Positions 1-64,000 of a DNA stretch of 64,000 nt are shown here, in pieces. A program made the position numbers and the translations under genes. This DNA is from Sulfurivermis fontis (GTDB lineage Bacteria; Pseudomonadota; Gammaproteobacteria; Thiohalomonadales; Thiohalomonadaceae): positions 1,976,501-2,040,500 of the forward strand of contig NZ_AP018724.1 in assembly GCF_004001245.1 (NCBI RefSeq). The letters run 5' to 3'. The notes under the pieces are model-generated. The model made no database searches. It was not told where the DNA came from and saw nothing but the letters and a program-made list of their open reading frames with translations. How positions within the stretch are numbered: position 1 is the stretch's first letter; the number at the start of each line of letters is the position of its first letter.

Positions 1-1262
1 TCACTGCCGGCACAGGCCTGCAGCGCATCGCGGTAGAACGGGCTCAGTTGCGCCAGTTCCTGATCGGTGCGGCCACGATACTCGACCCCGTCCAGCCCGA
101 AGGTACGCAGCCCGAAGCGGTTGGCCACCAGCCAGCGGCCGACACCGTCCTTGAAGCAGACGAAGTCGGGCATGGCATCGAGCAGCGTCTCCAGCCAGTA
201 CTGCTGGTTGCGCAGCGCCTCCGTGACGCGGCGTCCTTCGGTGATGTCCTGCACCGTCCCCACCATGCGCAACGGGGTCCCGTCGGCGGCGCGGAATACC
301 TCGCCGCGCTGGCGCACCCAGCGCTCCTCGCCGTCACGGCGCACGATGCGGTGCACGATGTTGAAGGGACGCTGGTGGGTCAGCGCCTGCTCCACCGCCG
401 CACGCACCTCGGCGCGATCGGCCTCGTGCACGAAATTGAGGAAATCCTCGAAGCTGGCCGCCGTGGCCTGGGGCGACAGCCCGAATACGTGATAGATCTC
501 GTCCGACCAGTGGACACGATCGTTGGTGTAATGCCACTCCCAGTGGCCGAGGGAGGCGATGCGCTGCGCCTCGGCCAGCCGCATCTCGCTCAGACGCAGG
601 GCGCGCTCCCGCTCCATGTCGAGGTGATGGGCCTGGTGCAGGCTGCGCGACATGGCATTGAAGGCGGCCACCGCCTGCGCCAGGGCATCGTTACCCTCCA
701 CCGGCAACTGATAACCATATTCGCCGCCGGCGATGCGCCGCGCCCCTTCCTTCAGACGACGCAGGTCGCGGAACAACAGCCCCATCAAGCCGAAGACGGC
801 CGCCAGGCCGAACCCAATGAGCAGCAAGGTCCCCCCCGGGACATTGAGGCCCAGCCACTGCACATGGCCGCCGTGATCCAACGCCAGCCCGACCTCCACC
901 CGCCCCCAGGCCTGATCACCGTCGGCGATGAGCGCGTCGGCTACCAGCGCCCGCCCCGCCGCCGGGCGCCCGGCCTCGGCGAGCAGGCCGTCGCGGCCAT
1001 AGACCCGGACAAAACCCAGCCAACGCCCGTCCGCCAGGCGATGCACCAGCCGCTCCACCGCCGCGATATCACCGCTCATGACGCTCGGCCGCAGCGCCGC
1101 CGCCAGCATGTCGGCCGCCACCGTGACGTGGACCTGCTCCTCTTGCTGCAGCTCCGCGCGCTGTACCGCATATTCACGCCACAGCAACAGTGCGAAACCC
1201 AGCACCAGCGCCACCAGCACGCTGAGGGTGATCTTGTTGCGGAGCAGAAAGGATAGGCGCAT
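1..1262 (-). CDS. HAMP/PAS membrane sensor protein (N-terminal part, cut by window edge)
   Basis: The frame is open from an ATG at 1262 to the left edge, so about 420 N-terminal residues are visible. A first membrane segment lies near residues 10-28, followed by an extracytoplasmic stretch of about 110 residues and a second membrane segment near 143-160. A HAMP-like linker follows, then a PAS domain (about 225-345, including the SLGHWEW and VQDITEGRR signatures) and the start of a second PAS domain (MPDFVCFKD). The output domain (GGDEF/EAL or histidine kinase) lies outside the window, so the signalling type is undecided. It is divergent from the next plus-strand genes. The sensor assignment is inference from architecture. 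Confidence 0.8.
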   Translation of the reverse strand, partial: MRLSFLLRNKITLSVLVALVLGFALLLWREYAVQRAELQQEEQVHVTVAADMLAAALRPSVMSGDIAAVERLVHRLADGRWLGFVRVYGRDGLLAEAGRPAAGRALVADALIADGDQAWGRVEVGLALDHGGHVQWLGLNVPGGTLLLIGFGLAAVFGLMGLLFRDLRRLKEGARRIAGGEYGYQLPVEGNDALAQAVAAFNAMSRSLHQAHHLDMERERALRLSEMRLAEAQRIASLGHWEWHYTNDRVHWSDEIYHVFGLSPQATAASFEDFLNFVHEADRAEVRAAVEQALTHQRPFNIVHRIVRRDGEERWVRQRGEVFRAADGTPLRMVGTVQDITEGRRVTEALRNQQYWLETLLDAMPDFVCFKDGVGRWLVANRFGLRTFGLDGVEYRGRTDQELAQLSPFYRDALQACAGS

Positions 1263-1468
1263 CGATGTCCGGATGGCGTCTTCAGAGTCAGGGGGGATGC
1301 GAAAAGACAAATTTTCGGCACAGGTTAACATAAACGGAGACCTGACCGGCCCGCCGGCCACAGCGGGCGGGGACGCCATTTTCTCCCGGCTTCACCAAAT
1401 ATTCACGCGATCTTGACCGCCACTTCACCCTACCCCCATTAAGCTGCAGGGCACGTTCCCAAAGCCCC

Positions 1469-1666
1469 GTGGAGTCTGCCGTGGCCGTATCCCGTCCTGC
1501 CGCCCCCCTGTTCCGCCGCCTCAAGTCGGTGCCGGCCCTGCTGCTGGCCGTGCTGGCCGTGCTGCTGCCCTTCGTCCCCCTGCTCTCCCACCGCCTGGAC
1601 ATGCTGGCCCTGATCGCCCTGCCGCTGTCCCTCATCGCCGCCCGCATGGAACGCGACGCCGCCTGA
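1469..1666 (+). CDS. possible small membrane protein, 65 aa
   Basis: A GTG-started frame encodes a basic N-terminus (about 20 residues) followed by a strongly hydrophobic Leu/Val/Ala-rich stretch of about 40 residues that could form two short membrane helices, and ends MERDAA. No family is recognised and the ribosome binding site is weak. It lies alone between a divergent sensor gene and nhaD. It could be a chance open frame in GC-rich DNA, although the hydrophobic pattern and charged end look protein-like. Confidence 0.3.
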   Translation: MESAVAVSRPAAPLFRRLKSVPALLLAVLAVLLPFVPLLSHRLDMLALIALPLSLIAARMERDAA

Positions 1667-1785
1667 TCCCGCCGCCGCGCCTGCCATCGTGGCCTCGCGG
1701 CGGCGACGGCTGCGCCATGTGGTAGTATGCGTCACCCCCGATTTCAGCCTATCCGTAAACCCGTTCTGGTGTGACAGGAGTTTCT

Positions 1786-3219
1786 ATGCGCGCGTTGCTG
1801 TCGTTGTCCGGTCTGTTGTCTGCCCTGCTGCTCTCCCCCGCCGCCCTGGCCAGTGAAGGGGCCCCCGCCCTGGACCTGACGGCCACCTGGTTCGGCATCG
1901 TCGCCGTCGTGGTCTTCGTGCTGGCCTACGCCCTGGTGGTGACGGAAGAATTCCTCCACCTGCGCAAGTCCAAGCCGGTCCTCGTCGCCGCCGGCATCAT
2001 CTGGATCCTGGTGGGCACGGCCTATGCCATGCATGGCGACACCCACACCGCCGGCGCCGCCATCCGCCACAACCTGATGGAGTACGCCGAACTGATGCTG
2101 TTCCTGCTGGCGGCGATGACCTACATCAACACCATGGAAGAGCGGCAACTCTTCAGCGCCCTGCGCGCCTGGCTGGTGTCGCGCGGCTTTTCCCTGCGCG
2201 CGGTGTTCTGGATCACCGGCGTACTGGCCTTCTTCATCTCCCCCATCGCCGACAACCTGACCACCGCCCTGCTGATGGCCGCGGTGGTGATGGCGGTGGG
2301 TGCCGGCAACACCCAGTTCATCGTGCTGTCGTGCATCAGCATCGTGGTGGCCGCCAACGCCGGCGGTGCCTTCAGCCCCTTCGGCGACATCACCACGCTG
2401 ATGGTGTGGCAGAAGGGCATCATCGAATTCAACGAGTTCTTCGCCCTGTTCATCCCCTCCCTGGCCAACTGGCTGATCCCGGCGGCGCTGATGTCCTTCG
2501 CCGTACCGCAGGGCCGGCCGCCGGCGGTGTCGGAAAAGATCGAGGTGAAATACGGCGGCTATGTGGTGGTGATACTGTTCATCGCCACCATCGCGCTGGC
2601 CGTGTCCATGCACAGCTTCCTGCACCTGCCGCCGGTGCTGGGCATGATGACCGGCCTCGGCGTGCTCAAGCTGTACGGCTACCTGCTGCGCCGCCACGAA
2701 CTCAAGCACGAGAGCATCCGTGGTCCCGAGACCCTGGACCTGGGCGAGCTGGCGCCCTATGTCAAACCGAGGCACAAGCCGTTCGATATCTTCATCAGCA
2801 TGAAACGCGCCGAGTGGGACACCCTGATGTTCTTCTACGGCGTGGTGTTGTGTGTCGGCGGCCTCGGCACCATAGGGTATCTGGCGCACGCCTCTGCCTG
2901 GCTGTATCAGGGTATCGGCGCCACCTGGGCCAATATCGCCATCGGCCTGCTGTCGGCGGTGGTGGACAACATCCCGGTGATGTTCGCCGTGCTGACCATG
3001 TACCCGGAGATGTCCCACGGCCAGTGGCTGCTGGTGACGCTCACCGCCGGTGTCGGTGGCTCGCTGCTGTCCATCGGCTCGGCGGCCGGCGTCGGCCTGA
3101 TGGGCCAGGCGCGCGGCATCTACACCTTCTTCGCCCACCTCAAGTGGACCTGGGCCATCGCCCTCGGCTACGCCGGCAGCATCTGGCTGCACTTCCTCAT
3201 CAACCACAGCGTGATGTAG
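1786..3219 (+). CDS. nhaD: NhaD-type sodium:proton antiporter
   Basis: Exports Na+ (or Li+) in exchange for protons across the inner membrane. The 477-residue protein starts with a cleavable-looking hydrophobic leader and has about a dozen membrane segments. The family hallmarks SPIADNLTTA (about residue 152) and VVDNIPVMF (about residue 390) carry the membrane-buried Asp-Asn pairs expected for ion binding. I chose ATG 1786 rather than GTG 1771 because CAGGAG sits seven bases upstream of the ATG. It appears monocistronic. The ion specificity is family knowledge. Confidence 0.93.
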   Translation: MRALLSLSGLLSALLLSPAALASEGAPALDLTATWFGIVAVVVFVLAYALVVTEEFLHLRKSKPVLVAAGIIWILVGTAYAMHGDTHTAGAAIRHNLMEYAELMLFLLAAMTYINTMEERQLFSALRAWLVSRGFSLRAVFWITGVLAFFISPIADNLTTALLMAAVVMAVGAGNTQFIVLSCISIVVAANAGGAFSPFGDITTLMVWQKGIIEFNEFFALFIPSLANWLIPAALMSFAVPQGRPPAVSEKIEVKYGGYVVVILFIATIALAVSMHSFLHLPPVLGMMTGLGVLKLYGYLLRRHELKHESIRGPETLDLGELAPYVKPRHKPFDIFISMKRAEWDTLMFFYGVVLCVGGLGTIGYLAHASAWLYQGIGATWANIAIGLLSAVVDNIPVMFAVLTMYPEMSHGQWLLVTLTAGVGGSLLSIGSAAGVGLMGQARGIYTFFAHLKWTWAIALGYAGSIWLHFLINHSVM

Positions 3220-3220
3220 C

Positions 3221-3258
3221 ACAAAAAAAAATAGCCTCCCCGGCTGGCCGGGGAGGCT
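3221..3258 (-). terminator. intrinsic terminator, minus-strand oriented
   Basis: An 11-bp GC-rich stem with a TGGC-type loop is preceded on the plus strand by nine A residues, so the U-tract follows the hairpin only for minus-strand transcription. It may end minus-strand transcripts coming from the SulP operon through the MITE, while the stem alone could also slow transcription leaving nhaD. Confidence 0.6.
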
Positions 3259-3401
3259 GCAGTAAATCCACAACAGCGGAGCGAAACAATCAGAGCGGCG
3301 CGGCCCTCACACCAGCGCACCAGACGCACGCTCCTGTGCTCGTCATCTCCCGCATGCAGCACATCACACCCCACCTCTTGCACGCGGGCATCGGCAGCTA
3401 A

Positions 3402-3606
3402 GGAAGCTCTGAATAAGTTCAGAGCTTCCGCGGCACAGGGATGTGCCGCCAATTTTCAACGACGATAACTCGTTGGAAAATGAAGCCAAGCGAAAATCAC
3501 ACTTTTCGATGGGCGTGGTTTTGTCCACGGATGGACTTATGGCGCGGAGCCCATGGAGGGGTGGGAGCGACCTGAAAAGTCCAGGATGGACTTATTCAGA
3601 CCTTCC
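3402..3606 (+). mobile_element. MITE-like chained-hairpin element, copy 1 (longest, 205 bp)
   Basis: A non-coding element bounded by imperfect terminal inverted repeats GGAAGCTCTGAATAAGT and, at the other end, GGAAGGTCTGAATAAGT (reverse complement). It is flanked by direct repeats CTAA at 3398-3401 and 3607-3610. Inside, successive hairpins can be read: a perfect 12-bp repeat with a TAAG loop, a GCGGCACA stem, an AACGAC/GTCGTT-type stem, a CCAAGCGAAAA-type stem and an AAGTCC/GGACTT stem. Parts recur at 13386-13520 (inverted) and 46442-46594. The end sequence and 4-bp CTAR duplication resemble the IS5 subgroup of IS5 transposons; mobilisation by such a transposase is inference. Confidence 0.8.
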
Positions 3607-3738
3607 CTAACTAGCCGCTCCGGGCTGGTAACCGAACGACCTGCGCGAATTCTGTGGTTCGGGCTGAAGTCCGAGCCACAACAACCTGGATACCAATTCG
3701 GCACATTCCGCCTGCGAACACGCAACGGTGCCTGGTGT

Positions 3739-5562
3739 TCAAGCCTGCGCCTGCTGCGCCGCGCCCGGCCGCTGCGCGCATTCGTGGAAGATGCGCGTGG
3801 TGCAGCCGCGGCAGACATCGGCGTCCAGGGTCGGGATCACGCTGGACAGTGCCACGGTCTTGCCGGTGAAGATGCGGTCACGGCCGATGTCCTCGATGTA
3901 GCCGCCGCGCTCCAGCATCTCCAGCACCGACGGCTTGACACGGATCAGATACAGCCCGCCGCCGGCGGCGCGGCGGCGCTTGGCCTCCTGGGCGAGGAAT
4001 TCGGCGCCGGCCACATCGATGAAATTGATACCGGTGGCGGAGATCATCAGATGCTTTTGCAGCGGGTGTCCCTCGGTGAGGCGGCGCATGGATTCGGCCA
4101 CGTGGTTCACGGCACCGAAGAACAGCGAACCATCGAGGCGCAACAGCTTCAGCTGCGGACATTCCGGCAGTGTGCCGTCGGTGACGAACTCGCGACGCGG
4201 CGAGGCCGGGTTGGGCACGCGCGGCAACAGCTTGGGCTTGGAGGTGCGGTTGATGTACAGCACCAGCGACAGTATGACACCGGCGAGGATGGCGAACTCC
4301 AGTTCCAGGAACAGGGTGGCGAAGAAGGTGACCGCCAAAATCATCGTCTCCTCGCGGCTGGCCTGGATGATCTTGTGGATGTGGTGGAAATCGATCAGCC
4401 CCCAGGCCACCAGGAACAGGATCGCCGCCATCGCCGCATTGGGCAGGTAGGCGGCGAGCGGCGCCACCAGCACGATCACGCCGGCGAGCAGCGCACCGGC
4501 GAACACCGCCGACAGCGGCGTGCGCGCGCCCGCCTGGAAGTTGAGGCCGCTGCGGTTGAACGAGCCGGTGGCGACATACCCGGAGAAGAAACTGCCGGCC
4601 ATGTTGGACAGGCCCTGACCGATGAATTCCTGGTTGCCGTCGATGTGCTGGTTGGCGCGGGCGCCGAGGGAACGGGCGATGGACACCGCCTCGGTCAGCG
4701 CAAACAGCGTGGTGGCCAGGGCCGCCGGTGCCAGTTGCTTGATGGTGTCCAGGCTGAAGTCGGGGGCCGACAGCGGCGGCAGGCCGCCGGGCAGCGCGCC
4801 CACGGTGCGGATGCCGGTGACGTCCTGGCCCAGCCACTGATTGAGGATCGCCGCCGCCACGCTGCCGGCCACCATCGCGGTGATCATGTAGGGAATGCGC
4901 GGCAGCCAGCGCTTGCAGGCCAGGCCCGCCAGCAGGGTGAGCACCGCTACGCCGGTGACGTACAGATTGATCTCGCCGAACTGCCGGAACAGGTACAACA
5001 GGGTTTCGTGGAAATGCAGGCCGCGCGGCATGTCGAGGCCGAAGAAATGCTTGATCTGGTTGCCGGCGATAAGCAGGGCCGCGCCGGCGGTGAAACCGAT
5101 CACCACCGAGTGGGAGATGAAGTTCACCAGCGTGCCGAGACGCGCCAGCCCCATCATCAGCTCCAGTACGCCGACCATGAAGGTCAGGGTCAGCGCCAGG
5201 CGCACGTAGTCGATGCTGCCCGGTTCGGCGAAGGCCGACAGGCTGGAGAACACCACGATGGAGGCCGCCGTGGTGGGACCGGACACCAGATGCCAGGACG
5301 AACCCCACAACGCCGCGACGATGGCCGGGACGATGCCGGCATACAGACCATATTCCGGCGGCATGCCGGCGATGGTGGCGAAGGCCACGCCCTGCGGCAG
5401 CACCACCACCGCGCCGGTGAGGCCGGCCATGAAATCGGCGCGCAGGGTGTTGCGGTTGACCATCGGCCACCAGCGGATGAAGGGCAACAGGCGGGCGAGC
5501 CAGAGCGGACAGGACAGGGCACCTGCGCTACGGGACGCAGTGAGAGTCTTTGCGGACGACAT
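3739..5562 (-). CDS. SulP family anion permease with STAS domain
   Basis: A 607-residue inner-membrane permease of the SLC26/SulP family, which moves sulfate, bicarbonate or other anions. The N-terminal half has the typical PQGVAFATIAG and MPPEYGLYAG segments, a core of about 10-12 membrane spans up to residue 430, and a cytoplasmic STAS domain at about 450-570 (INFIDVAG). The C-terminal tail carries a CRGC pair and a further Cys, a possible metal or redox site. GAGGAACCGT precedes the ATG. It follows the histidine kinase gene with a 107-bp gap on the same strand, suggesting control by that two-component system. The substrate is not determined by sequence; in this sulfur-oxidiser context sulfate or bicarbonate are the obvious candidates. 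Confidence 0.9.
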   Translation of the reverse strand: MSSAKTLTASRSAGALSCPLWLARLLPFIRWWPMVNRNTLRADFMAGLTGAVVVLPQGVAFATIAGMPPEYGLYAGIVPAIVAALWGSSWHLVSGPTTAASIVVFSSLSAFAEPGSIDYVRLALTLTFMVGVLELMMGLARLGTLVNFISHSVVIGFTAGAALLIAGNQIKHFFGLDMPRGLHFHETLLYLFRQFGEINLYVTGVAVLTLLAGLACKRWLPRIPYMITAMVAGSVAAAILNQWLGQDVTGIRTVGALPGGLPPLSAPDFSLDTIKQLAPAALATTLFALTEAVSIARSLGARANQHIDGNQEFIGQGLSNMAGSFFSGYVATGSFNRSGLNFQAGARTPLSAVFAGALLAGVIVLVAPLAAYLPNAAMAAILFLVAWGLIDFHHIHKIIQASREETMILAVTFFATLFLELEFAILAGVILSLVLYINRTSKPKLLPRVPNPASPRREFVTDGTLPECPQLKLLRLDGSLFFGAVNHVAESMRRLTEGHPLQKHLMISATGINFIDVAGAEFLAQEAKRRRAAGGGLYLIRVKPSVLEMLERGGYIEDIGRDRIFTGKTVALSSVIPTLDADVCRGCTTRIFHECAQRPGAAQQAQA

Positions 5563-5669
5563 ACGGTTCCTCGACTGGGGCGCGACGGCCGCGCCGTGCG
5601 GTGGGGTAAATCACCCCGAGGTTACGGCGGGCGCGGTCAAGCCGCGGTCAAGGAAACGTCAAGAATCGG

Positions 5670-6947
5670 TCAAGGCTGTGTGCGAAAGACGAGGCGGAAG
5701 GTCGCCCCCTGCCCCGCCGCGCTGCTGACGGAGACGCGCCAGCCCTGGCGGTCGGCGATGCGCTTCACCAGCGGCAGGCCAATACCTGCACCGCGGGTGG
5801 CGCGGCGCGAATGCGCGGTGTGCTCGAACAGGCAACACAGGTCCTCCGGCGGCACGCCCGGTCCGGTATCGGCGACGGTGATATCGGTACCAGTCAGCGT
5901 GATCGCCACCTGCCCCTGCTCGGTATAGGCGAAGGCGTTGCGCACCAGATTGCCGAGGGCGATGGCCAGCAACGGCCGCTCCACCGCCACCTCCGGCCGC
6001 GCCTCGATGTGCAACTCCAGTTGCACCGGCTTGTGCTGCAGCAGGTGCTGGTGCTGCTCGATCACCTCGCGCAGCACCTCATCCACCGGGCAGGGGGTGA
6101 AGGCCGGGGCCGGGCCGGGGCGCTCGCGCGCCAGCATCAGCAGGGTGGAGGTGAGATCGGCCATGCCGCGCACGGCGCGCGCCATACGCTCGACGCGGGG
6201 ACGCATCTTCGGGTCGAGCTGCGGGTCGGCCTGCAACACCTCCACCGCGCCCTGGATCACCGCCAGCGGCGTGCGCAGCTCGTGGCTGGCGTCGGCGGCA
6301 AAGGCGCGCTCGCGCTCGACGAAGGCGAGCATGCGCGCGAGGTAGCGCTCGAAGGCATGGGCCAGCTCGCCCACCTCGTCGTGCGGCAGGCCCTCGGCGA
6401 AGGGGCTCACCAGATCGGCGGCATCGCGCTCACGCACGCGCCGCGCCAGCTCGCCCACCGGCGCAATCACCCGGCCGGCCAGCCACCAGCCGCCCGCCGC
6501 CGACAGCAACGCGGTGGCGATGATGCCGAACAGTACCACGGCAATCAGACGGCGCTCGCGGTATTCCACCTGGGCACGGCTGTGCAGCATGTACAGCGTC
6601 CAGTGATCGCTGGCGGAAACCGCGACGCGATAACTGGTGCCCTCCACGTCGAGGGTGTGGTAACCGGCGCTGAGCACGCGCAGCGCCGCCGGCAGTTCGT
6701 CGGGCGATGCGCTGCGCGGCAGCAGATAACCGCGCACCGTGGCGGTGAGCGGCGGCAGCGATTGCGGATTGCGCGCCAGGCGCGCCTTGTAGTCCTCGAG
6801 TTCGGCCGCCAGCGCCTCGTCGATGAGGCGTTCTTCGAGGTCGCGCGAGGTGAAGTAGACCCAGCCGCCGAGGGCCAGGCTGACGGCCACGCACAGCAGG
6901 GCAAAACCCGTCGCCACGCGCAGCCGCAGGCTGAGGCTAAACTGCAT
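5670..6947 (-). CDS. two-component sensor histidine kinase
   Basis: A 425-residue membrane kinase. Two membrane segments (about 10-30 and 135-160) frame a periplasmic sensing region of about 100 residues. They are followed by HAMP, a HisKA dimerisation domain with ASHELRTPL (phospho-His about residue 222) and an HATPase domain with LGNLVRNAF, DTGPGVP and GAGIGLPL boxes. Its start overlaps the end of the response regulator by 11 bases, so the two are translationally coupled. The ligand is unknown. Position between soxB and the SulP permease suggests a role in sulfur or anion response, which is inference. Confidence 0.93.
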   Translation of the reverse strand: MQFSLSLRLRVATGFALLCVAVSLALGGWVYFTSRDLEERLIDEALAAELEDYKARLARNPQSLPPLTATVRGYLLPRSASPDELPAALRVLSAGYHTLDVEGTSYRVAVSASDHWTLYMLHSRAQVEYRERRLIAVVLFGIIATALLSAAGGWWLAGRVIAPVGELARRVRERDAADLVSPFAEGLPHDEVGELAHAFERYLARMLAFVERERAFAADASHELRTPLAVIQGAVEVLQADPQLDPKMRPRVERMARAVRGMADLTSTLLMLARERPGPAPAFTPCPVDEVLREVIEQHQHLLQHKPVQLELHIEARPEVAVERPLLAIALGNLVRNAFAYTEQGQVAITLTGTDITVADTGPGVPPEDLCCLFEHTAHSRRATRGAGIGLPLVKRIADRQGWRVSVSSAAGQGATFRLVFRTQP

Positions 6948-7623
6948 CGGACTCGCTCAGGCGGTAACCGAAACCGCGCACGGTGTGCAGCAGCGGCACG
7001 GCGAAGGGCTTGTCGATGGCATTGCGCAGGCTGTGCAGGTGGGCGCGCAGCGCATCGCTGTCCGGCGGATTGTCGCCCCAGACGGCGCGCTCCAGTTCGG
7101 CGCGGCGCACCACCTGCGGGGAACGCTGCATCAACAGTTCCAGCAGTTTGAGCGGGATCGGCGACAGTTCGATGGGCCGACCGCCGCGGGTCACGCGGCA
7201 GGTGCCGGTGTCGAGCACCAGATCGGCGACACGCAGCTGGTGCGCACCGCTTTCACTTTCCGGACGCTGGCGCCGGCTCAGGGCCTCCAGACGCGCCTCC
7301 AGCTCCAGCAGGGCGAAGGGCTTGATCAGGTAGTCGTCGGCGCCGCTGGCGAAACCGTCCAGCTTGTCCTCCAGACTGTCGCGCGCGGTGAGCATCAGCA
7401 CCGGCGTGGTGATGCCTTCACGGCGCAGCCTGGCGCACACCTCCAGGCCGTCGATGCCGGGCAGCATCAGATCGAGCACGATGGCGTCGTAGCGTTTTTC
7501 CAGTGCAAAGCCGAGCCCGGCGTAGCCGTTATAGGCCACGTCCACGCTATGACCGCGTCCGCCCAGATAGTCGATCAGATTGGCGTTGAGGTCCGGATTG
7601 TCCTCGATGACGAGGATATGCAT
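6937..7623 (-). CDS. OmpR-family response regulator
   Basis: A 228-residue DNA-binding regulator. The receiver domain (1-115) has the acidic pocket VIEDN, the phosphoacceptor in VLDLMLPG (about residue 51), LTARD and the conserved Lys in LIKPF. The C-terminal winged-helix domain (130-225) ends VRGFGYRL, typical of the OmpR/PhoB class. It is the first gene of the minus-strand unit regulator-kinase-SulP and lies 123 bp downstream of soxB. AGGTGGG precedes the ATG. Confidence 0.95.
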   Translation of the reverse strand: MHILVIEDNPDLNANLIDYLGGRGHSVDVAYNGYAGLGFALEKRYDAIVLDLMLPGIDGLEVCARLRREGITTPVLMLTARDSLEDKLDGFASGADDYLIKPFALLELEARLEALSRRQRPESESGAHQLRVADLVLDTGTCRVTRGGRPIELSPIPLKLLELLMQRSPQVVRRAELERAVWGDNPPDSDALRAHLHSLRNAIDKPFAVPLLHTVRGFGYRLSESDAV

Positions 7624-7746
7624 GGGCCCACCTGCGCAAAGGAAAGGGCCATTGTACGCGCACGGGGTAACAACGGGGAGTCCGCCGCCATGGCGGCGCG
7701 GCGACCGCCTGCCGCCTCAGTGCGGCAGACGGTTGCGGCACAACGG

Positions 7747-9507
7747 TCAGGCGGGGTAATCGGCGATGCCGGGATTGCCGGCGACGCCCTTCAGCTTCGG
7801 CGTGTTGAACTTCTTCACCTTGGCCACCTTCTGGTCGCGCAGGTAGTCGGCCACCACGTCCCAGATCGGACGGCCCTCCGACTGCGCGCCGACGGTGGCC
7901 CAGCCGGCCACCTTGTACTTCTTGCCGGCCTCGACGGCCTTGCCGTTGTCGAGGCGCATCTCGCTGACGCGGCTGCCCATCTTCGCCGTCGGGTCGCACA
8001 CGTAGTCGAGGCCGGATACGCGCACCATGTCGCCGCCCTGCTGGAAGTAGGGGTCTTCGTTGAACAGGTTGTCGAGCACGTCCTCCAGGATCAGCTTCAC
8101 CTCGGCACCGTCCATCTCGCGCACGTAGGTCTCCGGGTAGGTGGTACAGGTCTGGTCCAGCACGTGCTCCATGGTGATGTCCTGGCCCGGCAGCACCGTG
8201 GTGCCCCAGCGGAAGCCCGGCGACAGGGCGATCTGCGCATCGCCCACCACGCGCTGGGCGTCGCAGATGATCTGGTCGAAGGTGCCGTTGAAGTTGCCAC
8301 GGCGGTAGAGCAGCTCGCCGGCGGTGGCCAGCTTCTCGTTGAGCTGGCCCAGGTAGGGCTTGCGCACGTTGTCGATGTAGGCCTGCATCTCGGCGTCGGC
8401 CGGCAGCAGGTTGGAGAACACCGGCAGCAGGCGGTAACGGAAGTCGCGCACCTTGCCGCCGCGCACGTCCAGGTCCATCACGCCCAGATACTTGCCGTTG
8501 GAACCGGCGTTGGTGACCAGGGTCTGGCCGCCGCGGTTCTTGATGATGGACGGCGCCGGCATGCCGTCGTGGGTGTGGCCGCCGAAGATCACGTCGATGC
8601 CGGAAACGACCGAGGCCATCTTCAGGTCCACGTCCATGCCATTGTGGGAGAGGACCACCACCAGCTCGGCCTTCTCTTCGTTGCGCACCTTGTCCACCAT
8701 CTCCTGCATCGCCTCGTCGCGGATGCCGAAGGTCCAGTTGGGGATGAAGCGCGCCGGATTGGCGATGGGGGTGTAGGGGAAGGCCTGGCCGATCACCGCC
8801 ACCTTCACACCACCGACGTTGCGGATGGTGTAGGGCTTGAAGGCGTGGCCGGTGTTTTCGTCGAAGGACGGGAAACCGTCGAACAGCGCCTCCTCCTTCA
8901 CGGTAACGTTCTGCGCCAGGAATTCGCCTTTGAGATCCTTGATGTTGTCGAGCACCTCGCGGTCCAGGTAGGTGAACTCCCAGTGGCCGGTCATGATGTC
9001 GACGCCGAGCTGGTTGCAGGCGCCGACCATGTCCTTGCCGCGGGTCCAGTAGGCGGTGCCGGAACCCTGCCAGGTGTCGCCACCGTCCAGCAGCAGGGAA
9101 TTGCCGTCGCCGCGCTCGGCGCGGATCTGCTTGACCAGGGTGGCGAGGTGGGCGAAACCGCCGACCTTGCCGTACTTGCGCGCCTCTTCGGCGAAGTTCA
9201 GGTAGGTGAAGGCGTGGGCCTCGATGGAACCGGGCTTGATGCCGAAATGGGCCAGCAGCTTGTCGCCCACCAGGTGCGGCGCCTTGCCGTAGGAGCCGCC
9301 GACGCCGAGGTTGACGTTGGGTTCACGGAAGTAGATGGGCTGCAGCTGGGCATGGGTGTCGGTGATGTGCAGCAGGCTGACATTGCCGAATTTGGGCATA
9401 TCGTACAGGGCGGAACCACCCTTCTTGCCGAAGGCCAGGCCCGGCGCCATGGCGGCGGCACCGGCGATACCCATCAATTGAATGAACTGACGACGCGAAA
9501 TGGACAT
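7747..9507 (-). CDS. soxB: SoxB thiosulfohydrolase
   Basis: Periplasmic dimanganese hydrolase that releases sulfate from the thiosulfonate bound to SoxY. It has 586 residues, close to family length. A twin-arginine leader (SRRQFIQLMG) implies folded export with metals. Metallophosphoesterase-type metal ligands are seen in ITDTHAQL (about residue 48), DGGDTWQGSGT (about 142), SHNGMD and GGHTHDG (about 310), and a 5'-nucleotidase-like C-terminal domain follows. GAGGAGTTGCA precedes ATG. It is 43 kb away from soxXYZA and read on the opposite strand, with a two-component system immediately downstream. Confidence 0.97.
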   Translation of the reverse strand: MSISRRQFIQLMGIAGAAAMAPGLAFGKKGGSALYDMPKFGNVSLLHITDTHAQLQPIYFREPNVNLGVGGSYGKAPHLVGDKLLAHFGIKPGSIEAHAFTYLNFAEEARKYGKVGGFAHLATLVKQIRAERGDGNSLLLDGGDTWQGSGTAYWTRGKDMVGACNQLGVDIMTGHWEFTYLDREVLDNIKDLKGEFLAQNVTVKEEALFDGFPSFDENTGHAFKPYTIRNVGGVKVAVIGQAFPYTPIANPARFIPNWTFGIRDEAMQEMVDKVRNEEKAELVVVLSHNGMDVDLKMASVVSGIDVIFGGHTHDGMPAPSIIKNRGGQTLVTNAGSNGKYLGVMDLDVRGGKVRDFRYRLLPVFSNLLPADAEMQAYIDNVRKPYLGQLNEKLATAGELLYRRGNFNGTFDQIICDAQRVVGDAQIALSPGFRWGTTVLPGQDITMEHVLDQTCTTYPETYVREMDGAEVKLILEDVLDNLFNEDPYFQQGGDMVRVSGLDYVCDPTAKMGSRVSEMRLDNGKAVEAGKKYKVAGWATVGAQSEGRPIWDVVADYLRDQKVAKVKKFNTPKLKGVAGNPGIADYPA

Positions 9508-9684
9508 TGCAACTCCTCGGACTGATTTTGATTGGGTGACCGCTATGGCAACGGCGCATGTGCCTAGAGTGGCGCGATGGCCGTGGATTATTCCATCGCC
9601 TCGATTGTTGAGAAACGTGCTCGGTGGACGGAGTAGCCGACAAATCCCATACTGTGGCTACGGCATATAGCATGCGGCACACTC

Positions 9685-9894
9685 ATGAACAGCTACGACA
9701 ACATTCGCCACGACCTCTCCGACGCCAGTTTCTCCATCACCACTGCCATTGAACTGCTCAGCGGCATCGACGAGGACGGCGGGGAGAACAATCAAACCCT
9801 GCATGACCTCATCGCCCGCCTGGAACGACTGCGTAACGAGCTGGACGACCTGCGCGAGCAGGTGACCGTGGTGGAGAGCCAGCTCCCGGCCTGA
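9685..9894 (+). CDS. small acidic coiled-coil protein, unknown function
   Basis: A 69-residue acidic protein divergent from soxB. Residues 40-65 (LHDLIARLERLRNELDDL and following) form clear heptads expected to make a coiled coil; the N-terminal half is predicted helical with no signal or membrane segment. No family is recognised. It is likely cytoplasmic. The ribosome binding site is weak, but base composition by codon position is like the neighbours. The 177-bp gap to soxB probably holds both divergent promoters. Confidence 0.6.
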   Translation: MNSYDNIRHDLSDASFSITTAIELLSGIDEDGGENNQTLHDLIARLERLRNELDDLREQVTVVESQLPA

Positions 9895-9987
9895 CGCCCT
9901 TTCCCTCCGTAACCCCTCGATTCAGGTTAAACTTGCGGCCCCGCCGGCGAACCAACGGCGGGTTGCTGCCGAGGACGTTTGATTTCC

Positions 9988-11784
9988 ATGTTCGACCACA
10001 CCACCTCTGCCCTGGCCGGCCTCGCCCTGGCGGCCGTCGCCTGCCAGTGGCTCGCCTGGCGTCTGCGCCTCCCCGTAATCCTGTTGCTGCTGCTGGCAGG
10101 CGTCCTGGCCGGGCCGTTCAGCGGCCTGATCCGACCCGACACCCTGTTTGGCGGCCTGCTGCCATCGCTGTTGTCCCTGACAGTGGCCATCGTCCTGTTC
10201 GAAGGCAGCCTGAGCTTCCGCCTCAACGACCTCAGCGGTCTCGGCGGCACGGTGCTCCGGCTGGTGAGCCTCGGCGCCCTGCTCAACGGCCTGCTCATCG
10301 CCGCCGCCGCCCACCTGCTGCTGGGCCTGCCCTGGCTGGTGGCCGCCCTGTTCGGCGCCATCGCCCTGATCAGCGGCAACAGCGAACTGCTGCCCCTGCT
10401 GCGCCGCGCCCGTCCCGGCGCCCGTCTCGGCACCCTGCTGCGCCAGGAGGCCGCCCTGCTCGCCCCCTTCGCCACCCTGCTCGCCGTGCTGCTGCACGCC
10501 TGGCTGATGGCCGGCGACCAACACGATCCGCTGCTGGCCTTCGCCAGTGCCCTCCTCGCCGGCGGTGCCCTGGGTATCGCCGGGGCCTACCTGCTGGCAT
10601 TGCTGCTGCGCAATCACCTGCTGCCGCCGCATCTGGTCAACATCGCCACCCTGGCCCTGGTGCTGGGCAACTTCACCCTCGCCAGCACCCTGGAACAGGA
10701 GGCGGGCCTGCTCACCGTCATCGTCATGGGCATGGCCCTGGCCAACATGAAAGACCTGCCGCTGCGCGACCATGTCGGCTTCAAGGAAAGCCTCAGCGCG
10801 ACACTGCTGTCCCTGCTGTTCATCGTCATCGCTGCACGGCTGGAACCCGCGCAACTCGCCCTGCCCGGCCATGAAGTCCTGCTGCTGCTCGGCATGATCC
10901 TGCTCGCCGCACGGCCGCTGGCGGTGTTGCTCGCCACCCTCGGCTCACCGCTCAACTGGCGTGAGCGGCTGCTGGCCGGCTGGCTCGCCCCGCGCGGCAT
11001 CATGGCCACCGCCACCGCCGCCCTGCTCAGCCTGCAATTGCCGGACACCGCCGCACCTCTGCTCTCCCTGATTCTGCTCCTGGTGCTGGGTGCGCTGCTG
11101 CTGCAGCACCTCACCGCCTACCCGTTGGGACGGCTGCTGGGTGTGGCCGAGGCGGCACCGCGCGGCGTGTTGATCATCGGCGCCCACGGCGTGGCCCGCG
11201 CCATCGCCCGCACCCTGGAGGCCGCAGGCGTGCGCGCCGTGCTGGCCGACACCGACTGGGAGGACATCCACCAGGCACGCATGGACGGCCTTACCACCTT
11301 CCTCGGCCACCCGGTATCGGAACAGGCCGATCGCAGCCTGGATCTCATCGGCATCGGCCACCTGCTCGCCATGTCGCACCGTCCGGCCCTCAACGCCCAG
11401 GCCTGCCAGCGCTATGCCAGTGAATTCGGCGCCGGCCGCGTCTACTCCCTGCTCACCGCCGAGGAAAAGCGCTCCAGCAGCAAGAGCGCCATCGGCCGCC
11501 ACTATGCCGCCACCCGCCTGTGCGGTGGTGAATACACCCTCACCCAACTCGGCGGCATACTGACCCGCGGCGGCCGCCTCGCCGTGCTCAACCCGGCGGA
11601 GGCGGAACAGCAGCCACGCCATATCCCGCTGTTCGTGCTCACGGCCGGCGGCGCACTGGAGGTCGTCACCGGCGGCGATATTGCGTTGCATGACGGTGAT
11701 CGCCTCATCGCCCTGCTGCCGGCAGCGGAGGAGCAGCTTCCCCTGCGCGCCGATTCTGCCGTCACCGGCGCCGCCCTGGCCTGA
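9988..11784 (+). CDS. CPA1-like antiporter membrane protein with C-terminal RCK/TrkA domain
   Basis: A 598-residue protein: about 12 membrane helices (5-385), then a Rossmann TrkA-N-like domain starting GVLIIGAHGVARAI (about 393), and a TrkA-C-like end. The fold resembles NhaP-type cation:proton antiporters gated by nucleotide. The motif that normally reads TDP in the fifth helix is SGNSEL here, and the usual EGESLLND stretch reads RQEAALLAP, so the acidic ion-binding residues of the family appear replaced. It may therefore not be an electrogenic Na+/H+ exchanger. ATG 9988 was preferred to TTG 9979 because GAGGA lies upstream. The next gene follows after 17 bp. Confidence 0.8.
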   Translation: MFDHTTSALAGLALAAVACQWLAWRLRLPVILLLLLAGVLAGPFSGLIRPDTLFGGLLPSLLSLTVAIVLFEGSLSFRLNDLSGLGGTVLRLVSLGALLNGLLIAAAAHLLLGLPWLVAALFGAIALISGNSELLPLLRRARPGARLGTLLRQEAALLAPFATLLAVLLHAWLMAGDQHDPLLAFASALLAGGALGIAGAYLLALLLRNHLLPPHLVNIATLALVLGNFTLASTLEQEAGLLTVIVMGMALANMKDLPLRDHVGFKESLSATLLSLLFIVIAARLEPAQLALPGHEVLLLLGMILLAARPLAVLLATLGSPLNWRERLLAGWLAPRGIMATATAALLSLQLPDTAAPLLSLILLLVLGALLLQHLTAYPLGRLLGVAEAAPRGVLIIGAHGVARAIARTLEAAGVRAVLADTDWEDIHQARMDGLTTFLGHPVSEQADRSLDLIGIGHLLAMSHRPALNAQACQRYASEFGAGRVYSLLTAEEKRSSSKSAIGRHYAATRLCGGEYTLTQLGGILTRGGRLAVLNPAEAEQQPRHIPLFVLTAGGALEVVTGGDIALHDGDRLIALLPAAEEQLPLRADSAVTGAALA

Positions 11785-11801
11785 ACCGCAGGAATATCAC
11801 C

Positions 11802-12062
11802 ATGAAATGCTTCATCTACAAAAGCAGCAAAAAAGATCAGCTCTATCTCTACCTGCCCAGGCAGGACGACTTCAAGGACGTGCCGCCGATCCTGATGGAC
11901 ACCATGGGCCAACCCGTATTCGTCATGGAGCTGGAACTGAATCCGGAGCGCAAACTGGCCCGCGCCAATGTCGCCGAGGTGCTCGCCGGCCTGGCGGACA
12001 GGGGCTTTTATCTGCAGATGCCGCCCAAGGACCCGCTCGCCGACATGCGTGTCGGTTCATAA
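11802..12062 (+). CDS. YcgL domain protein
   Basis: An 86-residue protein of the YcgL family, a small gammaproteobacterial family of unknown biochemical role. The characteristic start MKCFIYKSSKK, the LYLPRQDDF segment and the end FYLQMPP are all present, so it is complete. It is separated from the upstream antiporter-like gene by 17 bp (AGGAATATCACC before ATG) and likely co-transcribed with it. Confidence 0.88.
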   Translation: MKCFIYKSSKKDQLYLYLPRQDDFKDVPPILMDTMGQPVFVMELELNPERKLARANVAEVLAGLADRGFYLQMPPKDPLADMRVGS

Positions 12063-12143
12063 ACACGTTGCGGCTGTCACAAACCTCAACAGCGCAGCAT
12101 CGCAACCCGAAACTGCAACGACAATAACCGACAGGAAAGAGCC

Positions 12144-13385
12144 ATGCCCCTGATTCGCCCCTTCGCCGGTCTGTGCCCCGCCCCCAACCGCGCCGCCGAG
12201 GTAGCCGCCCCGCCCTACGACGTGCTCGACAGCAACGAGGCGCGCCAGCGGGCGGCGGACAAACCCTGGAGCTTCCTGCACATTTCCAAGCCGGAGATCG
12301 ACCTGGCGCCGGACATCGATCCGTATGACCCCCGCGTCTACGCCAAGGGCAAGGAAAACTTCGAGCGCATGCTCAGGGAAGGCGTGCTGCAACAAGACCC
12401 GGCACCCTGTTATTACCTCTACCGCCTGATCATGGGCAGCCATCAGCAGATCGGCCTGGTCGCCGCCGCCCGCGTCAGCGACTACGACAACAATCGCATC
12501 CGCAAACACGAATTCACCCGTCCGGACAAGGAAGACGACCGCGTGCGCCAGATCGACAGCCTGAGCGCGCAGACCGGCCCGGTGTTCCTCACCTACAAAC
12601 ACAGTACCGTGATCGACGAACTGGTCGCTCACGCCGTGACCGCCGCGCCGGACATCGACATCACCGCCGACACCGGCGTGCGCCACTCCATCTGGCGCGT
12701 CACCGACAGCGCGCGCATCGATCTCATCACACGCACCTTCGACGCCATGGACTGCCTGTACATCGCCGACGGCCACCACCGCTCCGCCGCCGCCTCGCGC
12801 GTGGCCGCCGCGCGCAAGGCCGCCAATCCCAACCACAACGGCGAAGAACCCTATAACTACTTCCTGTCGGTGATCTTCCCTGACAATCAGATGCAAATCC
12901 TCGACTACAACCGCGTGATCAGGGACCTCGACGGCCAGACGCCGGACAGCTTCCTGGCCGCCGTGAGCAAGGCATTCACGGTGGAAAAGACCGGCGGACA
13001 GTGCAAACCGGCCCGGGCCGGCGAGTTCGGCATGTACCTGAAAGGCCAGTGGTATCGCCTGACCATCAAGCCGGAACTGGTCCCGCAGGATGACCCGGTG
13101 AAGCGCCTCGATGTCAGCCTGCTGCAGGACAACCTGATCGAACCGGTGCTGGGGATAGCCGACCCGCGCCGCGACAAGCGCATCGACTTCGTCGGCGGCA
13201 TCCGCGGCCTCACCGAACTGGAGCGCCGCGTGAACAGCGGCGAGATGGCCGTGGCCTTCGCCCTCCACCCGACGTCGATGGCGCAGCTGATGGCCGTCGC
13301 CGATGCCGGCGAGGTGATGCCGCCCAAGTCCACCTGGTTCGAGCCCAAGCTCGCCGACGGCCTGGTATCGCACCTGCTCGACTAG
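12144..13385 (+). CDS. DUF1015 family protein
   Basis: A 413-residue protein of the DUF1015 family, recognised from the N-terminal signature RPFAGLCPAP and AAPPYDVL, the central YRLIMGS/FTRPDKEDDR region and the IADGHHRSAAASR block. The function is not established. It looks cytoplasmic and complete. AGGAAAGAGCC precedes ATG. The TAG stop coincides with the left target-site duplication (CTAG) of MITE copy 2, so the element inserted exactly at the end of the gene without changing the protein. Confidence 0.9.
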   Translation: MPLIRPFAGLCPAPNRAAEVAAPPYDVLDSNEARQRAADKPWSFLHISKPEIDLAPDIDPYDPRVYAKGKENFERMLREGVLQQDPAPCYYLYRLIMGSHQQIGLVAAARVSDYDNNRIRKHEFTRPDKEDDRVRQIDSLSAQTGPVFLTYKHSTVIDELVAHAVTAAPDIDITADTGVRHSIWRVTDSARIDLITRTFDAMDCLYIADGHHRSAAASRVAAARKAANPNHNGEEPYNYFLSVIFPDNQMQILDYNRVIRDLDGQTPDSFLAAVSKAFTVEKTGGQCKPARAGEFGMYLKGQWYRLTIKPELVPQDDPVKRLDVSLLQDNLIEPVLGIADPRRDKRIDFVGGIRGLTELERRVNSGEMAVAFALHPTSMAQLMAVADAGEVMPPKSTWFEPKLADGLVSHLLD

Positions 13386-13520
13386 GGAAGGTCTGAATAA
13401 GTCCATCCTGGACTTCTCAGGTCGCTCCCGCCCCTCCCTGGGCTGCGCGACATAAGTCCATCCGTGGACAAAACCACACATCCCTGTGCCGCGGAAGCTC
13501 TGAACTTATTCAGAGCTTCC
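13386..13520 (-). mobile_element. MITE-like element, copy 2 (135 bp, inverted)
   Basis: It begins GGAAGGTCTGAATAAGT and ends with the complement of GGAAGCTCTGAATAAGT, flanked by perfect CTAG duplications (13382-13385 and 13521-13524). Relative to copy 1 it is inverted and lacks the AACGAC and CCAAGCGAAAA hairpins, but keeps the stretch containing GTCCACGGATGGACTTAT and GGGAGCGACCTGA. It therefore looks like an internal-deletion derivative of the long form. It sits between two convergent genes, and each flank supplies a stop codon. Confidence 0.85.
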
Positions 13521-13958
13521 CTAGCGCTGCTGGCGCCGCTTCGCCTCTTCCAGCTCGCGCGCCAGTTCGCGGATGTCGTCGGTGCTGCGGATGGTGAATT
13601 CGCGCTCGGGCAGCGGCACGTGGTCTGAAAGCCGCGCCGGCGGGGCCGCGGATGGACCCGGACGCAGCGGGGAGGGGGCGGCGCCGGGCGCCACCGGCGG
13701 TGTTGCCGCCGCAGGCGGTGGTGCGACGGGTACGGCGGCGGGAGCCGGTGCGTTCTCCCCCGGGACACCTGCGGCGGCAGGCTGCGCCGCCGCCTCTCCT
13801 GGCTCCGTGCGGGAGGCCTCCAGCATGCGCCGCACACTCCCCGCCACATCCAGTTCGGGGATCGCCACCCCCGCCGCGGGAATCTCCTCCTGCGCCACCG
13901 CTGCCCCGGCGGCGCACGCCACCCCACAGAACCACAGAATTTGCCAGATTTTTTTCAC
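13521..13958 (-). CDS. exported Pro/Ala-rich protein, unknown function
   Basis: A 145-residue protein starting at a GTG (KKIWQILWF then an Ala-rich hydrophobic stretch ending AVAQE), which reads as a Sec signal peptide cut after AQ. The mature middle is a low-complexity Pro/Ala/Gly linker (about 60-110) and the end is a charged helix (STDDIRELARELEEAKRR). No family is recognised. A periplasmic spacer or anchor role is possible. The TAG stop is formed by the CTAG target duplication of the adjacent MITE. A longer upstream frame exists but the signal peptide argues for this start. Confidence 0.7.
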   Translation of the reverse strand: MKKIWQILWFCGVACAAGAAVAQEEIPAAGVAIPELDVAGSVRRMLEASRTEPGEAAAQPAAAGVPGENAPAPAAVPVAPPPAAATPPVAPGAAPSPLRPGPSAAPPARLSDHVPLPEREFTIRSTDDIRELARELEEAKRRQQR

Positions 13959-14026
13959 CACACACTCTCTGCCAGGACGGCGCACCAGCCCTTCCACTCC
14001 CCGGGCATGGCGTCCACAATGCAAAC

Positions 14027-14512
14027 ATGGACGCGCAGTATAAAGCAGACCTGAGACAGCTACTTGAGCATTTGCAGCCGCGCAGCGTGTTGTGCCTGGG
14101 AGCCCCCTGCGACAGCACCGTGCTGGAGTACGTCGCGGCCGCGCCCGGCCGTCTCGCCCAGCATCTCGCCGAACTCCCGCAGGCCCCGGGCCGTTTCGAT
14201 CTGGTAATCGTGGCCGATCTGCTGGAACGGCTGGACAAGACCCGCGGCACTCGGCTGCTCGCCCGCCTGCGCGACCTGCACGGCGGCCGCTTTCTGCTCC
14301 TTCTTCCCAGCGGCCTGCAGGCGGAACGGTCCGGCCCGTGGGACAACAACGAACTACTCGCCCTCGGCCTGATCCTGGTGGGACGCTATCCCGCCGCAAA
14401 CGGCGCGCATCACCTCTACCGCTTCGACCTCGACGACTACAAGACCACACCGGACTGGCTCAACTCCCGCTTCTGGGCCCATCCCGAGCGCTGGGACAAG
14501 GACTTCTGGTGA
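14027..14512 (+). CDS. small methyltransferase-like protein (DUF6231-like)
   Basis: A 161-residue protein with a Rossmann-like opening (SVLCLGAP about residue 20), a FDLVIVADLLERLDK segment resembling the post-motif II region of class I methyltransferases, and the end NSRFWAHPERWDKDFW. It lacks a clear SAM-binding GxGxG. It resembles the family annotated DUF6231; I am moderately sure of that name and not of any activity. It is divergent from the Pro/Ala-rich protein and 71 bp upstream of the pentapeptide-repeat gene. Confidence 0.7.
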   Translation: MDAQYKADLRQLLEHLQPRSVLCLGAPCDSTVLEYVAAAPGRLAQHLAELPQAPGRFDLVIVADLLERLDKTRGTRLLARLRDLHGGRFLLLLPSGLQAERSGPWDNNELLALGLILVGRYPAANGAHHLYRFDLDDYKTTPDWLNSRFWAHPERWDKDFW

Positions 14513-14583
14513 CCGTCCATGGCTGCAAAACAGGACGCCATCGCGTACAGTGTTTGCACCACCGGCAAGACAACAACAACCCC

Positions 14584-15324
14584 ATGCTTCGTCATTTCCT
14601 GCTGCTCGTCCTGCTGCTTCTCCCCTGGCCGGCCCTGGCCGCCTGCGATGACGCGCCGGCACCGGGCGTCATCTGGCGCGACTGCGACAAGAGCGGAGTG
14701 GATTTGCGTGGTGCCGACCTGCGCGGCGCGGTCCTCACCCGCAGCAAGTTCGGCGCTGCCGATCTGCGCGGGGCACGCCTGGACCGAGCCGACCTGAACT
14801 TTGCGGACCTGAGCGGCGCACACCTGGATCAGGCCCATCTGCCCGGTGCCCGCCTCACCGGCGCCAACCTGCGCCAGGCCACCCTGAGCGGCGCCCTGTT
14901 GCGCGGCGCCCGTTTCGATCGTGCAGAGATGAACGAGGCCAGCCTCAAGGGCGGCCAACTGGCCGGCGCCAGTTTCTACCAGGCCATTCTCGATAACGCC
15001 GACCTGAGCGGCGCCGATCTCAGCGGCGCCGAGCTGCGCCAGACCCGGTTGCAGCAGGCGAATCTGGAGCGTGCCAACCTGTACCGCGCCAACCTGCTGC
15101 AGGCCGATCTGGAACGGGCCAACCTGCAGGGCGCCCGATTGGAGCAGGCCCGTCTGGAGAAGAGCAATCTGCAATATGCGGATCTGCGCGCGGCCGACCT
15201 GACCCGCGCCTCGCTGGTGGACGCACGCCTGTTCGACACCCGCTTCGAACAGGCCAGTTTGGGCGGTGCCATGTGGGTGGACCGCAAGCGCTGCCGCCTG
15301 GACGCCATCGGCACCTGCCAGTAG
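14584..15324 (+). CDS. secreted pentapeptide-repeat protein
   Basis: A 246-residue protein with a Sec signal peptide (LLLLPWPALAA) and about 35 tandem pentapeptide repeats of the A(D/N)LXX type between residues 40 and 225, expected to form a right-handed quadrilateral beta-helix. Cysteines near both ends (AACDD, WRDCDK and RKRCRL, IGTC) could close the helix with disulfides in the periplasm. The role is unknown; cytoplasmic relatives mimic DNA, which does not fit an exported form. An intrinsic terminator follows immediately. Confidence 0.88.
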   Translation: MLRHFLLLVLLLLPWPALAACDDAPAPGVIWRDCDKSGVDLRGADLRGAVLTRSKFGAADLRGARLDRADLNFADLSGAHLDQAHLPGARLTGANLRQATLSGALLRGARFDRAEMNEASLKGGQLAGASFYQAILDNADLSGADLSGAELRQTRLQQANLERANLYRANLLQADLERANLQGARLEQARLEKSNLQYADLRAADLTRASLVDARLFDTRFEQASLGGAMWVDRKRCRLDAIGTCQ

Positions 15325-15346
15325 CCGGTTTGTCACCCCCGAAATG

Positions 15347-15377
15347 CGAAACGGCCCTGACGGGCCGTTTCGTTTTT
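15347..15377 (+). terminator. intrinsic terminator
   Basis: An 11-bp stem CGAAACGGCCC with a short loop and five T residues lies 22 bp after the pentapeptide-repeat stop. It also lies between convergent genes, so it may act on both strands. Confidence 0.85.
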
Positions 15378-15393
15378 CCGGCAAGGGAATGAC

Positions 15394-16752
15394 TCAGGCA
15401 GCCATCTTGCGCGCCATGAACTGCAGCCCCTCGCGCATCTGCAACACGGTGCCCAGGGCCGCCTCCGCCTGCTCCTCGGTCAGCCCCACGGCCGCCAGCA
15501 GCTCGGCGGACAGGTCGATGCCGGTGGCGTCGCCCATGCCGAAGCGCTTCAGCAGGCGGTTGGCGATGTGTACCAGGTTGGGATAGATGGCGTAGTCGCC
15601 ACGGTAGTCGCCGTTGTGATGCTCGCGCACGGTTTCGACGATTTCCTTGGGCAGATTCCATGCATCCACCAGCCACAACCCCATCTCGGTGTGGGTCACG
15701 CCGACAATCTCCCGCTCCAGGTCGAGAATGGAACGATCCGGCTGCTCCGCCACCGCCTTGTTGAGGCGCTTGAACTGCTCGGGAAACAGATGTCCCAGCA
15801 GCAGGAAGCCGAAGTTGTGCAGCAGGCCGGCCATGTAGGCAATGCCGGGAGCGGGACGACGGCTGAACTCGATGGCATTGCACAACGTCTGCGTCAGTGC
15901 CGCCGTGTGCAGCGCGTCGCGCCAGAAGGCATCCAATCCCAGCGGGCCGTCCTTGGGATTGCGGAAGGACTTGCCGAGGGCGAGGCCCAGGGAGAAGTCC
16001 ATCACGAAGTCCATACCCAGCACCCGCACGATGGCCTGCTCCACCGAGGTCAGCTTCCCCTGGTAGGCGTAGAACGGCGAGGCGGCATAGCGCAGCAACT
16101 GGGCGGTCAGGCTCGGATCCTGCTCGATGACCGCCGCCAGCTCGTTGGCGTTGGCGTAGGGGTTGTTGCGCAGACCGAGGATCTGGGTGGCGATGCCGGG
16201 CATCGCCGGCAGGGCATGCACCTTCTCCACCTTCTCCTTCATGCCCTCGCGCTTGCCCTCGGCCGGAGTCGCCGCCTTGCTGACCGGGTTGGAGATGCGA
16301 TGGCCGCGCAGGGCCCCTTCGGTGAGGCGGGTGAAATCTTTCTGCTGGGCACGCACGAACAGGTGGCCGATGCCGGGGGTGAAGAACACCTCGTCCAGCT
16401 CGTCCACACTGCGGTCAACGATGACCTTGATACCGTAGGGCTCACCCAGCGGCGGCAGGGCCGCGACCTCGCTGTCGGCCAGCAGCGTCTTCAGTTCTTC
16501 GCTGCTGCAGGCCACGAAATTGCGACGGGAATTGCCGTTGAGCACGGTCAAATCGAGGCGATGGGTGGCCGGATAGACCGCCATCAGATAACTGGAACCA
16601 TCCTTGAGCACGGCGCTGCGCACCAGCTTCTGCACCGGCACCCGCGCGGCACGCACCGCGTCGGCCAGCGACAGACCCGCTGTTGCGGCATGTACCTTGT
16701 ACTGTCCGCCCTTGCGGGCGAGGTAATTACGCACAGTGGTCGGAATGTTCAT
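15394..16752 (-). CDS. YbaK-like domain fused to HDOD domain protein
   Basis: A 452-residue protein. Residues 1-145 resemble the YbaK/aminoacyl-tRNA deacylase fold (VPVQKLVRSAVLKDG, LPPLGEPYGIKVIVD, FFTPGIGHLFV). Residues 175-385 are an HDOD domain (LPAMPGIATQIL, VIEQDPSLTAQLLRYA, GLLHNFGFLLLG, EREIVGVTHTEMG), a catalytically inactive HD relative linked to signalling and motility. AAGGAGCAGAGCA precedes ATG. It is probably a cytoplasmic sensor or scaffold; whether the YbaK part edits tRNA or only binds a ligand is unknown. It appears monocistronic. Confidence 0.88.
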   Translation of the reverse strand: MNIPTTVRNYLARKGGQYKVHAATAGLSLADAVRAARVPVQKLVRSAVLKDGSSYLMAVYPATHRLDLTVLNGNSRRNFVACSSEELKTLLADSEVAALPPLGEPYGIKVIVDRSVDELDEVFFTPGIGHLFVRAQQKDFTRLTEGALRGHRISNPVSKAATPAEGKREGMKEKVEKVHALPAMPGIATQILGLRNNPYANANELAAVIEQDPSLTAQLLRYAASPFYAYQGKLTSVEQAIVRVLGMDFVMDFSLGLALGKSFRNPKDGPLGLDAFWRDALHTAALTQTLCNAIEFSRRPAPGIAYMAGLLHNFGFLLLGHLFPEQFKRLNKAVAEQPDRSILDLEREIVGVTHTEMGLWLVDAWNLPKEIVETVREHHNGDYRGDYAIYPNLVHIANRLLKRFGMGDATGIDLSAELLAAVGLTEEQAEAALGTVLQMREGLQFMARKMAA

Positions 16753-16867
16753 TGCTCTGCTCCTTCGGGCTTTGTTGCACAGGGGAGCCCGACTTTTCTA
16801 CGGACAAAGCGTAAGACACTGGCCTGGCCAGGGTTGCGATATCTATCACATATTGCAAAACAAGGAA

Positions 16868-18049
16868 TTACCGCTGTTCAGGGCCGTTCTTGCCGGCCCC
16901 CACGCCACGCACGATACTGCCCCGGCCGTAACGCTCCGCCACCTGGTCCATCACGGCATCGAGGCGGCTCTGCCGCTCACGTCCCGCCACGGCAAACAGG
17001 TCGTCCTGGCCCGGGACGGCGGCAAAGCCGCTGACTCCGACACCGAGCAGGCGCAGCGGCGGCAGTGGGCGGGGCAGGCGCTGCTCGAACAGAGTCAATG
17101 CCACACGACGGATTTCGTCCGTGATATCCGTCGCCTGCGCCAGCGTCTGGGCCCGGGTGAGGGTGGAAAAATCCGCCAGCCGCACCTTCAGGTGCACAGT
17201 GCGCCCCTTGAGGCCATGGCGGCGCAAGCGCCACGCCACCTGGGCGGCAAGATCCTGCAGCCAGGCACGCAGCACGCCGGAGTCATCGATGTCGCGGGGA
17301 AAGGTGGTCTCCTGGGAGATGGACTTGGCCTCGCGCTCGCTCACCACTGGGCGCTCGTCCCGGCCGTGGGCCAGCTGCCACAACTGCCCGGCGGCATTGC
17401 CGAAATGTTGCCGCAGCAGGCGCGGGCTGTAGCAGCGCAACTGGCCGATGGTCGTGATACCCAGGCGCTCGAAGACCTTCGCCCCGACCTTGCCCACCCC
17501 CCATAACCGTCCTACCGGCAGGGGGTCCAGAAAGGACTGCACCTGCTCCGGGGCCACCACCACGAAACCATCCGGCTTGTCGATGTCGGAGGCGATCTTG
17601 GCGACGAACTTGCTGGGGGCCACCCCCACGGAGGCCACCAGCCCCAGCTCGGCGCGGATTTCCTCCTTGATGCGCCGGCCGATGGCCTCGCCCGGCCCGA
17701 ACAGCCGCTCGCTGCCGCTGACGTCGAGAAAGGCCTCGTCCAGGGACAGGGGCTCCACCTGGGGGGTATAGCGCTCGAAAACGGCACGGATCTGCTGCGA
17801 CACCTCGGCGTAGTGGTCATGCCGCGGCGGCAGCAGGACGGCCTGAGGACACAGGCGCAAGGCGGTGGCGGTCGGCATGGCGCTGTGGATGCCGTAACGG
17901 CGCGCCGCATAGCTGGCCGCCGCCACCACGCCGCGCCGCTCGGCGGCGCCACCGACGATCACCGGCTGCTGCGCCAGTTCCGGCCGCGCGCGGATCTCCA
18001 CCGCCGCAAAGAAGGCGTCCATGTCCACATGGAGAATGGTGCGCTGCAT
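16868..18049 (-). CDS. dinB: DNA polymerase IV (Y-family translesion polymerase)
   Basis: A 393-residue error-prone polymerase. The catalytic acids lie in HVDMDAFFAAVE (about residue 8) and PLSLDEAFLDVS (about 103), helix-hairpin-helix segments follow (GRLWGVGKV), and the little-finger domain starts near 240. An upstream in-frame GTG at 18076 would add nine residues; I chose the ATG because family members begin at MQRTILHVDMD. It follows the VWA lipoprotein gene by 38 bp. No clear LexA box was found. Confidence 0.95.
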   Translation of the reverse strand: MQRTILHVDMDAFFAAVEIRARPELAQQPVIVGGAAERRGVVAAASYAARRYGIHSAMPTATALRLCPQAVLLPPRHDHYAEVSQQIRAVFERYTPQVEPLSLDEAFLDVSGSERLFGPGEAIGRRIKEEIRAELGLVASVGVAPSKFVAKIASDIDKPDGFVVVAPEQVQSFLDPLPVGRLWGVGKVGAKVFERLGITTIGQLRCYSPRLLRQHFGNAAGQLWQLAHGRDERPVVSEREAKSISQETTFPRDIDDSGVLRAWLQDLAAQVAWRLRRHGLKGRTVHLKVRLADFSTLTRAQTLAQATDITDEIRRVALTLFEQRLPRPLPPLRLLGVGVSGFAAVPGQDDLFAVAGRERQSRLDAVMDQVAERYGRGSIVRGVGAGKNGPEQR

Positions 18050-18087
18050 GGCGATGTGACCGGATGATTCGGGCACACCAGTTTACG

Positions 18088-18741
18088 TCAGTCGACGAAC
18101 AAGGTCTCCAGCCGCTCCAGGTCGTTCAGCACCCGCCAGGAGCCGCCGCCCGCCTCCACGCGCTGGCGCCACTGCGCCAGGCGGTCCATGTATTCGCGCG
18201 GGTCGATGTTGTCGGAGCGCAGCTTGCTGACGTTGAGCGCGATCACCTCGAAACCGTCCAGCTTGAGCGGAATGGCGTCGCGCACATAGCCGGCCGCCAG
18301 TTCCTCCTTCATGTCGGAGAAGATCAGCACCGTCTTGCGGCCGGGTGCCTTTTCATCCAGATACTCGATGGCCTGCAGCAGGCCGCCGGTGATGTCGGTG
18401 TAGGCGCTGGGCTTGACGTTGGCGATGAACTTGTCGATCGCCTCGCGGAACTGGCGTTTCTGCAGGTTGGCACGGCTGGGCTGGCCATCAAAGGTGACAC
18501 GGGCAATGATGTCCTTTTCGCTGAAGCTGCCGGTCTTGATGCGCGCCACGGCGAAGGAATCGCCCGGCTGCAGCTTGGCCAGCACGAAGTTGATGATCTG
18601 CTGCGCCTTTTCCAGCTCCCTGGTATAGGTGCCGGAAGTGTCGAGCAGCATGTAGACACCGCGACTGTGAGAGGTTTCATCGCTGCAGGCGGTCAACAGC
18701 AACGCAAACGTCGCGGTCAGGACGAGAATCAGTCGCTTCAT
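18088..18741 (-). CDS. VWA-domain lipoprotein
   Basis: A 217-residue predicted lipoprotein. The signal ends at a lipobox LLTAC (about residue 18), then a von Willebrand A domain fills the rest: MIDAS-like LLDTSGTYT (about 31), a second ligand near YTDITGG, and IFSDMKEE. A metal-dependent protein contact in the periplasm is expected. ATG 18741 overlaps the stop of the upstream membrane-protein gene as ATGA and has GGAGG in front, so translation is coupled. An upstream frame extension overlapping the neighbour was rejected. The partner is probably the membrane protein just upstream. Confidence 0.85.
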   Translation of the reverse strand: MKRLILVLTATFALLLTACSDETSHSRGVYMLLDTSGTYTRELEKAQQIINFVLAKLQPGDSFAVARIKTGSFSEKDIIARVTFDGQPSRANLQKRQFREAIDKFIANVKPSAYTDITGGLLQAIEYLDEKAPGRKTVLIFSDMKEELAAGYVRDAIPLKLDGFEVIALNVSKLRSDNIDPREYMDRLAQWRQRVEAGGGSWRVLNDLERLETLFVD

Positions 18742-20168
18742 GATGCATCCTCCGCGATCTGCCCGGTCGGCGCCATCTGACGCCTTGCCAGAACCCTCTG
18801 CTCCACCCACAACGGCAGGAAGATCACCAGGTCATAGAGCCGAATCAGCATGTTGCCGCCGTGGCGGAACACATTGCCGATCAGGCGCAGCAGGAAGGAC
18901 AATGCGCGCAGCAGCCCCTGCCCGAGGAGGCCGAGCACCGTGCGCGAGGAGTGCACGAAGGACTCCAGCGGAATGGCGACGAAGGTAAGTGCGAAGGGCA
19001 GGATGAAGCCCATGCCCATCTGCGCCGCGGTGGTGATCCAGACATTGGCGGCGATCGCATTCATCTCCCCCTGCCCGCCCACCAGCGAAGCCACCAGACT
19101 GGCGTCGTCCTGCGCCAGCTTCTCGCGCATGAAGGCCAGACCGGCCTCGATGCTGGCCAGCGCGAGCAGGAACAGGAAGGCCACCCAGATCATGCGCACA
19201 CGCAGGCGGTCATCCAATGCCGCGATGATGGGGAACAGACGGGTGATGCGCAGCGACTCCATCAGGAACAGCCCCATCGCCACTTCCACCAGGATGATCA
19301 CCAAAGCGGCGATGTTGGCGGCCTTGTACCCCATGATGTAGCTGCTGCCGCCCACCATCTCCTGCATCGGACGGGCGATGAGATGGAAGTTAATGATGGC
19401 GCCGCCGATGGCCACGGCCAGCACGGCACCGGCGATGAAGAACTGTGTCAATGACGACGACGACAGCATACGCTCGGCACGCGGGCTGCGATTGAGGATG
19501 TCCTCATAGGCCTCCATGTGTCGGTCTATGGCAGTGGAACGCTCCAGCAGCCGGTTGACGCGCTTGTCCATCTCGCCCAGCACCCGCGCCACCTTGCGCC
19601 ACAGCGGCATCATGCGGCTCAGGATGCGGTGGCGCTTGCTGTTGTCGTTGCGGTACTGCTCGATGGCGGTGCGCTGGGCACGCACCATGGAATCATGGAT
19701 GTCCTCCAGGATCTCGCCCACCACCGGCTCCTTGGGCGCAATCTTGGCCACGGCATCCACCACCTTGGCCCAGGCCGGCGGCTCCGGCGGCACCTCGGCA
19801 CTGGCGTGATAATCCTGTTCGAGTCGCGTGATGGCCTCGCTCATCTGGCGCTGCAGGGCGGGATACTCCGCCAGGTCACGCTGCACGGAGGCATCGATAC
19901 GCTCGAACTCGCGCTCGATGATGCGCTCGGCAGCCTCACGGCCGGCGGCCAGCAACACCTCGGTGTTGCGCAGCTTGAGGCGCTGCTCCGCCAGCAGCAC
20001 CGAACGGGCCGCCAGCTTGCAGGCGTGGTGCAACAGGCGCGAGGCCGAAGCGATGGCCTGATGCGCGGCGGAGCGCGCCAGATATAGCAGGGCCACACCG
20101 ACCACCAGCCAGATGACGCCTGACAGCAGCGGCGAACCCGGCACCAGGACAAACATTTCCCACGACAT
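18738..20168 (-). CDS. polytopic membrane protein with long helical soluble region, unknown function
   Basis: A 476-residue protein with one N-terminal membrane segment (12-32), a long charged helical region (35-215, probably coiled coil), and about four to five membrane segments between 225 and 430 (TQFFIAGAVLAVAIGGAI, ANIAALVIILVEVAMGLF, MIWVAFLFLLALASIE, GMGFILPFALTFVAIPLE). No family is recognised. GGAGG is placed correctly for ATG 20168. It is coupled by an ATGA overlap to the VWA lipoprotein gene, so the two likely form one envelope complex. Confidence 0.8.
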   Translation of the reverse strand: MSWEMFVLVPGSPLLSGVIWLVVGVALLYLARSAAHQAIASASRLLHHACKLAARSVLLAEQRLKLRNTEVLLAAGREAAERIIEREFERIDASVQRDLAEYPALQRQMSEAITRLEQDYHASAEVPPEPPAWAKVVDAVAKIAPKEPVVGEILEDIHDSMVRAQRTAIEQYRNDNSKRHRILSRMMPLWRKVARVLGEMDKRVNRLLERSTAIDRHMEAYEDILNRSPRAERMLSSSSLTQFFIAGAVLAVAIGGAIINFHLIARPMQEMVGGSSYIMGYKAANIAALVIILVEVAMGLFLMESLRITRLFPIIAALDDRLRVRMIWVAFLFLLALASIEAGLAFMREKLAQDDASLVASLVGGQGEMNAIAANVWITTAAQMGMGFILPFALTFVAIPLESFVHSSRTVLGLLGQGLLRALSFLLRLIGNVFRHGGNMLIRLYDLVIFLPLWVEQRVLARRQMAPTGQIAEDAS

Positions 20169-20278
20169 AGCCACCTCCCTAGCACGACAAGCCCTTGCAA
20201 CGTTATAGGCTATCCAGGCAGTTGACTGCTATGGCAGTCACAGTTCCCAGGGCGTTCAGATTACGGGAACGGCCGTGG

Positions 20279-21751
20279 TCACAGGCGGCGGTACAGCTCC
20301 GCCAGACGACGCAGGCGCGGCGCCCGGTCCGCCGCCACCTGGTCCCAGCGGAAGCGCCATCGCCAGTTGCCCACGGTGGTGCCCGGAGTGTTCATGCGAT
20401 GCTCACCGCCCAGTTCCAGCACGTCCTGCAACGGCACGATGGCCAGTCGCGCCACCGAGGCGTAGGCGGCTCGGATCAGCGGCCAGGGCATGGCCTCGGA
20501 CGGCTGGCCCAGATACTCCAGCACGCTGTGACGCAAAGACTCGCTGCCGCTGTTCCACCAGCCCAGGGTGGTGTCATTGTCATGGGTGCCGGTATACACC
20601 ACGCTGTTTTCCGTGTGGTTGTGCGGCAGATAGGGGTTGTCGGGGCCGCCCTCGAAGGCGAAGTGCAGGATGCGCATGCCAGGCAGGGCGTATTTATCGC
20701 GCAGCGCAGTGACCTCGGCGGTGATGGTGCCCAGATCCTCCGCCACCACCGGCAGCGGATCGAAACGTTCGGCCAAGGCCGCGAACAGCGCATCACCCGG
20801 TGCCTTCATCCAGCGACCGTTGATCGCCGTTTCCTCGTGGGCGGGGATCTCCCAGTAGGCCTCGAAGCCACGGAAGTGGTCGATGCGCACCAAGTCGAAC
20901 AGGCGCAGTTGCCCCTCCAGGCGCTGGCGCCACCAGCCGAAACCGTCGCTCTCCATCCACTCCCAATCGTAGTGCGGGTTGCCCCAGCGCTGCCCGGTGG
21001 CGGAGAAGTAATCGGGGGGGACCCCGGCCACTACCGTGGGGCGGCCGCTTTCGTCGAGGTCGAAGCACTCACGCTGCGCCCAGACATCGGCGCTGTCGTG
21101 CGCGACGAAGATCGGCATGTCGCCGAAGATGGCGATACCCTTGCCATTGGCATGGCGCTTGAGTGCCTGCCACTGCTGGTCGAATACGAACTGTTCGAAC
21201 TGCAATACTGCCAATTCGTCTGCGTATTGCTGACGCAAAGCGGCCAGCGCTGCCGGATCGCGATCACGCAGCGGCGCCGGCCACTCGGTCCAGCCGCGGC
21301 CATTTTCCAGGCGTTTGATGAGAGAAAACAGGATGTAATCATCCAGCCAGTGCGTGTTGTCTATGAATTGCTGCAGGTCCGTCCGGGCCGTCGCATCGGC
21401 CCGGGCCTGGAACCCCTGCCAGGCATGGGCCACGAGCGGTGCCTTGGCCTCACGGCGCGGATCGGGGATGACCGCCTCCAGCCATCCCTGTGCCTGCAAG
21501 GCTTCGATGCTGATCAACTGCGGATTGCCGGCGTGGGCCGACAGGCTTTGATAGGGCGACAGGTCCTCGTGGGTGGGTCCCAGCGGCAGGATCTGCCAGA
21601 CCTGCTGCCCCGCCGCGGCGAGAAAATCGACGAAGTGCCATGCCTCTGCGCCGAGATCGCCGCAGTACCACGGCCCCGGCAGCGACGTTGGGTGCAACAG
21701 GACACCGGCCTGGCGTCGCTGCAGCGGGGTGTGGGCGATGTGTTGAGTCAT
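20279..21751 (-). CDS. malQ: 4-alpha-glucanotransferase (amylomaltase)
   Basis: A 490-residue GH77 enzyme that disproportionates malto-oligosaccharides in the cytoplasm. Typical blocks are GVLLHPTSLPG and GDLGAEAWHFVDFL at the start, DMPIFVAHDSADVW, VRIDHFRGFEAYWEIP (nucleophile Asp), VAEDLGTIT (acid/base Glu) and the late GTHDNDTTLGWW. ATG 21751 was chosen because AAGG lies upstream and homologous sequence begins there; an extension to 21856 runs into repeats. It is the last gene of the minus-strand unit glgC-GH57-malQ. Confidence 0.95.
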   Translation of the reverse strand: MTQHIAHTPLQRRQAGVLLHPTSLPGPWYCGDLGAEAWHFVDFLAAAGQQVWQILPLGPTHEDLSPYQSLSAHAGNPQLISIEALQAQGWLEAVIPDPRREAKAPLVAHAWQGFQARADATARTDLQQFIDNTHWLDDYILFSLIKRLENGRGWTEWPAPLRDRDPAALAALRQQYADELAVLQFEQFVFDQQWQALKRHANGKGIAIFGDMPIFVAHDSADVWAQRECFDLDESGRPTVVAGVPPDYFSATGQRWGNPHYDWEWMESDGFGWWRQRLEGQLRLFDLVRIDHFRGFEAYWEIPAHEETAINGRWMKAPGDALFAALAERFDPLPVVAEDLGTITAEVTALRDKYALPGMRILHFAFEGGPDNPYLPHNHTENSVVYTGTHDNDTTLGWWNSGSESLRHSVLEYLGQPSEAMPWPLIRAAYASVARLAIVPLQDVLELGGEHRMNTPGTTVGNWRWRFRWDQVAADRAPRLRRLAELYRRL

Positions 21752-21806
21752 GCAGACCTTGCTGGTGCTGTGGAGAAGCGAGAAGTCTTCATCCCTGTAA
21801 TGTTCA

Positions 21807-21890
21807 GGTACGAGAGACAGGGTGCGAGATACGAGGGATGCATGTGCTGCGCGCACCGTCTCTCGTACCTTTCACTTCGAATCTCGTACC
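21807..21890. repeat. intercistronic quasi-palindrome (GGTACGAGAGAC arms)
   Basis: Perfect 12-bp arms at 21807-21818 and 21858-21869 enclose further partial copies (GCGAGATACGAG), and another TCGTACC follows at 21884-21890. It fills most of the gap between the GH57 and malQ genes in an apparent operon and could act as a transcript-stabilising hairpin. Confidence 0.7.
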
Positions 21891-23590
21891 TATGTATTCT
21901 CCTGGCCGCGGCGCATCACACCGCCCATCTGTGGCGTACCGCCGCCGTGAAACAGAACGTGAGTGATGGACGCAGGTGGCTCCTCACCGATGAGGCGGTA
22001 GAGCTTGGCGAGTTGCATGCGAAACAGGCGATCGAAGTCGCGCACCGAATCGGCGGGATTGTAATCGCCGAACCACCAGAACCAGTCGGAACCTTCGCAT
22101 ACCCCCAATTGCAGCTCCGCCTCGCGCAGGCGTTCGCCGCTCAGCCGACCGGCTGCCACGGCTGCATCAAAGGCACGCTTGGCATCACCTAGCAGATCCC
22201 AGGCGTGATTTTTGTCCACCTCGCCGATCCAGGTAGAGAAGGTGCCGTAAACCCAGCTGCCGGCCACCAGTTGCGATAGCGGAGTGGGAACCAAGCCAGC
22301 ATCGACACAATCGCCGAAGGTGGTGAGCTCCAGTCCGGGATGCGTGGCGAGCCGACGATACAACGCCGACAGGAAATGAAAGCCGTTTTCCGGATAATAC
22401 TCCCAAGCGTTTTCACCGTCCATGATGATGGACACCACGCGGTTGGGCTCCTCGGCACAGGCGGCGGCGATGTTCTCCAGATGATGGACAAGATTGTTCA
22501 CCGCATCGTCGGCATGCCAGTTGGCATAGGTAAAGCCGATCAGATCGGACAGACCGTCATCGCGGAAGAAGCAATACATGGCGGCACCGTCTACCTGATA
22601 GGGACGATGGATGCACTGGCTGCGCGGCACAGCGGCACGATGCAGGCTGTTGCGCAACACGCTTTCACCGCTCGCCGCCCAGACAAATCCCTCCTCGGCC
22701 AGCAGGCGTACGGTAGCGGTGCTGACACCGCCCTCGGAGGGCCAGCAGCCACGCGGCCGTGAACCAAAATGCTGCTCGAACACACGTATGCCCTCGCGCA
22801 CATGCCAGCGCACGCGCGCCTCGCCGCCGGGATATTTTTCCAGCAGCGGCAAGCGTGCCTCAGGCATCGCCTCGCGCGCCGACTGGATATCGAGCAGCAG
22901 CGGCATGATCGGATGGGCATAGGGCGTCACCGACAGCTCGATGCGACCGTCTTGTGCCAGACGGCGGTAACGCGGCACCACGCTGTCGAGCAACTCGCCG
23001 ATGAGTTGCAGCAGCAAACGGCGATCCGCCTGGGTGTAACCGGAACCACGCTCCATCAACTGCTGCACGCGACTGTCACCGCGGCGCACGGTTTCACCCA
23101 TCCAGGCCAGGTGATACCAAACCAGCAGGTCGATAAGGTACTGCTCGTCGAGATAGCGCACCATGCGCGGCGCACCCTCCACGCAGCGAGCGATATCGGC
23201 CAGCAGACGGAACTGCGGGAAACGATCGATGAGACGGATCTCGTTGGCACGCAGACAGTTCTTGATCAGCAACAGGCGCTGCTCGGCATCTCCCGGCAGG
23301 GCCGGCGCCACCAGCGCCGCCAGCAACGGGTCGCGTAACGGCGCTCCCCGGTTCAGATAGTCACGCACCATCAGTGCATAGTCGTCGAGCTGTTCGAGCA
23401 GGGTGGGTGCAAAATTGATCACCGCGCGTGCGCCGGGCACCGCCTCGATGATCGCTGCCATGTCGACGTAATCCTTGATGGCGTGCAGATAGGTCCACGG
23501 CAGCTGATACTGGCCGCTTTCCAGATCGAAATACTGTGGCTGGTGCATGTGCCAGCACAGCACCACCTTGAGGCGTGGATTAGCGGACAT
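21890..23590 (-). CDS. GH57 family glycoside hydrolase
   Basis: A 566-residue alpha-glucan-active enzyme of family GH57. Conserved regions in order: HMHQPQY (about 14), a GCWPSEGG block (about 279), WAASGES with a candidate nucleophile Glu (about 305) and [13 protein letters not shown] (about 390, candidate acid/base Asp). The family includes amylases, branching enzymes and glucanotransferases; sequence alone does not decide which. The start overlaps the 3' end of glgC by 11 bp, so it is translationally coupled to glycogen synthesis. A longer frame to 23650 was rejected. Confidence 0.9.
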
Positions 23591-24848
23591 GATGCAATTC
23601 TTGCCCCAGCATATCCGGACACACCAGCACCACACCGCCCTCGCTGACATGGAAGCGTTTGGCGTCCTGTTCCAGATTTTCGCCGATGATGGTGCCGTCA
23701 GGAATGATGCAACGCTTGTCGATCACCGCCTTGCGGATGCGGCAGCGCTCGCCGATGATGACATCCGGCAGGATCACGGAATCCTCCACTTGGCTGTAGG
23801 AGTTGACGCGCACGTTGGAGAACAGCAGCGAGTGACGCACGCTGCCGCCGGAGATGATGCAACCACCGGACACCATGGAATCCACCGCCTGGCCACGCCG
23901 ATCATCGTCGTCGAACACGAACTTGGCCGGTGGCAACTGCTCCTGGTAGGTCCAGATAGGCCACTCGTTGTCGTACATGTTCAATTCCGGCGTCACGCCG
24001 ATCAGCTCCATGTTGGCCGCCCAGTACGAGTCTACGGTACCCACATCACGCCAGTAGGCCTGACTGCCGGTGATGGGGTCGCGGAACGGATAGGCGTACA
24101 CGCGATGGTTGTGGATCACGTTGGGGATGATGTTCTTGCCGAAATCGCGCTCGGAACCGACGCTCTCGGCATCGCGCACCAGCTGCTCGAACAGGAATTT
24201 GGTGTTGAACACATAAATGCCCATGGAGGCCAGTGCCTCCTTCGGCCGGCCGGGGATACACTCCGGCTGCGGCGGTTTCTCGGTGAAGCCGGTGACGCGC
24301 CATTCGCCATCCACTGCCATGACACCGAAGGCCTTGGCGGTTTCCAGCGGCACCTCGAAACAGCCGATGGTGAGGTCGGCCTCGTGCTCGACGTGATAGG
24401 CCAGCATCGGGCCATAGTCCATCTTGTAGATATGGTCGCCGGCGAGGATCAGCACATATTCCGGGTCGTGGGCGCGGATGATGTCCAGATTCTGGAACAC
24501 CGCATCGGCGGTACCTGCATACCAGCTACCGCCGGTGCGCTGCTGGGCCGGCAGCAGTTCGACGAACTCACCCAGTTCGGTACGCTGGAAGCTCCAGCCA
24601 CGCTGCACGTGACGGATCAAGGAATGGGCCTTGTACTGGGTGATCACACCAATGCGACGGATGCCGGAGTTGAAACAATTAGACAAGGGGAAATCAATGA
24701 TGCGGAATTTACCGCCGAACGGCACCGCGGGCTTGGCGCGCCAATGCGTCAGCCCCTTCAGACGGGTGCCGCTGCCACCGGCAAGAATCAGCGCCAGAGT
24801 GTCGCGGGTGAGACGACTGACGAAACGCGGAGTACGGAACTCGGGCAT
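23580..24848 (-). CDS. glgC: glucose-1-phosphate adenylyltransferase
   Basis: Makes ADP-glucose, the committed step of bacterial glycogen synthesis. It has 422 residues, full length. The nucleotidyltransferase domain shows [15 protein letters not shown] (about 19), [15 protein letters not shown], the [12 protein letters not shown] catalytic block and GFTEKP; the C-terminal left-handed beta-helix (about 310-410) carries hexapeptide-like repeats ([11 protein letters not shown]). AAGGAGGCCCC precedes ATG. It is the first gene of the minus-strand glycogen unit, divergent from glgB. Confidence 0.97.
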
Positions 24849-24976
24849 GGGGCCTCCTTGAATTCGTTATAGTAATAGTTATGCGTCATCCTGCCGTTGC
24901 TCGACAAGTTCCCTGCGGAACGGAAACGGCAAATCATGCAGGGTGATTTTTCGCCACAACGCGGGAGAGGAACATC

Positions 24977-25003
24977 ATGACGAAAAAACGGATGATTTAC
25001 TGA
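24977..25003 (+). other. eight-codon micro-ORF with strong ribosome binding site
   Basis: GAGAGGAACATC is followed by ATG and eight codons (MTKKRMIY) ending in TGA, in the 283-bp gap between divergent glgC and glgB, 129 bp upstream of glgB. It could be a leader peptide or the remains of a longer gene. No attenuator hairpin or characteristic codon run is evident. The rest of this gap holds no gene and presumably both divergent promoters. Confidence 0.3.
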
Positions 25004-25131
25004 CTTCATACCCGATTGCCTCACCTGCCGCAAGAGCGAATCGCAATCGCGCAATAAATCGATACCACAGACCTGTCGCTGTGTTATTAATTAGCCTTTG
25101 AACAACTACTGCCGGATAAGCCGAATCTGTC

Positions 25132-27306
25132 ATGAGCGAACTGCCCGACGCCCACCGCCGCATCCTCGAAGCACGCCATCACGACCCCTTCACCGTTCTG
25201 GGCCGGCACCAGGAAGGTGACAGCATGGTGATCCGTGCCCTGCTTCCCGGTACGGCAGAGGCAGCGGTGGAAGGCAATGACGGCCTGCTGCCGATGACGC
25301 GGCTGTACAACAGCGACCTGTTCGAGTGGCGCGGCGACGGCAACCGGGTTCCCCTGCGCTACCGCCTGCACTGGCGCGATGGCAGCGGCCATGCCCAGGC
25401 CCTGCACGACCCCTACTGTTTCCCTCCACAATTGGGTGACTTCGATCTCTATCTGTTCGGCGAGGGCCGCCACCATCACGCCTACCGCTTCCTCGGTGCC
25501 CATCCGCGCTGCATCGACGGCATCGACGGCGTGCAGTTCGCGGTCTGGGCCCCCAATGCGGAGCGCGTCAGCGTGGTCGGCGACTTCAACCGCTGGGACG
25601 GCCGCTGCCATCCCATGCGCACCCGCGGTGGCGGCGGTGTGTGGGAACTGTTCATTCCCGGCCTGCAGGCGGGTACCCTGTACAAGTTCGAACTGCGCCA
25701 CCGCGATAGCGGCGCCGTGATGGTAAAGACCGACCCCTACGGCCGCCGCTTCGAGCTGCGCCCGGCCACCGCCGCCATTGTCGATGCCGAGAGCCGCTAT
25801 CCCTGGCAGGACGGCGACTGGCTGCGCAACCGTGCCAACCGCGACTGGCTGCACACACCGATGACCATCTACGAGGTGCACCTGGGCTCCTGGCAGAAAG
25901 ACGACAATTACCATTTCCTCAGCTACCGCGAACTGGCCCAGCGCCTGGTGGATTATGTCAAGCCCATGGGGTTCACCCACATCGAGCTGCTGCCCGTCAC
26001 CGAACACCCGCTGGACGGCTCCTGGGGCTACCAGAGCACCGGCTACTACGCCGCGACCAGCCGCTTCGGCCACCCCGATGACCTGCGCTACCTCGTCGAC
26101 CTGTGCCACCAGAACGGCATCGGCGTGATCCTCGACTGGGTGCCGGCCCATTTCCCGCGCGACGCCTTCGCCCTGGCCCGTTTCGATGGCAGCCCGCTGT
26201 ACGAACACGAAGACCCGCGCCGCGGCGAACACCGCGACTGGGGCACATTGATCTTCAATTACGGCCGCAACGAGGTGAAGAACTTCCTCATCTCCAGCGC
26301 CGTGTACTGGTTGCAGGAGTTCCACATCGACGCCCTGCGCGTGGATGCCGTGGCCTCCATGCTCTATCTGGACTACTCGCGCCAGCCCGGCGACTGGCTG
26401 CCCAACGTCTACGGCGGGCGCGAAAACCTGGAGGCCATCGCCTTCCTGCAGGAACTGAACAGCGTGGTGCACGAGCAGTTCCCCGGCGCCCTCACCATGG
26501 CCGAGGAATCCACCGCCTGGCCCATGGTGTCGCGCCCGGTCAGCATGGGCGGCCTGGGTTTTTCGATGAAATGGAACATGGGCTGGATGAACGACACCCT
26601 GAACTACATGCACAAGGAGCCGGTGCACCGCGCCTACCACCACGACTTGCTCACCTTCGGCCTGCTCTACGCCTTCAGCGAGAACTTCATCCTGCCCTTC
26701 TCCCACGACGAGGTGGTGCACGGCAAACGCTCCATGCTGGACAAGATGCCGGGCGACGACTGGCAGCGCTTCGCCAACCTGCGCTTGCTCTACACCTACA
26801 TGTACACCATGCCGGGCAAGAAGCTGCTGTTCATGGGCAACGAGTTCGGCCAGGGCAGGGAATGGGACGATGACCACGCCTTGGACTGGTATCTGCTGGA
26901 ACGGCCGCAACACCAGGGCGTGCACCGCCTGGTCGGCGACCTCAACCGCCTGTACCGCGAGCAGCGCGCCCTGCACTACTACGACTTCGAGGGCCAGGGC
27001 TTCGAGTGGATCGATTGCCACGACGCTCGCGCCTCCCTGCTCAGCTACGTGCGCCGCGCCGGCGAGGAGTTGGTGGTGGTGGCGCTCAACTTCACCCCGG
27101 TGCCGCACCATCACTTCCGCCTCGGCGTACCGCGCCCCGGCAGCTACGAGGTGGTGTTCAACTCCGACTCCGGCTACTACGGCGGCAGCAACATCGGCAG
27201 CGCCGGCCCGCTCTCCAGCGAGGCCATACCGCACATGGGACGGCAGTGGTCGGTACAATTTCCGCTTCCGCCCCTGGCCGGCGTCGTACTAAGATTGAAG
27301 CCCTAG
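25132..27306 (+). CDS. glgB: 1,4-alpha-glucan branching enzyme
   Basis: A 724-residue GH13 enzyme adding alpha-1,6 branches to glycogen. An N-terminal domain (1-105) and CBM48 (about 120-210, [15 protein letters not shown]) precede the catalytic barrel: [27 protein letters not shown] (nucleophile Asp, about 404), TMAEEST (Glu, about 459) and [10 protein letters not shown] (about 527). The C-terminal beta domain ends at VVLRLKP. It is complete. The ribosome binding site is weak. It is divergent from glgC. Confidence 0.97.
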
Positions 27307-27421
27307 GTTTTTCCCGGCCATTACGGCCCCGCCGCCCCCGGGCGGATACCGCAGGGAAGCAGCATAACGAGATACAGGGTTCCCGTGCCGAACGGGAACC
27401 GGCAGCTACCGGACCATCGCC

Positions 27422-30400
27422 ATGTACAATGCCCCCCGCCTGCGCCATTTCCTGTTCGGCGCCCTGCTCGCCCTCGGCAGCGCCCACGCCGACATCACCC
27501 TCGACGCCCAGATCGTCTCCGACGAGAAGGAACGCCTCATCGGCTATGTCACGGCCATCGCCGCCGGCGACAACGGCAGCTTCTATACCGCCGACAGCCG
27601 TGACGGTCTGCTGGTGCACTTCGCCGCGGAGGGACGCAGCGCCGTGGCCCTCGCCGGCAAGGAGCACGCCTTTTCCTCCAGCCGGGTGCGCGGCCTGGTG
27701 CGCCTCGGCCGCGACCGTTTCGCCGTGGCCAACGAGGGTGACGGCAAGGTCGCCATCATCGACGGCAAGGGCTCGGTAATCCAGAAATTCGGCGACAGCG
27801 GCAATGCCGAGGGCCGCCTCGGCGGCCCCGCGGGTCTGGCCTGGTCGCAGAATCGCCGCCTCTACGTGGCGGACAAGGGTGCCAACCGCATCAGCGTATT
27901 CGGCCCCGACGGCGTCTACATCCGTACCCTCGGCGGCCAGGAAGGGGCCCGGCTGGACACTCCGGAACAGGTCTATGTGGATCACCGCGAGCGGGTCTAC
28001 GTCTTCGAGCGGCGCAACCGCGGCACCCTGAGCGTGTTCGCCCACGACGGCGCCCTGCTGCACCGCACCGATGGTGACACCCTCGGCAAGGCCGCCAAGG
28101 CCTCCCTGCGTCTGACCACCCTCGCGGTGGACCCGGTCACCGGCTATGTCTACCTGGGCGACAGCGAGAACGGACGTATCTACATGTACGACTGGGAGAG
28201 CGGCGCCCTGCAGTCCGGTTTCGGCACCAAAGGCCGCCAGCGCGGCCAGTTCGCCGACATTTCCGCCCTGGCACTGCTGACCGATGGCCGTCTGGCGGTG
28301 GCCGACAATGAAAACAAGAAGATAGAGATCTACCGCCTGCCGCCCAGCGACCGCACGCCGCTGCCACGGCTGCACCTGCCCACCATCACCCAGGCCGGCC
28401 ACCTCACCCTGGAATGCGACCTCGCCTACCACGCCGCAGACGGCAAACACTGGTGCCTGAGCCGCCGTAGCGGCGGTGTCCTGCGCGACGGCGACGGTAA
28501 CACCCTGCTCACCCTGCAGGACACCCTGGACAAACCCCGGGCCGCCAGCTTCGGCAGCGACCGCATCGCCCTCATCGACGACAGCAAACTGAAGATCTTC
28601 GCCCCGGACGGCAGCCTGCTGTTCACCTCCGGCGACAACCGCGCCCCGGCCAGCGACCCCTTCGGCACCGGCGGCGGCCAGTTCGACGCCTCCACCGACG
28701 GCAAATTCGATCGCCCCGCCGACGTCTACCTGCGCGGCGAGCGCATCTACGTCATCGACAGTTCCAACCGCCGTCTGCAAATCTTCTCCCACGACGGCCT
28801 GTACCTGGACAAGATCGCCAACCCCAAGTCGCGTCCCTGGCTGTTCGAGGAGCCGGTGACGGTGGCGGTGGACTCCCGCGGCACCCTCTATGTCGGCGAT
28901 CAGGCACTCAAGCAGGTGCTGATCTTCGGCCGCAACAAGCAGCTCATCGGCCAGATCGACGGCGGTGAACTACCGGGCGAGAAGTTCAGCGAGATATTCG
29001 ACCTGGAGGTCGACGCCGACGACAACCTGTATGTCCTGTGCGCCACGCCCAACAACGCATCAACCGTCCAGGTCTACCGCAACCGCCAGCTGGCCTTCAC
29101 CTTCGGCGCCCGCTCCGCCGATGCCAGCGGCTTTGACGCCCCGGTCAACCTGACCCTGCCACCCAGCGCGCAGCGCGTCGTCTCCCTCTATGACCGCGCG
29201 CGCAAACAACTCATCGATTTCAACTACCAGCAGGTACCGCCGGCAGTGGCCGACATCGCCGTCAGCGGCGGCACCCAACACAGCGAGCTGCGCTGGGGCG
29301 CCCTACGCAGCAGCTACATCACCGCCTACCGCGTGTACGGCGCCGCCACCCAGGAAGGCCCCTATCGCCTGATCACCGAGGTGCAGGAACCGCGAGCCCA
29401 ACTGGAACACAACGGCCACCCCCACAGCCTGTACTACCGCATTGCGGCCGTCAGCGGCTTCGGCGTGGAAGGCCCCGCCTCCGAGCCGGTGCTGGACCTG
29501 TTCCAGGCCGGCTACGGCCACTATCAGGCCAAGGCCTGGGCCGAGGCCGAGACCGCCTTCCGCCGCCAGCACGAGGAACATGCCAGCCACGCCGAAACCA
29601 ACAAATACCTCGGTCTGACCCTGATGGAGCAGCAGCAGTACGCTGCCGCACGCCCGTACTTCGAGCTCCTCGCCCAGCAACCCGGCCACGAGGCCGAGGG
29701 TGCCCGTCTGTTGGTCGACGCCTGGCGCGCCGCCGGGGACGATGTCGCGGCCAAGGGCGTGATAGACCGCGTGCTGGCCCGCGGTACTGCCACCCCGGAA
29801 CTGCGCCTGCTGTGCGGCGAGCTTAGTCTTGCTCTCAACGACGCCATCGGCGCGGTGCAATGCCTGGAAGAGGCACTCAAGCAGGACGGCAACAACGTCC
29901 AGGCCCGCCTGTTGATGGCCGATGCCTACATCCGCCTCGGCATCACCGAACAGGGGCAGGCCGAACTGGCCTTGGCACGGGAGCTGGCGCCGGAGAATCC
30001 GCTGGTCTGGCGCCGCAGCGCGCAGATCCAGCAGCGCCTCGGCTCCCACGCCGCAGCCATCGAGTTCTATACCAAGACCCTGGAGCTGGCGCCGGACGAC
30101 CTGGACAGCCGCCTCGCCCTGGCGCGCAGCCACCGCGCCCTGGGCCAGCACGATCAGGTGCGCAACATCGCCCTCGCCCTCACCGGCCATGCCGAGACGG
30201 AAGGCGACGGTCACTACCTGCTCGGCACCCTCGCCCTGGAGGAGAAGAAATACGGTGAGGCCCTGCTGGCCCTGACCAAGGCCACCCGCGCCGCGCCGCA
30301 CCACGCCGCCGCCTGGCTGGCCCTGGCCGACGCCTACGTTCCGATGAAGCAGGAGCAGATGATTCCTGCCGCACTGGAAAAGGCCATGCAGGCCGACGCC

Positions 30401-32434
30401 AACTCCTTCGATGCCGCCTGGCGCCTGGGCCAATACCAGCACCAGCACGGCCAGTACGCCGCCGCGGCCGCACCGCTGGCCCACGCCGTGGCCCTGCAAC
30501 CCGACAATTACGACGCCAACTACCTGCTGGCCGATACCCTGCTGCGCCAAGGGGAACTGAAGGAAGCCTTCCAGCACGCCAGCGAGGCGGCGCGACTGTC
30601 CCCGGCCCGGGCCGAACCCCTGGCCCTGCTCGGTGCGATCTCGGCACGTCAGGGCAAGAATGGCGCCGCCATCAATTATCTCAAGCAGGCCCTCGCCAAA
30701 CAGGCCAACGACCTCGACCTGCTGCTGCAACTCGGCGCCCTGTACGTGGACAACAACATGTTCGATCAGGCGCGCACCACCCTGGACAAGGCCGCCCTGG
30801 TCGATACCACCCGTGCCGAACCCCACGTCCTGCTTGGCAAGTTGTACATGAAGCGACGCCTGTTCGACGAGGCCATTGCAGCCCTGGACAAGGCCGTCAC
30901 CCTCAATCCGTCCGACGACAACCGCCTGCTGCTCGACACCGCCTATGCCGAGAAGAACAAGGCGCTGGAGTTCAAATCCAACGCGCCGCAGATCGTGCTC
31001 AAGGACTTGCAGTTGCAGCCGGTGTTCACCGCCACCTACAAGCAGTACGCCAACGAACCCATCGGCACCATCCGCGTGCACAACACCAGCGGCATCGACT
31101 ACGGCAACCTCAAGCTGACCTTCGACATCAAGGGCTACATGGACTTCCCCACCGCGAAGGATATCCCGGAGCTGAAGGCCAACAGCATCATCGACGTGCC
31201 GCTGCACGCCTCCTTCAACAACCGGGTGCTGGAGATCGACGAAGACACCGGCGTGCAGGTGGAGGTGGCGCTCAAGTTCGTGCGTGACGGCCGCGACGAC
31301 GCCATCACCCTGACCCAGCCGATGACCCTGTACGGCAAGAATGCCATCCTGTGGGCGCGCAGCCACATGGCCGGCGCCTTCGTCACCCCGCGTGACGACA
31401 CCCTGCGCGACTTCGTGCGCCAGGCCATCAACGAGAATCGTCCGGAGGCCGGGCCGCTGAATGCCCATCTGGTCACGGCGATGACCCTGTTCGACGTGCT
31501 CTCCGCCCACGGCATCAAGTACGTCACCGACCCCAACAGCCCCTATGCCAAGCTGGCGGCGGATCAGGTCGACTACGTGCAGTTTGCGCGCGAAACCCTC
31601 AAGCTGAAGAGCGGCGACTGCGACGATCTTTCCGTGCTGCTGGCCGCCGCGCTGGAAAACCTCGGTATCGAAACCGCCCTGCTCGATATCCCCGGCCACC
31701 TGCTGCTGATGTTCAACACCGGCCTGCCGGCGGAGGATGCGGACATTATCAGCCTGCAGGACGACCTGCTCGCCATCCGCGACGGCCAGGTGTGGATCCC
31801 CGTCGAGGCCACCATGATCGCCACCTCCTTCGCCGAGGCCTGGGCGGAAGGCGCTCGCAAGTACCGCGACAACCTCGCCGCCGGCAAGCTGAAGGTAATC
31901 CCGCTGCACCGCGCCTGGGAAGAATACGTCCCGGTCACCCTCAAGCAGGCCGATTACCGTATCGCCGTGCCGGCGCAGGAACGCGTCGCGCCGCTGGTAC
32001 AGCGCGAATACAACCTGCTGCTGGAAAAGAGCCTCGACCGCCTGGTGCGCCCCTACCGCGCCATGCTCGCCACCAAGCCGGCCAACGAGCGCGCACTGAC
32101 CCAGATCGCCATCATCTACGCCCGCAACGGCCTGTACGACAAGGCCTTCCAGGCATTCGACGAACTGCTGCGCAAAAATCCCGACAGCAGCGCCGCCTAC
32201 AACAACCGTGGCAACATCTACTTTGCCCGCGGCGAATTCGACCGCGCGCTGCAAAGCTACAGCCAGGCCGAACTCATCGACGGCAGCGACGCCGGCATCA
32301 AGGTCAACCTGGCGATGACCCACTACAAGCTGGGCCGCCTCGATCAGGCCAAGGAAAAATATGCCGAGGCGCTGGCTTTGAACGGCGACATGAAAAACCG
32401 CTACGGCGAGTTCGCCCGCCTGCTGGCGAATTGA
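27422..32434 (+). CDS. giant secreted beta-propeller (NHL-like), FN3, TPR and transglutaminase-like protein
   Basis: A 1670-residue protein of unknown function. Domains in order: signal peptide cut after AHA (about 23); NHL/propeller repeats (about 30-600, for example GGPAGLAWSQNRRLYVADKG); a fibronectin III-like module (about 602-690); a long TPR solenoid (about 695-1190); a beta-rich segment; a transglutaminase-like domain with the candidate catalytic Cys in SGDCDDLSVLL (about 1399) and HLLLMF following; and three more TPRs at the end (YNNRGNIYFARGEFDRA). It is expected to be periplasmic or surface-exposed. Two small exported paralogs follow directly, suggesting one functional unit. Catalytic activity is not proven by sequence. 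Confidence 0.85.
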   Translation: MYNAPRLRHFLFGALLALGSAHADITLDAQIVSDEKERLIGYVTAIAAGDNGSFYTADSRDGLLVHFAAEGRSAVALAGKEHAFSSSRVRGLVRLGRDRFAVANEGDGKVAIIDGKGSVIQKFGDSGNAEGRLGGPAGLAWSQNRRLYVADKGANRISVFGPDGVYIRTLGGQEGARLDTPEQVYVDHRERVYVFERRNRGTLSVFAHDGALLHRTDGDTLGKAAKASLRLTTLAVDPVTGYVYLGDSENGRIYMYDWESGALQSGFGTKGRQRGQFADISALALLTDGRLAVADNENKKIEIYRLPPSDRTPLPRLHLPTITQAGHLTLECDLAYHAADGKHWCLSRRSGGVLRDGDGNTLLTLQDTLDKPRAASFGSDRIALIDDSKLKIFAPDGSLLFTSGDNRAPASDPFGTGGGQFDASTDGKFDRPADVYLRGERIYVIDSSNRRLQIFSHDGLYLDKIANPKSRPWLFEEPVTVAVDSRGTLYVGDQALKQVLIFGRNKQLIGQIDGGELPGEKFSEIFDLEVDADDNLYVLCATPNNASTVQVYRNRQLAFTFGARSADASGFDAPVNLTLPPSAQRVVSLYDRARKQLIDFNYQQVPPAVADIAVSGGTQHSELRWGALRSSYITAYRVYGAATQEGPYRLITEVQEPRAQLEHNGHPHSLYYRIAAVSGFGVEGPASEPVLDLFQAGYGHYQAKAWAEAETAFRRQHEEHASHAETNKYLGLTLMEQQQYAAARPYFELLAQQPGHEAEGARLLVDAWRAAGDDVAAKGVIDRVLARGTATPELRLLCGELSLALNDAIGAVQCLEEALKQDGNNVQARLLMADAYIRLGITEQGQAELALARELAPENPLVWRRSAQIQQRLGSHAAAIEFYTKTLELAPDDLDSRLALARSHRALGQHDQVRNIALALTGHAETEGDGHYLLGTLALEEKKYGEALLALTKATRAAPHHAAAWLALADAYVPMKQEQMIPAALEKAMQADANSFDAAWRLGQYQHQHGQYAAAAAPLAHAVALQPDNYDANYLLADTLLRQGELKEAFQHASEAARLSPARAEPLALLGAISARQGKNGAAINYLKQALAKQANDLDLLLQLGALYVDNNMFDQARTTLDKAALVDTTRAEPHVLLGKLYMKRRLFDEAIAALDKAVTLNPSDDNRLLLDTAYAEKNKALEFKSNAPQIVLKDLQLQPVFTATYKQYANEPIGTIRVHNTSGIDYGNLKLTFDIKGYMDFPTAKDIPELKANSIIDVPLHASFNNRVLEIDEDTGVQVEVALKFVRDGRDDAITLTQPMTLYGKNAILWARSHMAGAFVTPRDDTLRDFVRQAINENRPEAGPLNAHLVTAMTLFDVLSAHGIKYVTDPNSPYAKLAADQVDYVQFARETLKLKSGDCDDLSVLLAAALENLGIETALLDIPGHLLLMFNTGLPAEDADIISLQDDLLAIRDGQVWIPVEATMIATSFAEAWAEGARKYRDNLAAGKLKVIPLHRAWEEYVPVTLKQADYRIAVPAQERVAPLVQREYNLLLEKSLDRLVRPYRAMLATKPANERALTQIAIIYARNGLYDKAFQAFDELLRKNPDSSAAYNNRGNIYFARGEFDRALQSYSQAELIDGSDAGIKVNLAMTHYKLGRLDQAKEKYAEALALNGDMKNRYGEFARLLAN

Positions 32435-32460
32435 TAGCCACCTACAAGTGAGGATGTGAC

Positions 32461-33012
32461 ATGAACAAGATCATCGCGATCATGCTGCTGGCGGTGCTGA
32501 CGACGGCTATCGCCAGTGCCGAGACGCCCGCTCGGCCCGCCGCCGGCGAAACCAAGACCCAGCCGGAAAGCCGCTTTAAAGGTGCCGTATTCGATGCCCT
32601 GCGCAACCTGAGCGCCATGCTGCCGAAGCAGAACGGCCGCAACGCCGACCCGCGCCAGAGTGCCACCATGGGCATCCGCGGCGCCGAAACCACCACCACC
32701 CTGATCACGCCCTACTGGAAGGACGATCGCAGCGAAGACCCCGCCTTTCAGGCCGAGGTGCAGAGCTACGGTGCGGCGCAGCAGCTGCTCGAAGAGGGCA
32801 AGCTGAAGGAGGCCGAGGCCGCCTTCGGCAGCTTCATCCAGGCGCATGGCAACAGCGACCTGCTGCCCAATGCCCGCTTCGGCCAGGCCCTGGCCCTCGC
32901 CGCACTGGGTGACGGCAAAAAGAGCAAGGCGGCGATGGAGGCGTTCCTCAAGGATTACCCGCAGCATCCCCTCGCCGCCGATGCACAAAAGGTGGCCGCC
33001 GAGCTGAAGTGA
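32461..33012 (+). CDS. secreted TPR-like protein, paralog A
   Basis: A 183-residue exported protein with a signal peptide ending IASAE. A conserved motif FDALRNLSAMLPKQ (about 43-57) follows, and the C-terminal half is helical and TPR-like (AAQQLLEEGKLKEAEAAF, LLPNARFGQALALAALGD). Closely similar to the next gene over its length, so the pair arose by tandem duplication. It starts 26 bp after the giant propeller/TPR gene. No named family is recognised. Confidence 0.75.
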   Translation: MNKIIAIMLLAVLTTAIASAETPARPAAGETKTQPESRFKGAVFDALRNLSAMLPKQNGRNADPRQSATMGIRGAETTTTLITPYWKDDRSEDPAFQAEVQSYGAAQQLLEEGKLKEAEAAFGSFIQAHGNSDLLPNARFGQALALAALGDGKKSKAAMEAFLKDYPQHPLAADAQKVAAELK

Positions 33013-33043
33013 TCATGCGGCGCCGATCGGCGGCGGGCATCGC

Positions 33044-33586
33044 ATGAAGCGCATGGCCGTCATTGTTCTGCTGTCCCTGCTGGCCAGCGATGTATTGGCT
33101 GAAACAGCCCCGCAGGCCGCCGTTGCCGGCCCATCAAAATCAGCGGGGCCCCGTTTCCAGGGTGTGCTGTTCGACGCCCTGCGCCACCTCAGCGCCCTGC
33201 TGCCGAAGCAGCACCGCAGCAGCGGCGATCCGACGCAGATCATGGCCCTGGGCATCCGCGAGCGACGCAGTCCCTCCAGCGAGCCCGGTCTTGGCGAAGA
33301 TATGGCGGAAGACCTTGCCCGACAGCGTGTAATGCGGAACTACACCAGCGCACAGCGGCTGCTGGAAGAGGGCCAGCTGGAGGCAGCAGAGGCCGCCTTT
33401 GCCACCTTCGTGCAGAACCATGCGGACAGCGATCTCCTGCCCAACGCACGCTTTGGCCAGGCCCTGGCCATGGCCGCCCGGGGCGACGCCCAGCGCGGCA
33501 AGGCGGCGATGGAGGCCTTTGCCCACGACTACCCGCAACATCCGCTGGCAGGTGACGCCCGCAGGGTTGCCGCCGCGCTGCAGTAG
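33044..33586 (+). CDS. secreted TPR-like protein, paralog B
   Basis: A 180-residue exported protein (signal ending VLAE) that repeats the upstream gene: FDALRHLSALLPKQ, then LLEEGQLEAAEAAF, LLPNARFGQALAMAARGD and AMEAF..DYPQHPLA. Divergence is concentrated in the region 65-95. It is 31 bp downstream of paralog A and in the same apparent operon as the 1670-residue protein. Function unknown. Confidence 0.75.
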   Translation: MKRMAVIVLLSLLASDVLAETAPQAAVAGPSKSAGPRFQGVLFDALRHLSALLPKQHRSSGDPTQIMALGIRERRSPSSEPGLGEDMAEDLARQRVMRNYTSAQRLLEEGQLEAAEAAFATFVQNHADSDLLPNARFGQALAMAARGDAQRGKAAMEAFAHDYPQHPLAGDARRVAAALQ

Positions 33587-33657
33587 TCTCCTGCCGGATG
33601 GTTTGCTTCCTCCTCCTGCGTGGGGTAACGTAGCCGCCCATCAACGGGGTACCGCAC

Positions 33658-33906
33658 GTGGCCAAGAAGAGCACATCAAACAACGACACCTTCGATTTCG
33701 AGCAGGCACTGGCCGAGCTGGAGCAACTGGTCGAACGGATGGAGCAGGGCGATCTTTCCCTGGAACAGTCCCTCAAGGATTTCGAGCGCGGTATCGCGCT
33801 CACCCGCGCCTGCCAGACTGCGCTGAAGGAAGCGGAGCAAAAGGTGCAGATCCTCACCAGCCAGGGCGGCCAGGAGGAACTGGAGCCCTTCGCCGGCGAC
33901 GAGTAA
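33658..33906 (+). CDS. xseB: exodeoxyribonuclease VII small subunit
   Basis: An 82-residue helical subunit that joins XseA in a single-strand-specific nuclease. The family core FEQALAELEQLVERMEQGD and LSLEQSLKDFERGIAL is clear. The start is GTG at 33658. It lies just upstream of ispA and dxs, the usual gammaproteobacterial order, with six bases to ispA. Confidence 0.96.
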   Translation: MAKKSTSNNDTFDFEQALAELEQLVERMEQGDLSLEQSLKDFERGIALTRACQTALKEAEQKVQILTSQGGQEELEPFAGDE

Positions 33907-33912
33907 GCCCCG

Positions 33913-34803
33913 ATGGACCTGCAACACTTGCTGCGGGCCCACGCCGCCCGCGCCGAGGCCGCGCTGCAACAACGCCTGCCGCCCGCTGACGAACTCCCTG
34001 CCCACCTGCATGCCGCCATGCGCTATGCCGCGCTGGATGGCGGCAAGCGCGTGCGCCCGGTGCTGGTCTACACCACCGGCGGGGTGCTCGGCGTCCCGCT
34101 GGAGCAACTGGACGGCCCGGCCTGTGCGGTGGAACTGATCCATGCCTACTCGCTGGTGCACGACGACCTGCCGGCCATGGACGACGACGACCTGCGCCGC
34201 GGCAAGCCCACCTGCCACAGGGCTTTTGATGAGGCCACCGCCATCCTCGCCGGCGACGCCCTGCAGACCCTCGCCTTCCAGGTGCTGGCGGAAGACCCGG
34301 CCATGACCGCCGAACCCGCCCAGCGCCTCGCCATGGTGCGCGAGCTGGCCCTCGCCTCCGGCTCGCGCGGCATGGCCGGCGGCCAGGCCATCGACATGGC
34401 CGCCACCGGCGGCGCGCTGACCCTGCCCGAACTGCAGCGGATGCACAGCCTCAAGACCGGCGCCCTGATCCGCGCTGCCGTGCGCCTTGGCGCCCTCAGC
34501 CGTCCCGGCCTCGCCCCGGCGCTGTTCGCCGCCCTGGACGACTACGCCGCCGCCATCGGCCTCGCCTTCCAGATCCGCGACGACATCCTCGACGTCGAGA
34601 GCAGCACCGAGCAGCTGGGCAAGCGCCAGGGCGCCGATCAGGCCCTGGCCAAGAGCACCTACGTCGCCCTGCTCGGCCTCGACGGCGCCAAGGCCAAGGC
34701 CCGTGAAGTTCATGCCGCCGCCCGCGCCGCGCTCGCCCCGCTGGGGCAGGACGCGGAGCCGCTGGCGACCATTGCCGACTTCATCGTCGAACGGGTCAGT
34801 TGA
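33913..34803 (+). CDS. ispA: farnesyl/geranyl diphosphate synthase
   Basis: A 296-residue short-chain prenyltransferase condensing IPP with DMAPP/GPP. The first Asp-rich motif DDLPAMDDDDLRRG (about residue 84) and the second DDILD (about 224) are present, with GGKRVRP near 38 and GQAIDM in the middle. It supplies quinone, carotenoid and lipid-carrier precursors. It lies between xseB and dxs, likely one transcript. Confidence 0.96.
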   Translation: MDLQHLLRAHAARAEAALQQRLPPADELPAHLHAAMRYAALDGGKRVRPVLVYTTGGVLGVPLEQLDGPACAVELIHAYSLVHDDLPAMDDDDLRRGKPTCHRAFDEATAILAGDALQTLAFQVLAEDPAMTAEPAQRLAMVRELALASGSRGMAGGQAIDMAATGGALTLPELQRMHSLKTGALIRAAVRLGALSRPGLAPALFAALDDYAAAIGLAFQIRDDILDVESSTEQLGKRQGADQALAKSTYVALLGLDGAKAKAREVHAAARAALAPLGQDAEPLATIADFIVERVS

Positions 34804-34858
34804 CCCGCGGCGCCCGGCGTTCCATCATTAGCGGCTTTCCCGCCGCCCCAGGACCGTA

Positions 34859-36760
34859 ATGCCCAGCTCGCGCGCCTATCCGCTGCTAGAACAGGTCGAC
34901 ACGCCGGAACAGCTCCGCCAGCTCGACCTCGCCCAGCTCAGACAGCTGGCGGACGAGTTGCGCGACTACATGATCCGCTCGGTCAGCCACACCGGCGGCC
35001 ACCTGTCCGCCGGCCTCGGCACGGTGGAGCTGACCATTGCCCTGCATTACGTCTACGACACCCCCAACGACCGGCTGGTGTGGGACGTGGGCCACCAGAG
35101 TTATCCGCACAAAATCCTCACCGGCCGCCGCCGGCGTTTCCACACCCTGCGCCAGAAGAACGGTCTGTCCGGCTTCCCGCGCCGTGAGGAAAGCCCCTAC
35201 GACACCTTCGGCGTCGGCCATTCCAGCACCTCCATCAGCGCCGCCCTCGGCATGGCCCTGGCCGCCCGGCGCGAGGCCGCCAACCGCAAGGTGGTGGCCG
35301 TCATCGGCGACGGCGCGATGACCGCCGGCATGGCCTTCGAGGCGCTGAACCATGCCGGCGACCTGGACGCCGACCTGCTGGTGGTGCTGAACGACAACGA
35401 CATGTCCATCTCGCCCAACGTCGGCGGGCTGTCCAACTACCTCGGCCGCATCCTCTCCGGCAAGCTCTACTCCACCATGCGCGAGGGCTCCAAGAAGGTG
35501 CTCAAGACCATGCCCTCGCCGGTATGGGAACTGGCACGGCGCATGGAGGAGCACGCCAAGGGCATGGTGGTGCCCGGCACCCTGTTCGAGGAGCTGGGCT
35601 TCAACTACGCCGGCCCCATCGACGGCCACGACATCGAGCAGATGATCAAGGCCCTGCGGAACCTGCGCGCCCTGTCCGGCCCGCAGTTCCTGCACATCGT
35701 CACCCGCAAGGGCAAGGGCTTCGCCCCGGCGGAGGAGAACCCCTGCGCCTACCACGGCGTCACCGCCTTCGATCCCGCCACCGGTACCATGCGTGCCGCC
35801 AAACGCGCCACACCCACCTATACCGAGGTGTTCGGCCAGTGGCTGTGCGACATGGCCGGCCATGACGAGCGCCTCATCGGCATCACCCCGGCCATGCGCG
35901 AAGGCTCCGGCATGGTGGAGTTCTCGCAGCAGTTCCCGGACCGCTACTTCGACGTCGGCATCGCCGAGCAGCACGCCGTCACCCTGGCCGCCGGCCTGGC
36001 CTGCGAAGGCCTCAAGCCGGTAGTAGCCATTTACTCCACCTTTCTGCAGCGGGCCTACGACCAGCTCATCCACGACGTGGCCCTGCAGAACCTGCCGGTG
36101 CTGTTCGCCATCGACCGCGGCGGCTTGGTCGGCCCGGACGGCGCCACCCATGCCGGCAGCTTCGATCTCAGCTTCCTGCGCTGCATCCCCAACATGCTGC
36201 TGATGGCGCCGGGCGACGAGAACGAATGCCGCCAGATGCTCAGCACCGGCTTCCGCCACAACGGCCCGGCGGCCGTGCGCTACCCGCGCGGCGGCGGCCT
36301 CGGCACCGCCATCGACCCGGCGCTGACCACCCTGCCCATCGGCAAGGGCGAGCTGCGCCGCACGGGCAAGGACGTCGCCATCCTCGCCTTCGGCGCCCCG
36401 CTGGGCGCCGCCCTGACAGCGGCGGACATGCTGGACGCCACCGTGGCCAACATGCGCTTCATCCGCCCGCTGGACGCCGAACTGGTGCTGCAACTGGCCG
36501 CAAGCCACAAACTGCTGGTAACGGTGGAAGACAATGCCGTGCTGGGCGGTGCCGGCAGCGCGGTGAACGAATGCCTGGCGGCACACGGCATACAGGTGGC
36601 AGTGCTGAATCTGGGACTGCCCGATCGATTCCTGGAACAGGCCAGCCGCGAGGAACTGCTGGCGGATTGCGGGCTGGATGCCGATGGTATACTGCGGGCG
36701 ATTCAGACGCGCCTGTCGGGAACGCTTGCCATCCCCCCCGCCGCTGATGTAAATTCTTAG
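34859..36760 (+). CDS. dxs: 1-deoxy-D-xylulose-5-phosphate synthase
   Basis: A 633-residue thiamine-diphosphate enzyme making the first intermediate of the MEP isoprenoid pathway from pyruvate and glyceraldehyde 3-phosphate. The ThDP/Mg site [15 protein letters not shown] with VLNDNDMSI (about 152-180), the HSSTSIS segment and the second-domain Glu in [11 protein letters not shown] (about 370) are all intact. Full length. It is 55 bp after ispA. Confidence 0.97.
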
Positions 36761-36786
36761 AAAATCACTCAACTATTAAAAAGACC

Positions 36787-37161
36787 ATGTATATCCTCAA
36801 GGTCGTCACCGACTTTGCCTCCGCCCATTCCCTGCGGGATTACCCCGGGGACTGCTGCCGGCTGCATGGTCATAACTGGAAGGTGGAAGTGGAAGTGCAG
36901 GCCAACGCCCTGGATGAGCTCGGCATGGTACTGGATTTCAAGACGATCCGTCAGGCCGCCCGCAAGGTGGGCGACGAGCTGGACCATCGTTACCTGAATG
37001 AAATCCCGCCCTTCGATCGCCTCAATCCGACGGCGGAAAACATCGCCGCGCATTTCTTCCGCCGCCTGACCGAAGAGCTCAACGACACCCGCGCCAAGGT
37101 TCACGCCGTCACCCTGTGGGAAACCGAACGCGCCTGTGTCCGCTACACAGAGGAAACCTGA
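36787..37161 (+). CDS. queD: 6-carboxytetrahydropterin synthase
   Basis: A 124-residue enzyme of the queuosine (7-deazaguanine) pathway, converting dihydroneopterin triphosphate to 6-carboxytetrahydropterin. Zinc-binding histidines lie in SAHSLRDY and HGHNW, the catalytic Cys in GDCCRLHGH, and the C-terminal VTLWET Glu binds the pterin. It is directly followed by folE2 (two-base gap), which makes its substrate. The PTPS family also includes biopterin enzymes, but size and partner fit QueD. Confidence 0.92.
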
Positions 37162-37163
37162 GC

Positions 37164-37964
37164 ATGACCCATGCCTGCGAGACCATCGCCGACGTCCAAA
37201 GCAGTGAGGATACGCGCCGCATTCCCATCAACAAGGTCGGCATCAAGGACATCCGCCACCCGATGCGCATCCAGGAACGCAGCGGTGGCGAACAGCACAC
37301 CGTCGCCAACTTCAACATGTACGTGAACCTGCCGCACAACTTCAAGGGCACGCACATGTCCCGCTTCGTGGAGATACTGAACCGCCACGAGCGCGAGATA
37401 TCGGTGAAGACCTTCAAGGAAATGCTCAAGGAGATGGTGCAGATCCTCGAGGCCGAGGCCGGCCATATCGAGATGTCCTTCCCCTACTTCGTCAACAAGG
37501 CCGCCCCGGTATCCGGCGTGCAGAGCCTGATGGACTACGAGGTCACCTTCATCGGCGAGATCAGCAACGGCGAGCCGGTGCTGACCCTCAAGGTCGTCGT
37601 GCCGGTCACCAGCCTGTGCCCCTGCTCCAAGAAGATTTCCGATCGTGGTGCCCACAACCAGCGCTCCCACGTCACCGTGGCGGCACGCCTGCGAGGCTTC
37701 ATGTGGATTGAGGACATCATCGACCTGGTGGAAAAGCAGGCCTCCTGCGAACTGTACGGCCTGCTCAAGCGCCCGGACGAAAAGTTTGTCACCGAACGCG
37801 CCTACGACAATCCCAAGTTCGTGGAAGACATGGTGCGTGACGTGGCCGTGCAGCTGAACCGCGACGAGCGCATCGAGGCCTATGTGGTTGAATCGGAGAA
37901 TTTCGAGTCCATCCACAACCACTCCGCCTACGCGCTGATCGAGAAGGACAAAACCAAGAAATAG
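37164..37964 (+). CDS. folE2: GTP cyclohydrolase FolE2 (type IB)
   Basis: A 266-residue enzyme opening GTP to dihydroneopterin triphosphate for folate and queuosine synthesis, able to use metals other than zinc. Family signatures are [38 protein letters not shown] (catalytic Cys about 153) and [17 protein letters not shown] 37164 has AGAGGAAACC upstream and follows queD by two bases; a longer frame inside queD was rejected. Zur control is common for this family, but no operator was identified. Confidence 0.95.
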
Positions 37965-38009
37965 TTCCCAGTTTGAGTTTCTTGTTTCAAAACCTGGAAC
38001 TCGAAACTT
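37965..38009. repeat. quasi-palindrome between convergent genes
   Basis: Short related words (CAGTTTGAGTTTC, TTGTTTC, TGGAACTCGAAACTT) form an imperfect inverted repeat filling the gap between folE2 and the convergent protease gene. It resembles in style the repeats at 21807 and 44842 and could act as a bidirectional transcription end. Confidence 0.5.
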
Positions 38010-38012
38010 ATT

Positions 38013-38651
38013 TCAGTATTTCTCCCGCAGCACCATCGCCTCGTTCTCGCGCCGCATCTCCAGGCGGTTGAGGAAGGACTGGCCGAGCAACACATCCGAC
38101 GGCTGCGTCCCCTCGAATACCACGGCAGTCACCTGGCGCAGGGTGATGCCGCCGAGCTGTACCCGGTCGAGGGTGACACGAAATACCGGCACCACATCCG
38201 AGGCGGTACTGGCCATGCCACGCTCACCGCGCACGCGGTAATCGATACCGAGACGACGCGCCTGCCTTGCATTCATGGCGATGTGGGTGGCTCCGGTGTC
38301 CACCAGAAAATCCACCGTCTGGCCGTTGATGCTGCCCGGCATGCGGTACATGCCGCGGGTGTCGGGCCAGACATGGACCTCGGCGCGCGGCGGCGCCTGA
38401 TAGCTGCCGCTGATATGGCCGCCCAGGGCCATGCGCTGTTCCTTGCCGTCGATCTCCAGCAACGCGCTCTCGCTATCCGCCGCCAGCAGTTTCACCCCCT
38501 CCGGGCTGGTATCTCCGACCTTGAGCACCCGCCGCGCCCCGTCGATCTCCAGTACGGCGCGGCCGCTGAACAATCCGACCACCGACACCTGGTCCACCGC
38601 CAAGACAGGCAACGACAGCAGTAACAGCAACACCAGCAACGGGTATTTCAT
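38013..38651 (-). CDS. retropepsin-like aspartic protease, exported
   Basis: A 212-residue protein with a signal peptide (LLLLLLSLPVLAV), an N-terminal beta domain (20-90) and a single retropepsin-like lobe (100-210) bearing the aspartate motif FLVDTGATHIAMN (about 122) and the later VLLGQSFLNRL. Such one-lobe enzymes must dimerise to form the active site. Periplasmic location is inferred. GGGAGGCGGTT precedes ATG 38651, and a longer upstream frame overlapping pgpA was rejected. It follows pgpA by 52 bp at the end of the rib-nusB-thiL-pgpA unit. Confidence 0.88.
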   Translation of the reverse strand: MKYPLLVLLLLLSLPVLAVDQVSVVGLFSGRAVLEIDGARRVLKVGDTSPEGVKLLAADSESALLEIDGKEQRMALGGHISGSYQAPPRAEVHVWPDTRGMYRMPGSINGQTVDFLVDTGATHIAMNARQARRLGIDYRVRGERGMASTASDVVPVFRVTLDRVQLGGITLRQVTAVVFEGTQPSDVLLGQSFLNRLEMRRENEAMVLREKY

Positions 38652-38675
38652 AACCGCCTCCCGCGACGACCCGAC

Positions 38676-38705
38676 AGGATGGGCCTGCCTCACTTTGCCC
38701 ATCCT
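38676..38705. repeat. REP-like hairpin (AGGATGGGC arms)
   Basis: Nine-base arms AGGATGGGC and GCCCATCCT enclose a 12-base loop ending CTTT at the pgpA 3' end, overlapping its stop codon. A related hairpin occurs at 40213-40237. Confidence 0.6.
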
Positions 38706-39180
38706 ACGCACTTGCCAACAGCGCCACACCCTGCAACACCAGCCAGGCCAGCGCACCGGCCAGGATATCGTCCAGCATGATGCCAAGACCGTCGTGCACA
38801 TGACGATCGATCCAGCGTATCGGCCAGGGCTTGAGGATATCGAACAGGCGAAACAACACAAAACCGAGCAGCAGCCACTGCCAGCCGGAGGGCGCGGCGG
38901 TCATGGTGATGAAATAACCCACCACCTCGTCCCACACGATGGCCGGATGATCGTGTTCGCCCAGGGCCTCTGCCGTGTAGTCGCACAACCAGACGCCGAG
39001 GAAGGCGGCGGCCATCACCAGCGCCAGATACGGCGCCAGCGCCAGATCGCTGCACAGCCAGTACAGCGGCACCGCCGCCAGCGTGCCGAAGGTTCCCGGC
39101 GCCTTGGGCGCGAGTCCGCTGCCGAAACCGAAGGACAGCAGGTGGGCCAGGTTGCGCAGCATCTTTACGTTGGGACGCAT
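38704..39180 (-). CDS. pgpA: phosphatidylglycerophosphatase A
   Basis: A 158-residue inner-membrane phosphatase producing phosphatidylglycerol. The signature GFGSGLAPKAPGTFGTL (about 17-33), WDEVVGY (about 83) and LFRLFDILKPWPI are conserved, with three or four membrane segments. ATG 39180 lies four bases from the thiL stop, so they are co-translated. A longer frame running antisense into thiL was rejected. Confidence 0.95.
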   Translation of the reverse strand: MRPNVKMLRNLAHLLSFGFGSGLAPKAPGTFGTLAAVPLYWLCSDLALAPYLALVMAAAFLGVWLCDYTAEALGEHDHPAIVWDEVVGYFITMTAAPSGWQWLLLGFVLFRLFDILKPWPIRWIDRHVHDGLGIMLDDILAGALAWLVLQGVALLASA

Positions 39181-39184
39181 GATG

Positions 39185-40156
39185 TCAGCCGAAGTGATCG
39201 AAGCCGTGGGGCAAGTCTTGCAGCAACGCACCGTCGGCCTGCACCAAACGCAGACCCGCTTCCGCTTCAATGCGGCCGATACAATGACAGCTGCATTCCA
39301 GTGTGGCGCACACCAGCTCCGCTGCATCACGCCGTGCCGGCGGCACGGTAAAACACAGCTCATAGTCGTCGCCGGACGCAAGCGCATAACGCCAGCGTTC
39401 CGCGGCCTCCGGCAGTACATGCTGCATCGCCGGCGAGCAAGGCAACTGCGCCAGTTCCAGCCTTGCGCCCACACCGCTGCGTTCAAGAATATGGCCGAGA
39501 TCGGCGGCGAGGCCGTCGGAGATATCGATGGCGGCGGAGGCGATACCGCGCAACGCCAGTCCCGCCGCGACACGCGGCTCGGGACGGTCCAGCCGCGCAC
39601 GCAAATAGTCGGCATGTGCCGCAGCAGTACTGCGTTGCCCCAAGGCGAGTTCAAGCCCGAGTCCGGCATCACCCGGCGTGCCGGTGACATAAATGAGATC
39701 GCCAGCCTTGGCGCCGTCACGACGCAGGGCCTGCCCTTGGGGAACGAAACCGTGCAACTGCAGGGAAATCACGCGCGGCCCGCGCACGGTATCGCCACCG
39801 ACCAGTTGCACGCGAAAACGCCGCGCAAGGGAGAACAGGCCATCGGCGAAGCCCTGCAGCCACCCCTCATCGGCCTCGGGCAGACTGAGCGCCAGCGTCG
39901 CCCAGGCCGGCTCGGCCCCCATGGCGGCGAGATCACTCAGCCCCACGGCCAGCGCCTTGTGTCCCAACGCCGCCGCATCGGTGCCTTGGGGATAGTGGCG
40001 TCCTTCCACCAGCGCATCGATGGACACCGCCAGTTCCATGCCGGCAGGCACGCGCAGCAGGGCGCAGTCGTCGCCCACCCCGAGGACAACGTCATCGCGC
40101 CGCACGCCGCGTGCGGTGAAATAACGTTCGATGAGGTTGAACTCGGACAGGCTCAT
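39185..40156 (-). CDS. thiL: thiamine-monophosphate kinase
   Basis: A 323-residue kinase making thiamine diphosphate, the cofactor of Dxs. Features: SEFNLIERYF start, GVGDDCALL (about 25), the metal-site region VSIDALVEGRHY, LSDLAAMGAEP (about 75), VGGDTVRGP and DISDGLAADLGH (about 213). It lies between nusB and pgpA, the usual order. Confidence 0.96.
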   Translation of the reverse strand: MSLSEFNLIERYFTARGVRRDDVVLGVGDDCALLRVPAGMELAVSIDALVEGRHYPQGTDAAALGHKALAVGLSDLAAMGAEPAWATLALSLPEADEGWLQGFADGLFSLARRFRVQLVGGDTVRGPRVISLQLHGFVPQGQALRRDGAKAGDLIYVTGTPGDAGLGLELALGQRSTAAAHADYLRARLDRPEPRVAAGLALRGIASAAIDISDGLAADLGHILERSGVGARLELAQLPCSPAMQHVLPEAAERWRYALASGDDYELCFTVPPARRDAAELVCATLECSCHCIGRIEAEAGLRLVQADGALLQDLPHGFDHFG

Positions 40157-40212
40157 GGGAAAGTCCGGTGTATGGTGCGGCGGAACTCAGACACCTGCCA
40201 CGGTGATGAATT

Positions 40213-40237
40213 GGTGGGCCGCTGCGCTTTGCCCACC
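40213..40237. repeat. REP-like hairpin (GGTGGGC arms)
   Basis: Seven-base arms GGTGGGC and GCCCACC with an 11-base loop ending CTTT lie in the 87-bp gap between nusB and thiL. It shares its design with the hairpin at 38676-38705. Confidence 0.6.
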
Positions 40238-40243
40238 TTACAT

Positions 40244-40669
40244 CTAGCGCGCCTTGACTTCCACCGCGCGCACCTGGCGCGCCACCTTGTCCAGCACGCT
40301 GTTGACGTATTTGTGGCCCTGTTCGCCACCGAACATCTTGGCCAGTTCCACCGCCTCGTTGATGACCACACGGTAGGGCGTGTCGAGATGGAACTTCAGT
40401 TCATAGCAGCCCATGCGCAGGATGGCGCGCTCCACCGGGTCCACCTGCGGCAGCGGCCGATCGAGCAGCGGCGTAAGCAGGCCGTCGAGCTCGTCCAGAC
40501 GGGCCGGCACCTCGTGCAGCAGCTCATGGAAAAACTCCAGATCGGCCTTGCCCATTTCGCGTTCTTCCAGGAACTGGGTTTCAATCTCGCCCAGATTCTG
40601 CGCGGTGAGCTGCCATTGATAGAGTGCCTGCACCGCCCGCTGGCGGGCACGGCTGCGCGCCTTGCTCAT
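40244..40669 (-). CDS. nusB: transcription antitermination factor NusB
   Basis: A 141-residue all-helical RNA-binding protein that partners NusE (S10) at boxA in rRNA operons. Conserved ARQRAVQALYQWQ at the start, ERAILRMGCYEL (about 80) and VVINEAVELAKMFGGEQGHKYVNSVLD (about 101-127, in two stretches). The ATG follows the ribH stop by two bases. Confidence 0.96.
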   Translation of the reverse strand: MSKARSRARQRAVQALYQWQLTAQNLGEIETQFLEEREMGKADLEFFHELLHEVPARLDELDGLLTPLLDRPLPQVDPVERAILRMGCYELKFHLDTPYRVVINEAVELAKMFGGEQGHKYVNSVLDKVARQVRAVEVKAR

Positions 40670-40671
40670 GG

Positions 40672-41145
40672 TTACTGCATCTGTCCCAGCAGGTTCACCA
40701 TCTCGATGGCTGACAACGCCGCCTCGGCCCCCTTGTTGCCTGCCTTGGTGCCGGCGCGCTCGATGGCCTGATCGATGGTATCCACCGTGAGCACGCCGAA
40801 GGCCACCGGCACGCTGTGCTGCATCATCACCGCGGCCAGCCCCTTGGTGCATTCGCCGGCCACGTATTCGAAGTGCGGGGTACCGCCGCGGATCACCGCA
40901 CCGAGGGCGATGATGGCGTCGTACTTGCCGGCCTGGGCCATGCGCTGCGCGGCCAGCGGGATTTCGAAGGCGCCGGGAACGCGGACGATCTCGATGTTCT
41001 TGTCCACCGCACCATGACGACGCAGGGTATCGAGCGCGCCTTCCAGCAGGCTTTCGACGATGAAACTGTTGAAGCGGCCCACCACGATGCCGAAGCGGGC
41101 ATTGTTGATCACCATGCTGCCTTCGTAAGTCTTGATCTCGCTCAT
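40672..41145 (-). CDS. ribH: 6,7-dimethyl-8-ribityllumazine synthase
   Basis: A 157-residue enzyme forming lumazine from DHBP and the ribitylaminopyrimidine. Substrate-binding segments: [42 protein letters not shown] (catalytic His) and [19 protein letters not shown]. Normally assembles as pentamers or 60-mers. Lies between ribBA and nusB. Confidence 0.97.
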
Positions 41146-41234
41146 GATGCATTCCTTGTTGCTGGTTAATTATGTTCTTGTCTCGCCCCGCGCAGGGCTG
41201 GTCGTGTTCGCGGCAGGCAGCCCCTGGTCCGCGC

Positions 41235-42347
41235 CTACTCCTGCGCTATGTATTCCACCACTTCCAGCCCGAAGCCCGGCAGGCCATGCATGCGCTTGGG
41301 CGAACTCATCACCCGCATGCGGCGCACGCCGAGGTCGAGCAGGATCTGCGCGCCGATACCGTAGGTGCGCAGGTCCGCCCCCTTGCCCTCGCGCGGCAGG
41401 CTGACACCCTCGTCCTCCAACTGGTAGTCCTTGATGTGGCGCAGCAACTCGTCAGCGCTTTCCTGCTGCCGCAGCACGATGGCTATACCGCTGCCCTGCC
41501 TGGCAATGTACTCCAGGGCACTGTGCAAGGGCCAGCCACAGTCACTGCGCTGGTTGGCGAACAGGTCACACAGGGTGTTCTGCATGTGTACGCGCACCAG
41601 CGTCGGCTGTTCGGCAGAAATGTCACCCTTGACCAGGGCCAGGTGCATCTCGCGCTCGATGAGGTCGCGGTAGGCCACCAGCTTGAACTCGCCGAAGGCG
41701 GTAGGCAGTTTACACACCGCCACGCGCTCCACCGTCGGCTCGTTCTGCAGGCGGTACTGGATCAGATCGGCAATGGTACCCATCTTGAGACCGTGCTGCT
41801 GGGCGAAGATCTCCAGGTCGGGGCGGCGCGCCATGGTGCCGTCCTCATTGAGAATCTCGACGATCACCGCCGCCGGCTCCAGCCCGGCGAGGCGGGTCAG
41901 GTCGCAACCGGCCTCCGTGTGGCCGGCACGGGTCAGCACACCCCCCGGACGGGCCATCAGCGGGAAGATGTGCCCCGGCTGCACGATGTCCGCCGGCCCG
42001 GCATTGGGCGCCACTGCCGTGCGCACGGTGTGGGCCCGGTCATAGGCGGAGATACCAGTGGTCACACCATGCGCTGCCTCGATGGACAGCGTGAAGGCAG
42101 TACCGTGCTTTTCGTTGTTGTTGCTCACCATCAAGGGCAGGCGCAACTGCTCGCAGCGCTCCTTGGTGAGGGTAAGGCAGATCAGGCCGCGGCCGTAACG
42201 GGCCATGAAGTTGATGTCCTCGGGACGCACCAGCGAAGCAGCCATGATCAGATCGCCTTCGTTTTCGCGGTCCTCGTCGTCCATCAGGACCACCATCTTG
42301 CCGTGGCGGATATCCTCGATGATTTCTTCTGTCGTATTCAGTGCCAT
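41235..42347 (-). CDS. ribBA: 3,4-dihydroxy-2-butanone 4-phosphate synthase with degenerate GTP cyclohydrolase II domain
   Basis: A 370-residue two-domain protein. The DHBP synthase domain (1-200) is intact: [43 protein letters not shown]. In the C-terminal cyclohydrolase II-like domain the zinc-site Cys pattern is reduced (RSDCG in place of RCDCG, and HMQNTLCD in place of HSECLTGD) and the catalytic loop GRGIGL is replaced by RQQESADEL. So only the RibB activity is expected; a separate RibA should exist elsewhere. Similar degenerate fusions are known in gammaproteobacteria. It lies between ribE and ribH. Confidence 0.9.
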
Positions 42348-42398
42348 TGTCGTATTCAGTCCGGTGCTCGTTACTCAGATCGCGCTCTGCTGGCGCTG

Positions 42399-43058
42399 TT
42401 ATTTCAGAAAGCCATACTGGGCGAGAAATTCCATGGTCATGCCGCGTGTCGGCGCTTCCGCTGCCCGCTCACCGAGCAGCAGACGCTCCAGATAACGGGC
42501 GATGACGTCCACTTCGAGATTCACGCGCCGCCCCGGCGCGAAATCGGCCAGGGTGGTTTCCTGCAAGGTGTGGGGCACGATATTCAGTTCGAACTCGGCG
42601 CCGTGCACAGCATTTACCGTCAGACTGACGCCGTCGATGGTGATGGACCCCTTGGCGGCGATGTAGCGGGCCAGTTCGGCCGGCGCCTTGAGACGAAAAC
42701 GCACCGAACGGCCGTCGCTGCCGCGGCTCACCACCTCCCCCACACCGTCGACGTGGCCGCTCACCAGGTGGCCGCCGAGGCGCGAGGTCGGCAGCAGCGC
42801 CTTTTCCAGATTGACGCGACTGCCCACGCGCAATTCGGCAAAGCTGGTATGCGCCAGGGTCTCGCCGGAGACGTCGGCCCAGAAACCGTCGCCCGGCAGT
42901 TCCACCACCGTCAGGCAGACACCGTTGACGGCGATGCTGTCGCCGAGTTGCACATCGCCCAGGTCCAGCGCGCCGCTGCGGATGCGCAGGCGGTAATCGA
43001 CACCCTGATGCTGCAGGGCGGCAACCTCGCCGATGGCCTGGATGATGCCGGTGAACAT
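42399..43058 (-). CDS. ribE: riboflavin synthase alpha chain
   Basis: A 219-residue enzyme dismutating two lumazines to riboflavin. Two lumazine-binding repeats are visible: MFTGIIQAIGEV, GDSIAVNGVCLTV (1-95) and GHLVSGHVDGVGEV, GSITIDGVSLTVN (96-195). Three bases separate it from the ribD stop, and it precedes ribBA by 51 bp. Confidence 0.97.
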   Translation of the reverse strand: MFTGIIQAIGEVAALQHQGVDYRLRIRSGALDLGDVQLGDSIAVNGVCLTVVELPGDGFWADVSGETLAHTSFAELRVGSRVNLEKALLPTSRLGGHLVSGHVDGVGEVVSRGSDGRSVRFRLKAPAELARYIAAKGSITIDGVSLTVNAVHGAEFELNIVPHTLQETTLADFAPGRRVNLEVDVIARYLERLLLGERAAEAPTRGMTMEFLAQYGFLK

Positions 43059-43061
43059 GAT

Positions 43062-44180
43062 TTATGCGTTCGCCTTCTGCTCAATCTTGGCGGTGATACG
43101 CCAGTCCCGCCCCACCGCACGCAGGTCGGTGATGTTCAGTTCGATGCGCTGCGCCATACGCTCCATGCCGGGCAGACGGAACAGGCCGCGCGCGGCATCG
43201 CCCATCAAGAGCGGCGCCATATAGATGACCAGCTCATCGATGAGTCCCGCCTGCAGCATGGCGCCACTCAAGGTCGCACCGGTCTCCACCAGCACCTCAT
43301 TTACTTGGCGCTCGGCCAGCAGACGCAGAGTTCCCTCCAGATCGACACGATCCAGGCCCTGGGGCAGGTACACCACCTCGGCACCGGCCCGTTCCAACCG
43401 CTGCCGCGCCGTCGTCTCGTTACAGGCCGTGATCACCAGCACACCGCCCGGCTGCTGCAACAGACGCGAACTCTCCGGCATGGACAGGCGCGGGTCCAGC
43501 ACCACACGCAGCGGCTGCCGCTCACGCCCGCCCGGCAAGGGAAAGCGCACCGTCAGATTGGGATCATCGGCCAGCACGGTGCCGATACCGGTGATGATGG
43601 CACAGCTGCGTGCGCGCAGGCGCTGCACGTCTTCGCGTGCCTCACTGCCGGTAATCCATTTGCTCTCGCCCGAGGCCATCGCCGTGCGCCCGTCCAGGCT
43701 CATCGCCAGTTTGCAGCGCACATAGGGCCGCTCGTCACGCATGCGACGGATGAAGCCGGGATTGAGCGCCTCGGCCTGTACGTGCATCAGACCGGAGGCC
43801 ACCGCGATACCAGCCTCGTGCAGACGCCGCAACCCGTTGCCGGCCACCAGCGGATTGGGATCCTCCATCGCCGCGACCACACGACTCACACCGGCGTTCA
43901 GCAGTGCATCGGCGCAGGGCGGCGTGCGGCCATGATGGCTGCACGGCTCCAGCGTCACGTAGGCGGTGGCGCCACGTGCGCGCTCGCCCGCCTCTGCCAG
44001 GGCATGCACCTCGGCATGAGGACCGCCGGCGAACTCGTGCCAGCCCTCACCCACCACCGTATCATCCTTGACGATGACACAGCCGACACGCGGATTCGGC
44101 GTGGTGGTATACAGGCCGCGCTCGGCCAGTTGCAGGGCACGGGCCATATAGGCGTGATCGGCAGCGGAAAACTCAGACAT
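43062..44180 (-). CDS. ribD: bifunctional riboflavin deaminase/reductase
   Basis: A 372-residue enzyme for the second and third steps of riboflavin synthesis. The N-terminal deaminase has the zinc motif HAEVHAL (about 53) and PCSHHGRTPPC (about 78); the C-terminal reductase (150-365) shows MSLDGRTAMASGESKWITG and LVETGATLSGAML. First gene of the rib group, downstream of nrdR across a 146-bp repeat-containing gap. No FMN riboswitch was recognised upstream. Confidence 0.96.
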   Translation of the reverse strand: MSEFSAADHAYMARALQLAERGLYTTTPNPRVGCVIVKDDTVVGEGWHEFAGGPHAEVHALAEAGERARGATAYVTLEPCSHHGRTPPCADALLNAGVSRVVAAMEDPNPLVAGNGLRRLHEAGIAVASGLMHVQAEALNPGFIRRMRDERPYVRCKLAMSLDGRTAMASGESKWITGSEAREDVQRLRARSCAIITGIGTVLADDPNLTVRFPLPGGRERQPLRVVLDPRLSMPESSRLLQQPGGVLVITACNETTARQRLERAGAEVVYLPQGLDRVDLEGTLRLLAERQVNEVLVETGATLSGAMLQAGLIDELVIYMAPLLMGDAARGLFRLPGMERMAQRIELNITDLRAVGRDWRITAKIEQKANA

Positions 44181-44194
44181 CCGGTTACCCTAAG

Positions 44195-44325
44195 AAAAAC
44201 CGTTTAATCCGCAGATGAACGCCAATGGGCGCGAATCCAGGCATAGGAGCAGGGCCATCACATCGATCCGCCCGCCGGGCATGAACATTCGCGTATATTT
44301 GCGTTCATTCGCGGACTGATTAGGT
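44195..44325. repeat. GAATGAACGC-type inverted repeat, copy 1
   Basis: Outer arms TCCGCAGATGAACGC (plus strand, about 44209) and GCGTTCATTCGCGGA (about 44302) enclose about 75 bp with further partial copies (ATTCGCGTATATTTGCG). It fills the nrdR-ribD gap. A second copy with the same right arm is at 58455-58572. Such sequences form long hairpins; function unknown. Confidence 0.65.
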
Positions 44326-44326
44326 T

Positions 44327-44833
44327 CTACTCCTTTTCGCCATCGAGCAGCGTGAGCTGGCTGCGCTTCACCTGTGCCGGCGGCTCGTTCTGCAGGCGCT
44401 CGATCTCTTCACGAAAGGCATTCACATCCTGGAAGCGGCGATACACCGAGGCAAAGCGCACGTAGGCCACCTCGTCCAGTTCGCGCAGCTCCTCCATCAC
44501 CCACTCCCCTACCAGGCGCGTCGGCAGCTCGCGCTCGCCGCTGCTGCGCAGGCGGTGCAGGATGCGGCTGATGGCCGCCTCGATGGCCTCGGTGCCCACC
44601 GGACGCTTTTCCAACGCGCGCAGGAAGCCGGCACGCAGTTTGTCCTCGTTGAACGGCTCGCGTGCTCCGCTCTGCTTCACCATGCGCGGCATCACCAGCT
44701 CGGCGATCTCGAAGGTGGTGAAACGCTCGCCGCAGGTCAGGCATTCGCGCCGACGCCGCACGGCATCGCCGTCATTGGCCAGACGCGAGTCGATGACCTT
44801 GGTATCGGGGGCGTCGCAGAAGGGGCAGCGCAT
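44327..44833 (-). CDS. nrdR: transcriptional repressor NrdR
   Basis: A 168-residue repressor of ribonucleotide reductase genes. The zinc ribbon CPFC...CLTCGERF (1-35) and an ATP-cone (about 48-138) are intact. Binds NrdR boxes in response to ATP/dATP. Lies between glyA and ribD, the typical gammaproteobacterial arrangement. Confidence 0.96.
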
Positions 44834-44841
44834 CGTTGAGT

Positions 44842-44910
44842 TCCAAGTGGCAAGTTACAAGTTGCAAGTTATTTTCTTGCCACTTGTCACTTGATACTTG
44901 TTACTTGCCG
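44842..44910. repeat. CAAGTTACAAGT-type quasi-palindrome
   Basis: Perfect 11-bp arms CAAGTGGCAAG (44844-44854) and CTTGCCACTTG (44876-44886) flank iterated words (CAAGTTACAAGTTGCAAGTT), with further ACTTG copies running into the glyA stop region. It fills the glyA-nrdR gap. Confidence 0.65.
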
Positions 44911-46157
44911 TATACAGGCAACCGCTTGCACACATCCAGCACCTTGGCCTTCACCTGTGCGATCACGGCGGCGTCGCCGCGCGCATCGATCACATCACAA
45001 ATCCAGCCCGCCAGTTCGGTGGCCTCGGCTTCCTTGAAACCGCGGGTGGTGATCGCCGGGGTGCCGATGCGGATACCGCTGGTGACAAAGGGCGACTGCG
45101 GGTCATTGGGTACGGAATTCTTGTTCACGGTGATGTAGGCACTGCCCAGCCAGGCATCGACGTCCTTGCCGGTCAGGCCCTGCTTGATGAAGCTGACCAG
45201 GAACAGGTGGTTGTCGGTACCACCGGACACCACGTCGAAACCGCGCGCCAGAAAGACCTTGGCCATGGCGCGGGCGTTGACCACCACCTGCTGCTGGTAG
45301 GCCTTGAACTCCGGTTGCAGCGCCTCCTTGAAGGCCACCGCCTTGGCGGCGATGACGTGCATCAGCGGACCACCTTGGATACCGGGGAACACCAGCGAGT
45401 TGAGCTTCTTCTCCAGGTCCGGGTTGGACTTGGCCAGGATGATGCCGCCGCGCGGGCCGCGCAGGGTCTTGTGAGTGGTGGTGGTGGTGACGTCGGCGAT
45501 CTGCACCGGGTTGGGATACACACCGGCGGCGACCAGTCCTGCCACATGCGCCATGTCCACGAACAGATAGGCACCCACCTTGTCGGCGATGGCGCGGAAG
45601 CGCTGCCAATCCACCACGCGGGAATAGGCGGAAAAGCCGGCAACGATCATCTTCGGCTTGTGCTCCAGGGCCAGGGCCCCGACCTGGTCGTAATCGATCT
45701 CGCCGGTCTTCTCGTTCAGCCCGTACTGCACGGAATGATAAATCTTGCCGGAGAAATTGACCTTGGCGCCGTGGGTCAGGTGGCCGCCGTGGGCCAGCGA
45801 CATGCCCAGTACGGTGTCGCCCGGCTCCAGCAGCGCCATGTACACGGCGGCATTGGCCTGGGAACCGGAGTGGGGCTGCACGTTGGCGTAATCGGCGCCG
45901 AACAGCTGCTTGGCGCGGTCGATGGCCAGCTGCTCGGCCACGTCGACGTATTCACAGCCACCGTAGTAGCGCTTGCCGGGATAGCCTTCGGCGTACTTGT
46001 TGGTCAGGGAGGAGCCCTGGGCCTCCATCACGCGCGGGCTGGCATAGTTCTCGGAGGCGATGAGTTCGATGTGCTCTTCCTGACGCACCCGCTCCTGCTC
46101 CATCGCGTTCCACAGTTCGTCGTCAAACCCGGCAATGTGCATCTGCTTGGTAAACAT
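44901..46157 (-). CDS. glyA: serine hydroxymethyltransferase
   Basis: A 418-residue PLP enzyme interconverting serine and glycine and charging tetrahydrofolate with one-carbon units. [15 protein letters not shown] (about 34), [14 protein letters not shown] and the PLP lysine in [15 protein letters not shown] (about 230) are present. ATG 46157 has AGGGGATG upstream; a longer frame to 46292 was rejected. Ahead of nrdR. Confidence 0.97.
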
Positions 46158-46308
46158 CCGGCATCCCCTGGCAAAATCGGTAGAAGAATCAGAAATATGC
46201 ACGCCGGCCCATGCACCGGCGGAAAGGGTACGCATATTACCCGATCCGGGCCGATATTGCATGGTATGCCCCGGAGAGGCGCCGCCGGCCACCCCGCCCC
46301 CGGAAATG

Positions 46309-46333
46309 AAAAAGCCCCGCCGAAGCGGGGCCT
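46309..46333 (-). terminator. intrinsic terminator, minus strand
   Basis: A GCCCCGC stem with a four-base loop is followed on the minus strand by five T residues. It is placed to end transcription from the exported-protein gene at 46595-47515, but MITE copy 3 now lies between that gene's stop and this terminator. Confidence 0.85.
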
Positions 46334-46441
46334 TGCAATGAATACCTGTCCGATGGTCAGCTTCCCTGGGCCCTGACGGGCTTCTCTTTCTCTCCTCCCC
46401 CCTTTCCGGGTTGTATTTGTCCGCCTACTCCGACGGATTGG

Positions 46442-46594
46442 GGAAGCTCTGAATAAGTTCAGAGCTTCCGCGGCACAGGAATGTGCCGCCATTTTCCAAC
46501 GACGATAAGTCGTTGGAAAATGAAGCCAAGCGAAAATCACGCTTTTCGCTTGGCGTGGTCTGAGAAGTCCAGGATGGACTTATTCAGACCTTCC
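46442..46594 (+). mobile_element. MITE-like element, copy 3 (153 bp)
   Basis: It begins GGAAGCTCTGAATAAGT and ends ACTTATTCAGACCTTCC. It contains the 12-bp hairpin, the GCGGCACA stem, an AACGAC/GTCGTT stem, a GCCAAGCGAAAA stem and the AAGTCC/GGACTT stem. Relative to copy 1 it lacks the GTCCACGG...GGGAGCGACC portion. The flanks are TTGG and TTAG, a target duplication with one mismatch. The right flank supplies the TAA stop of the minus-strand gene that ends at 46595. Confidence 0.82.
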
Positions 46595-47515
46595 TTAGAA
46601 CAGCGCCTCCTTGTAGGTATCATCCGCCACCTCGGTCAAGGCATTCTTGATCGCATCCGGGCTCTTCATGATGTTCATGAAGCTGTTGTCACCCATCATG
46701 GACAGGTCCGGGAAATTGATGGCGATACGGAAGCGGGCATACAGCGAGTACACCTTGCGATCGGAGACCAGGATTTCATAGGGCAGATGCGCGGTCGAGC
46801 GCAGCGGCTTGAAGTCGATTTCGCTCATGATGAAGGACTCGTCCATGTCCTTCTTCTTGTCATTGGGCGCCTTCATCGACACACCGAACACCACCTCGTC
46901 CTTGCCCGGGATATCGATACGGTACACCTGGGTCACGCCGGCCGTTCCCTTGGCCAGGCGCTCCGCGACCGCCTTCACCGCCTTCTCATGGCTCGGATAC
47001 ATGGCGTGGGTGGACGGTTCATCGAAATACTCCATGCCGAACATGTAGTGGTACTTGCGCAGCTGCTTCGGGGTCAGACCCTCGGCGGGACCGAACTCCT
47101 CCTGCTTGCCCAGCACCTGCGCCAACTGCGCGCTGACATCGGCCAGATCGCCTGCCATGCGATAGGCATGGGCCATGTAGGTGGGATTGGTATAGGCCAC
47201 CTGCAATTCACCGTTGACGTCGGTCACCGATACGCGCTGCGCGGCACCATAACCACCGAACTCGGATTTGGCTGCCGTCTGCTTCAGCTGTTCATTGGTC
47301 ACGGCGATGATGGTTGCAGTATCGTAGGGACGGTAGCTGCCCACCACCTCGAAACCGCCGGCGGTCAGCTTCTGCTGCACCTCGGCCGCCACCGCCGCCA
47401 TGTCGCCCTTGGTCTTGTAGGCCAGAACGAACGGCTTCAGCTTGTCTTCCGCCTGCGCGGACACCGCCAGGGCCAGCAGCCCCAGCACGATTACCATCTG
47501 CTTGATGCTCTTCAT
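46595..47515 (-). CDS. exported protein of unknown function next to FadL-type porin
   Basis: A 306-residue protein with a Sec signal peptide (LGLLALAVSAQAE). The mature part has an alpha/beta N-terminal domain (FVLAYKTKGDMAAVAAEVQ, about 25-75) and a longer C-terminal region with conserved-looking MFGMEYFDEPSTHAMYP and SLYARFRIAINFPDLSMMG. No membrane segment after the signal, so probably periplasmic. No confident family; the N-terminal part is faintly like DUF302. GGAGAGGGAGTC precedes ATG. It lies 124 bp downstream of the porin gene on the same strand, so a shared ligand is possible. Its stop codon lies in the MITE target duplication. Confidence 0.75.
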   Translation of the reverse strand: MKSIKQMVIVLGLLALAVSAQAEDKLKPFVLAYKTKGDMAAVAAEVQQKLTAGGFEVVGSYRPYDTATIIAVTNEQLKQTAAKSEFGGYGAAQRVSVTDVNGELQVAYTNPTYMAHAYRMAGDLADVSAQLAQVLGKQEEFGPAEGLTPKQLRKYHYMFGMEYFDEPSTHAMYPSHEKAVKAVAERLAKGTAGVTQVYRIDIPGKDEVVFGVSMKAPNDKKKDMDESFIMSEIDFKPLRSTAHLPYEILVSDRKVYSLYARFRIAINFPDLSMMGDNSFMNIMKSPDAIKNALTEVADDTYKEALF

Positions 47516-47639
47516 GACTCCCTCTCCAATATTTTTATATTCGCTACAAAAAATACGGGGCAGCAAGTCGGTAAACCTGCTGCCCCGCAACCATCGTCCT
47601 AACTATGCAGTCCTCCAACCGGAAAAACAGCTTCCCGGA

Positions 47640-48920
47640 TTAGAAGTTCATGCGCAGGGAAATGGTGTAGCTGGTCTGGGAGTGGGTAACTTTGTGAGTA
47701 GTACCATCCACCGGCATACCTGCAGGACCAAAACCACCCATGACAGAGGAAATGGTACCGGTATTTACCGTCTTGGTAATTTCGTCAGCAATCACCACAG
47801 CACCTTCCAGCATCATGTTCTTGCCGATGGCATAACCACCACCAAAGGTGATGTGATCTTCCACGATACCGGGGAACAGGTGATTGTTGAACATATTGAC
47901 GGCTTGATTGCTGTAACCAGTCATGGTCTGCTCGCTCGGCAACACCTTGATCGGGTCTTCGCCATGGTTGTAGCCCACACCTACCCAGTAGCCATTGCCG
48001 GTGTATTTGGCACCCAGAGCGTAGACATTCTGGTCATCCCAGTTGAAGTCCTTGTAACCATCGGCAGAGCCCCACTTGATCTGCTTGTAGTCCGCCGTGA
48101 ACATCCAGGCGTCCATGGCATAGGCCACACCTACCTTAATCTGGGCCGGCTGCTCCAACTTGTCAGAAGTGATGGTCTGCATGCCATTGGGGCCGATACC
48201 GAAACCATCTGCCGCCACGGTAAGCTGATCCTTATAGGTCATGCTGATGGCCGACTGGTAGGCCAAGGCCACGGTCAGCTGGCTGTTGACATCGTAGTAC
48301 ACACCGATGTTGTAGCCGGTGCCCAGGTCGGAGGACACGCCGTTGCCGATGGTATCGATATCACCATCACCATCAGCATCTGTCTTGTAGTTGATGTCCA
48401 GCGCACCGTACTGCAGCACCGGGGCGAAACCAAAACCGAAATTGTCCTTGTTGTAGGCCAGGGTCGGTGCAAACTTCATCAGTTGCAGGTTGGTGTAACC
48501 TTCGATGAGACCACCATTGCCGCGATAGTCCACGCCCATGCCGGCGGTGCCGTACATGCCGATGCCAAAGGTCAGGTTGTCGTTGATCCGGGTGGACATG
48601 GACACTTCCGGAATGACGCTCTGATCGGCATCGCTGGTCTTGCTAGCCAGTGCACCGGAGAAATTGGATTCAGCCTTCACATCCGGCATGAACACAGTAC
48701 CGCCAAAGGCAAACTCGGTGCCCTTGGACTTGCCCAGCAGGGCGGGATTGGTCAGCGCGTTTTCAGAGCCAAAGAAAGCAGCGGTACCGGTACCACCCAG
48801 TGCGCGGGACTGGGCGCCCAGACCGATGAGCTCGTCGCCGTTGGTGGCGAAGGCCGCGACAGGAAGGGTGGAGCAGGCGGCGGCGATGGAAGCGGCGAGC
48901 AGACGCTTGGAATTCTTCAT
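47640..48920 (-). CDS. FadL/OmpP1/TodX family outer-membrane transporter
   Basis: A 426-residue outer-membrane beta-barrel of the FadL family that admits hydrophobic molecules. A signal peptide (ending AFA) leads to the family N-terminus TNGDELIGLGAQSRALGGTGTA in pieces, with repeated amphipathic strands and a terminal aromatic residue (SLRMNF) typical for BAM recognition. AAGGAGATCCCGA precedes ATG. Substrate unknown. Upstream of the exported protein gene. Confidence 0.92.
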   Translation of the reverse strand: MKNSKRLLAASIAAACSTLPVAAFATNGDELIGLGAQSRALGGTGTAAFFGSENALTNPALLGKSKGTEFAFGGTVFMPDVKAESNFSGALASKTSDADQSVIPEVSMSTRINDNLTFGIGMYGTAGMGVDYRGNGGLIEGYTNLQLMKFAPTLAYNKDNFGFGFAPVLQYGALDINYKTDADGDGDIDTIGNGVSSDLGTGYNIGVYYDVNSQLTVALAYQSAISMTYKDQLTVAADGFGIGPNGMQTITSDKLEQPAQIKVGVAYAMDAWMFTADYKQIKWGSADGYKDFNWDDQNVYALGAKYTGNGYWVGVGYNHGEDPIKVLPSEQTMTGYSNQAVNMFNNHLFPGIVEDHITFGGGYAIGKNMMLEGAVVIADEITKTVNTGTISSVMGGFGPAGMPVDGTTHKVTHSQTSYTISLRMNF

Positions 48921-49198
48921 TCGGGATCTCCTTGGTTTAACTGTGGGAACGATGTTTGTTGTTTATTGTCTTGTTAGGTTTTTATGCGACGGGCACACGA
49001 TATTGCCAGCGTTTATGGGGTGTCAAGAGAACGAAAGCATTTAAGCATCTGTGAATATTAATGTTTTCTTATCATCAAGATGTGACAATGAGTTAGTAAC
49101 ATTACATTCAATACGGTTTATTAATTTTTGCCAAAACTCAAAGTATCCATGATCAGTCCAGACAGTATGCATACAACAGCGGCCCTCCTTGCGCGCAC
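48921..49198. promoter_or_regulatory. AT-rich intergenic region with candidate sigma-70 promoter for the porin
   Basis: The region has no convincing gene and is distinctly AT-richer than its surroundings. On the minus strand TTGACA (49021-49026), an 18-base spacer and TATCGT (48997-49002) form a candidate promoter about 75 bp before the porin start. The remainder (49030-49190) contains no recognised motif. Confidence 0.4.
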
Positions 49199-49227
49199 AA
49201 AAAAACCCGCCGAAGCGGGTTTTTTTG
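49199..49227. terminator. bidirectional intrinsic terminator
   Basis: An A-tract, an ACCCGC stem with CGAA loop, and a T-tract. It lies 20 bp after the dsrE2 stop and can terminate that minus-strand transcript; it can also work on the plus strand. Confidence 0.85.
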
Positions 49228-49246
49228 TGGCTCGCTGCCGCAACGC

Positions 49247-49759
49247 TTACATGTACAGGCAGATGTCCGACTCACCGGCAAATTCAAAGAACTTGGCGGC
49301 ACCGGCGTACTCCATCCCGTCGATGAAATCGCTGTGGTCGAAACCGAACAGCTCCACGGTCATCTGGCAGGCGGTAAAACGAACCTCTGCCTCCTGGCAC
49401 AATTCACGCAGCTCTGCGATGGTGGCCACGCCATTGTTGGCGATGGTTTTCTTCATCAGCGCAGTGGCCAGTGACTCGAAACCGGGGATGTTGGCCTGGA
49501 CGATGTTGGGGATGTTCCAGTTGATGTCGCGGAACCACTTCGGGCCGAACGGCATCTTCATCGGCATGCCGGGATTGCCCAGCGGGCTGACCTTGAGACC
49601 GCTCAGGTCCTTGCGCACCAGTTGCAGGCCGTAGAAGGTGAAGAATATCTCCACTTCATAGCCCAGGGCTGCCCCGGTGGAGGCTAGGATGAACGGCGGG
49701 TAGGCCCAGTCCAGGGTACCCTTGGTGGCGATGATCGCCAGTTTCTTCTGATCGGACAT
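49247..49759 (-). CDS. dsrE2: DsrE2-family sulfur carrier/transferase-like protein
   Basis: A 170-residue DsrE/DsrF-like protein. The start KKLAIIATKGTLDWAYPPFILASTG, split by a hydrophobic segment, and the late FTACQMTVELFG with the conserved Cys (about 126) match the DsrE2 type. In sulfur oxidisers it works with TusA and a rhodanese to relay persulfide sulfur in the cytoplasm. It is 33 bp after tusA and ends at a strong terminator. Confidence 0.9.
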   Translation of the reverse strand: MSDQKKLAIIATKGTLDWAYPPFILASTGAALGYEVEIFFTFYGLQLVRKDLSGLKVSPLGNPGMPMKMPFGPKWFRDINWNIPNIVQANIPGFESLATALMKKTIANNGVATIAELRELCQEAEVRFTACQMTVELFGFDHSDFIDGMEYAGAAKFFEFAGESDICLYM

Positions 49760-49792
49760 TGGGAGCCCCCTCCTCGTAAATGGATTTTTGTT

Positions 49793-50023
49793 TTATGCCT
49801 TCTTGATCAGGAATACGAACTTGCCGCCTTCTTCGCCGGAGGACAGCAGGGTGTTGCCGGTCTGCTTGGCAAAGGCTTCGAAATCCTTCACGGAACCCGG
49901 GTCGGTCGCCACAATCTTCAGCACCTGGCCGGAACCCATGCCACCCAGGGTCTTCTTGGCACGCAGGATGGGCAGCGGGCAGTTCAGGCCGGAAGCATCC
50001 AGTTCTTGATCGAAGTTCGCCAT
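49793..50023 (-). CDS. tusA: TusA-family sulfurtransferase
   Basis: A 76-residue persulfide carrier. The signature CPLPILRAKKTLGGM (Cys about 15) accepts sulfur, followed by the fold LKIVATDPGSVKDFEAFAKQTGN. ATG 50023 has GAGGAG upstream; an extension to 50068 was rejected. It shares a transcript with dsrE2. Confidence 0.95.
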   Translation of the reverse strand: MANFDQELDASGLNCPLPILRAKKTLGGMGSGQVLKIVATDPGSVKDFEAFAKQTGNTLLSSGEEGGKFVFLIKKA

Positions 50024-50084
50024 TGTTACTCTCCTCAGGACTTTGACGTCGGTTGAAAAAAGGGCCAAGACAGACCCAACTATA

Positions 50085-50112
50085 AGAATACAAGAGCGAA
50101 CTTATATGACAA
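50085..50112 (-). promoter_or_regulatory. candidate sigma-70 promoter of tusA-dsrE2
   Basis: On the minus strand TTGTCA (50107-50112), a 16-base spacer and TATTCT (50085-50090) lie about 62 bp before tusA and after the rhodanese terminator, so tusA-dsrE2 can be expressed independently. Confidence 0.4.
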
Positions 50113-50206
50113 ACCCTGGGGGTAACGCAAGTTCGGAAGCACCTACCCGAAAGGGGTAGAAGGAACCGGTGCGGAACAAAAAGCTTTGATAAATCCAGAG
50201 CTTACA

Positions 50207-50240
50207 GAAAAACCTGCCGCCCGGCGCCGGACGGCAGGTT
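50207..50240 (-). terminator. intrinsic terminator after rhodanese gene
   Basis: On the minus strand an AACCTGCCG stem closes with CGGCAGGTT and runs into five T residues, 12 bp after the rhodanese stop. It separates the rhodanese gene from tusA-dsrE2. Confidence 0.85.
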
Positions 50241-50251
50241 CGGGGTCGGGG

Positions 50252-50572
50252 TTAGGCCACTGCCAGCCCGCCCTGCATCCAGGCCATAATGCCACCACGC
50301 AGATTGTAGACATTATCCTTGCCCAGGGAAGTCAAATAGGCACAGGCCTGGGCGGAACGGGCACCGGTGCGGCAGTAGATCACGATATCGGAGTCATGGG
50401 GGATCTTCTCCACACTCATGGGCAACAGGTGCAGAGGAATATTGGTGGCGCCGGGGATAATGCCGGAGGCGACCTCCATCGGGCTGCGCACATCGATGAG
50501 ATGTACCCGTCGGCCCTCCCCCTCCAGCATGAGCTTGACGTCGAAGATTTCAATCTCGCGGAAATTGAACAT
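50252..50572 (-). CDS. cytoplasmic single-domain rhodanese
   Basis: A 106-residue rhodanese with the active-site loop VIYCRTGARSAQA (Cys about 67) and HLIDVRSPMEVASGIIPGA. No signal peptide, so cytoplasmic. Together with tusA and dsrE2 it forms the rhd-tusA-dsrE2 arrangement linked to sulfur transfer in sulfur oxidisers. A TTG start at 50584 would add four residues; the ATG was preferred. Confidence 0.9.
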   Translation of the reverse strand: MFNFREIEIFDVKLMLEGEGRRVHLIDVRSPMEVASGIIPGATNIPLHLLPMSVEKIPHDSDIVIYCRTGARSAQACAYLTSLGKDNVYNLRGGIMAWMQGGLAVA

Positions 50573-50610
50573 GGTACGGTACAACCCCTAGTAAATTAGA
50601 AATTGCTTAT

Positions 50611-50640
50611 ATTCTAGGGACTCCATCCCGTGGTTTTCAA
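50611..50640 (-). promoter_or_regulatory. candidate promoter of the rhodanese gene
   Basis: On the minus strand TTGAAA (50635-50640), an 18-base spacer and TAGAAT (50611-50616) lie 38 bp before the ATG. Confidence 0.45.
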
Positions 50641-50739
50641 TATCCCACCGAGGTAACGGGACGTTGCAGCGAACCTATTGCCCCGTCCGCCGGTCACAAA
50701 GCTGGTACGATCGCCCTTCCATCACGCGGTGCCTGACTC

Positions 50740-52182
50740 TTGAAATTCATTATCTATATATGCGCCTTGCTGCTGGTCTTCGCCCCGCCGGCCGGTGCCA
50801 CACCGGACAGCCTGGCCCTGCCGGACATCGGCGACAGCTCCGCCACCGCCTTCACACCCGCCGACGAGGAACGTTTCGGGCGCGAAATGATGCGCGCCAT
50901 CCGCCACTCCGGCCGGCTGCTCAGCGATCCAGAGGTGGAGGAATACATCCAGCAGTTGGGCTACCGTCTGGTTTCCACGAGTGCACAGTCCGCCGCCGGT
51001 TTCACTTTCTTTGTAGTCAGTGACCCCAGCATCAATGCCTTCGCCATGCCCGGCGGCTACATCGGCGTCCACACCGGCCTCATCACCGCCAGCCGCAGTG
51101 AAAGCGAACTGGCCGGAGTCATAGCCCATGAAATCGCCCATGTCACCCAACATCATCTGGCACGCAGCTTCGAGCGCGCCGGCGACATGAACCTGCCGAT
51201 GACAGCCGCGGTCATTGCTGCCATTCTCCTCGGCGGCAGCAATCCCCAGATGGGTGAGGCGGCCCTCGCCGCCACCATGGCCGGCAGCGCCCAAATGCAG
51301 CTGGACTTCAGCCGCAGCAACGAGCGCGAGGCCGACCGCGTCGGTATCCAGATGCTGGCCCGCGCCGGCTTCGATCCCCAGGGCATGCCGGGATTCTTCG
51401 AACGGCTGCAGCAGGAATACCGTTACACCAGCACCGGCATACCAGAGTTTCTCAGCACCCATCCGGTCACCCTGGATCGCATTGCCGACGCCCGCAACCG
51501 CGCCGAGCAATATCCGGCGTTCTCCGCCTCCGACAACCTCAACTACCGCCTGGTGCAGACCAGGCTGCGCGTCCTCGCGGCGCGCAATCTCGACATATTG
51601 GCCCGGCAGTATCGCGACACCCTGGCGGCCAGCAACGGCAATGATGATGCTGCCGACCGTTACGGTTACGCTCTGATATTGGCCAAGCAGCATGACTATG
51701 CACAGAGCCGGAAACTGCTTGCCGCGCTACGCCGTGCCGACCCCGGCCGCATCGCCTACATGCTGGCGCTGGCACAAGTGGAAAGTGAAGACCACAGGCC
51801 GGCGGCAGCCGAACAGATCTACCGCACCGGCCTGCAACTGCATCCCAACAACAGCCTGCTGACCCTCGCCCTCGCCGAGCATCTGTTGCTGCAAGGCGCG
51901 CATGCGGAAACCACCGCCTTGTTGCGTGAACATACGCGCAACCGCAAAGTGGCGCCGCGGGCCTATGAACTCCTGGCGGAGGCGGAGACACGCAGCGGCA
52001 ACAAGGGCATCGCCCACATCGCCCTGGCCGATTACTACCACAGCCTGGGCGAGACCCAGACCGCCATCGAGCAACTCAATCTGGCGCGCCGCAGTGGCGG
52101 ACTGGATTTCTATTACCAGTCCCTGCTGGAAGCCAAACTGGCGCAACTGCAGGAAGAAGCCGCCGCCATGGCACGGCGCTGA
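50740..52182 (+). CDS. periplasmic M48 metalloprotease with TPRs (BepA-like)
   Basis: A 480-residue exported protease and chaperone for outer-membrane assembly. A signal peptide (cut after GAT) is followed by an M48 domain: FAMPGGYIGVHTGLI, zinc motif HEIAHVTQHH (about 128) and the third ligand region NEREADRVGIQMLARAGFD (split). TPR repeats occupy 300-470. The start is a TTG, since no in-frame ATG lies nearby. Closest in architecture to BepA/YfgC. Between the divergent rhodanese gene and the sox operon. Confidence 0.9.
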   Translation: MKFIIYICALLLVFAPPAGATPDSLALPDIGDSSATAFTPADEERFGREMMRAIRHSGRLLSDPEVEEYIQQLGYRLVSTSAQSAAGFTFFVVSDPSINAFAMPGGYIGVHTGLITASRSESELAGVIAHEIAHVTQHHLARSFERAGDMNLPMTAAVIAAILLGGSNPQMGEAALAATMAGSAQMQLDFSRSNEREADRVGIQMLARAGFDPQGMPGFFERLQQEYRYTSTGIPEFLSTHPVTLDRIADARNRAEQYPAFSASDNLNYRLVQTRLRVLAARNLDILARQYRDTLAASNGNDDAADRYGYALILAKQHDYAQSRKLLAALRRADPGRIAYMLALAQVESEDHRPAAAEQIYRTGLQLHPNNSLLTLALAEHLLLQGAHAETTALLREHTRNRKVAPRAYELLAEAETRSGNKGIAHIALADYYHSLGETQTAIEQLNLARRSGGLDFYYQSLLEAKLAQLQEEAAAMARR

Positions 52183-52485
52183 CGCCTGCGGTTCACTGCA
52201 CAATCCCCTTAGCCTCAGCCTCCGAATTCCGCAATTTTTTCATCACGCCGGGAATAAAGCCGCGCGCTCTTTCCACTATGAGAAGTAGGCATACCGGGCA
52301 TTTCCCCACGGCCACACCAGAAGCAATTCATTGTTTTCTAATATGCAGATGCTGAATTGTTTATATTTCCGGTCGGGGTTGTTCCAGGCTGCATAACGTT
52401 ATATATGTAAAAAACAGCCCTGCCTGGGGCCATGAATACAACAACGCGCACCACGAGTGCATCGAAAACCAACGAGGAGGCAACA
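52183..52485 (+). promoter_or_regulatory. intergenic region upstream of soxX with candidate promoter
   Basis: No gene is seen. TTGTTC (52378-52383), a 17-base spacer and TATATG (52401-52406) form a candidate promoter about 80 bp before soxX. The region is AT-richer than its flanks and includes the small dyad AACGTT near the candidate -10. No regulator operator was recognised. Confidence 0.3.
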
Positions 52486-52854
52486 ATGCGGAAGCCCGCC
52501 AAACTGATAACTGCCGCCAGTGCCGTTGCGGCAATGCTCGGTGCCCTGACCGTTTCGGCGCCGGTCCTGGCTGCCGATGCAGCGGTCATCGCCGAAGGCA
52601 AGAAGATCGTCGAGGACCGCCGTCTCGGCAATTGCCTGGCCTGCCACATGATCGAAGGCGCCGACATGCCCGGCACCATCGGTCCCCCGCTCGTCGCCAT
52701 GAAGGCCCGCTTCCCGGACAAGGCCAAGCTGCGTGCACAGATTTGGGACGCCACCAAGGCCAATGCCAACTCCATGATGCCACCCTTCGGCAAGCATCGG
52801 ATCCTGACCGAGGATCAGATCGACAAGGTGGTCGAATACATCTACACCCTCTAA
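52486..52854 (+). CDS. soxX: SoxX, monohaem cytochrome c of SoxXA
   Basis: A 122-residue periplasmic cytochrome that accepts electrons from SoxA during thiosulfate attachment to SoxYZ. Signal peptide ends VLAAD; haem motif CLACH (about 50); axial Met probably in NSMMPPFG (about 103). ATG 52486 has GAGGAGGCAACA in front; a longer frame to 52432 was rejected. First gene of soxXYZA. Confidence 0.95.
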   Translation: MRKPAKLITAASAVAAMLGALTVSAPVLAADAAVIAEGKKIVEDRRLGNCLACHMIEGADMPGTIGPPLVAMKARFPDKAKLRAQIWDATKANANSMMPPFGKHRILTEDQIDKVVEYIYTL

Positions 52855-52882
52855 TTTCAGTGAGCGATAGGAGTCCGACAAC

Positions 52883-53353
52883 GTGAACACCAAGCGCAGA
52901 ATCTTTCTCAAGGGCACCCTGGCCGGCAGCGCCGTTGCCGTCGCCGTCGGCGCCGGCCTGCTCTCCCCCCGTCAGGTGCTGGCCGCCTGGCCCAAGGAGG
53001 CCTTCGAGGCCAAGGACATCGCTGCCAGCCTGAAGGGCGTCTACAACGCCGACATGACCACCCCCAGCAACGACATCGAGATCAAGGCCCCCGACATCGC
53101 CGAGAACGGCGCCGTGGTCCCGGTCACCGTCAATGCCAACATCAAGGGCATCGAGTCCATCAGCCTGTTCGTCGAGCAGAACGGCACTCCCCTCACCGCC
53201 GTCTTCAACCTGGCCCCCAATGCCCTCGGCACCGTCTCCACCCGCGTCAAGATGGGCAAGACCTCCAACGTGGTCGCCGTGGTCAAGGCCGGCGGCACCC
53301 TGTATGCCGGCCGCAAGGAAGTGAAGGTCACCATCGGCGGCTGCGGCGGTTAA
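52883..53353 (+). CDS. soxY: SoxY, thiosulfate carrier subunit
   Basis: A 156-residue periplasmic carrier. A twin-arginine-like leader (TKRRIFLKG) implies Tat export as a SoxYZ dimer. The C-terminal swinging arm GGCGG holds the Cys that carries the sulfur substrate. GTG start with AGGAG upstream. Confidence 0.96.
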   Translation: MNTKRRIFLKGTLAGSAVAVAVGAGLLSPRQVLAAWPKEAFEAKDIAASLKGVYNADMTTPSNDIEIKAPDIAENGAVVPVTVNANIKGIESISLFVEQNGTPLTAVFNLAPNALGTVSTRVKMGKTSNVVAVVKAGGTLYAGRKEVKVTIGGCGG

Positions 53354-53395
53354 GCCACGGCACACACTGACGAATTGATACAGAGGACTATCTAA

Positions 53396-53710
53396 ATGGC
53401 AGATTCAATCAAGATCCGCGCCACCCTCAAGGGCGATGTCTGCACCGTCAAGGCGCTCATCAAGCATCCGATGGAGACCGGCCAGCGCAAGGACAAGAAG
53501 ACCGGCCAGGTCATCCCGGCCCACTTCATCCAGGAAGTCGTCTGCACCCACAACGGCAAGAACGTGCTGACCTCCGCCTGGGGCGCCGCCATCTCCGCCA
53601 ACCCCTATCTCTCCATCGAGTTCTCCGGCGCCAAGAAGGGGGACAAGATCGCCCTCGCCTGGGTCGACAACAAGGGCGAGAAGGACTCGGCTGAAACCGA
53701 CATCGGCTGA
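53396..53710 (+). CDS. soxZ: SoxZ, partner of SoxY
   Basis: A 104-residue protein without its own signal peptide, exported with SoxY. Conserved LIKHPMETGQRKD and PAHFIQEV segments with the immunoglobulin-like strands of the family. 42 bp after soxY. Confidence 0.96.
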   Translation: MADSIKIRATLKGDVCTVKALIKHPMETGQRKDKKTGQVIPAHFIQEVVCTHNGKNVLTSAWGAAISANPYLSIEFSGAKKGDKIALAWVDNKGEKDSAETDIG

Positions 53711-53763
53711 CGGGTGTCTCTCTATAAAAACCACTACATGCCAGATGTAAGAGGAGTCAGGAC

Positions 53764-54603
53764 ATGAAAGCATTGCTCACCACGGCAACCGCACTGGCCC
53801 TGCTGGCCGGCGTACCGCTGGCCGCCCAGGCCACGCCGCAGCAGGATCTGAAGGAGTTTCGCGAGTACTACATGAAGAAGTTCCCCGGTGTATCGCTGAA
53901 CGAGTTCGGTAATGGCGTCTATGCCATCGACCCGGTATCGCGCGTCACCTGGGAAGCGCTGGAAGAAGACTTTCCGCCCTATGAGGATGACCTGAAAAAG
54001 GGCGAAAAACTGTTCAAGACGCCGTTCGCCAACGGCAAGACCTACGCCAGTTGCTTTCCCAACGGCGGCATCGGCATCAGCCAGAACTACCCCTACTTCG
54101 ACGCCGCCAACAACACCGTGAAGACGCTGGAGCAGGAAGTTCAGGAGTGCCGCGTCAAGAACGGCGAAAAGCCGTTCGCTTCGGAAAAAGGTGATATCGC
54201 CGCCATCACCGCCTACATGGTGTACACCTCGCGGGGCAACAAGGTGAACGTGGTGGTACCGAACGATCCACGCGCCCTGGCTTGGTATGAGCGCGGCAAG
54301 CGCCACTTCTACATGAAGCGCGGCCAGCTCAACCTGTCCTGCGCCAACTGCCACAAGGACAGCGCCGGCCTGTATATCCGCGCGGAAATGCTCAGCCCGG
54401 CCCTCGGCCACACCACCCATTTCCCGGTGTTCCGCCAGACCTGGGGCAATCTGGGTACGCTGCATCGCCGCTATCAGGGCTGCAACGAACAGGTGCGTGC
54501 CAAGGGCTTTGGCAGCCAGAGCGACGAATACCGCGCACTGGAGTATTTCCATACCTACATGAGCAACGGTATCGAAGTGAACGGCCCCGGCAGCCGCAAG
54601 TAA
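53764..54603 (+). CDS. soxA: SoxA, L-cysteine S-thiosulfotransferase subunit (single-haem type)
   Basis: A 279-residue periplasmic cytochrome that joins thiosulfate to SoxY. Signal peptide ends AQA. Only one CxxCH is present (CANCH, about 192). The first haem site of dihaem SoxA is replaced by YASCFPNG (about 96), with a second Cys in QECRVK that could pair with it. The catalytic persulfide-type Cys is in YQGCNEQVR (about 239). GAGGAG precedes ATG. Last gene of the operon. Confidence 0.96.
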   Translation: MKALLTTATALALLAGVPLAAQATPQQDLKEFREYYMKKFPGVSLNEFGNGVYAIDPVSRVTWEALEEDFPPYEDDLKKGEKLFKTPFANGKTYASCFPNGGIGISQNYPYFDAANNTVKTLEQEVQECRVKNGEKPFASEKGDIAAITAYMVYTSRGNKVNVVVPNDPRALAWYERGKRHFYMKRGQLNLSCANCHKDSAGLYIRAEMLSPALGHTTHFPVFRQTWGNLGTLHRRYQGCNEQVRAKGFGSQSDEYRALEYFHTYMSNGIEVNGPGSRK

Positions 54604-54614
54604 GCACGGCCCGA

Positions 54615-54654
54615 CCCAATAAAAAACCCGGCCTCGGCCGGGTTTTTTATTGGG
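54615..54654 (+). terminator. strong intrinsic terminator of soxXYZA
   Basis: A long stem (CCCAATAAAAAACCCGGCC with its complement) including a GC core and T-tract starts 11 bp after the soxA stop; symmetrical, so bidirectional in principle. Confidence 0.92.
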
Positions 54655-54849
54655 CGGGAGCAATACTTGGCACCGACATCACCCCGCAACGTGGCCGGCA
54701 CAATGGCACAGCAGGGGGGTTTTCAGTATCATGACCAACCGTCCGCGCCATACCGGCCCCCCGGCCCGCGCGAACACTATCGTTCCCGCATACTGCCTGT
54801 CCGTCCAGCGAACAGCGCGGCCCACCACTAAAACAGAAGGAGCAGGACG

Positions 54850-56724
54850 TTGGAAAATCTGACCCTCACCACGGAAATGATGTGGGTGATGGCGTTTCTT
54901 GCCTTTACCATTTATCTGTTCGTCTCGGAAATCGTGCGTGTCGACGTGGCCGCCGTGCTGGTGATGGTCCTGCTCGGCCTCACCACCGTCATACCCGACG
55001 CTATCGTGCCGTCGCTGGTGGACACCAAGCACCTGTTCGACGGCTTTGCCGCCAACGCGGTGATCTCCATCATCGCGGTGATGATCATCGGCGCCGGCCT
55101 GGACAAAACCGGTGTGATGACCAAGGTCGCCGCGTTCATCATGAAGATCGGCGGCTCCACCGAGCAGCGCATCATCCCGCTCATTTCCAGCACCGTGGGC
55201 TTCATTTCCAGCTTCATGCAGAACGTCGGCGCTGCCGCCCTGTTCCTGCCGGTGGTAAGCCGTATCTCCACGCGCACCGGCCTGCCCATGTCGCGCCTGC
55301 TGATGCCGATGGGCTTCTGCGCCATCCTCGGCGGCACCATGACGATGATCGGCTCCAGCCCGCTGATCCTGCTCAATGATCTGATCCTTACCTCCAACAG
55401 GTCGCTCACCGCACAAGGTTTGCCGGAGATGGAAACCTTCGAGCTGTTCGCGGTCACTCCCATCGGACTCGCCCTGGTCGCCACCGGCATCATCTACTTC
55501 GTGCTGGCCGGCCGCCTGGTACTGCCGTCCATCAAGAGTGAGGGCGGCGAAGGCATGAGCACCATGGAGTATTTCCGCAGCCAGTACGGTCTGGCCGGCG
55601 ATATCTTCGAACTGGCGGTCGCGGCGGGTAGCCCCCTGGCCGACAAGACCATCGAGGAGATGGAAGCCGCTCTGGGGCACGATGTCTCCATCATCGCCCT
55701 GCGCATCGGCGATGACGTGCGCGTCGCTCCCTCGCGCGATGTGGCCGTTCCCGCCGGTGCTGTCCTGGCCCTGATGGGTACCAATGAGGCGGTGCAGCGC
55801 CAGGCCGACACCTATCGCCTGGAGCGCACCGGCGGCCTGAGCAATTTCGCCGACATGCTGACCCCGTCCCGCGCCGGCATCTCCGAGATCGTCATCCCGC
55901 CCAATTCGCGTCTGGTAGGCAAGTCGCTGCAGGATATCCGCCTGCGCAAGAGCTATGGTCTCAACGTACTGGCGGTATACCGTGGCAGTGAAGTCATTCG
56001 CGAAAATCTGCGCCAACTGGTATTGCAGTCCGGTGACACCCTGGTACAGCACAGCCGCTGGGACGATCTGGCCGCTGCCGAGAAGAACCGCCGCGACTTC
56101 CTGGTCATCACCACCGATTACCCGCATGAAGAACTGCGCCCGCACAAGGTCCAGTTTGCCCTCGGCTTCTTCCTCATCGCCCTGGGGCTGATCCTGTTCA
56201 CCGACGTGCGCCTGTCCGTCGCGCTGCTGACCGGTGCGGTGGGCATGATCCTGAGCGGTGTGCTGACCATGGATGAGGCCTACGGCGCGGTAAGCTGGAA
56301 GAGCGTGTTCCTGCTCGCCAGCCTGATCCCGCTGGGGCAGGCCGTGGAATCCACCGGCACCGCCAACTGGATCGCGGTACAGACCCTACAGTTATTGGGC
56401 GGCGATGTTAACCACATCCTACTACAGGCGGTCATTGCCATCCTGGCCACCTTCTTCACCCTGGTGATGTCGAACGTGGGCGCTACCGTACTGTTGGTAC
56501 CGCTGGCGGTGAACATCGCCATTCAGGCCGGCGCCAACCCGGCGGTATTCGCCCTCACCGTGGCCATCGCCACCTCCAACTCCTTCTTCCTGCCCACCCA
56601 CCAGGTAAATGCCCTGCTGATGGGGCCCGGCGGCTATCGCGTCGCCGACTATATGCGCGCCGGCGGCATCATGACCGTGCTGTTCCTGATCGTGGCGCTG
56701 ACCATGCTGAACGTCGTGTTCTGA
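54850..56724 (+). CDS. SLC13-type permease with two RCK-C domains
   Basis: A 624-residue inner-membrane transporter of the divalent anion/Na+ symporter group (CitT/ArsB clan). The two membrane halves (1-215 and 430-624) flank two cytoplasmic TrkA-C-like domains (about 235-315 and 330-415; LVGKSLQDIRLRKSYGLNVL). Substrate motifs near MIGSSPLILLND and ATSNSFFLPTHQVN. TTG start with AAGGAG upstream. Its position right after soxXYZA suggests sulfate, sulfite or a related anion as substrate, but that is context only. Confidence 0.88.
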   Translation: MENLTLTTEMMWVMAFLAFTIYLFVSEIVRVDVAAVLVMVLLGLTTVIPDAIVPSLVDTKHLFDGFAANAVISIIAVMIIGAGLDKTGVMTKVAAFIMKIGGSTEQRIIPLISSTVGFISSFMQNVGAAALFLPVVSRISTRTGLPMSRLLMPMGFCAILGGTMTMIGSSPLILLNDLILTSNRSLTAQGLPEMETFELFAVTPIGLALVATGIIYFVLAGRLVLPSIKSEGGEGMSTMEYFRSQYGLAGDIFELAVAAGSPLADKTIEEMEAALGHDVSIIALRIGDDVRVAPSRDVAVPAGAVLALMGTNEAVQRQADTYRLERTGGLSNFADMLTPSRAGISEIVIPPNSRLVGKSLQDIRLRKSYGLNVLAVYRGSEVIRENLRQLVLQSGDTLVQHSRWDDLAAAEKNRRDFLVITTDYPHEELRPHKVQFALGFFLIALGLILFTDVRLSVALLTGAVGMILSGVLTMDEAYGAVSWKSVFLLASLIPLGQAVESTGTANWIAVQTLQLLGGDVNHILLQAVIAILATFFTLVMSNVGATVLLVPLAVNIAIQAGANPAVFALTVAIATSNSFFLPTHQVNALLMGPGGYRVADYMRAGGIMTVLFLIVALTMLNVVF

Positions 56725-56733
56725 TGAGTCACG

Positions 56734-56804
56734 GAAAACGGGACGCGACAACGCGTCCCGTGCCCGGAAAAGGACAAAAAAGCCCGCTTGCGCGGGCTTT
56801 TTTG
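56734..56804 (+). terminator. double hairpin with intrinsic terminator
   Basis: A GGGACGCG/CGCGTCCC hairpin (about 56739-56759) is followed by an A-tract, an AGCCCGC stem and T-tract (56776-56804), ending the permease transcript. Confidence 0.85.
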
Positions 56805-56812
56805 TGCTTGAT

Positions 56813-56888
56813 TGGTGGGTCGTCAGAGATTCGAACTCTGGACCAACGGATTAAAAGTCCGCTGCTCTACCGACTGAGCTAACGACCC
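56813..56888 (-). tRNA. tRNA-Lys (anticodon UUU)
   Basis: The minus strand gives a complete cloverleaf of 73 nt plus an encoded CCA. Acceptor GGGTCGT pairs with ACGACCC; D-arm GCTC/GAGC; anticodon loop CTTTTAA with TTT; T-arm loop TTCGAAT. No disruption seen. Confidence 0.97.
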
Positions 56889-57077
56889 GGGGTAACCTTC
56901 AAGAATCCGCGAGACGAGCATTGCATCTCCTGGCGGACCATCCGGGTTGAAGAAGGCGCATATGCTACCGCACTCAGCAGAAATGGCAAGCAGCAAGCTG
57001 AACGGCGTTGCCACACAGGGCTGGTCTGGAAACTCGGCGTTGGCTACGGTGCAGAGCTTAAGGCTGCAACCGGTATG

Positions 57078-57102
57078 GACGGGAGCCCATACGGGCTCTC
57101 GT
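57078..57102 (-). terminator. hairpin after yeeE gene
   Basis: On the minus strand GAGAGCCC and GGGCTCCC pair around a GTAT loop 8 bp after the stop, without a clear T-tract, so it may be a weak or factor-assisted terminator. The rest of the gap to the tRNA holds no recognised gene. Confidence 0.45.
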
Positions 57103-57109
57103 CACAGTC

Positions 57110-58384
57110 TTATACCGCCTCCAGCTTGCGCATGGAGGCCGGCAGCAGGCGCATGTCCACCAGGGCGGTGATCAGGGCCTTGCCGAAAGTGGCCTCTTCT
57201 TCGTACACCATCTTGTAGTACTGGATCTTCATGGTCAGCGCGCTGCCGAACACGATGGCGATGAAGGTGATGATGGAGCCCACTGCCAGAGTGGACACAC
57301 CGGTGATCGCCTGGCCCACGGTACACCCCATGGCCAGCACACCGCCGAAGCCCATCAGCACGGCACCGATGAAGTGGTTGAGGAAGTCCTTGAAGCCGGC
57401 GAACCACTCGATACGGAAACCCTTGCTCAGCAGCGACCACAGCAGCGAACCGAGGATCACGCCGAATACCGACATGATGCCGAAGGTCAGCAGGCTGCTG
57501 TCGAAGCCCTGGGCGGCATAACCGACGGTCTGCCCCATGGGATTGATGAAGGTGAAGGACTGCGGGCTGAGCGGTGCGGCCACCGGCTTCTCCTCGATGC
57601 CCTCGTGGAAATCGGTGTACATGTCCCAGTAATCCGGGGTCACGGCATGGCGCAGGGCCACCGCCTCGTCCTCGATGTTGATGTAGAGATTGGAGGTGAT
57701 ATACCAGGCACCGACCACGCACAGGCCGACCACCACACCACCGAGGATGTTGTCGAAACTGGAACGGAACTCGGCCGATTTGAGGACGAATACCAGCAGG
57801 GCCAGCGCAATCACGCCGCCGATGACCAGGCGGGCCATCTCCGCGTTGTCACGGCTCACCAGGCTGCCCAGGTCCTGATAGGGACCGACATTTACCGCCA
57901 GCGGACGAATCCAGTCGATGAACAGAATGGACATCAGGGTCTGGTCGCTGCCCGGGAAGGGATTGACCATGAAGTAGGCGATGACGCCGATGATGAGCAG
58001 CACCATGATGGACTTGATGTTGCCGCCGCCGATGCGGATCAGGCACTTGTTGCCGCAGCCGCTGGCCAGGGTCATGCCGATACCGAAGATGAAGCCGCCG
58101 AGCAGGTTTTCCGCCCACACCAGTTGGCCCATGCGATAGGGCGGGAACGCGTCGTTGGCCGCCACCATGCCGGCCGCCTCCAGCACAATCACGCCGACCA
58201 GCGCCACCACGATGGCCAGCAGCCAGGCGCGCATGCGGCCCCAGTCCCCCATGTTGACGGCGTCGGATACCGCGCCCATGGTGCAGAAATTGGTCTTGTT
58301 CACCACCGCACCCATCACCAGGGCAATGGCGAAAGTGGACCACAGCAGCATGGATTGTGCTTCGGTAAAGCTGTCGAAAATCAT
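57110..58384 (-). CDS. YeeE/YedE family sulfur-compound transporter
   Basis: A 424-residue inner-membrane protein, double-length, with conserved Cys sites characteristic of thiosulfate-transporting YeeE proteins: TNFCTMGA (about 33), ASGCGNKCLIRIGGGN (about 107) and AMGCTVGQAI (about 353). About ten membrane segments with a central soluble insert (230-285). GAGGAG precedes ATG 58384. In a thiosulfate oxidiser it may import thiosulfate or other sulfane sulfur; directionality is inference. Confidence 0.9.
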   Translation of the reverse strand: MIFDSFTEAQSMLLWSTFAIALVMGAVVNKTNFCTMGAVSDAVNMGDWGRMRAWLLAIVVALVGVIVLEAAGMVAANDAFPPYRMGQLVWAENLLGGFIFGIGMTLASGCGNKCLIRIGGGNIKSIMVLLIIGVIAYFMVNPFPGSDQTLMSILFIDWIRPLAVNVGPYQDLGSLVSRDNAEMARLVIGGVIALALLVFVLKSAEFRSSFDNILGGVVVGLCVVGAWYITSNLYINIEDEAVALRHAVTPDYWDMYTDFHEGIEEKPVAAPLSPQSFTFINPMGQTVGYAAQGFDSSLLTFGIMSVFGVILGSLLWSLLSKGFRIEWFAGFKDFLNHFIGAVLMGFGGVLAMGCTVGQAITGVSTLAVGSIITFIAIVFGSALTMKIQYYKMVYEEEATFGKALITALVDMRLLPASMRKLEAV

Positions 58385-58454
58385 GATGACTCCTCTGTTG
58401 TCGTCTATTGAAACCAAAAAACGTAACTGCTCGCCCTGTTGAGCCTGAAAATCT

Positions 58455-58572
58455 CAGTCGGTCCGCAAATGAACGCGAATGTACGCAAATAAGGCGCAGG
58501 ATCGAGACATGAGGCGACTCCCCTTTTAGCTCGATGAGTATTTGCGCCCATTTGCGTTCATTCGCGGACTTC
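58455..58572. repeat. GAATGAACGC-type inverted repeat, copy 2
   Basis: Outer arms GTCCGCAAATGAACGCGAAT (about 58456) and ATTTGCGTTCATTCGCGGAC (about 58551) with a 75-bp interior. The right arm matches the copy at 44195-44325 over about 18 bp. It lies upstream of yeeE. Confidence 0.7.
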
Positions 58573-58656
58573 ATAGCCGTTAGGTTGGCCTAAAGTCCGG
58601 CCGGGGCGAGTAGTTACCTTAAAACCGAAACTTGGGCTCGGCGCCCTCGGGGCGCC

Positions 58657-61074
58657 CTATTTAGCCCCCGCCCCCTCGACATACGGCACCTGCAGCCGCA
58701 CCGTCTCAGGCGCCAGGCAGATGCGATCGCTGCAGGCCTGGAGGCGCAGTTCCAGCGGAGCGATGCCGCCCTCTTCCGTCTCGCCGCGCTCCAGCGGGAC
58801 GTCGAGGCGCAGGCGGCCCTCGTAGACCGCCAGCGGCTCTTTTTGGAAACCGAGGCGGGTCACCTTGGGTTGCGGCCACGCGATGGGGCCAAGTCGCCAG
58901 GCCGATGCCGCGCCGGCCAGCGTCAGGCGGGTGCCGATCAGGTACTCCTGCAAGGGCTGGTGGGCGTTGATGTGCCAGCCGGGGGCGATCTCCAGTTCCA
59001 GGCGCAGCCGCTGGCCGTGGAGGCGGCTGCGCACGCGCACGGTGCCGCGGGCGGCATAGTGCACGGCACCGGCGTCGCCGTGGCGCAGGCGGTTCATGCC
59101 GATCAGCAACGAGGTGTACACCTCGGGCTGGCGCGCCGCCGCGCCGGAGAAGGCGGCGAGGATGGCGTCGGCGCGCTCCCGGTAGGTCTCCTCGCCGGTG
59201 CGCTGCCAGAGCGCCGCCAGCACGTGCAGGGCCACGGCATTACCGGCGGGCATGGCTCCGTCGGCCCCCTCGCGCGGCCGGGCCATCAGCGGCGCGGCGG
59301 TCTCCTCCCCGCCCATGTACAGGCTGCCGTCGGCGTGGGCAAAGCGTTCGAGCATGGCATCGGCCAGTTCCCTAGCCTGCGCCAGCCAGGCCGGGTCGCC
59401 GTCCAGGTCGTACAGCGCAATCACCCCCTCCGCCAACAGGGCGTAATCCTCCAGCAGCGCCGGCACCGCGCGGCGGCCGTCGACGCGGGAACGCCACAGC
59501 GCATCGCCGTTGCGGTTGTGCCGCCACAGCGAGCGCGCCGCCCGCGCGGCGGCGGCGGCGTAGCGCGGCTCATCCAGCGCCGTGGCGGCCTCGGCCAGGG
59601 CGGTGATCATCTGGCCGTTCCAGGCAGTGATCACCTTTTCGTCGCGGTGGGGATGGACACGCCGCTCTCGCGCCCGGTAGAGGAGGTCGTTGATGCGATC
59701 CAGGCGCTGCCACAGCGCCTGCTCGGTGAGGCCGAAGCGGGTGGCGAGGCGCTCAGGCGCCTCCGCCAGGTGCAGGATGGTGCGCCCCTGAAAATTGCCG
59801 CGGGCGGTAACGCCGTAGACGGTGGCGGCGAACCGCGCGTCGTCGGGCGGCAGCACGGCGCGGAGCTCATCCTCCGTCCAGAGGAAAAACCGCCCCTCCT
59901 CCCCCTCGCTCTCGGCGTCGGTGGCGGCGTAGAAGTCGCCCTCCGGGCCGGTCATGTCGCGCAGCACGTAGTCCAGGCTGCGGCGCGCCACGCGCGCGAA
60001 ACCCGGCTCGCCGGTGAGGCGCCAGGCCATCACGTAGAGACGGGCCAGCTGCGCCTGGTTGTAGAGCATCTTCTCGAAATGGGGCACCAGCCAGTCGTTG
60101 TCGACGGCATAGCGGTGGAAGCCGCCGCCCACCTGATCATGGATGCCGCCGCGCGCCATGGCATCGAGGCTGAGCGCGGCCGCCTCACGCGCCCGTGCAT
60201 CGTCCTGGCGCAGGGCGTGATCCAGGAGCAGGAACAGCCACGGCTCGCGCGGAAATTTGGGGGCGCTGCCGAAGCCGCCCTGCAGGTCGTCGTGGGCACC
60301 GAGCAGCCGCCCGACTGCCGCCGCCACGGTGCCGTCGTTCAGTTCGGCGCTGCGGCCCTCCATCGCCAGCCGCCGCTCCACGGCGCCGGCGACCCGCGCG
60401 GCCACGGTACGCACCGCCTCGGGTGACTCGCGCCAGTGCGCCAGCGCCTGTACCAGCCAGGCGCTGAAATCCGCCGGCCGGAAATAGGTGCCGCCGGCGA
60501 AGGTCCTGCCGTCCGGGGTGAGCAGGCTCGACATGGGCCAGCCGCCATGGCCGGTAATCAGCCGCACGGCGGTCATGTAGACGTGGTCGATGTCGGGGCG
60601 CTGCTCGCGGTCCAGCTTGATCGCCACGAAGTTTTCGTTGAGCAGGCGGGCGATGGCCTCGTCCTCGAAGCTCTCCCGCGCCATTACGTGGCACCAGTGG
60701 CAGGTGGAATAGCCGATGGAGAGAAAGATCGGTTTGTTCTCGCGCCGCGCCTTGGCGAATGCCTCCTCGCCCCAGGGGTACCAGTCGACCGGATTGTGGG
60801 CATGCTGCAGCAGGTAGGGCGAGTCCTCCAGGATGAGGCGGTTGGTGTAGCGCGGGCGGCCGTCGGGCGACAGGTGCCGGGTATGGGGGCGGTAATTGTT
60901 CCCGCGGGCGGCCAGTACCGCGTCCAGTTGCTCCTGCAATGCTGCCGGGCGCGTCGCGCCCACCGCTCCCGGCCCCACCGCGGCGACAGCGCCAATTGCG
61001 CACAGCAATCCCAGTGCAGCCCCGGCGACTACGAGGCGGAGGCCGGTATTCACCCAGCCGCTGTGCGTCAGCAC
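58657..61074 (-). CDS. exported thioredoxin-like DUF255 protein with C-terminal DsbD-alpha-like domain
   Basis: An 805-residue protein. A hydrophobic N-terminal segment (8-35) targets it to the envelope. The DUF255/SPATA20-like thioredoxin fold (about 75-240) has [18 protein letters not shown] and the CHWCHVM motif (about 124), followed by an alpha-toroid region (250-650) with [13 protein letters not shown] and [11 protein letters not shown]-like blocks. The end (about 665-805) resembles the N-terminal DsbD-alpha domain, with a Cys pair ACSDRIC (about 781). GTG 61074 has GGAGG ten bases upstream and overlaps the rhodanese stop. Last gene of the dsbA-dsbC-rhodanese operon. Confidence 0.85.
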
Positions 61075-61490
61075 TGGCCGCACGCCTCCACCGGCAGGCC
61101 GCGCCTGAGCCAGCCCGGCCCCGCCGCGCTGCCCGCCATTCCCTCCCTGACGTTGTAGACATGGGTGAAGCCGATACCCTGTAGATATCGCTGCGCCTGG
61201 GTGGTGCGATTGCCGGTGCGGCAGATGAGGGCGATGGGCGCGTCCCTGTCGCCCCCCACCTGTTGCAGGATGTAGTCGGTCAGCGACTGCGGTCCCCGGT
61301 AGAAGTCGACCCGGCCGGCGCCGGGGGCGACACCGGTCTGGCGCCACTCCTCCGGCGTGCGGATGTCGATCAGCCGCACCTCCCCCGCCCGCGCCTTGGC
61401 GTAGGCCTCCGGGGCGGACAGGTCGGGCACCGCCCGGACAGGGGTGGAAAACACGAGAGCCAGTGTCAGAAGGAAAAGTGCACGAATCAT
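61068..61490 (-). CDS. periplasmic rhodanese-domain protein
   Basis: A 140-residue protein with a signal peptide (ending PVRA) and a rhodanese domain: [15 protein letters not shown] and active loop [11 protein letters not shown] (Cys about 91), plus a C-terminal EACGQC with two extra cysteines. Possibly receives or donates sulfur, or exchanges disulfides with its Dsb neighbours. Overlaps the DUF255 gene by 7 bp and follows dsbC by 15 bp. Confidence 0.9.
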
Positions 61491-61505
61491 CAATATTGCT
61501 CCGGG

Positions 61506-62216
61506 TCAGCGTTGCGCGGTCTGGGCCAGGGCCTGTTCCAGCTGGGCGGCAGGGACATAGCCGCCGATGCGGGTGCCGTCGGACAGGAAAATGGTGGGCG
61601 TCCCGGTGATGCCGTAGCGGCGCCCCAAGGCCTGCAGTTCCTCCATCGGGGCGTCGCAGCGTGCCGCCGCCGGGGCCTTGCCGTCGAGGATCCACACCCG
61701 CCAGGCGCGGCTGCGGTCCTCGGCGCACCAGATGGCGCGTGCCTTGTCCACGGAGTCCTGCGAGAGGATCGGCAGCAGGAACGTATAGACCGTGATGTCG
61801 TCCATGGCCTCCAGTTCCTGCGCCAGCTTGCGGCAATAGGGACAGTTGGGATCCTCGAAGGTCGCGATCACCCGGCGTCCTTTGCCCTTGACCTGTTTCG
61901 CTGCCAGCGCCAAGGGCAGTGCGGCGAAGTCGATGCGCGACAGCTCGGACTTGCGCTCCTGGGTCAGGTTGCGCTGCGCCCTGAGATCGAGGATGTTGCC
62001 GGCAAAGACGTAGCGACCCGCTGGATCCATGTAGAACACCTCGCCCCCCGCCTGCACCTCGTACAGGCCGAGCACGCCCGCCTCGCGTATGGCGGTGACG
62101 GTCCCTTGATCGCCCATCCAGGACCGCAGCGCCGCGCGTATTTCGGCTTCGCCCGCCTGGACGGCGCTCGCAGCGACGAGGAGCAGGGCGGCGAGTGGCG
62201 CGCGCCGGCCGATCAT
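61506..62216 (-). CDS. dsbC: DsbC/DsbG-type disulfide isomerase
   Basis: A 236-residue periplasmic thioredoxin-like isomerase. Signal peptide (ASAVQAG), N-terminal dimerisation domain (25-95), catalytic domain with [12 protein letters not shown] (CPYC about 126) and cis-Pro region [16 protein letters not shown]. Its ATG overlaps the dsbA stop as ATGA. Confidence 0.93.
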
Positions 62217-62842
62217 CGCCGCGCCTCCGCCACCAGGGCGTCCAGCACCGTCATCATCCGCTCGCGTCCGGCGGTCAGGGTCGGGCTGGTGAGGAAGGTG
62301 CCGTTCACCACCACCGCGGGCACGCCGTCCAGTTGCAGCTGCTGGGTCAGCGCGCGCGCCTGACGCACCTTCGCGTCCACAGCAAAGGAATGGAACGCCG
62401 CTTGGAAACGCGCCGGCTCGACGCCGTGTTCGGCGAAGAAGGCGGTCAGTGCCTTTTCATCGTTGAGGCGCCGCCGTTCCCGGTGGATCGCGTCGAACAG
62501 GGCCGCGTGCATGCGCTCCGCCACCCCCAGGCCCTCGGCGGTGTAGTAAGCGCGGGCATGGATCGCCCAGCCCTCCCCCAATATGGCCGGCACGCGCCGC
62601 CAGGCAACGGCATCCCCCTGCCGGGCGCGCCAGTGCTCCAGCAGCGGCTGCAGATTGTAGCAGTGGGGACAGCCGTACCAGAATATCTCCATGACCTCGA
62701 TTTTTTGTTTATTCCCCACGTTCAGCGTCTGCCCCAGCCTGCGGTACTCGATTCCCTCGTCGATACCGTCGACCGCCGCTGCGCCCCCCGGCAACGTCAA
62801 AACCAGTAACAATACTGCCCACCACGGTTTGTCCTTTTTCAT
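62213..62842 (-). CDS. dsbA: DsbA-type thiol:disulfide oxidoreductase
   Basis: A 209-residue periplasmic oxidase of protein thiols. Signal peptide (LTLPGGAAA), then [13 protein letters not shown] (CPHC about 58) and the cis-Pro loop [14 protein letters not shown] 62842 chosen (GGGGCGGA upstream); a long extension was rejected. First gene of the operon, divergent from the DUF302 gene. Confidence 0.95.
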
Positions 62843-62946
62843 TCCGCCCCGCCTCGTGTAAGGTTCAGATATTCTCGACGACCAACTGTTGGTCGCGCAT
62901 CGGCGCATAGCCTTACACAACGACCATCGATAGATGAGGACGTTCC

Positions 62947-63414
62947 ATGAATACGCTGCATTACCTGTTATTGCTGTCCGCACTGCTGTTGCCACTCCCC
63001 GGCGCCGCGCAGGACGACTCATCCGTCGTGGTCCTACCGGCCCAGGGCGACTACGAGTTCGTGGTGGACAGCGTCAAGGAGGCGATCATCAACCGCGGCA
63101 TGACGGTAAGCGGCACGCTGCACGTCAGCGAGATGCTGGCGCGCACTGCACCGGACCTCGGCTACGACGGTACGCCCTACGCCCGGGCGGAGTCGATCGA
63201 GTTTTGCAGCGCGGTGTTGTCGCAGCGCATGGTGCGCGCCGACATCCGCAACCTGGTGATCTGCCCCTTCACCGTCGCCGTCTACACTCCCCGCGAGGCG
63301 CCGCAGCAGGTTTACGTCGCCTTCCGCCGCCACCGCCTCGCCGGCAACGACCCGGCGCTGGAACAAGCGGTGTTCGATCTGCTGTATGCCGTCGCCGGCG
63401 AGGCGGCGCAGTAA
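62947..63414 (+). CDS. exported DUF302 protein
   Basis: A 155-residue protein with signal peptide (LLPLPGAAQ) and a DUF302-like alpha/beta fold: DYEFVVDSVKEAIINRGMTV (across residues 37-56), FCSAVLSQRMV with a conserved-looking Cys, and VICPFTVAVY. Family function is unknown; it often occurs in sulfur and metal contexts. Divergent from dsbA with a 104-bp promoter gap. Confidence 0.82.
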   Translation: MNTLHYLLLLSALLLPLPGAAQDDSSVVVLPAQGDYEFVVDSVKEAIINRGMTVSGTLHVSEMLARTAPDLGYDGTPYARAESIEFCSAVLSQRMVRADIRNLVICPFTVAVYTPREAPQQVYVAFRRHRLAGNDPALEQAVFDLLYAVAGEAAQ

Positions 63415-63444
63415 CGGATCCGGGCCGAGGACGCACGAAGCCGT

Positions 63445-63663
63445 TCAACCCGATCCGGCGACCGCGCGCAATGCCCCGGTATCGCACAACTCCAGCTGCC
63501 GGCCGTGCAGGCGCACCAGCCCCTGCGCCTGCAATCACCCCATGACGCGGCTCACCGTCTCCGGCACCAGACCGAGGTAGTTGGCGACGTCGTGCCGCGA
63601 CCGCGGCAGGCGGAACAACCGATCCGGCAGGCCGTGCGTGGCGAAACGGCGCGACCGGTACGC
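63445..63663 (-). pseudogene. remnant of a Crp/Fnr-family regulator (C-terminal HTH)
   Basis: The minus-strand frame directly after moaA reads RRFATHGLPDRLFRLPRSRH, then DVANYLGLVPETVSRVMG, an in-frame TGA at 63535-63537, and LQAQGLVRLHGRQLEL to a final stop at 63445. This is the helix-turn-helix part of an FNR/Dnr-like regulator. The N-terminal effector domain (about 170 residues) is absent and the HTH is interrupted; a CGA to TGA change would explain the stop. Too short and broken to be functional. Confidence 0.8.
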
Positions 63664-64000
63664 TCACCCTCCGGTGTGCGCCATGGCGCGCAACGGCCGA
63701 CCCGCCGCGGCATCGAACCGATGGCGTAGCGGTTTGGCCTCCAGGGCCTGGTGAATCATCGATTCGAGCAGTTGATCATCATTGCCGTCCAGCGCCGGCC
63801 GCATTGACCGACTGGCGATATCGCCGAGACAGGGATACAACATGCCGTCAGCACCGACCCGCAAGCGGTTGCAGGTGTCGCAGAAGTGACGCGAAATCGG
63901 CGTGATGAAACCGACGCGGGTCTCGGAATCGGCCACACGCCAGTAGCGAGCCGGCCCGCCGCCGGGCATTACATCGGGCAGCAGATTGAACTCGCGCTCC
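63664..64000 (-). CDS. moaA: GTP 3',8-cyclase MoaA (C-terminal part, cut by window edge)
   Basis: The frame runs in from the right edge (EREFNLLPDVMPGGGPARYW) and ends at 63664. The C-terminal iron-sulfur cluster site CDTCNRLRVGADGMLYPC is intact, and the end is AMAHTGG, as in full MoaA. It makes the cyclic pyranopterin intermediate of molybdenum cofactor synthesis. The radical-SAM N-terminus is outside the window. Confidence 0.95.
   Translation of the reverse strand, partial: EREFNLLPDVMPGGGPARYWRVADSETRVGFITPISRHFCDTCNRLRVGADGMLYPCLGDIASRSMRPALDGNDDQLLESMIHQALEAKPLRHRFDAAAGRPLRAMAHTGG

Follow-up and report, generated by a model that had tools for sequence, protein, structure and literature searches.

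We found that the genes for a large exported multidomain protein and one small exported protein form a conserved adjacent pair, and that the transglutaminase-like core of the large protein carries an invariant Cys-His-Glu set of candidate catalytic residues. The family was read in 30 loci from 29 genomes in two classes (25 long-form and 5 short-form loci), one of them in the 64,000-nucleotide stretch of Sulfurivermis fontis DNA analysed here (the window), and the small gene lay directly after the large gene in 29 of the 30. Our favoured, tentative reading is a two-gene cell-envelope cassette whose enzyme processes or docks its dedicated small partner; we infer the catalysis, cleavage and signalling in this reading. 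Searches of the literature on periplasmic proteins with NHL repeats, TPRs and transglutaminase-like domains, including those of the Zetaproteobacteria, found no such cassette, as judged from titles and search listings. The cassette is compact, and with its candidate catalytic residues and candidate recognition motif now named, its chemistry is directly testable.

Gene layout and domain architecture

Three open reading frames on the + strand, to which all coordinates below refer, make up the locus in the window: the large gene (P0001, 1670 aa, 27422..32434), which has homologues at the 29 other loci, the gene for the small partner (P0002, 183 aa, 32461..33012), and a diverged duplicate of the latter (P0003, 180 aa, 33044..33586). 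The intergenic gaps are 26 nt between the large and first small genes and 31 nt between the two small genes, and the frames, lengths and gaps were exactly those given in a first-pass annotation of this DNA. All three proteins open with Sec-type signal sequences (by inspection). Against three same-genus relatives, the large gene had a dN/dS of 0.20-0.25 and the first small gene one of 0.24-0.34.

The large protein matched Pfam NHL (E 3e-21) and many TPR families. A first NHL-type propeller occupies residues 52-305 (27575..28336; Pfam NHL E 2e-16 on residues 1-333) and a second, with some degenerate motifs, residues 342-601 (28445..29224; Pfam NHL E 2.8e-9); each has six blade-like motifs, and the twelve motifs between residues 52 and 601, picked by eye, are consistent with two six-bladed propellers. 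There follow an FN3-like module (residues ~605-695; 29234..29506), a TPR solenoid (residues ~700-1180; 29519..30961; Pfam TPR_19 and others), a beta-rich domain with an MDFP motif invariant in a 21-sequence alignment (residues ~1190-1320; 30989..31381; strands modelled at low confidence), the transglutaminase-like core (31364..31906), and a C-terminal TPR block (residues ~1553-1661; 32078..32404) that is matched in Pfam and modelled with block pLDDT >75. The first-pass annotation had proposed propellers, a long TPR region and a transglutaminase-like domain with a Cys in SGDCDDL, all of which we recovered, the Cys being residue 1400. Its FN3-like module gained support from alignment to the FN3 regions of two short-form relatives; the Pfam fn3 model matches one of these, P0004, while the window segment alone gave zero Pfam model matches. 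We rejected a CBM21-like assignment of the beta domain (2eef, PPP1R3B, E 0.094) as not significant. The gene glgB lies upstream of the cassette in the window genus, which had made that match tempting, and in other genera no glgB was seen next to the cassette among the matches listed.

The Pfam models over cut-off for the large protein were repeat or propeller models (best 25 of 35), and no NCBIfam model reached its own cut-off (best 25 of 33), and the protein was thus not assigned to a known family. Interaction repeats make up most of its length, as would be expected if the propellers and TPR solenoid assembled or guided a component of the envelope or outer membrane, the small CpoB/BamD-like protein were a structural subunit and the core a degenerate binding domain. 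Matches of BcsC and PgaA TPR models, far below cut-off, point the same way, as does the TPR of the small protein, which is nearest to CpoB, YbgF and BamD among the matches listed. Such a role, the 'envelope assembly' of the first-pass interpretation and a rival to our own, is possible but rather doubtful: an invariant Cys, His and Glu in 30/30 loci would be unexpected for a dead domain, the short-form relatives P0004 and P0005 lack the TPR solenoid yet retain the enzyme core, and no secretion, polysaccharide or porin gene recurred as a neighbour across genera among the matches listed (names by inspection).

Candidate catalytic residues and the ProA module

Transglut_core, DUF553 and NF058533 each matched the core in 21/21 members scanned, the first two weakly (best E 9.7e-5 and 6.9e-5, respectively; 0.004 and 0.006 in the window member, both below the curated cut-off). 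Three residues of the core are invariant in 30/30 loci: Cys1400 (31619..31621), the presumed nucleophile; His1426 (31697..31699), 26 residues past the Cys and presumed catalytic; and Glu1462 in W-x-P-x-E-x-T (31805..31807), the presumed third triad residue, which lies 36 residues past the His in 25 loci and 34 in 5. With the core domain present and Cys and His in register in 30/30, the proteins can be placed in the transglutaminase-like superfamily. The Cys-His-Asp triad proposed for checking in the first pass, which is also that of the BTLCP family, was found in its Cys and His, but its third residue is Glu in place of Asp throughout (30/30). Acidic residues flank the Cys at the sequence level (Asp before it in 30/30, Asp after it in 29/30), a BTLCP feature associated with a calcium site. 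A Pfam scan of the 21 members gave no BTLCP match, and AlphaFold models of the catalytic region had pLDDT of ~28 (four sequences, the window's and three same-genus).

The NF058533 model, built for anti-phage ProA, gave a best E of 4.7e-15 among the 21 members, and the beta plus transglutaminase-like module is homologous to the N-terminal module of ProA, with the C-26-H-36-E spacing of the window protein repeated in three of the five ProA proteins measured. These observations would fit an anti-phage system related to ProA, which we nevertheless consider highly improbable. The shared part is the N-terminal module only: the window member scored 42.9 bits against a cut-off of 1500 and matched positions 9-320 of 1903, and the remainder of ProA (DUF4011, helicase and MTES_1575 nuclease) found no match in the cassette protein among the matches listed, so that membership fails on score and on these parts. 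Acidic residues directly flanking the Cys, found in the cassette enzyme, are absent from the five ProA proteins measured, and the cassette module sits in a propeller/TPR protein with an export signal, as its partner also has. PADLOC returned only weak TPR and PrimPol matches, phage and plasmid collections gave no match to the cassette proteins, and 24 candidate stretches for distant relatives in viral contigs yielded none that was confirmed. One defence hotspot of Pseudomonas aeruginosa has a DUF4011 gene as a core flank, in a report whose available part is silent on this module (PMC10250203), and no link between a transglutaminase and tetratricopeptide cassette and anti-phage ProA/ProB was found in the literature on the latter, as judged from search listings. 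The cassette also shows that this N-terminal part of ProA, a helicase-nuclease with an anti-phage role, has a relative that is exported.

The small partner and the gene neighbourhood

The first-pass annotation had taken two duplicated exported proteins as a feature of the system and had asked for co-occurrence of all three genes. Adjacency of the large gene and one small gene is the rule. The second small gene lies outside the conserved unit: four members of the genus carry the system, and it was found only in the window (the other three were searched over stretches of ~19 kb). The duplicate P0003, 51% identical to P0002, has kept GIR of the motif described below and lost RGAETT and PYW. In one locus (L095) the small gene was not seen: the contig ends 273 nt past the large gene, and those 273 nt show no sign of the small gene, which genus relatives of that locus have 21 nt from the large gene. 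A search with the motif half of the small protein found 8 of 370 class genomes, namely the 7 found with the enzyme profile and one other (G255); there the small gene is truncated by the contig end and the enzyme profile finds nothing, a possible exception of a small gene without enzyme.

The small partner consists, in order, of the signal sequence, a helix, a conserved motif and a CpoB/BamD-like TPR. AlphaFold predicts the helix at residues 42-52 (32584..32616; block pLDDT 85), and the motif SATMGIRGAETT...PYWKDD...D follows at residues 67-93 (32659..32739; family consensus TAVxGVRGAETT…PYW) in a region modelled as largely unstructured (pLDDT <50 over residues 56-85). The motif, not the TPR, is the most conserved part of the protein, though modelled as unstructured (mean column entropy 1.24 bits in the motif vs 1.83 in the TPR part, 19 sequences). 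The TPR itself matched CpoB (6g5s, E 5.7e-17) in a profile search; searched by fold, the small protein matched mainly TPR-type proteins in the best 50 rows, with nothing below E 0.001 among the matches listed.

All five short-form loci, from two genera, have a CHASE2 cyclase gene immediately upstream, and 1/25 long-form loci has one immediately downstream; Pfam confirmed the cyclase domains in L012 and L077. No CHASE2 gene was seen in the flanks, some of them short, of the other 24 long-form loci, the window's included. CHASE2 was present in 23/23 genomes searched, which is weak evidence of co-occurrence because it is common in the class anyway (130/232). The adjacent cyclases would suit a pure sensor, in which the exported pair detects a signal at the envelope and relays it to the cyclase without covalent chemistry, as suggested for the mtxA operon of magnetotactic bacteria, where the available part of the report places a gene for a periplasmic Ig/TPR protein ahead of a CHASE2/adenylate cyclase-like gene (PMC4439547). 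We think this unlikely, given a cyclase in so few long-form loci and a conserved Cys, His and Glu that it leaves unexplained; deletion of mtxA made no difference under standard conditions, according to the same part of that report (PMC4439547). 

A second neighbour, a MoxR-DUF58-TgpA operon, is divergently adjacent in three loci, L038 and L039 from a single genus and L040 from a different family. TgpA has its role in the cell wall, and this adjacency is the sole lead toward the 'peptidoglycan-modifying' activity of the first-pass annotation, in which the large protein would modify peptidoglycan or the cell wall together with a membrane transglutaminase of the TgpA type. We judge this very unlikely, as TgpA was not found in the other 27 of 30 loci scanned and no peptidoglycan-binding domain appeared among the Pfam matches listed.

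We return to the enzyme-partner cassette, which takes up the 'protein-modifying machine' of an earlier interpretation that is, as a whole, partly supported. In this cassette the pair would reside either in the periplasm or at the outer membrane, where the propellers, FN3 and TPR parts would position the enzyme core. The helix and GVRG motif of the small partner would be what the core binds, and the core may cleave or transamidate this partner or use it as an activator or adaptor. As a weaker step, a CHASE2 transmembrane adenylate/guanylate cyclase next door may read or control the pair in some lineages, and what happens at the envelope would then be coupled to a cyclic nucleotide; a cyclase partner in the window genome, if there is one, would need to act from a locus away from the cassette.

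Comparison with LapG-type proteases and other known systems

HvyA, a BTLCP capsule regulator of Caulobacter, resembles the cassette enzyme as an exported transglutaminase-like protein that needs Cys and His, but has 272 residues, a single BTLCP domain and a Cys-His-Asp set (C192, H226, D241), and the available part of its description mentions no partner of the cassette type. The mtxA operon shares a periplasmic Ig-like/TPR gene beside a CHASE2-cyclase gene, whereas the available description of MtxA, on which alone we compared it, includes neither propeller nor transglutaminase-like core. TgpA shares Transglut_core and adjoins the cassette in three loci, but is a membrane protein with a strong Transglut_core match (E 1e-25) encoded by a separate gene. 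CpoB/YbgF and BamD resemble the small partner in its TPR; the CpoB match spans only profile positions 98-172, with the helix and GVRG motif outside it, and the gene neighbourhood of CpoB/BamD differs from that of the small partner.

LapG-type proteases offer a further parallel. The enzyme-core profile searched against the PDB (177,635 sequences) had one match up to E 5, chain E of 4u65 (E 0.16, not significant alone), which is the P. fluorescens LapD-LapG complex; the alignment spans GDC[D/E]D. In the related DvhG, D316 and E318 flank the catalytic C317 and are required for calcium binding, according to the available part of the report (PMC13090378), and some BTLCPs are described, in the part of the source available, as having Asn at the third triad position. 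LapG-type substrates present a targeting helix and then [T/A/P]AAG, the pattern that our proposed recognition in the cassette follows, and TAAGGVRG was read in 2/29 small proteins (L093 and L094). The cassette thus resembles LapG/DvhG in an exported transglutaminase-like core with GDC[D/E]D around its Cys, a neighbour-encoded partner with a helix ahead of a conserved small-residue motif, and, in some loci, a nucleotide-signalling membrane protein nearby. It differs in having Glu for Asp at another spacing, in the fusion of the enzyme to propellers, FN3 and TPRs, in a partner that is a small TPR protein where that of Lap is a large adhesin, and in a linked membrane protein that is a CHASE2 cyclase where that of Lap is a c-di-GMP receptor.

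In weighing the enzyme-partner reading, we counted in its favour the 29/30 adjacency, the recovery of all 7 enzyme-profile genomes by the search with the small protein's motif half, the invariant Cys, His and Glu with Asp before the Cys, the conserved flexible motif, the LapG-aligned core, the TAAG strings and the adjacent cyclases. Counted against it were the non-significant LapG match, the lack of a BTLCP match, a Glu 34-36 residues past the His (unlike HvyA), the rarity of TAAG and the frequency of short small-residue strings in linkers, the low pLDDT of the catalytic region, the two possible exceptions G255 and L095, and the 24 long-form loci without CHASE2 in their flanks. A fuller version, to which we give a low probability, is that a propeller/TPR-mounted Cys-His-Glu protease cuts, or crosslinks via, the small TPR partner at GVRG and that the CHASE2 cyclase converts this event into a cAMP/cGMP signal, making the cassette a cyclic-nucleotide counterpart of Lap built from other parts. 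If the two proteins are a protease and its substrate, envelope processing of the LapG type would take in a new domain design and possibly CHASE2 cyclases as well.

The cassette in the window and its occurrence

The first-pass annotation described three neighboring genes in the window, and these were borne out as three same-strand ORFs: the large gene (27422-32434, 1670 aa), a first small gene 26 nt after it (32461-33012, 183 aa), and a second small gene a further 31 nt on (33044-33586, 180 aa). They are flanked by glgB (25132-27306) on one side and by ispA and dxs (33913-36760) on the other, all named by inspection of their translations. The 3.25-Mb genome contains a single full-length copy of the large gene, with four further matches that were short and of TPR type by position. 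Both the overall GC and the GC3 (third-position GC) of the large gene and of the first small gene were near the glgB and dxs values; GC3 of the third gene was lower (0.77), and nothing marks these genes as a recent acquisition. A near-identical dispersed repeat was also seen in the window at 3574-3609 (+), 13383-13418 (-), and 46562-46597 (+), translating to EKSRMDLFRPSL at all three sites within ORFs that are otherwise unrelated.

Among 30 family loci, the small gene lay directly after the large gene on the same strand in 29. The gaps were -86 to 106 nt using mechanically called starts; for L013, L014, and L015, relatives from the window's genus, aligning the starts to those of the window gave 137, 187, and 153 nt, respectively. 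The exception, locus L095, showed no trace of a small gene by tblastn in the 273 nt between its large gene and the contig end; the small gene is 21 nt from the large gene in L048 and L050, which belong to the same genus. Searching with the motif half of the small protein alone identified 8 of 370 class genomes, namely the seven found with the enzyme profile and G255, in which a contig end truncates the small gene and the enzyme profile had no match. Because of this adjacency and the recovery of the seven enzyme genomes, the conserved unit is two genes, with L095 and G255 as possible exceptions at contig ends. Conserved co-occurrence, proposed for all three genes, thus held for the large gene with one small gene; the third gene of the set is a duplicate in which GIR persists and RGAETT and PYW have disappeared, and it was not found in the stretches of the three other genus members.

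The distribution of the family is patchy, common in some genera and rare in others. Profile searches found it in 7 of 370 class genomes, and it occurs in 11 of 397 phylum genomes. Within one family of another class, which we suspect to be the Zetaproteobacteria, it was present in 17 of 74 genomes (by genus, 13 of 16, 3 of 11, and 1 of 23, as counted from those listed). Three of 120 genomes carry it in the order of genome G677, all from one genus. In the order to which the window belongs it is present in 6 of 20 genomes, and in the window's genus in 4 of 5, the fifth member (G003) being 84% complete. Public metagenome-assembled genomes of the same genus with the large gene at 82-85% identity are the three labeled Thiohalomonas denitrificans BE2011_63_42, HGW-Gammaproteobacteria-1, and RS263 bin.44.

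Large protein architecture and the transglutaminase-like core

The large protein begins with a signal sequence, whose cut is expected by inspection near residue 24. Twelve blade-like motifs picked by eye in residues 52-601 are consistent with two six-bladed NHL propellers, and Pfam placed NHL in both halves of this region. The FN3 segment of the window protein matched no Pfam model on its own; it aligns to the FN3 regions of two short-form proteins, P0004 (from L011) and P0005, the former being fn3-positive when scanned. Beyond it lie a long TPR solenoid, a beta-rich domain with an MDFP motif invariant in the alignment, the transglutaminase-like core, and, toward the C terminus, a further block of TPRs. 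Short forms of 1245-1327 aa occur at L011, L012, L042, L093, and L094. Pfam found NHL, two fn3 stretches, Transglut_core, and C-terminal TPRs in P0004 and the L042 protein. P0004 is 34% identical to the window protein over the C-terminal 475 residues and 24% over the propeller/FN3 part; the middle solenoid has no equivalent in the alignment. The L011 and L012 proteins start with a lipoprotein-like LFAC box, judged by inspection. Genome G505 has two very similar cassette copies, one (L045, 5325-10437) with the large gene split into ORFs of 643 and 1045 aa and the other (L046, 75-5189) with a single ORF of 1704 aa.

A Cys-His-Asp triad had been anticipated for the core. At the sequence level, Cys and His were present and the presumed third residue proved to be Glu: all 30 loci, drawn from 29 genomes, have Cys1400, His1426, and Glu1462 (numbered as in the window protein). 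Cys and His are 26 residues apart, and His and Glu 36 (25 loci) or 34 (5 loci). Asp precedes the Cys in 30 of 30 loci and follows it in 29. The active site of the short-form relative at L094 (6437-10189) reads GDCVD, not GDCDD.

Transglut_core and DUF553 matched all 21 members scanned (best E about 1e-4), as did the anti-phage ProA model NF058533 (best E 4.7e-15), the sole NCBIfam model matching more than two of the 21; in the window member this match covers model positions 9-320 of 1903. Against the PDB, the core profile had a single match up to E 5, 4u65 chain E ('putative cystine protease', E 0.16), in an alignment spanning GDC[D/E]D. A wider profile gave six matches up to E 1, 4u65 chain E (0.69) and five unrelated proteins. 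Entry 4U65 corresponds to a complex of LapD and LapG from P. fluorescens (PMC13090378). This match is not significant alone and serves only as a pointer. Two defining features of BTLCP, the LapG-type periplasmic protease family, were not found in the core.

The small partner and neighboring genes

Mean column entropy in 19 small-protein sequences, with the third gene of the window left out, was 1.24 bits for the motif (residues 67-93), 1.83 for the TPR, and 1.94 for the helix region. In the AlphaFold model, residues 42-52 form a helix, confidence is low over residues 56-85, and the TPR is modeled confidently; by profile, this TPR is nearest CpoB (6g5s, E 5.7e-17). The residues before GVRG are TAAG in L093 and L094, TAVG in L011, L012, and L042, and TAVxG, TMG, or TAG variants in the others.

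In the five short-form loci, which span two genera, the large gene is always immediately preceded by a gene for a CHASE2 cyclase, with compared pairs 58-79% identical. The long-form locus L077 has a different CHASE2-cyclase gene (10901-13138), separated by 9 nt from the small gene on its downstream side. Of these cyclases, those of L012 and L077 were scanned, and Pfam confirmed both CHASE2 and guanylate_cyc in them. The flanks fetched for the other 24 long-form loci, several of them short, yielded no CHASE2 gene. CHASE2 was present somewhere in 23 of 23 cassette genomes searched versus 130 of 232 class genomes, and with this background adjacency alone counts. Since a 51%-identical relative of the L077 cyclase in G391 is on a contig other than the one with the G391 cassette, the linkage can be gained or lost. 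The cassette may be functionally linked to the cyclase in some lineages. A divergent MoxR-DUF58-TgpA operon (membrane transglutaminase) adjoins the cassette at L038 (14467-18275) and L039 (9620-13428), of one genus, and at L040 (14089-17993), of another family, and at none of the other 27 of 30 loci scanned. The remaining flanks, among those listed, vary between genera.

Comparison with known systems

ProA proteins above the cut-off were found in 5 of 232 class genomes. Three of the five share the C-26-H-36-E spacing, while the L052 protein has Cys and His in register and no Glu found by pattern. In the N-terminal transglutaminase-like module of the ProA-type protein at L056 (about residues 236-262), Gln stands where the other four measured have His, so this module may be inactive. 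ProA carries DUF4011, helicase, and nuclease domains (two proteins scanned), whereas none of these was among the matches listed for the large protein.

The mtxA operon pairs a gene for a periplasmic Ig/TPR protein with a following CHASE2/adenylate cyclase-like gene (PMC4439547). The Lap-type transglutaminase-like protease recognizes its partner by a targeting helix and, after a turn, a [T/A/P]AAG motif, and it depends on calcium, which is bound by the acidic residues on either side of the Cys (PMC13090378); the c-di-GMP receptor LapD holds LapG (PMC3032545). HvyA is another exported enzyme of the LapG kind, with C192, H226, and D241 (PMC4241560). The cassette we describe is conserved and combines known domain types in a way that we did not find described in the literature. 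It resembles the Lap system in having a putatively exported C-H-E core, in which acidic residues flank the Cys, together with a dedicated partner bearing a helix and then a conserved small-residue motif. The cassette proteins would be exported to the periplasm, where the core would catalyze cleavage or transamidation. As these Lap ingredients, including the TAAG-like variants, recur in another form, we favor the small protein as a likely substrate or obligate docking partner of the core. Gene pairing, conservation, and motif location were observed directly. The earlier interpretation as an envelope assembly or peptidoglycan/protein-modifying machine is supported in part, and the proposed Lap-like mechanism is plausible.
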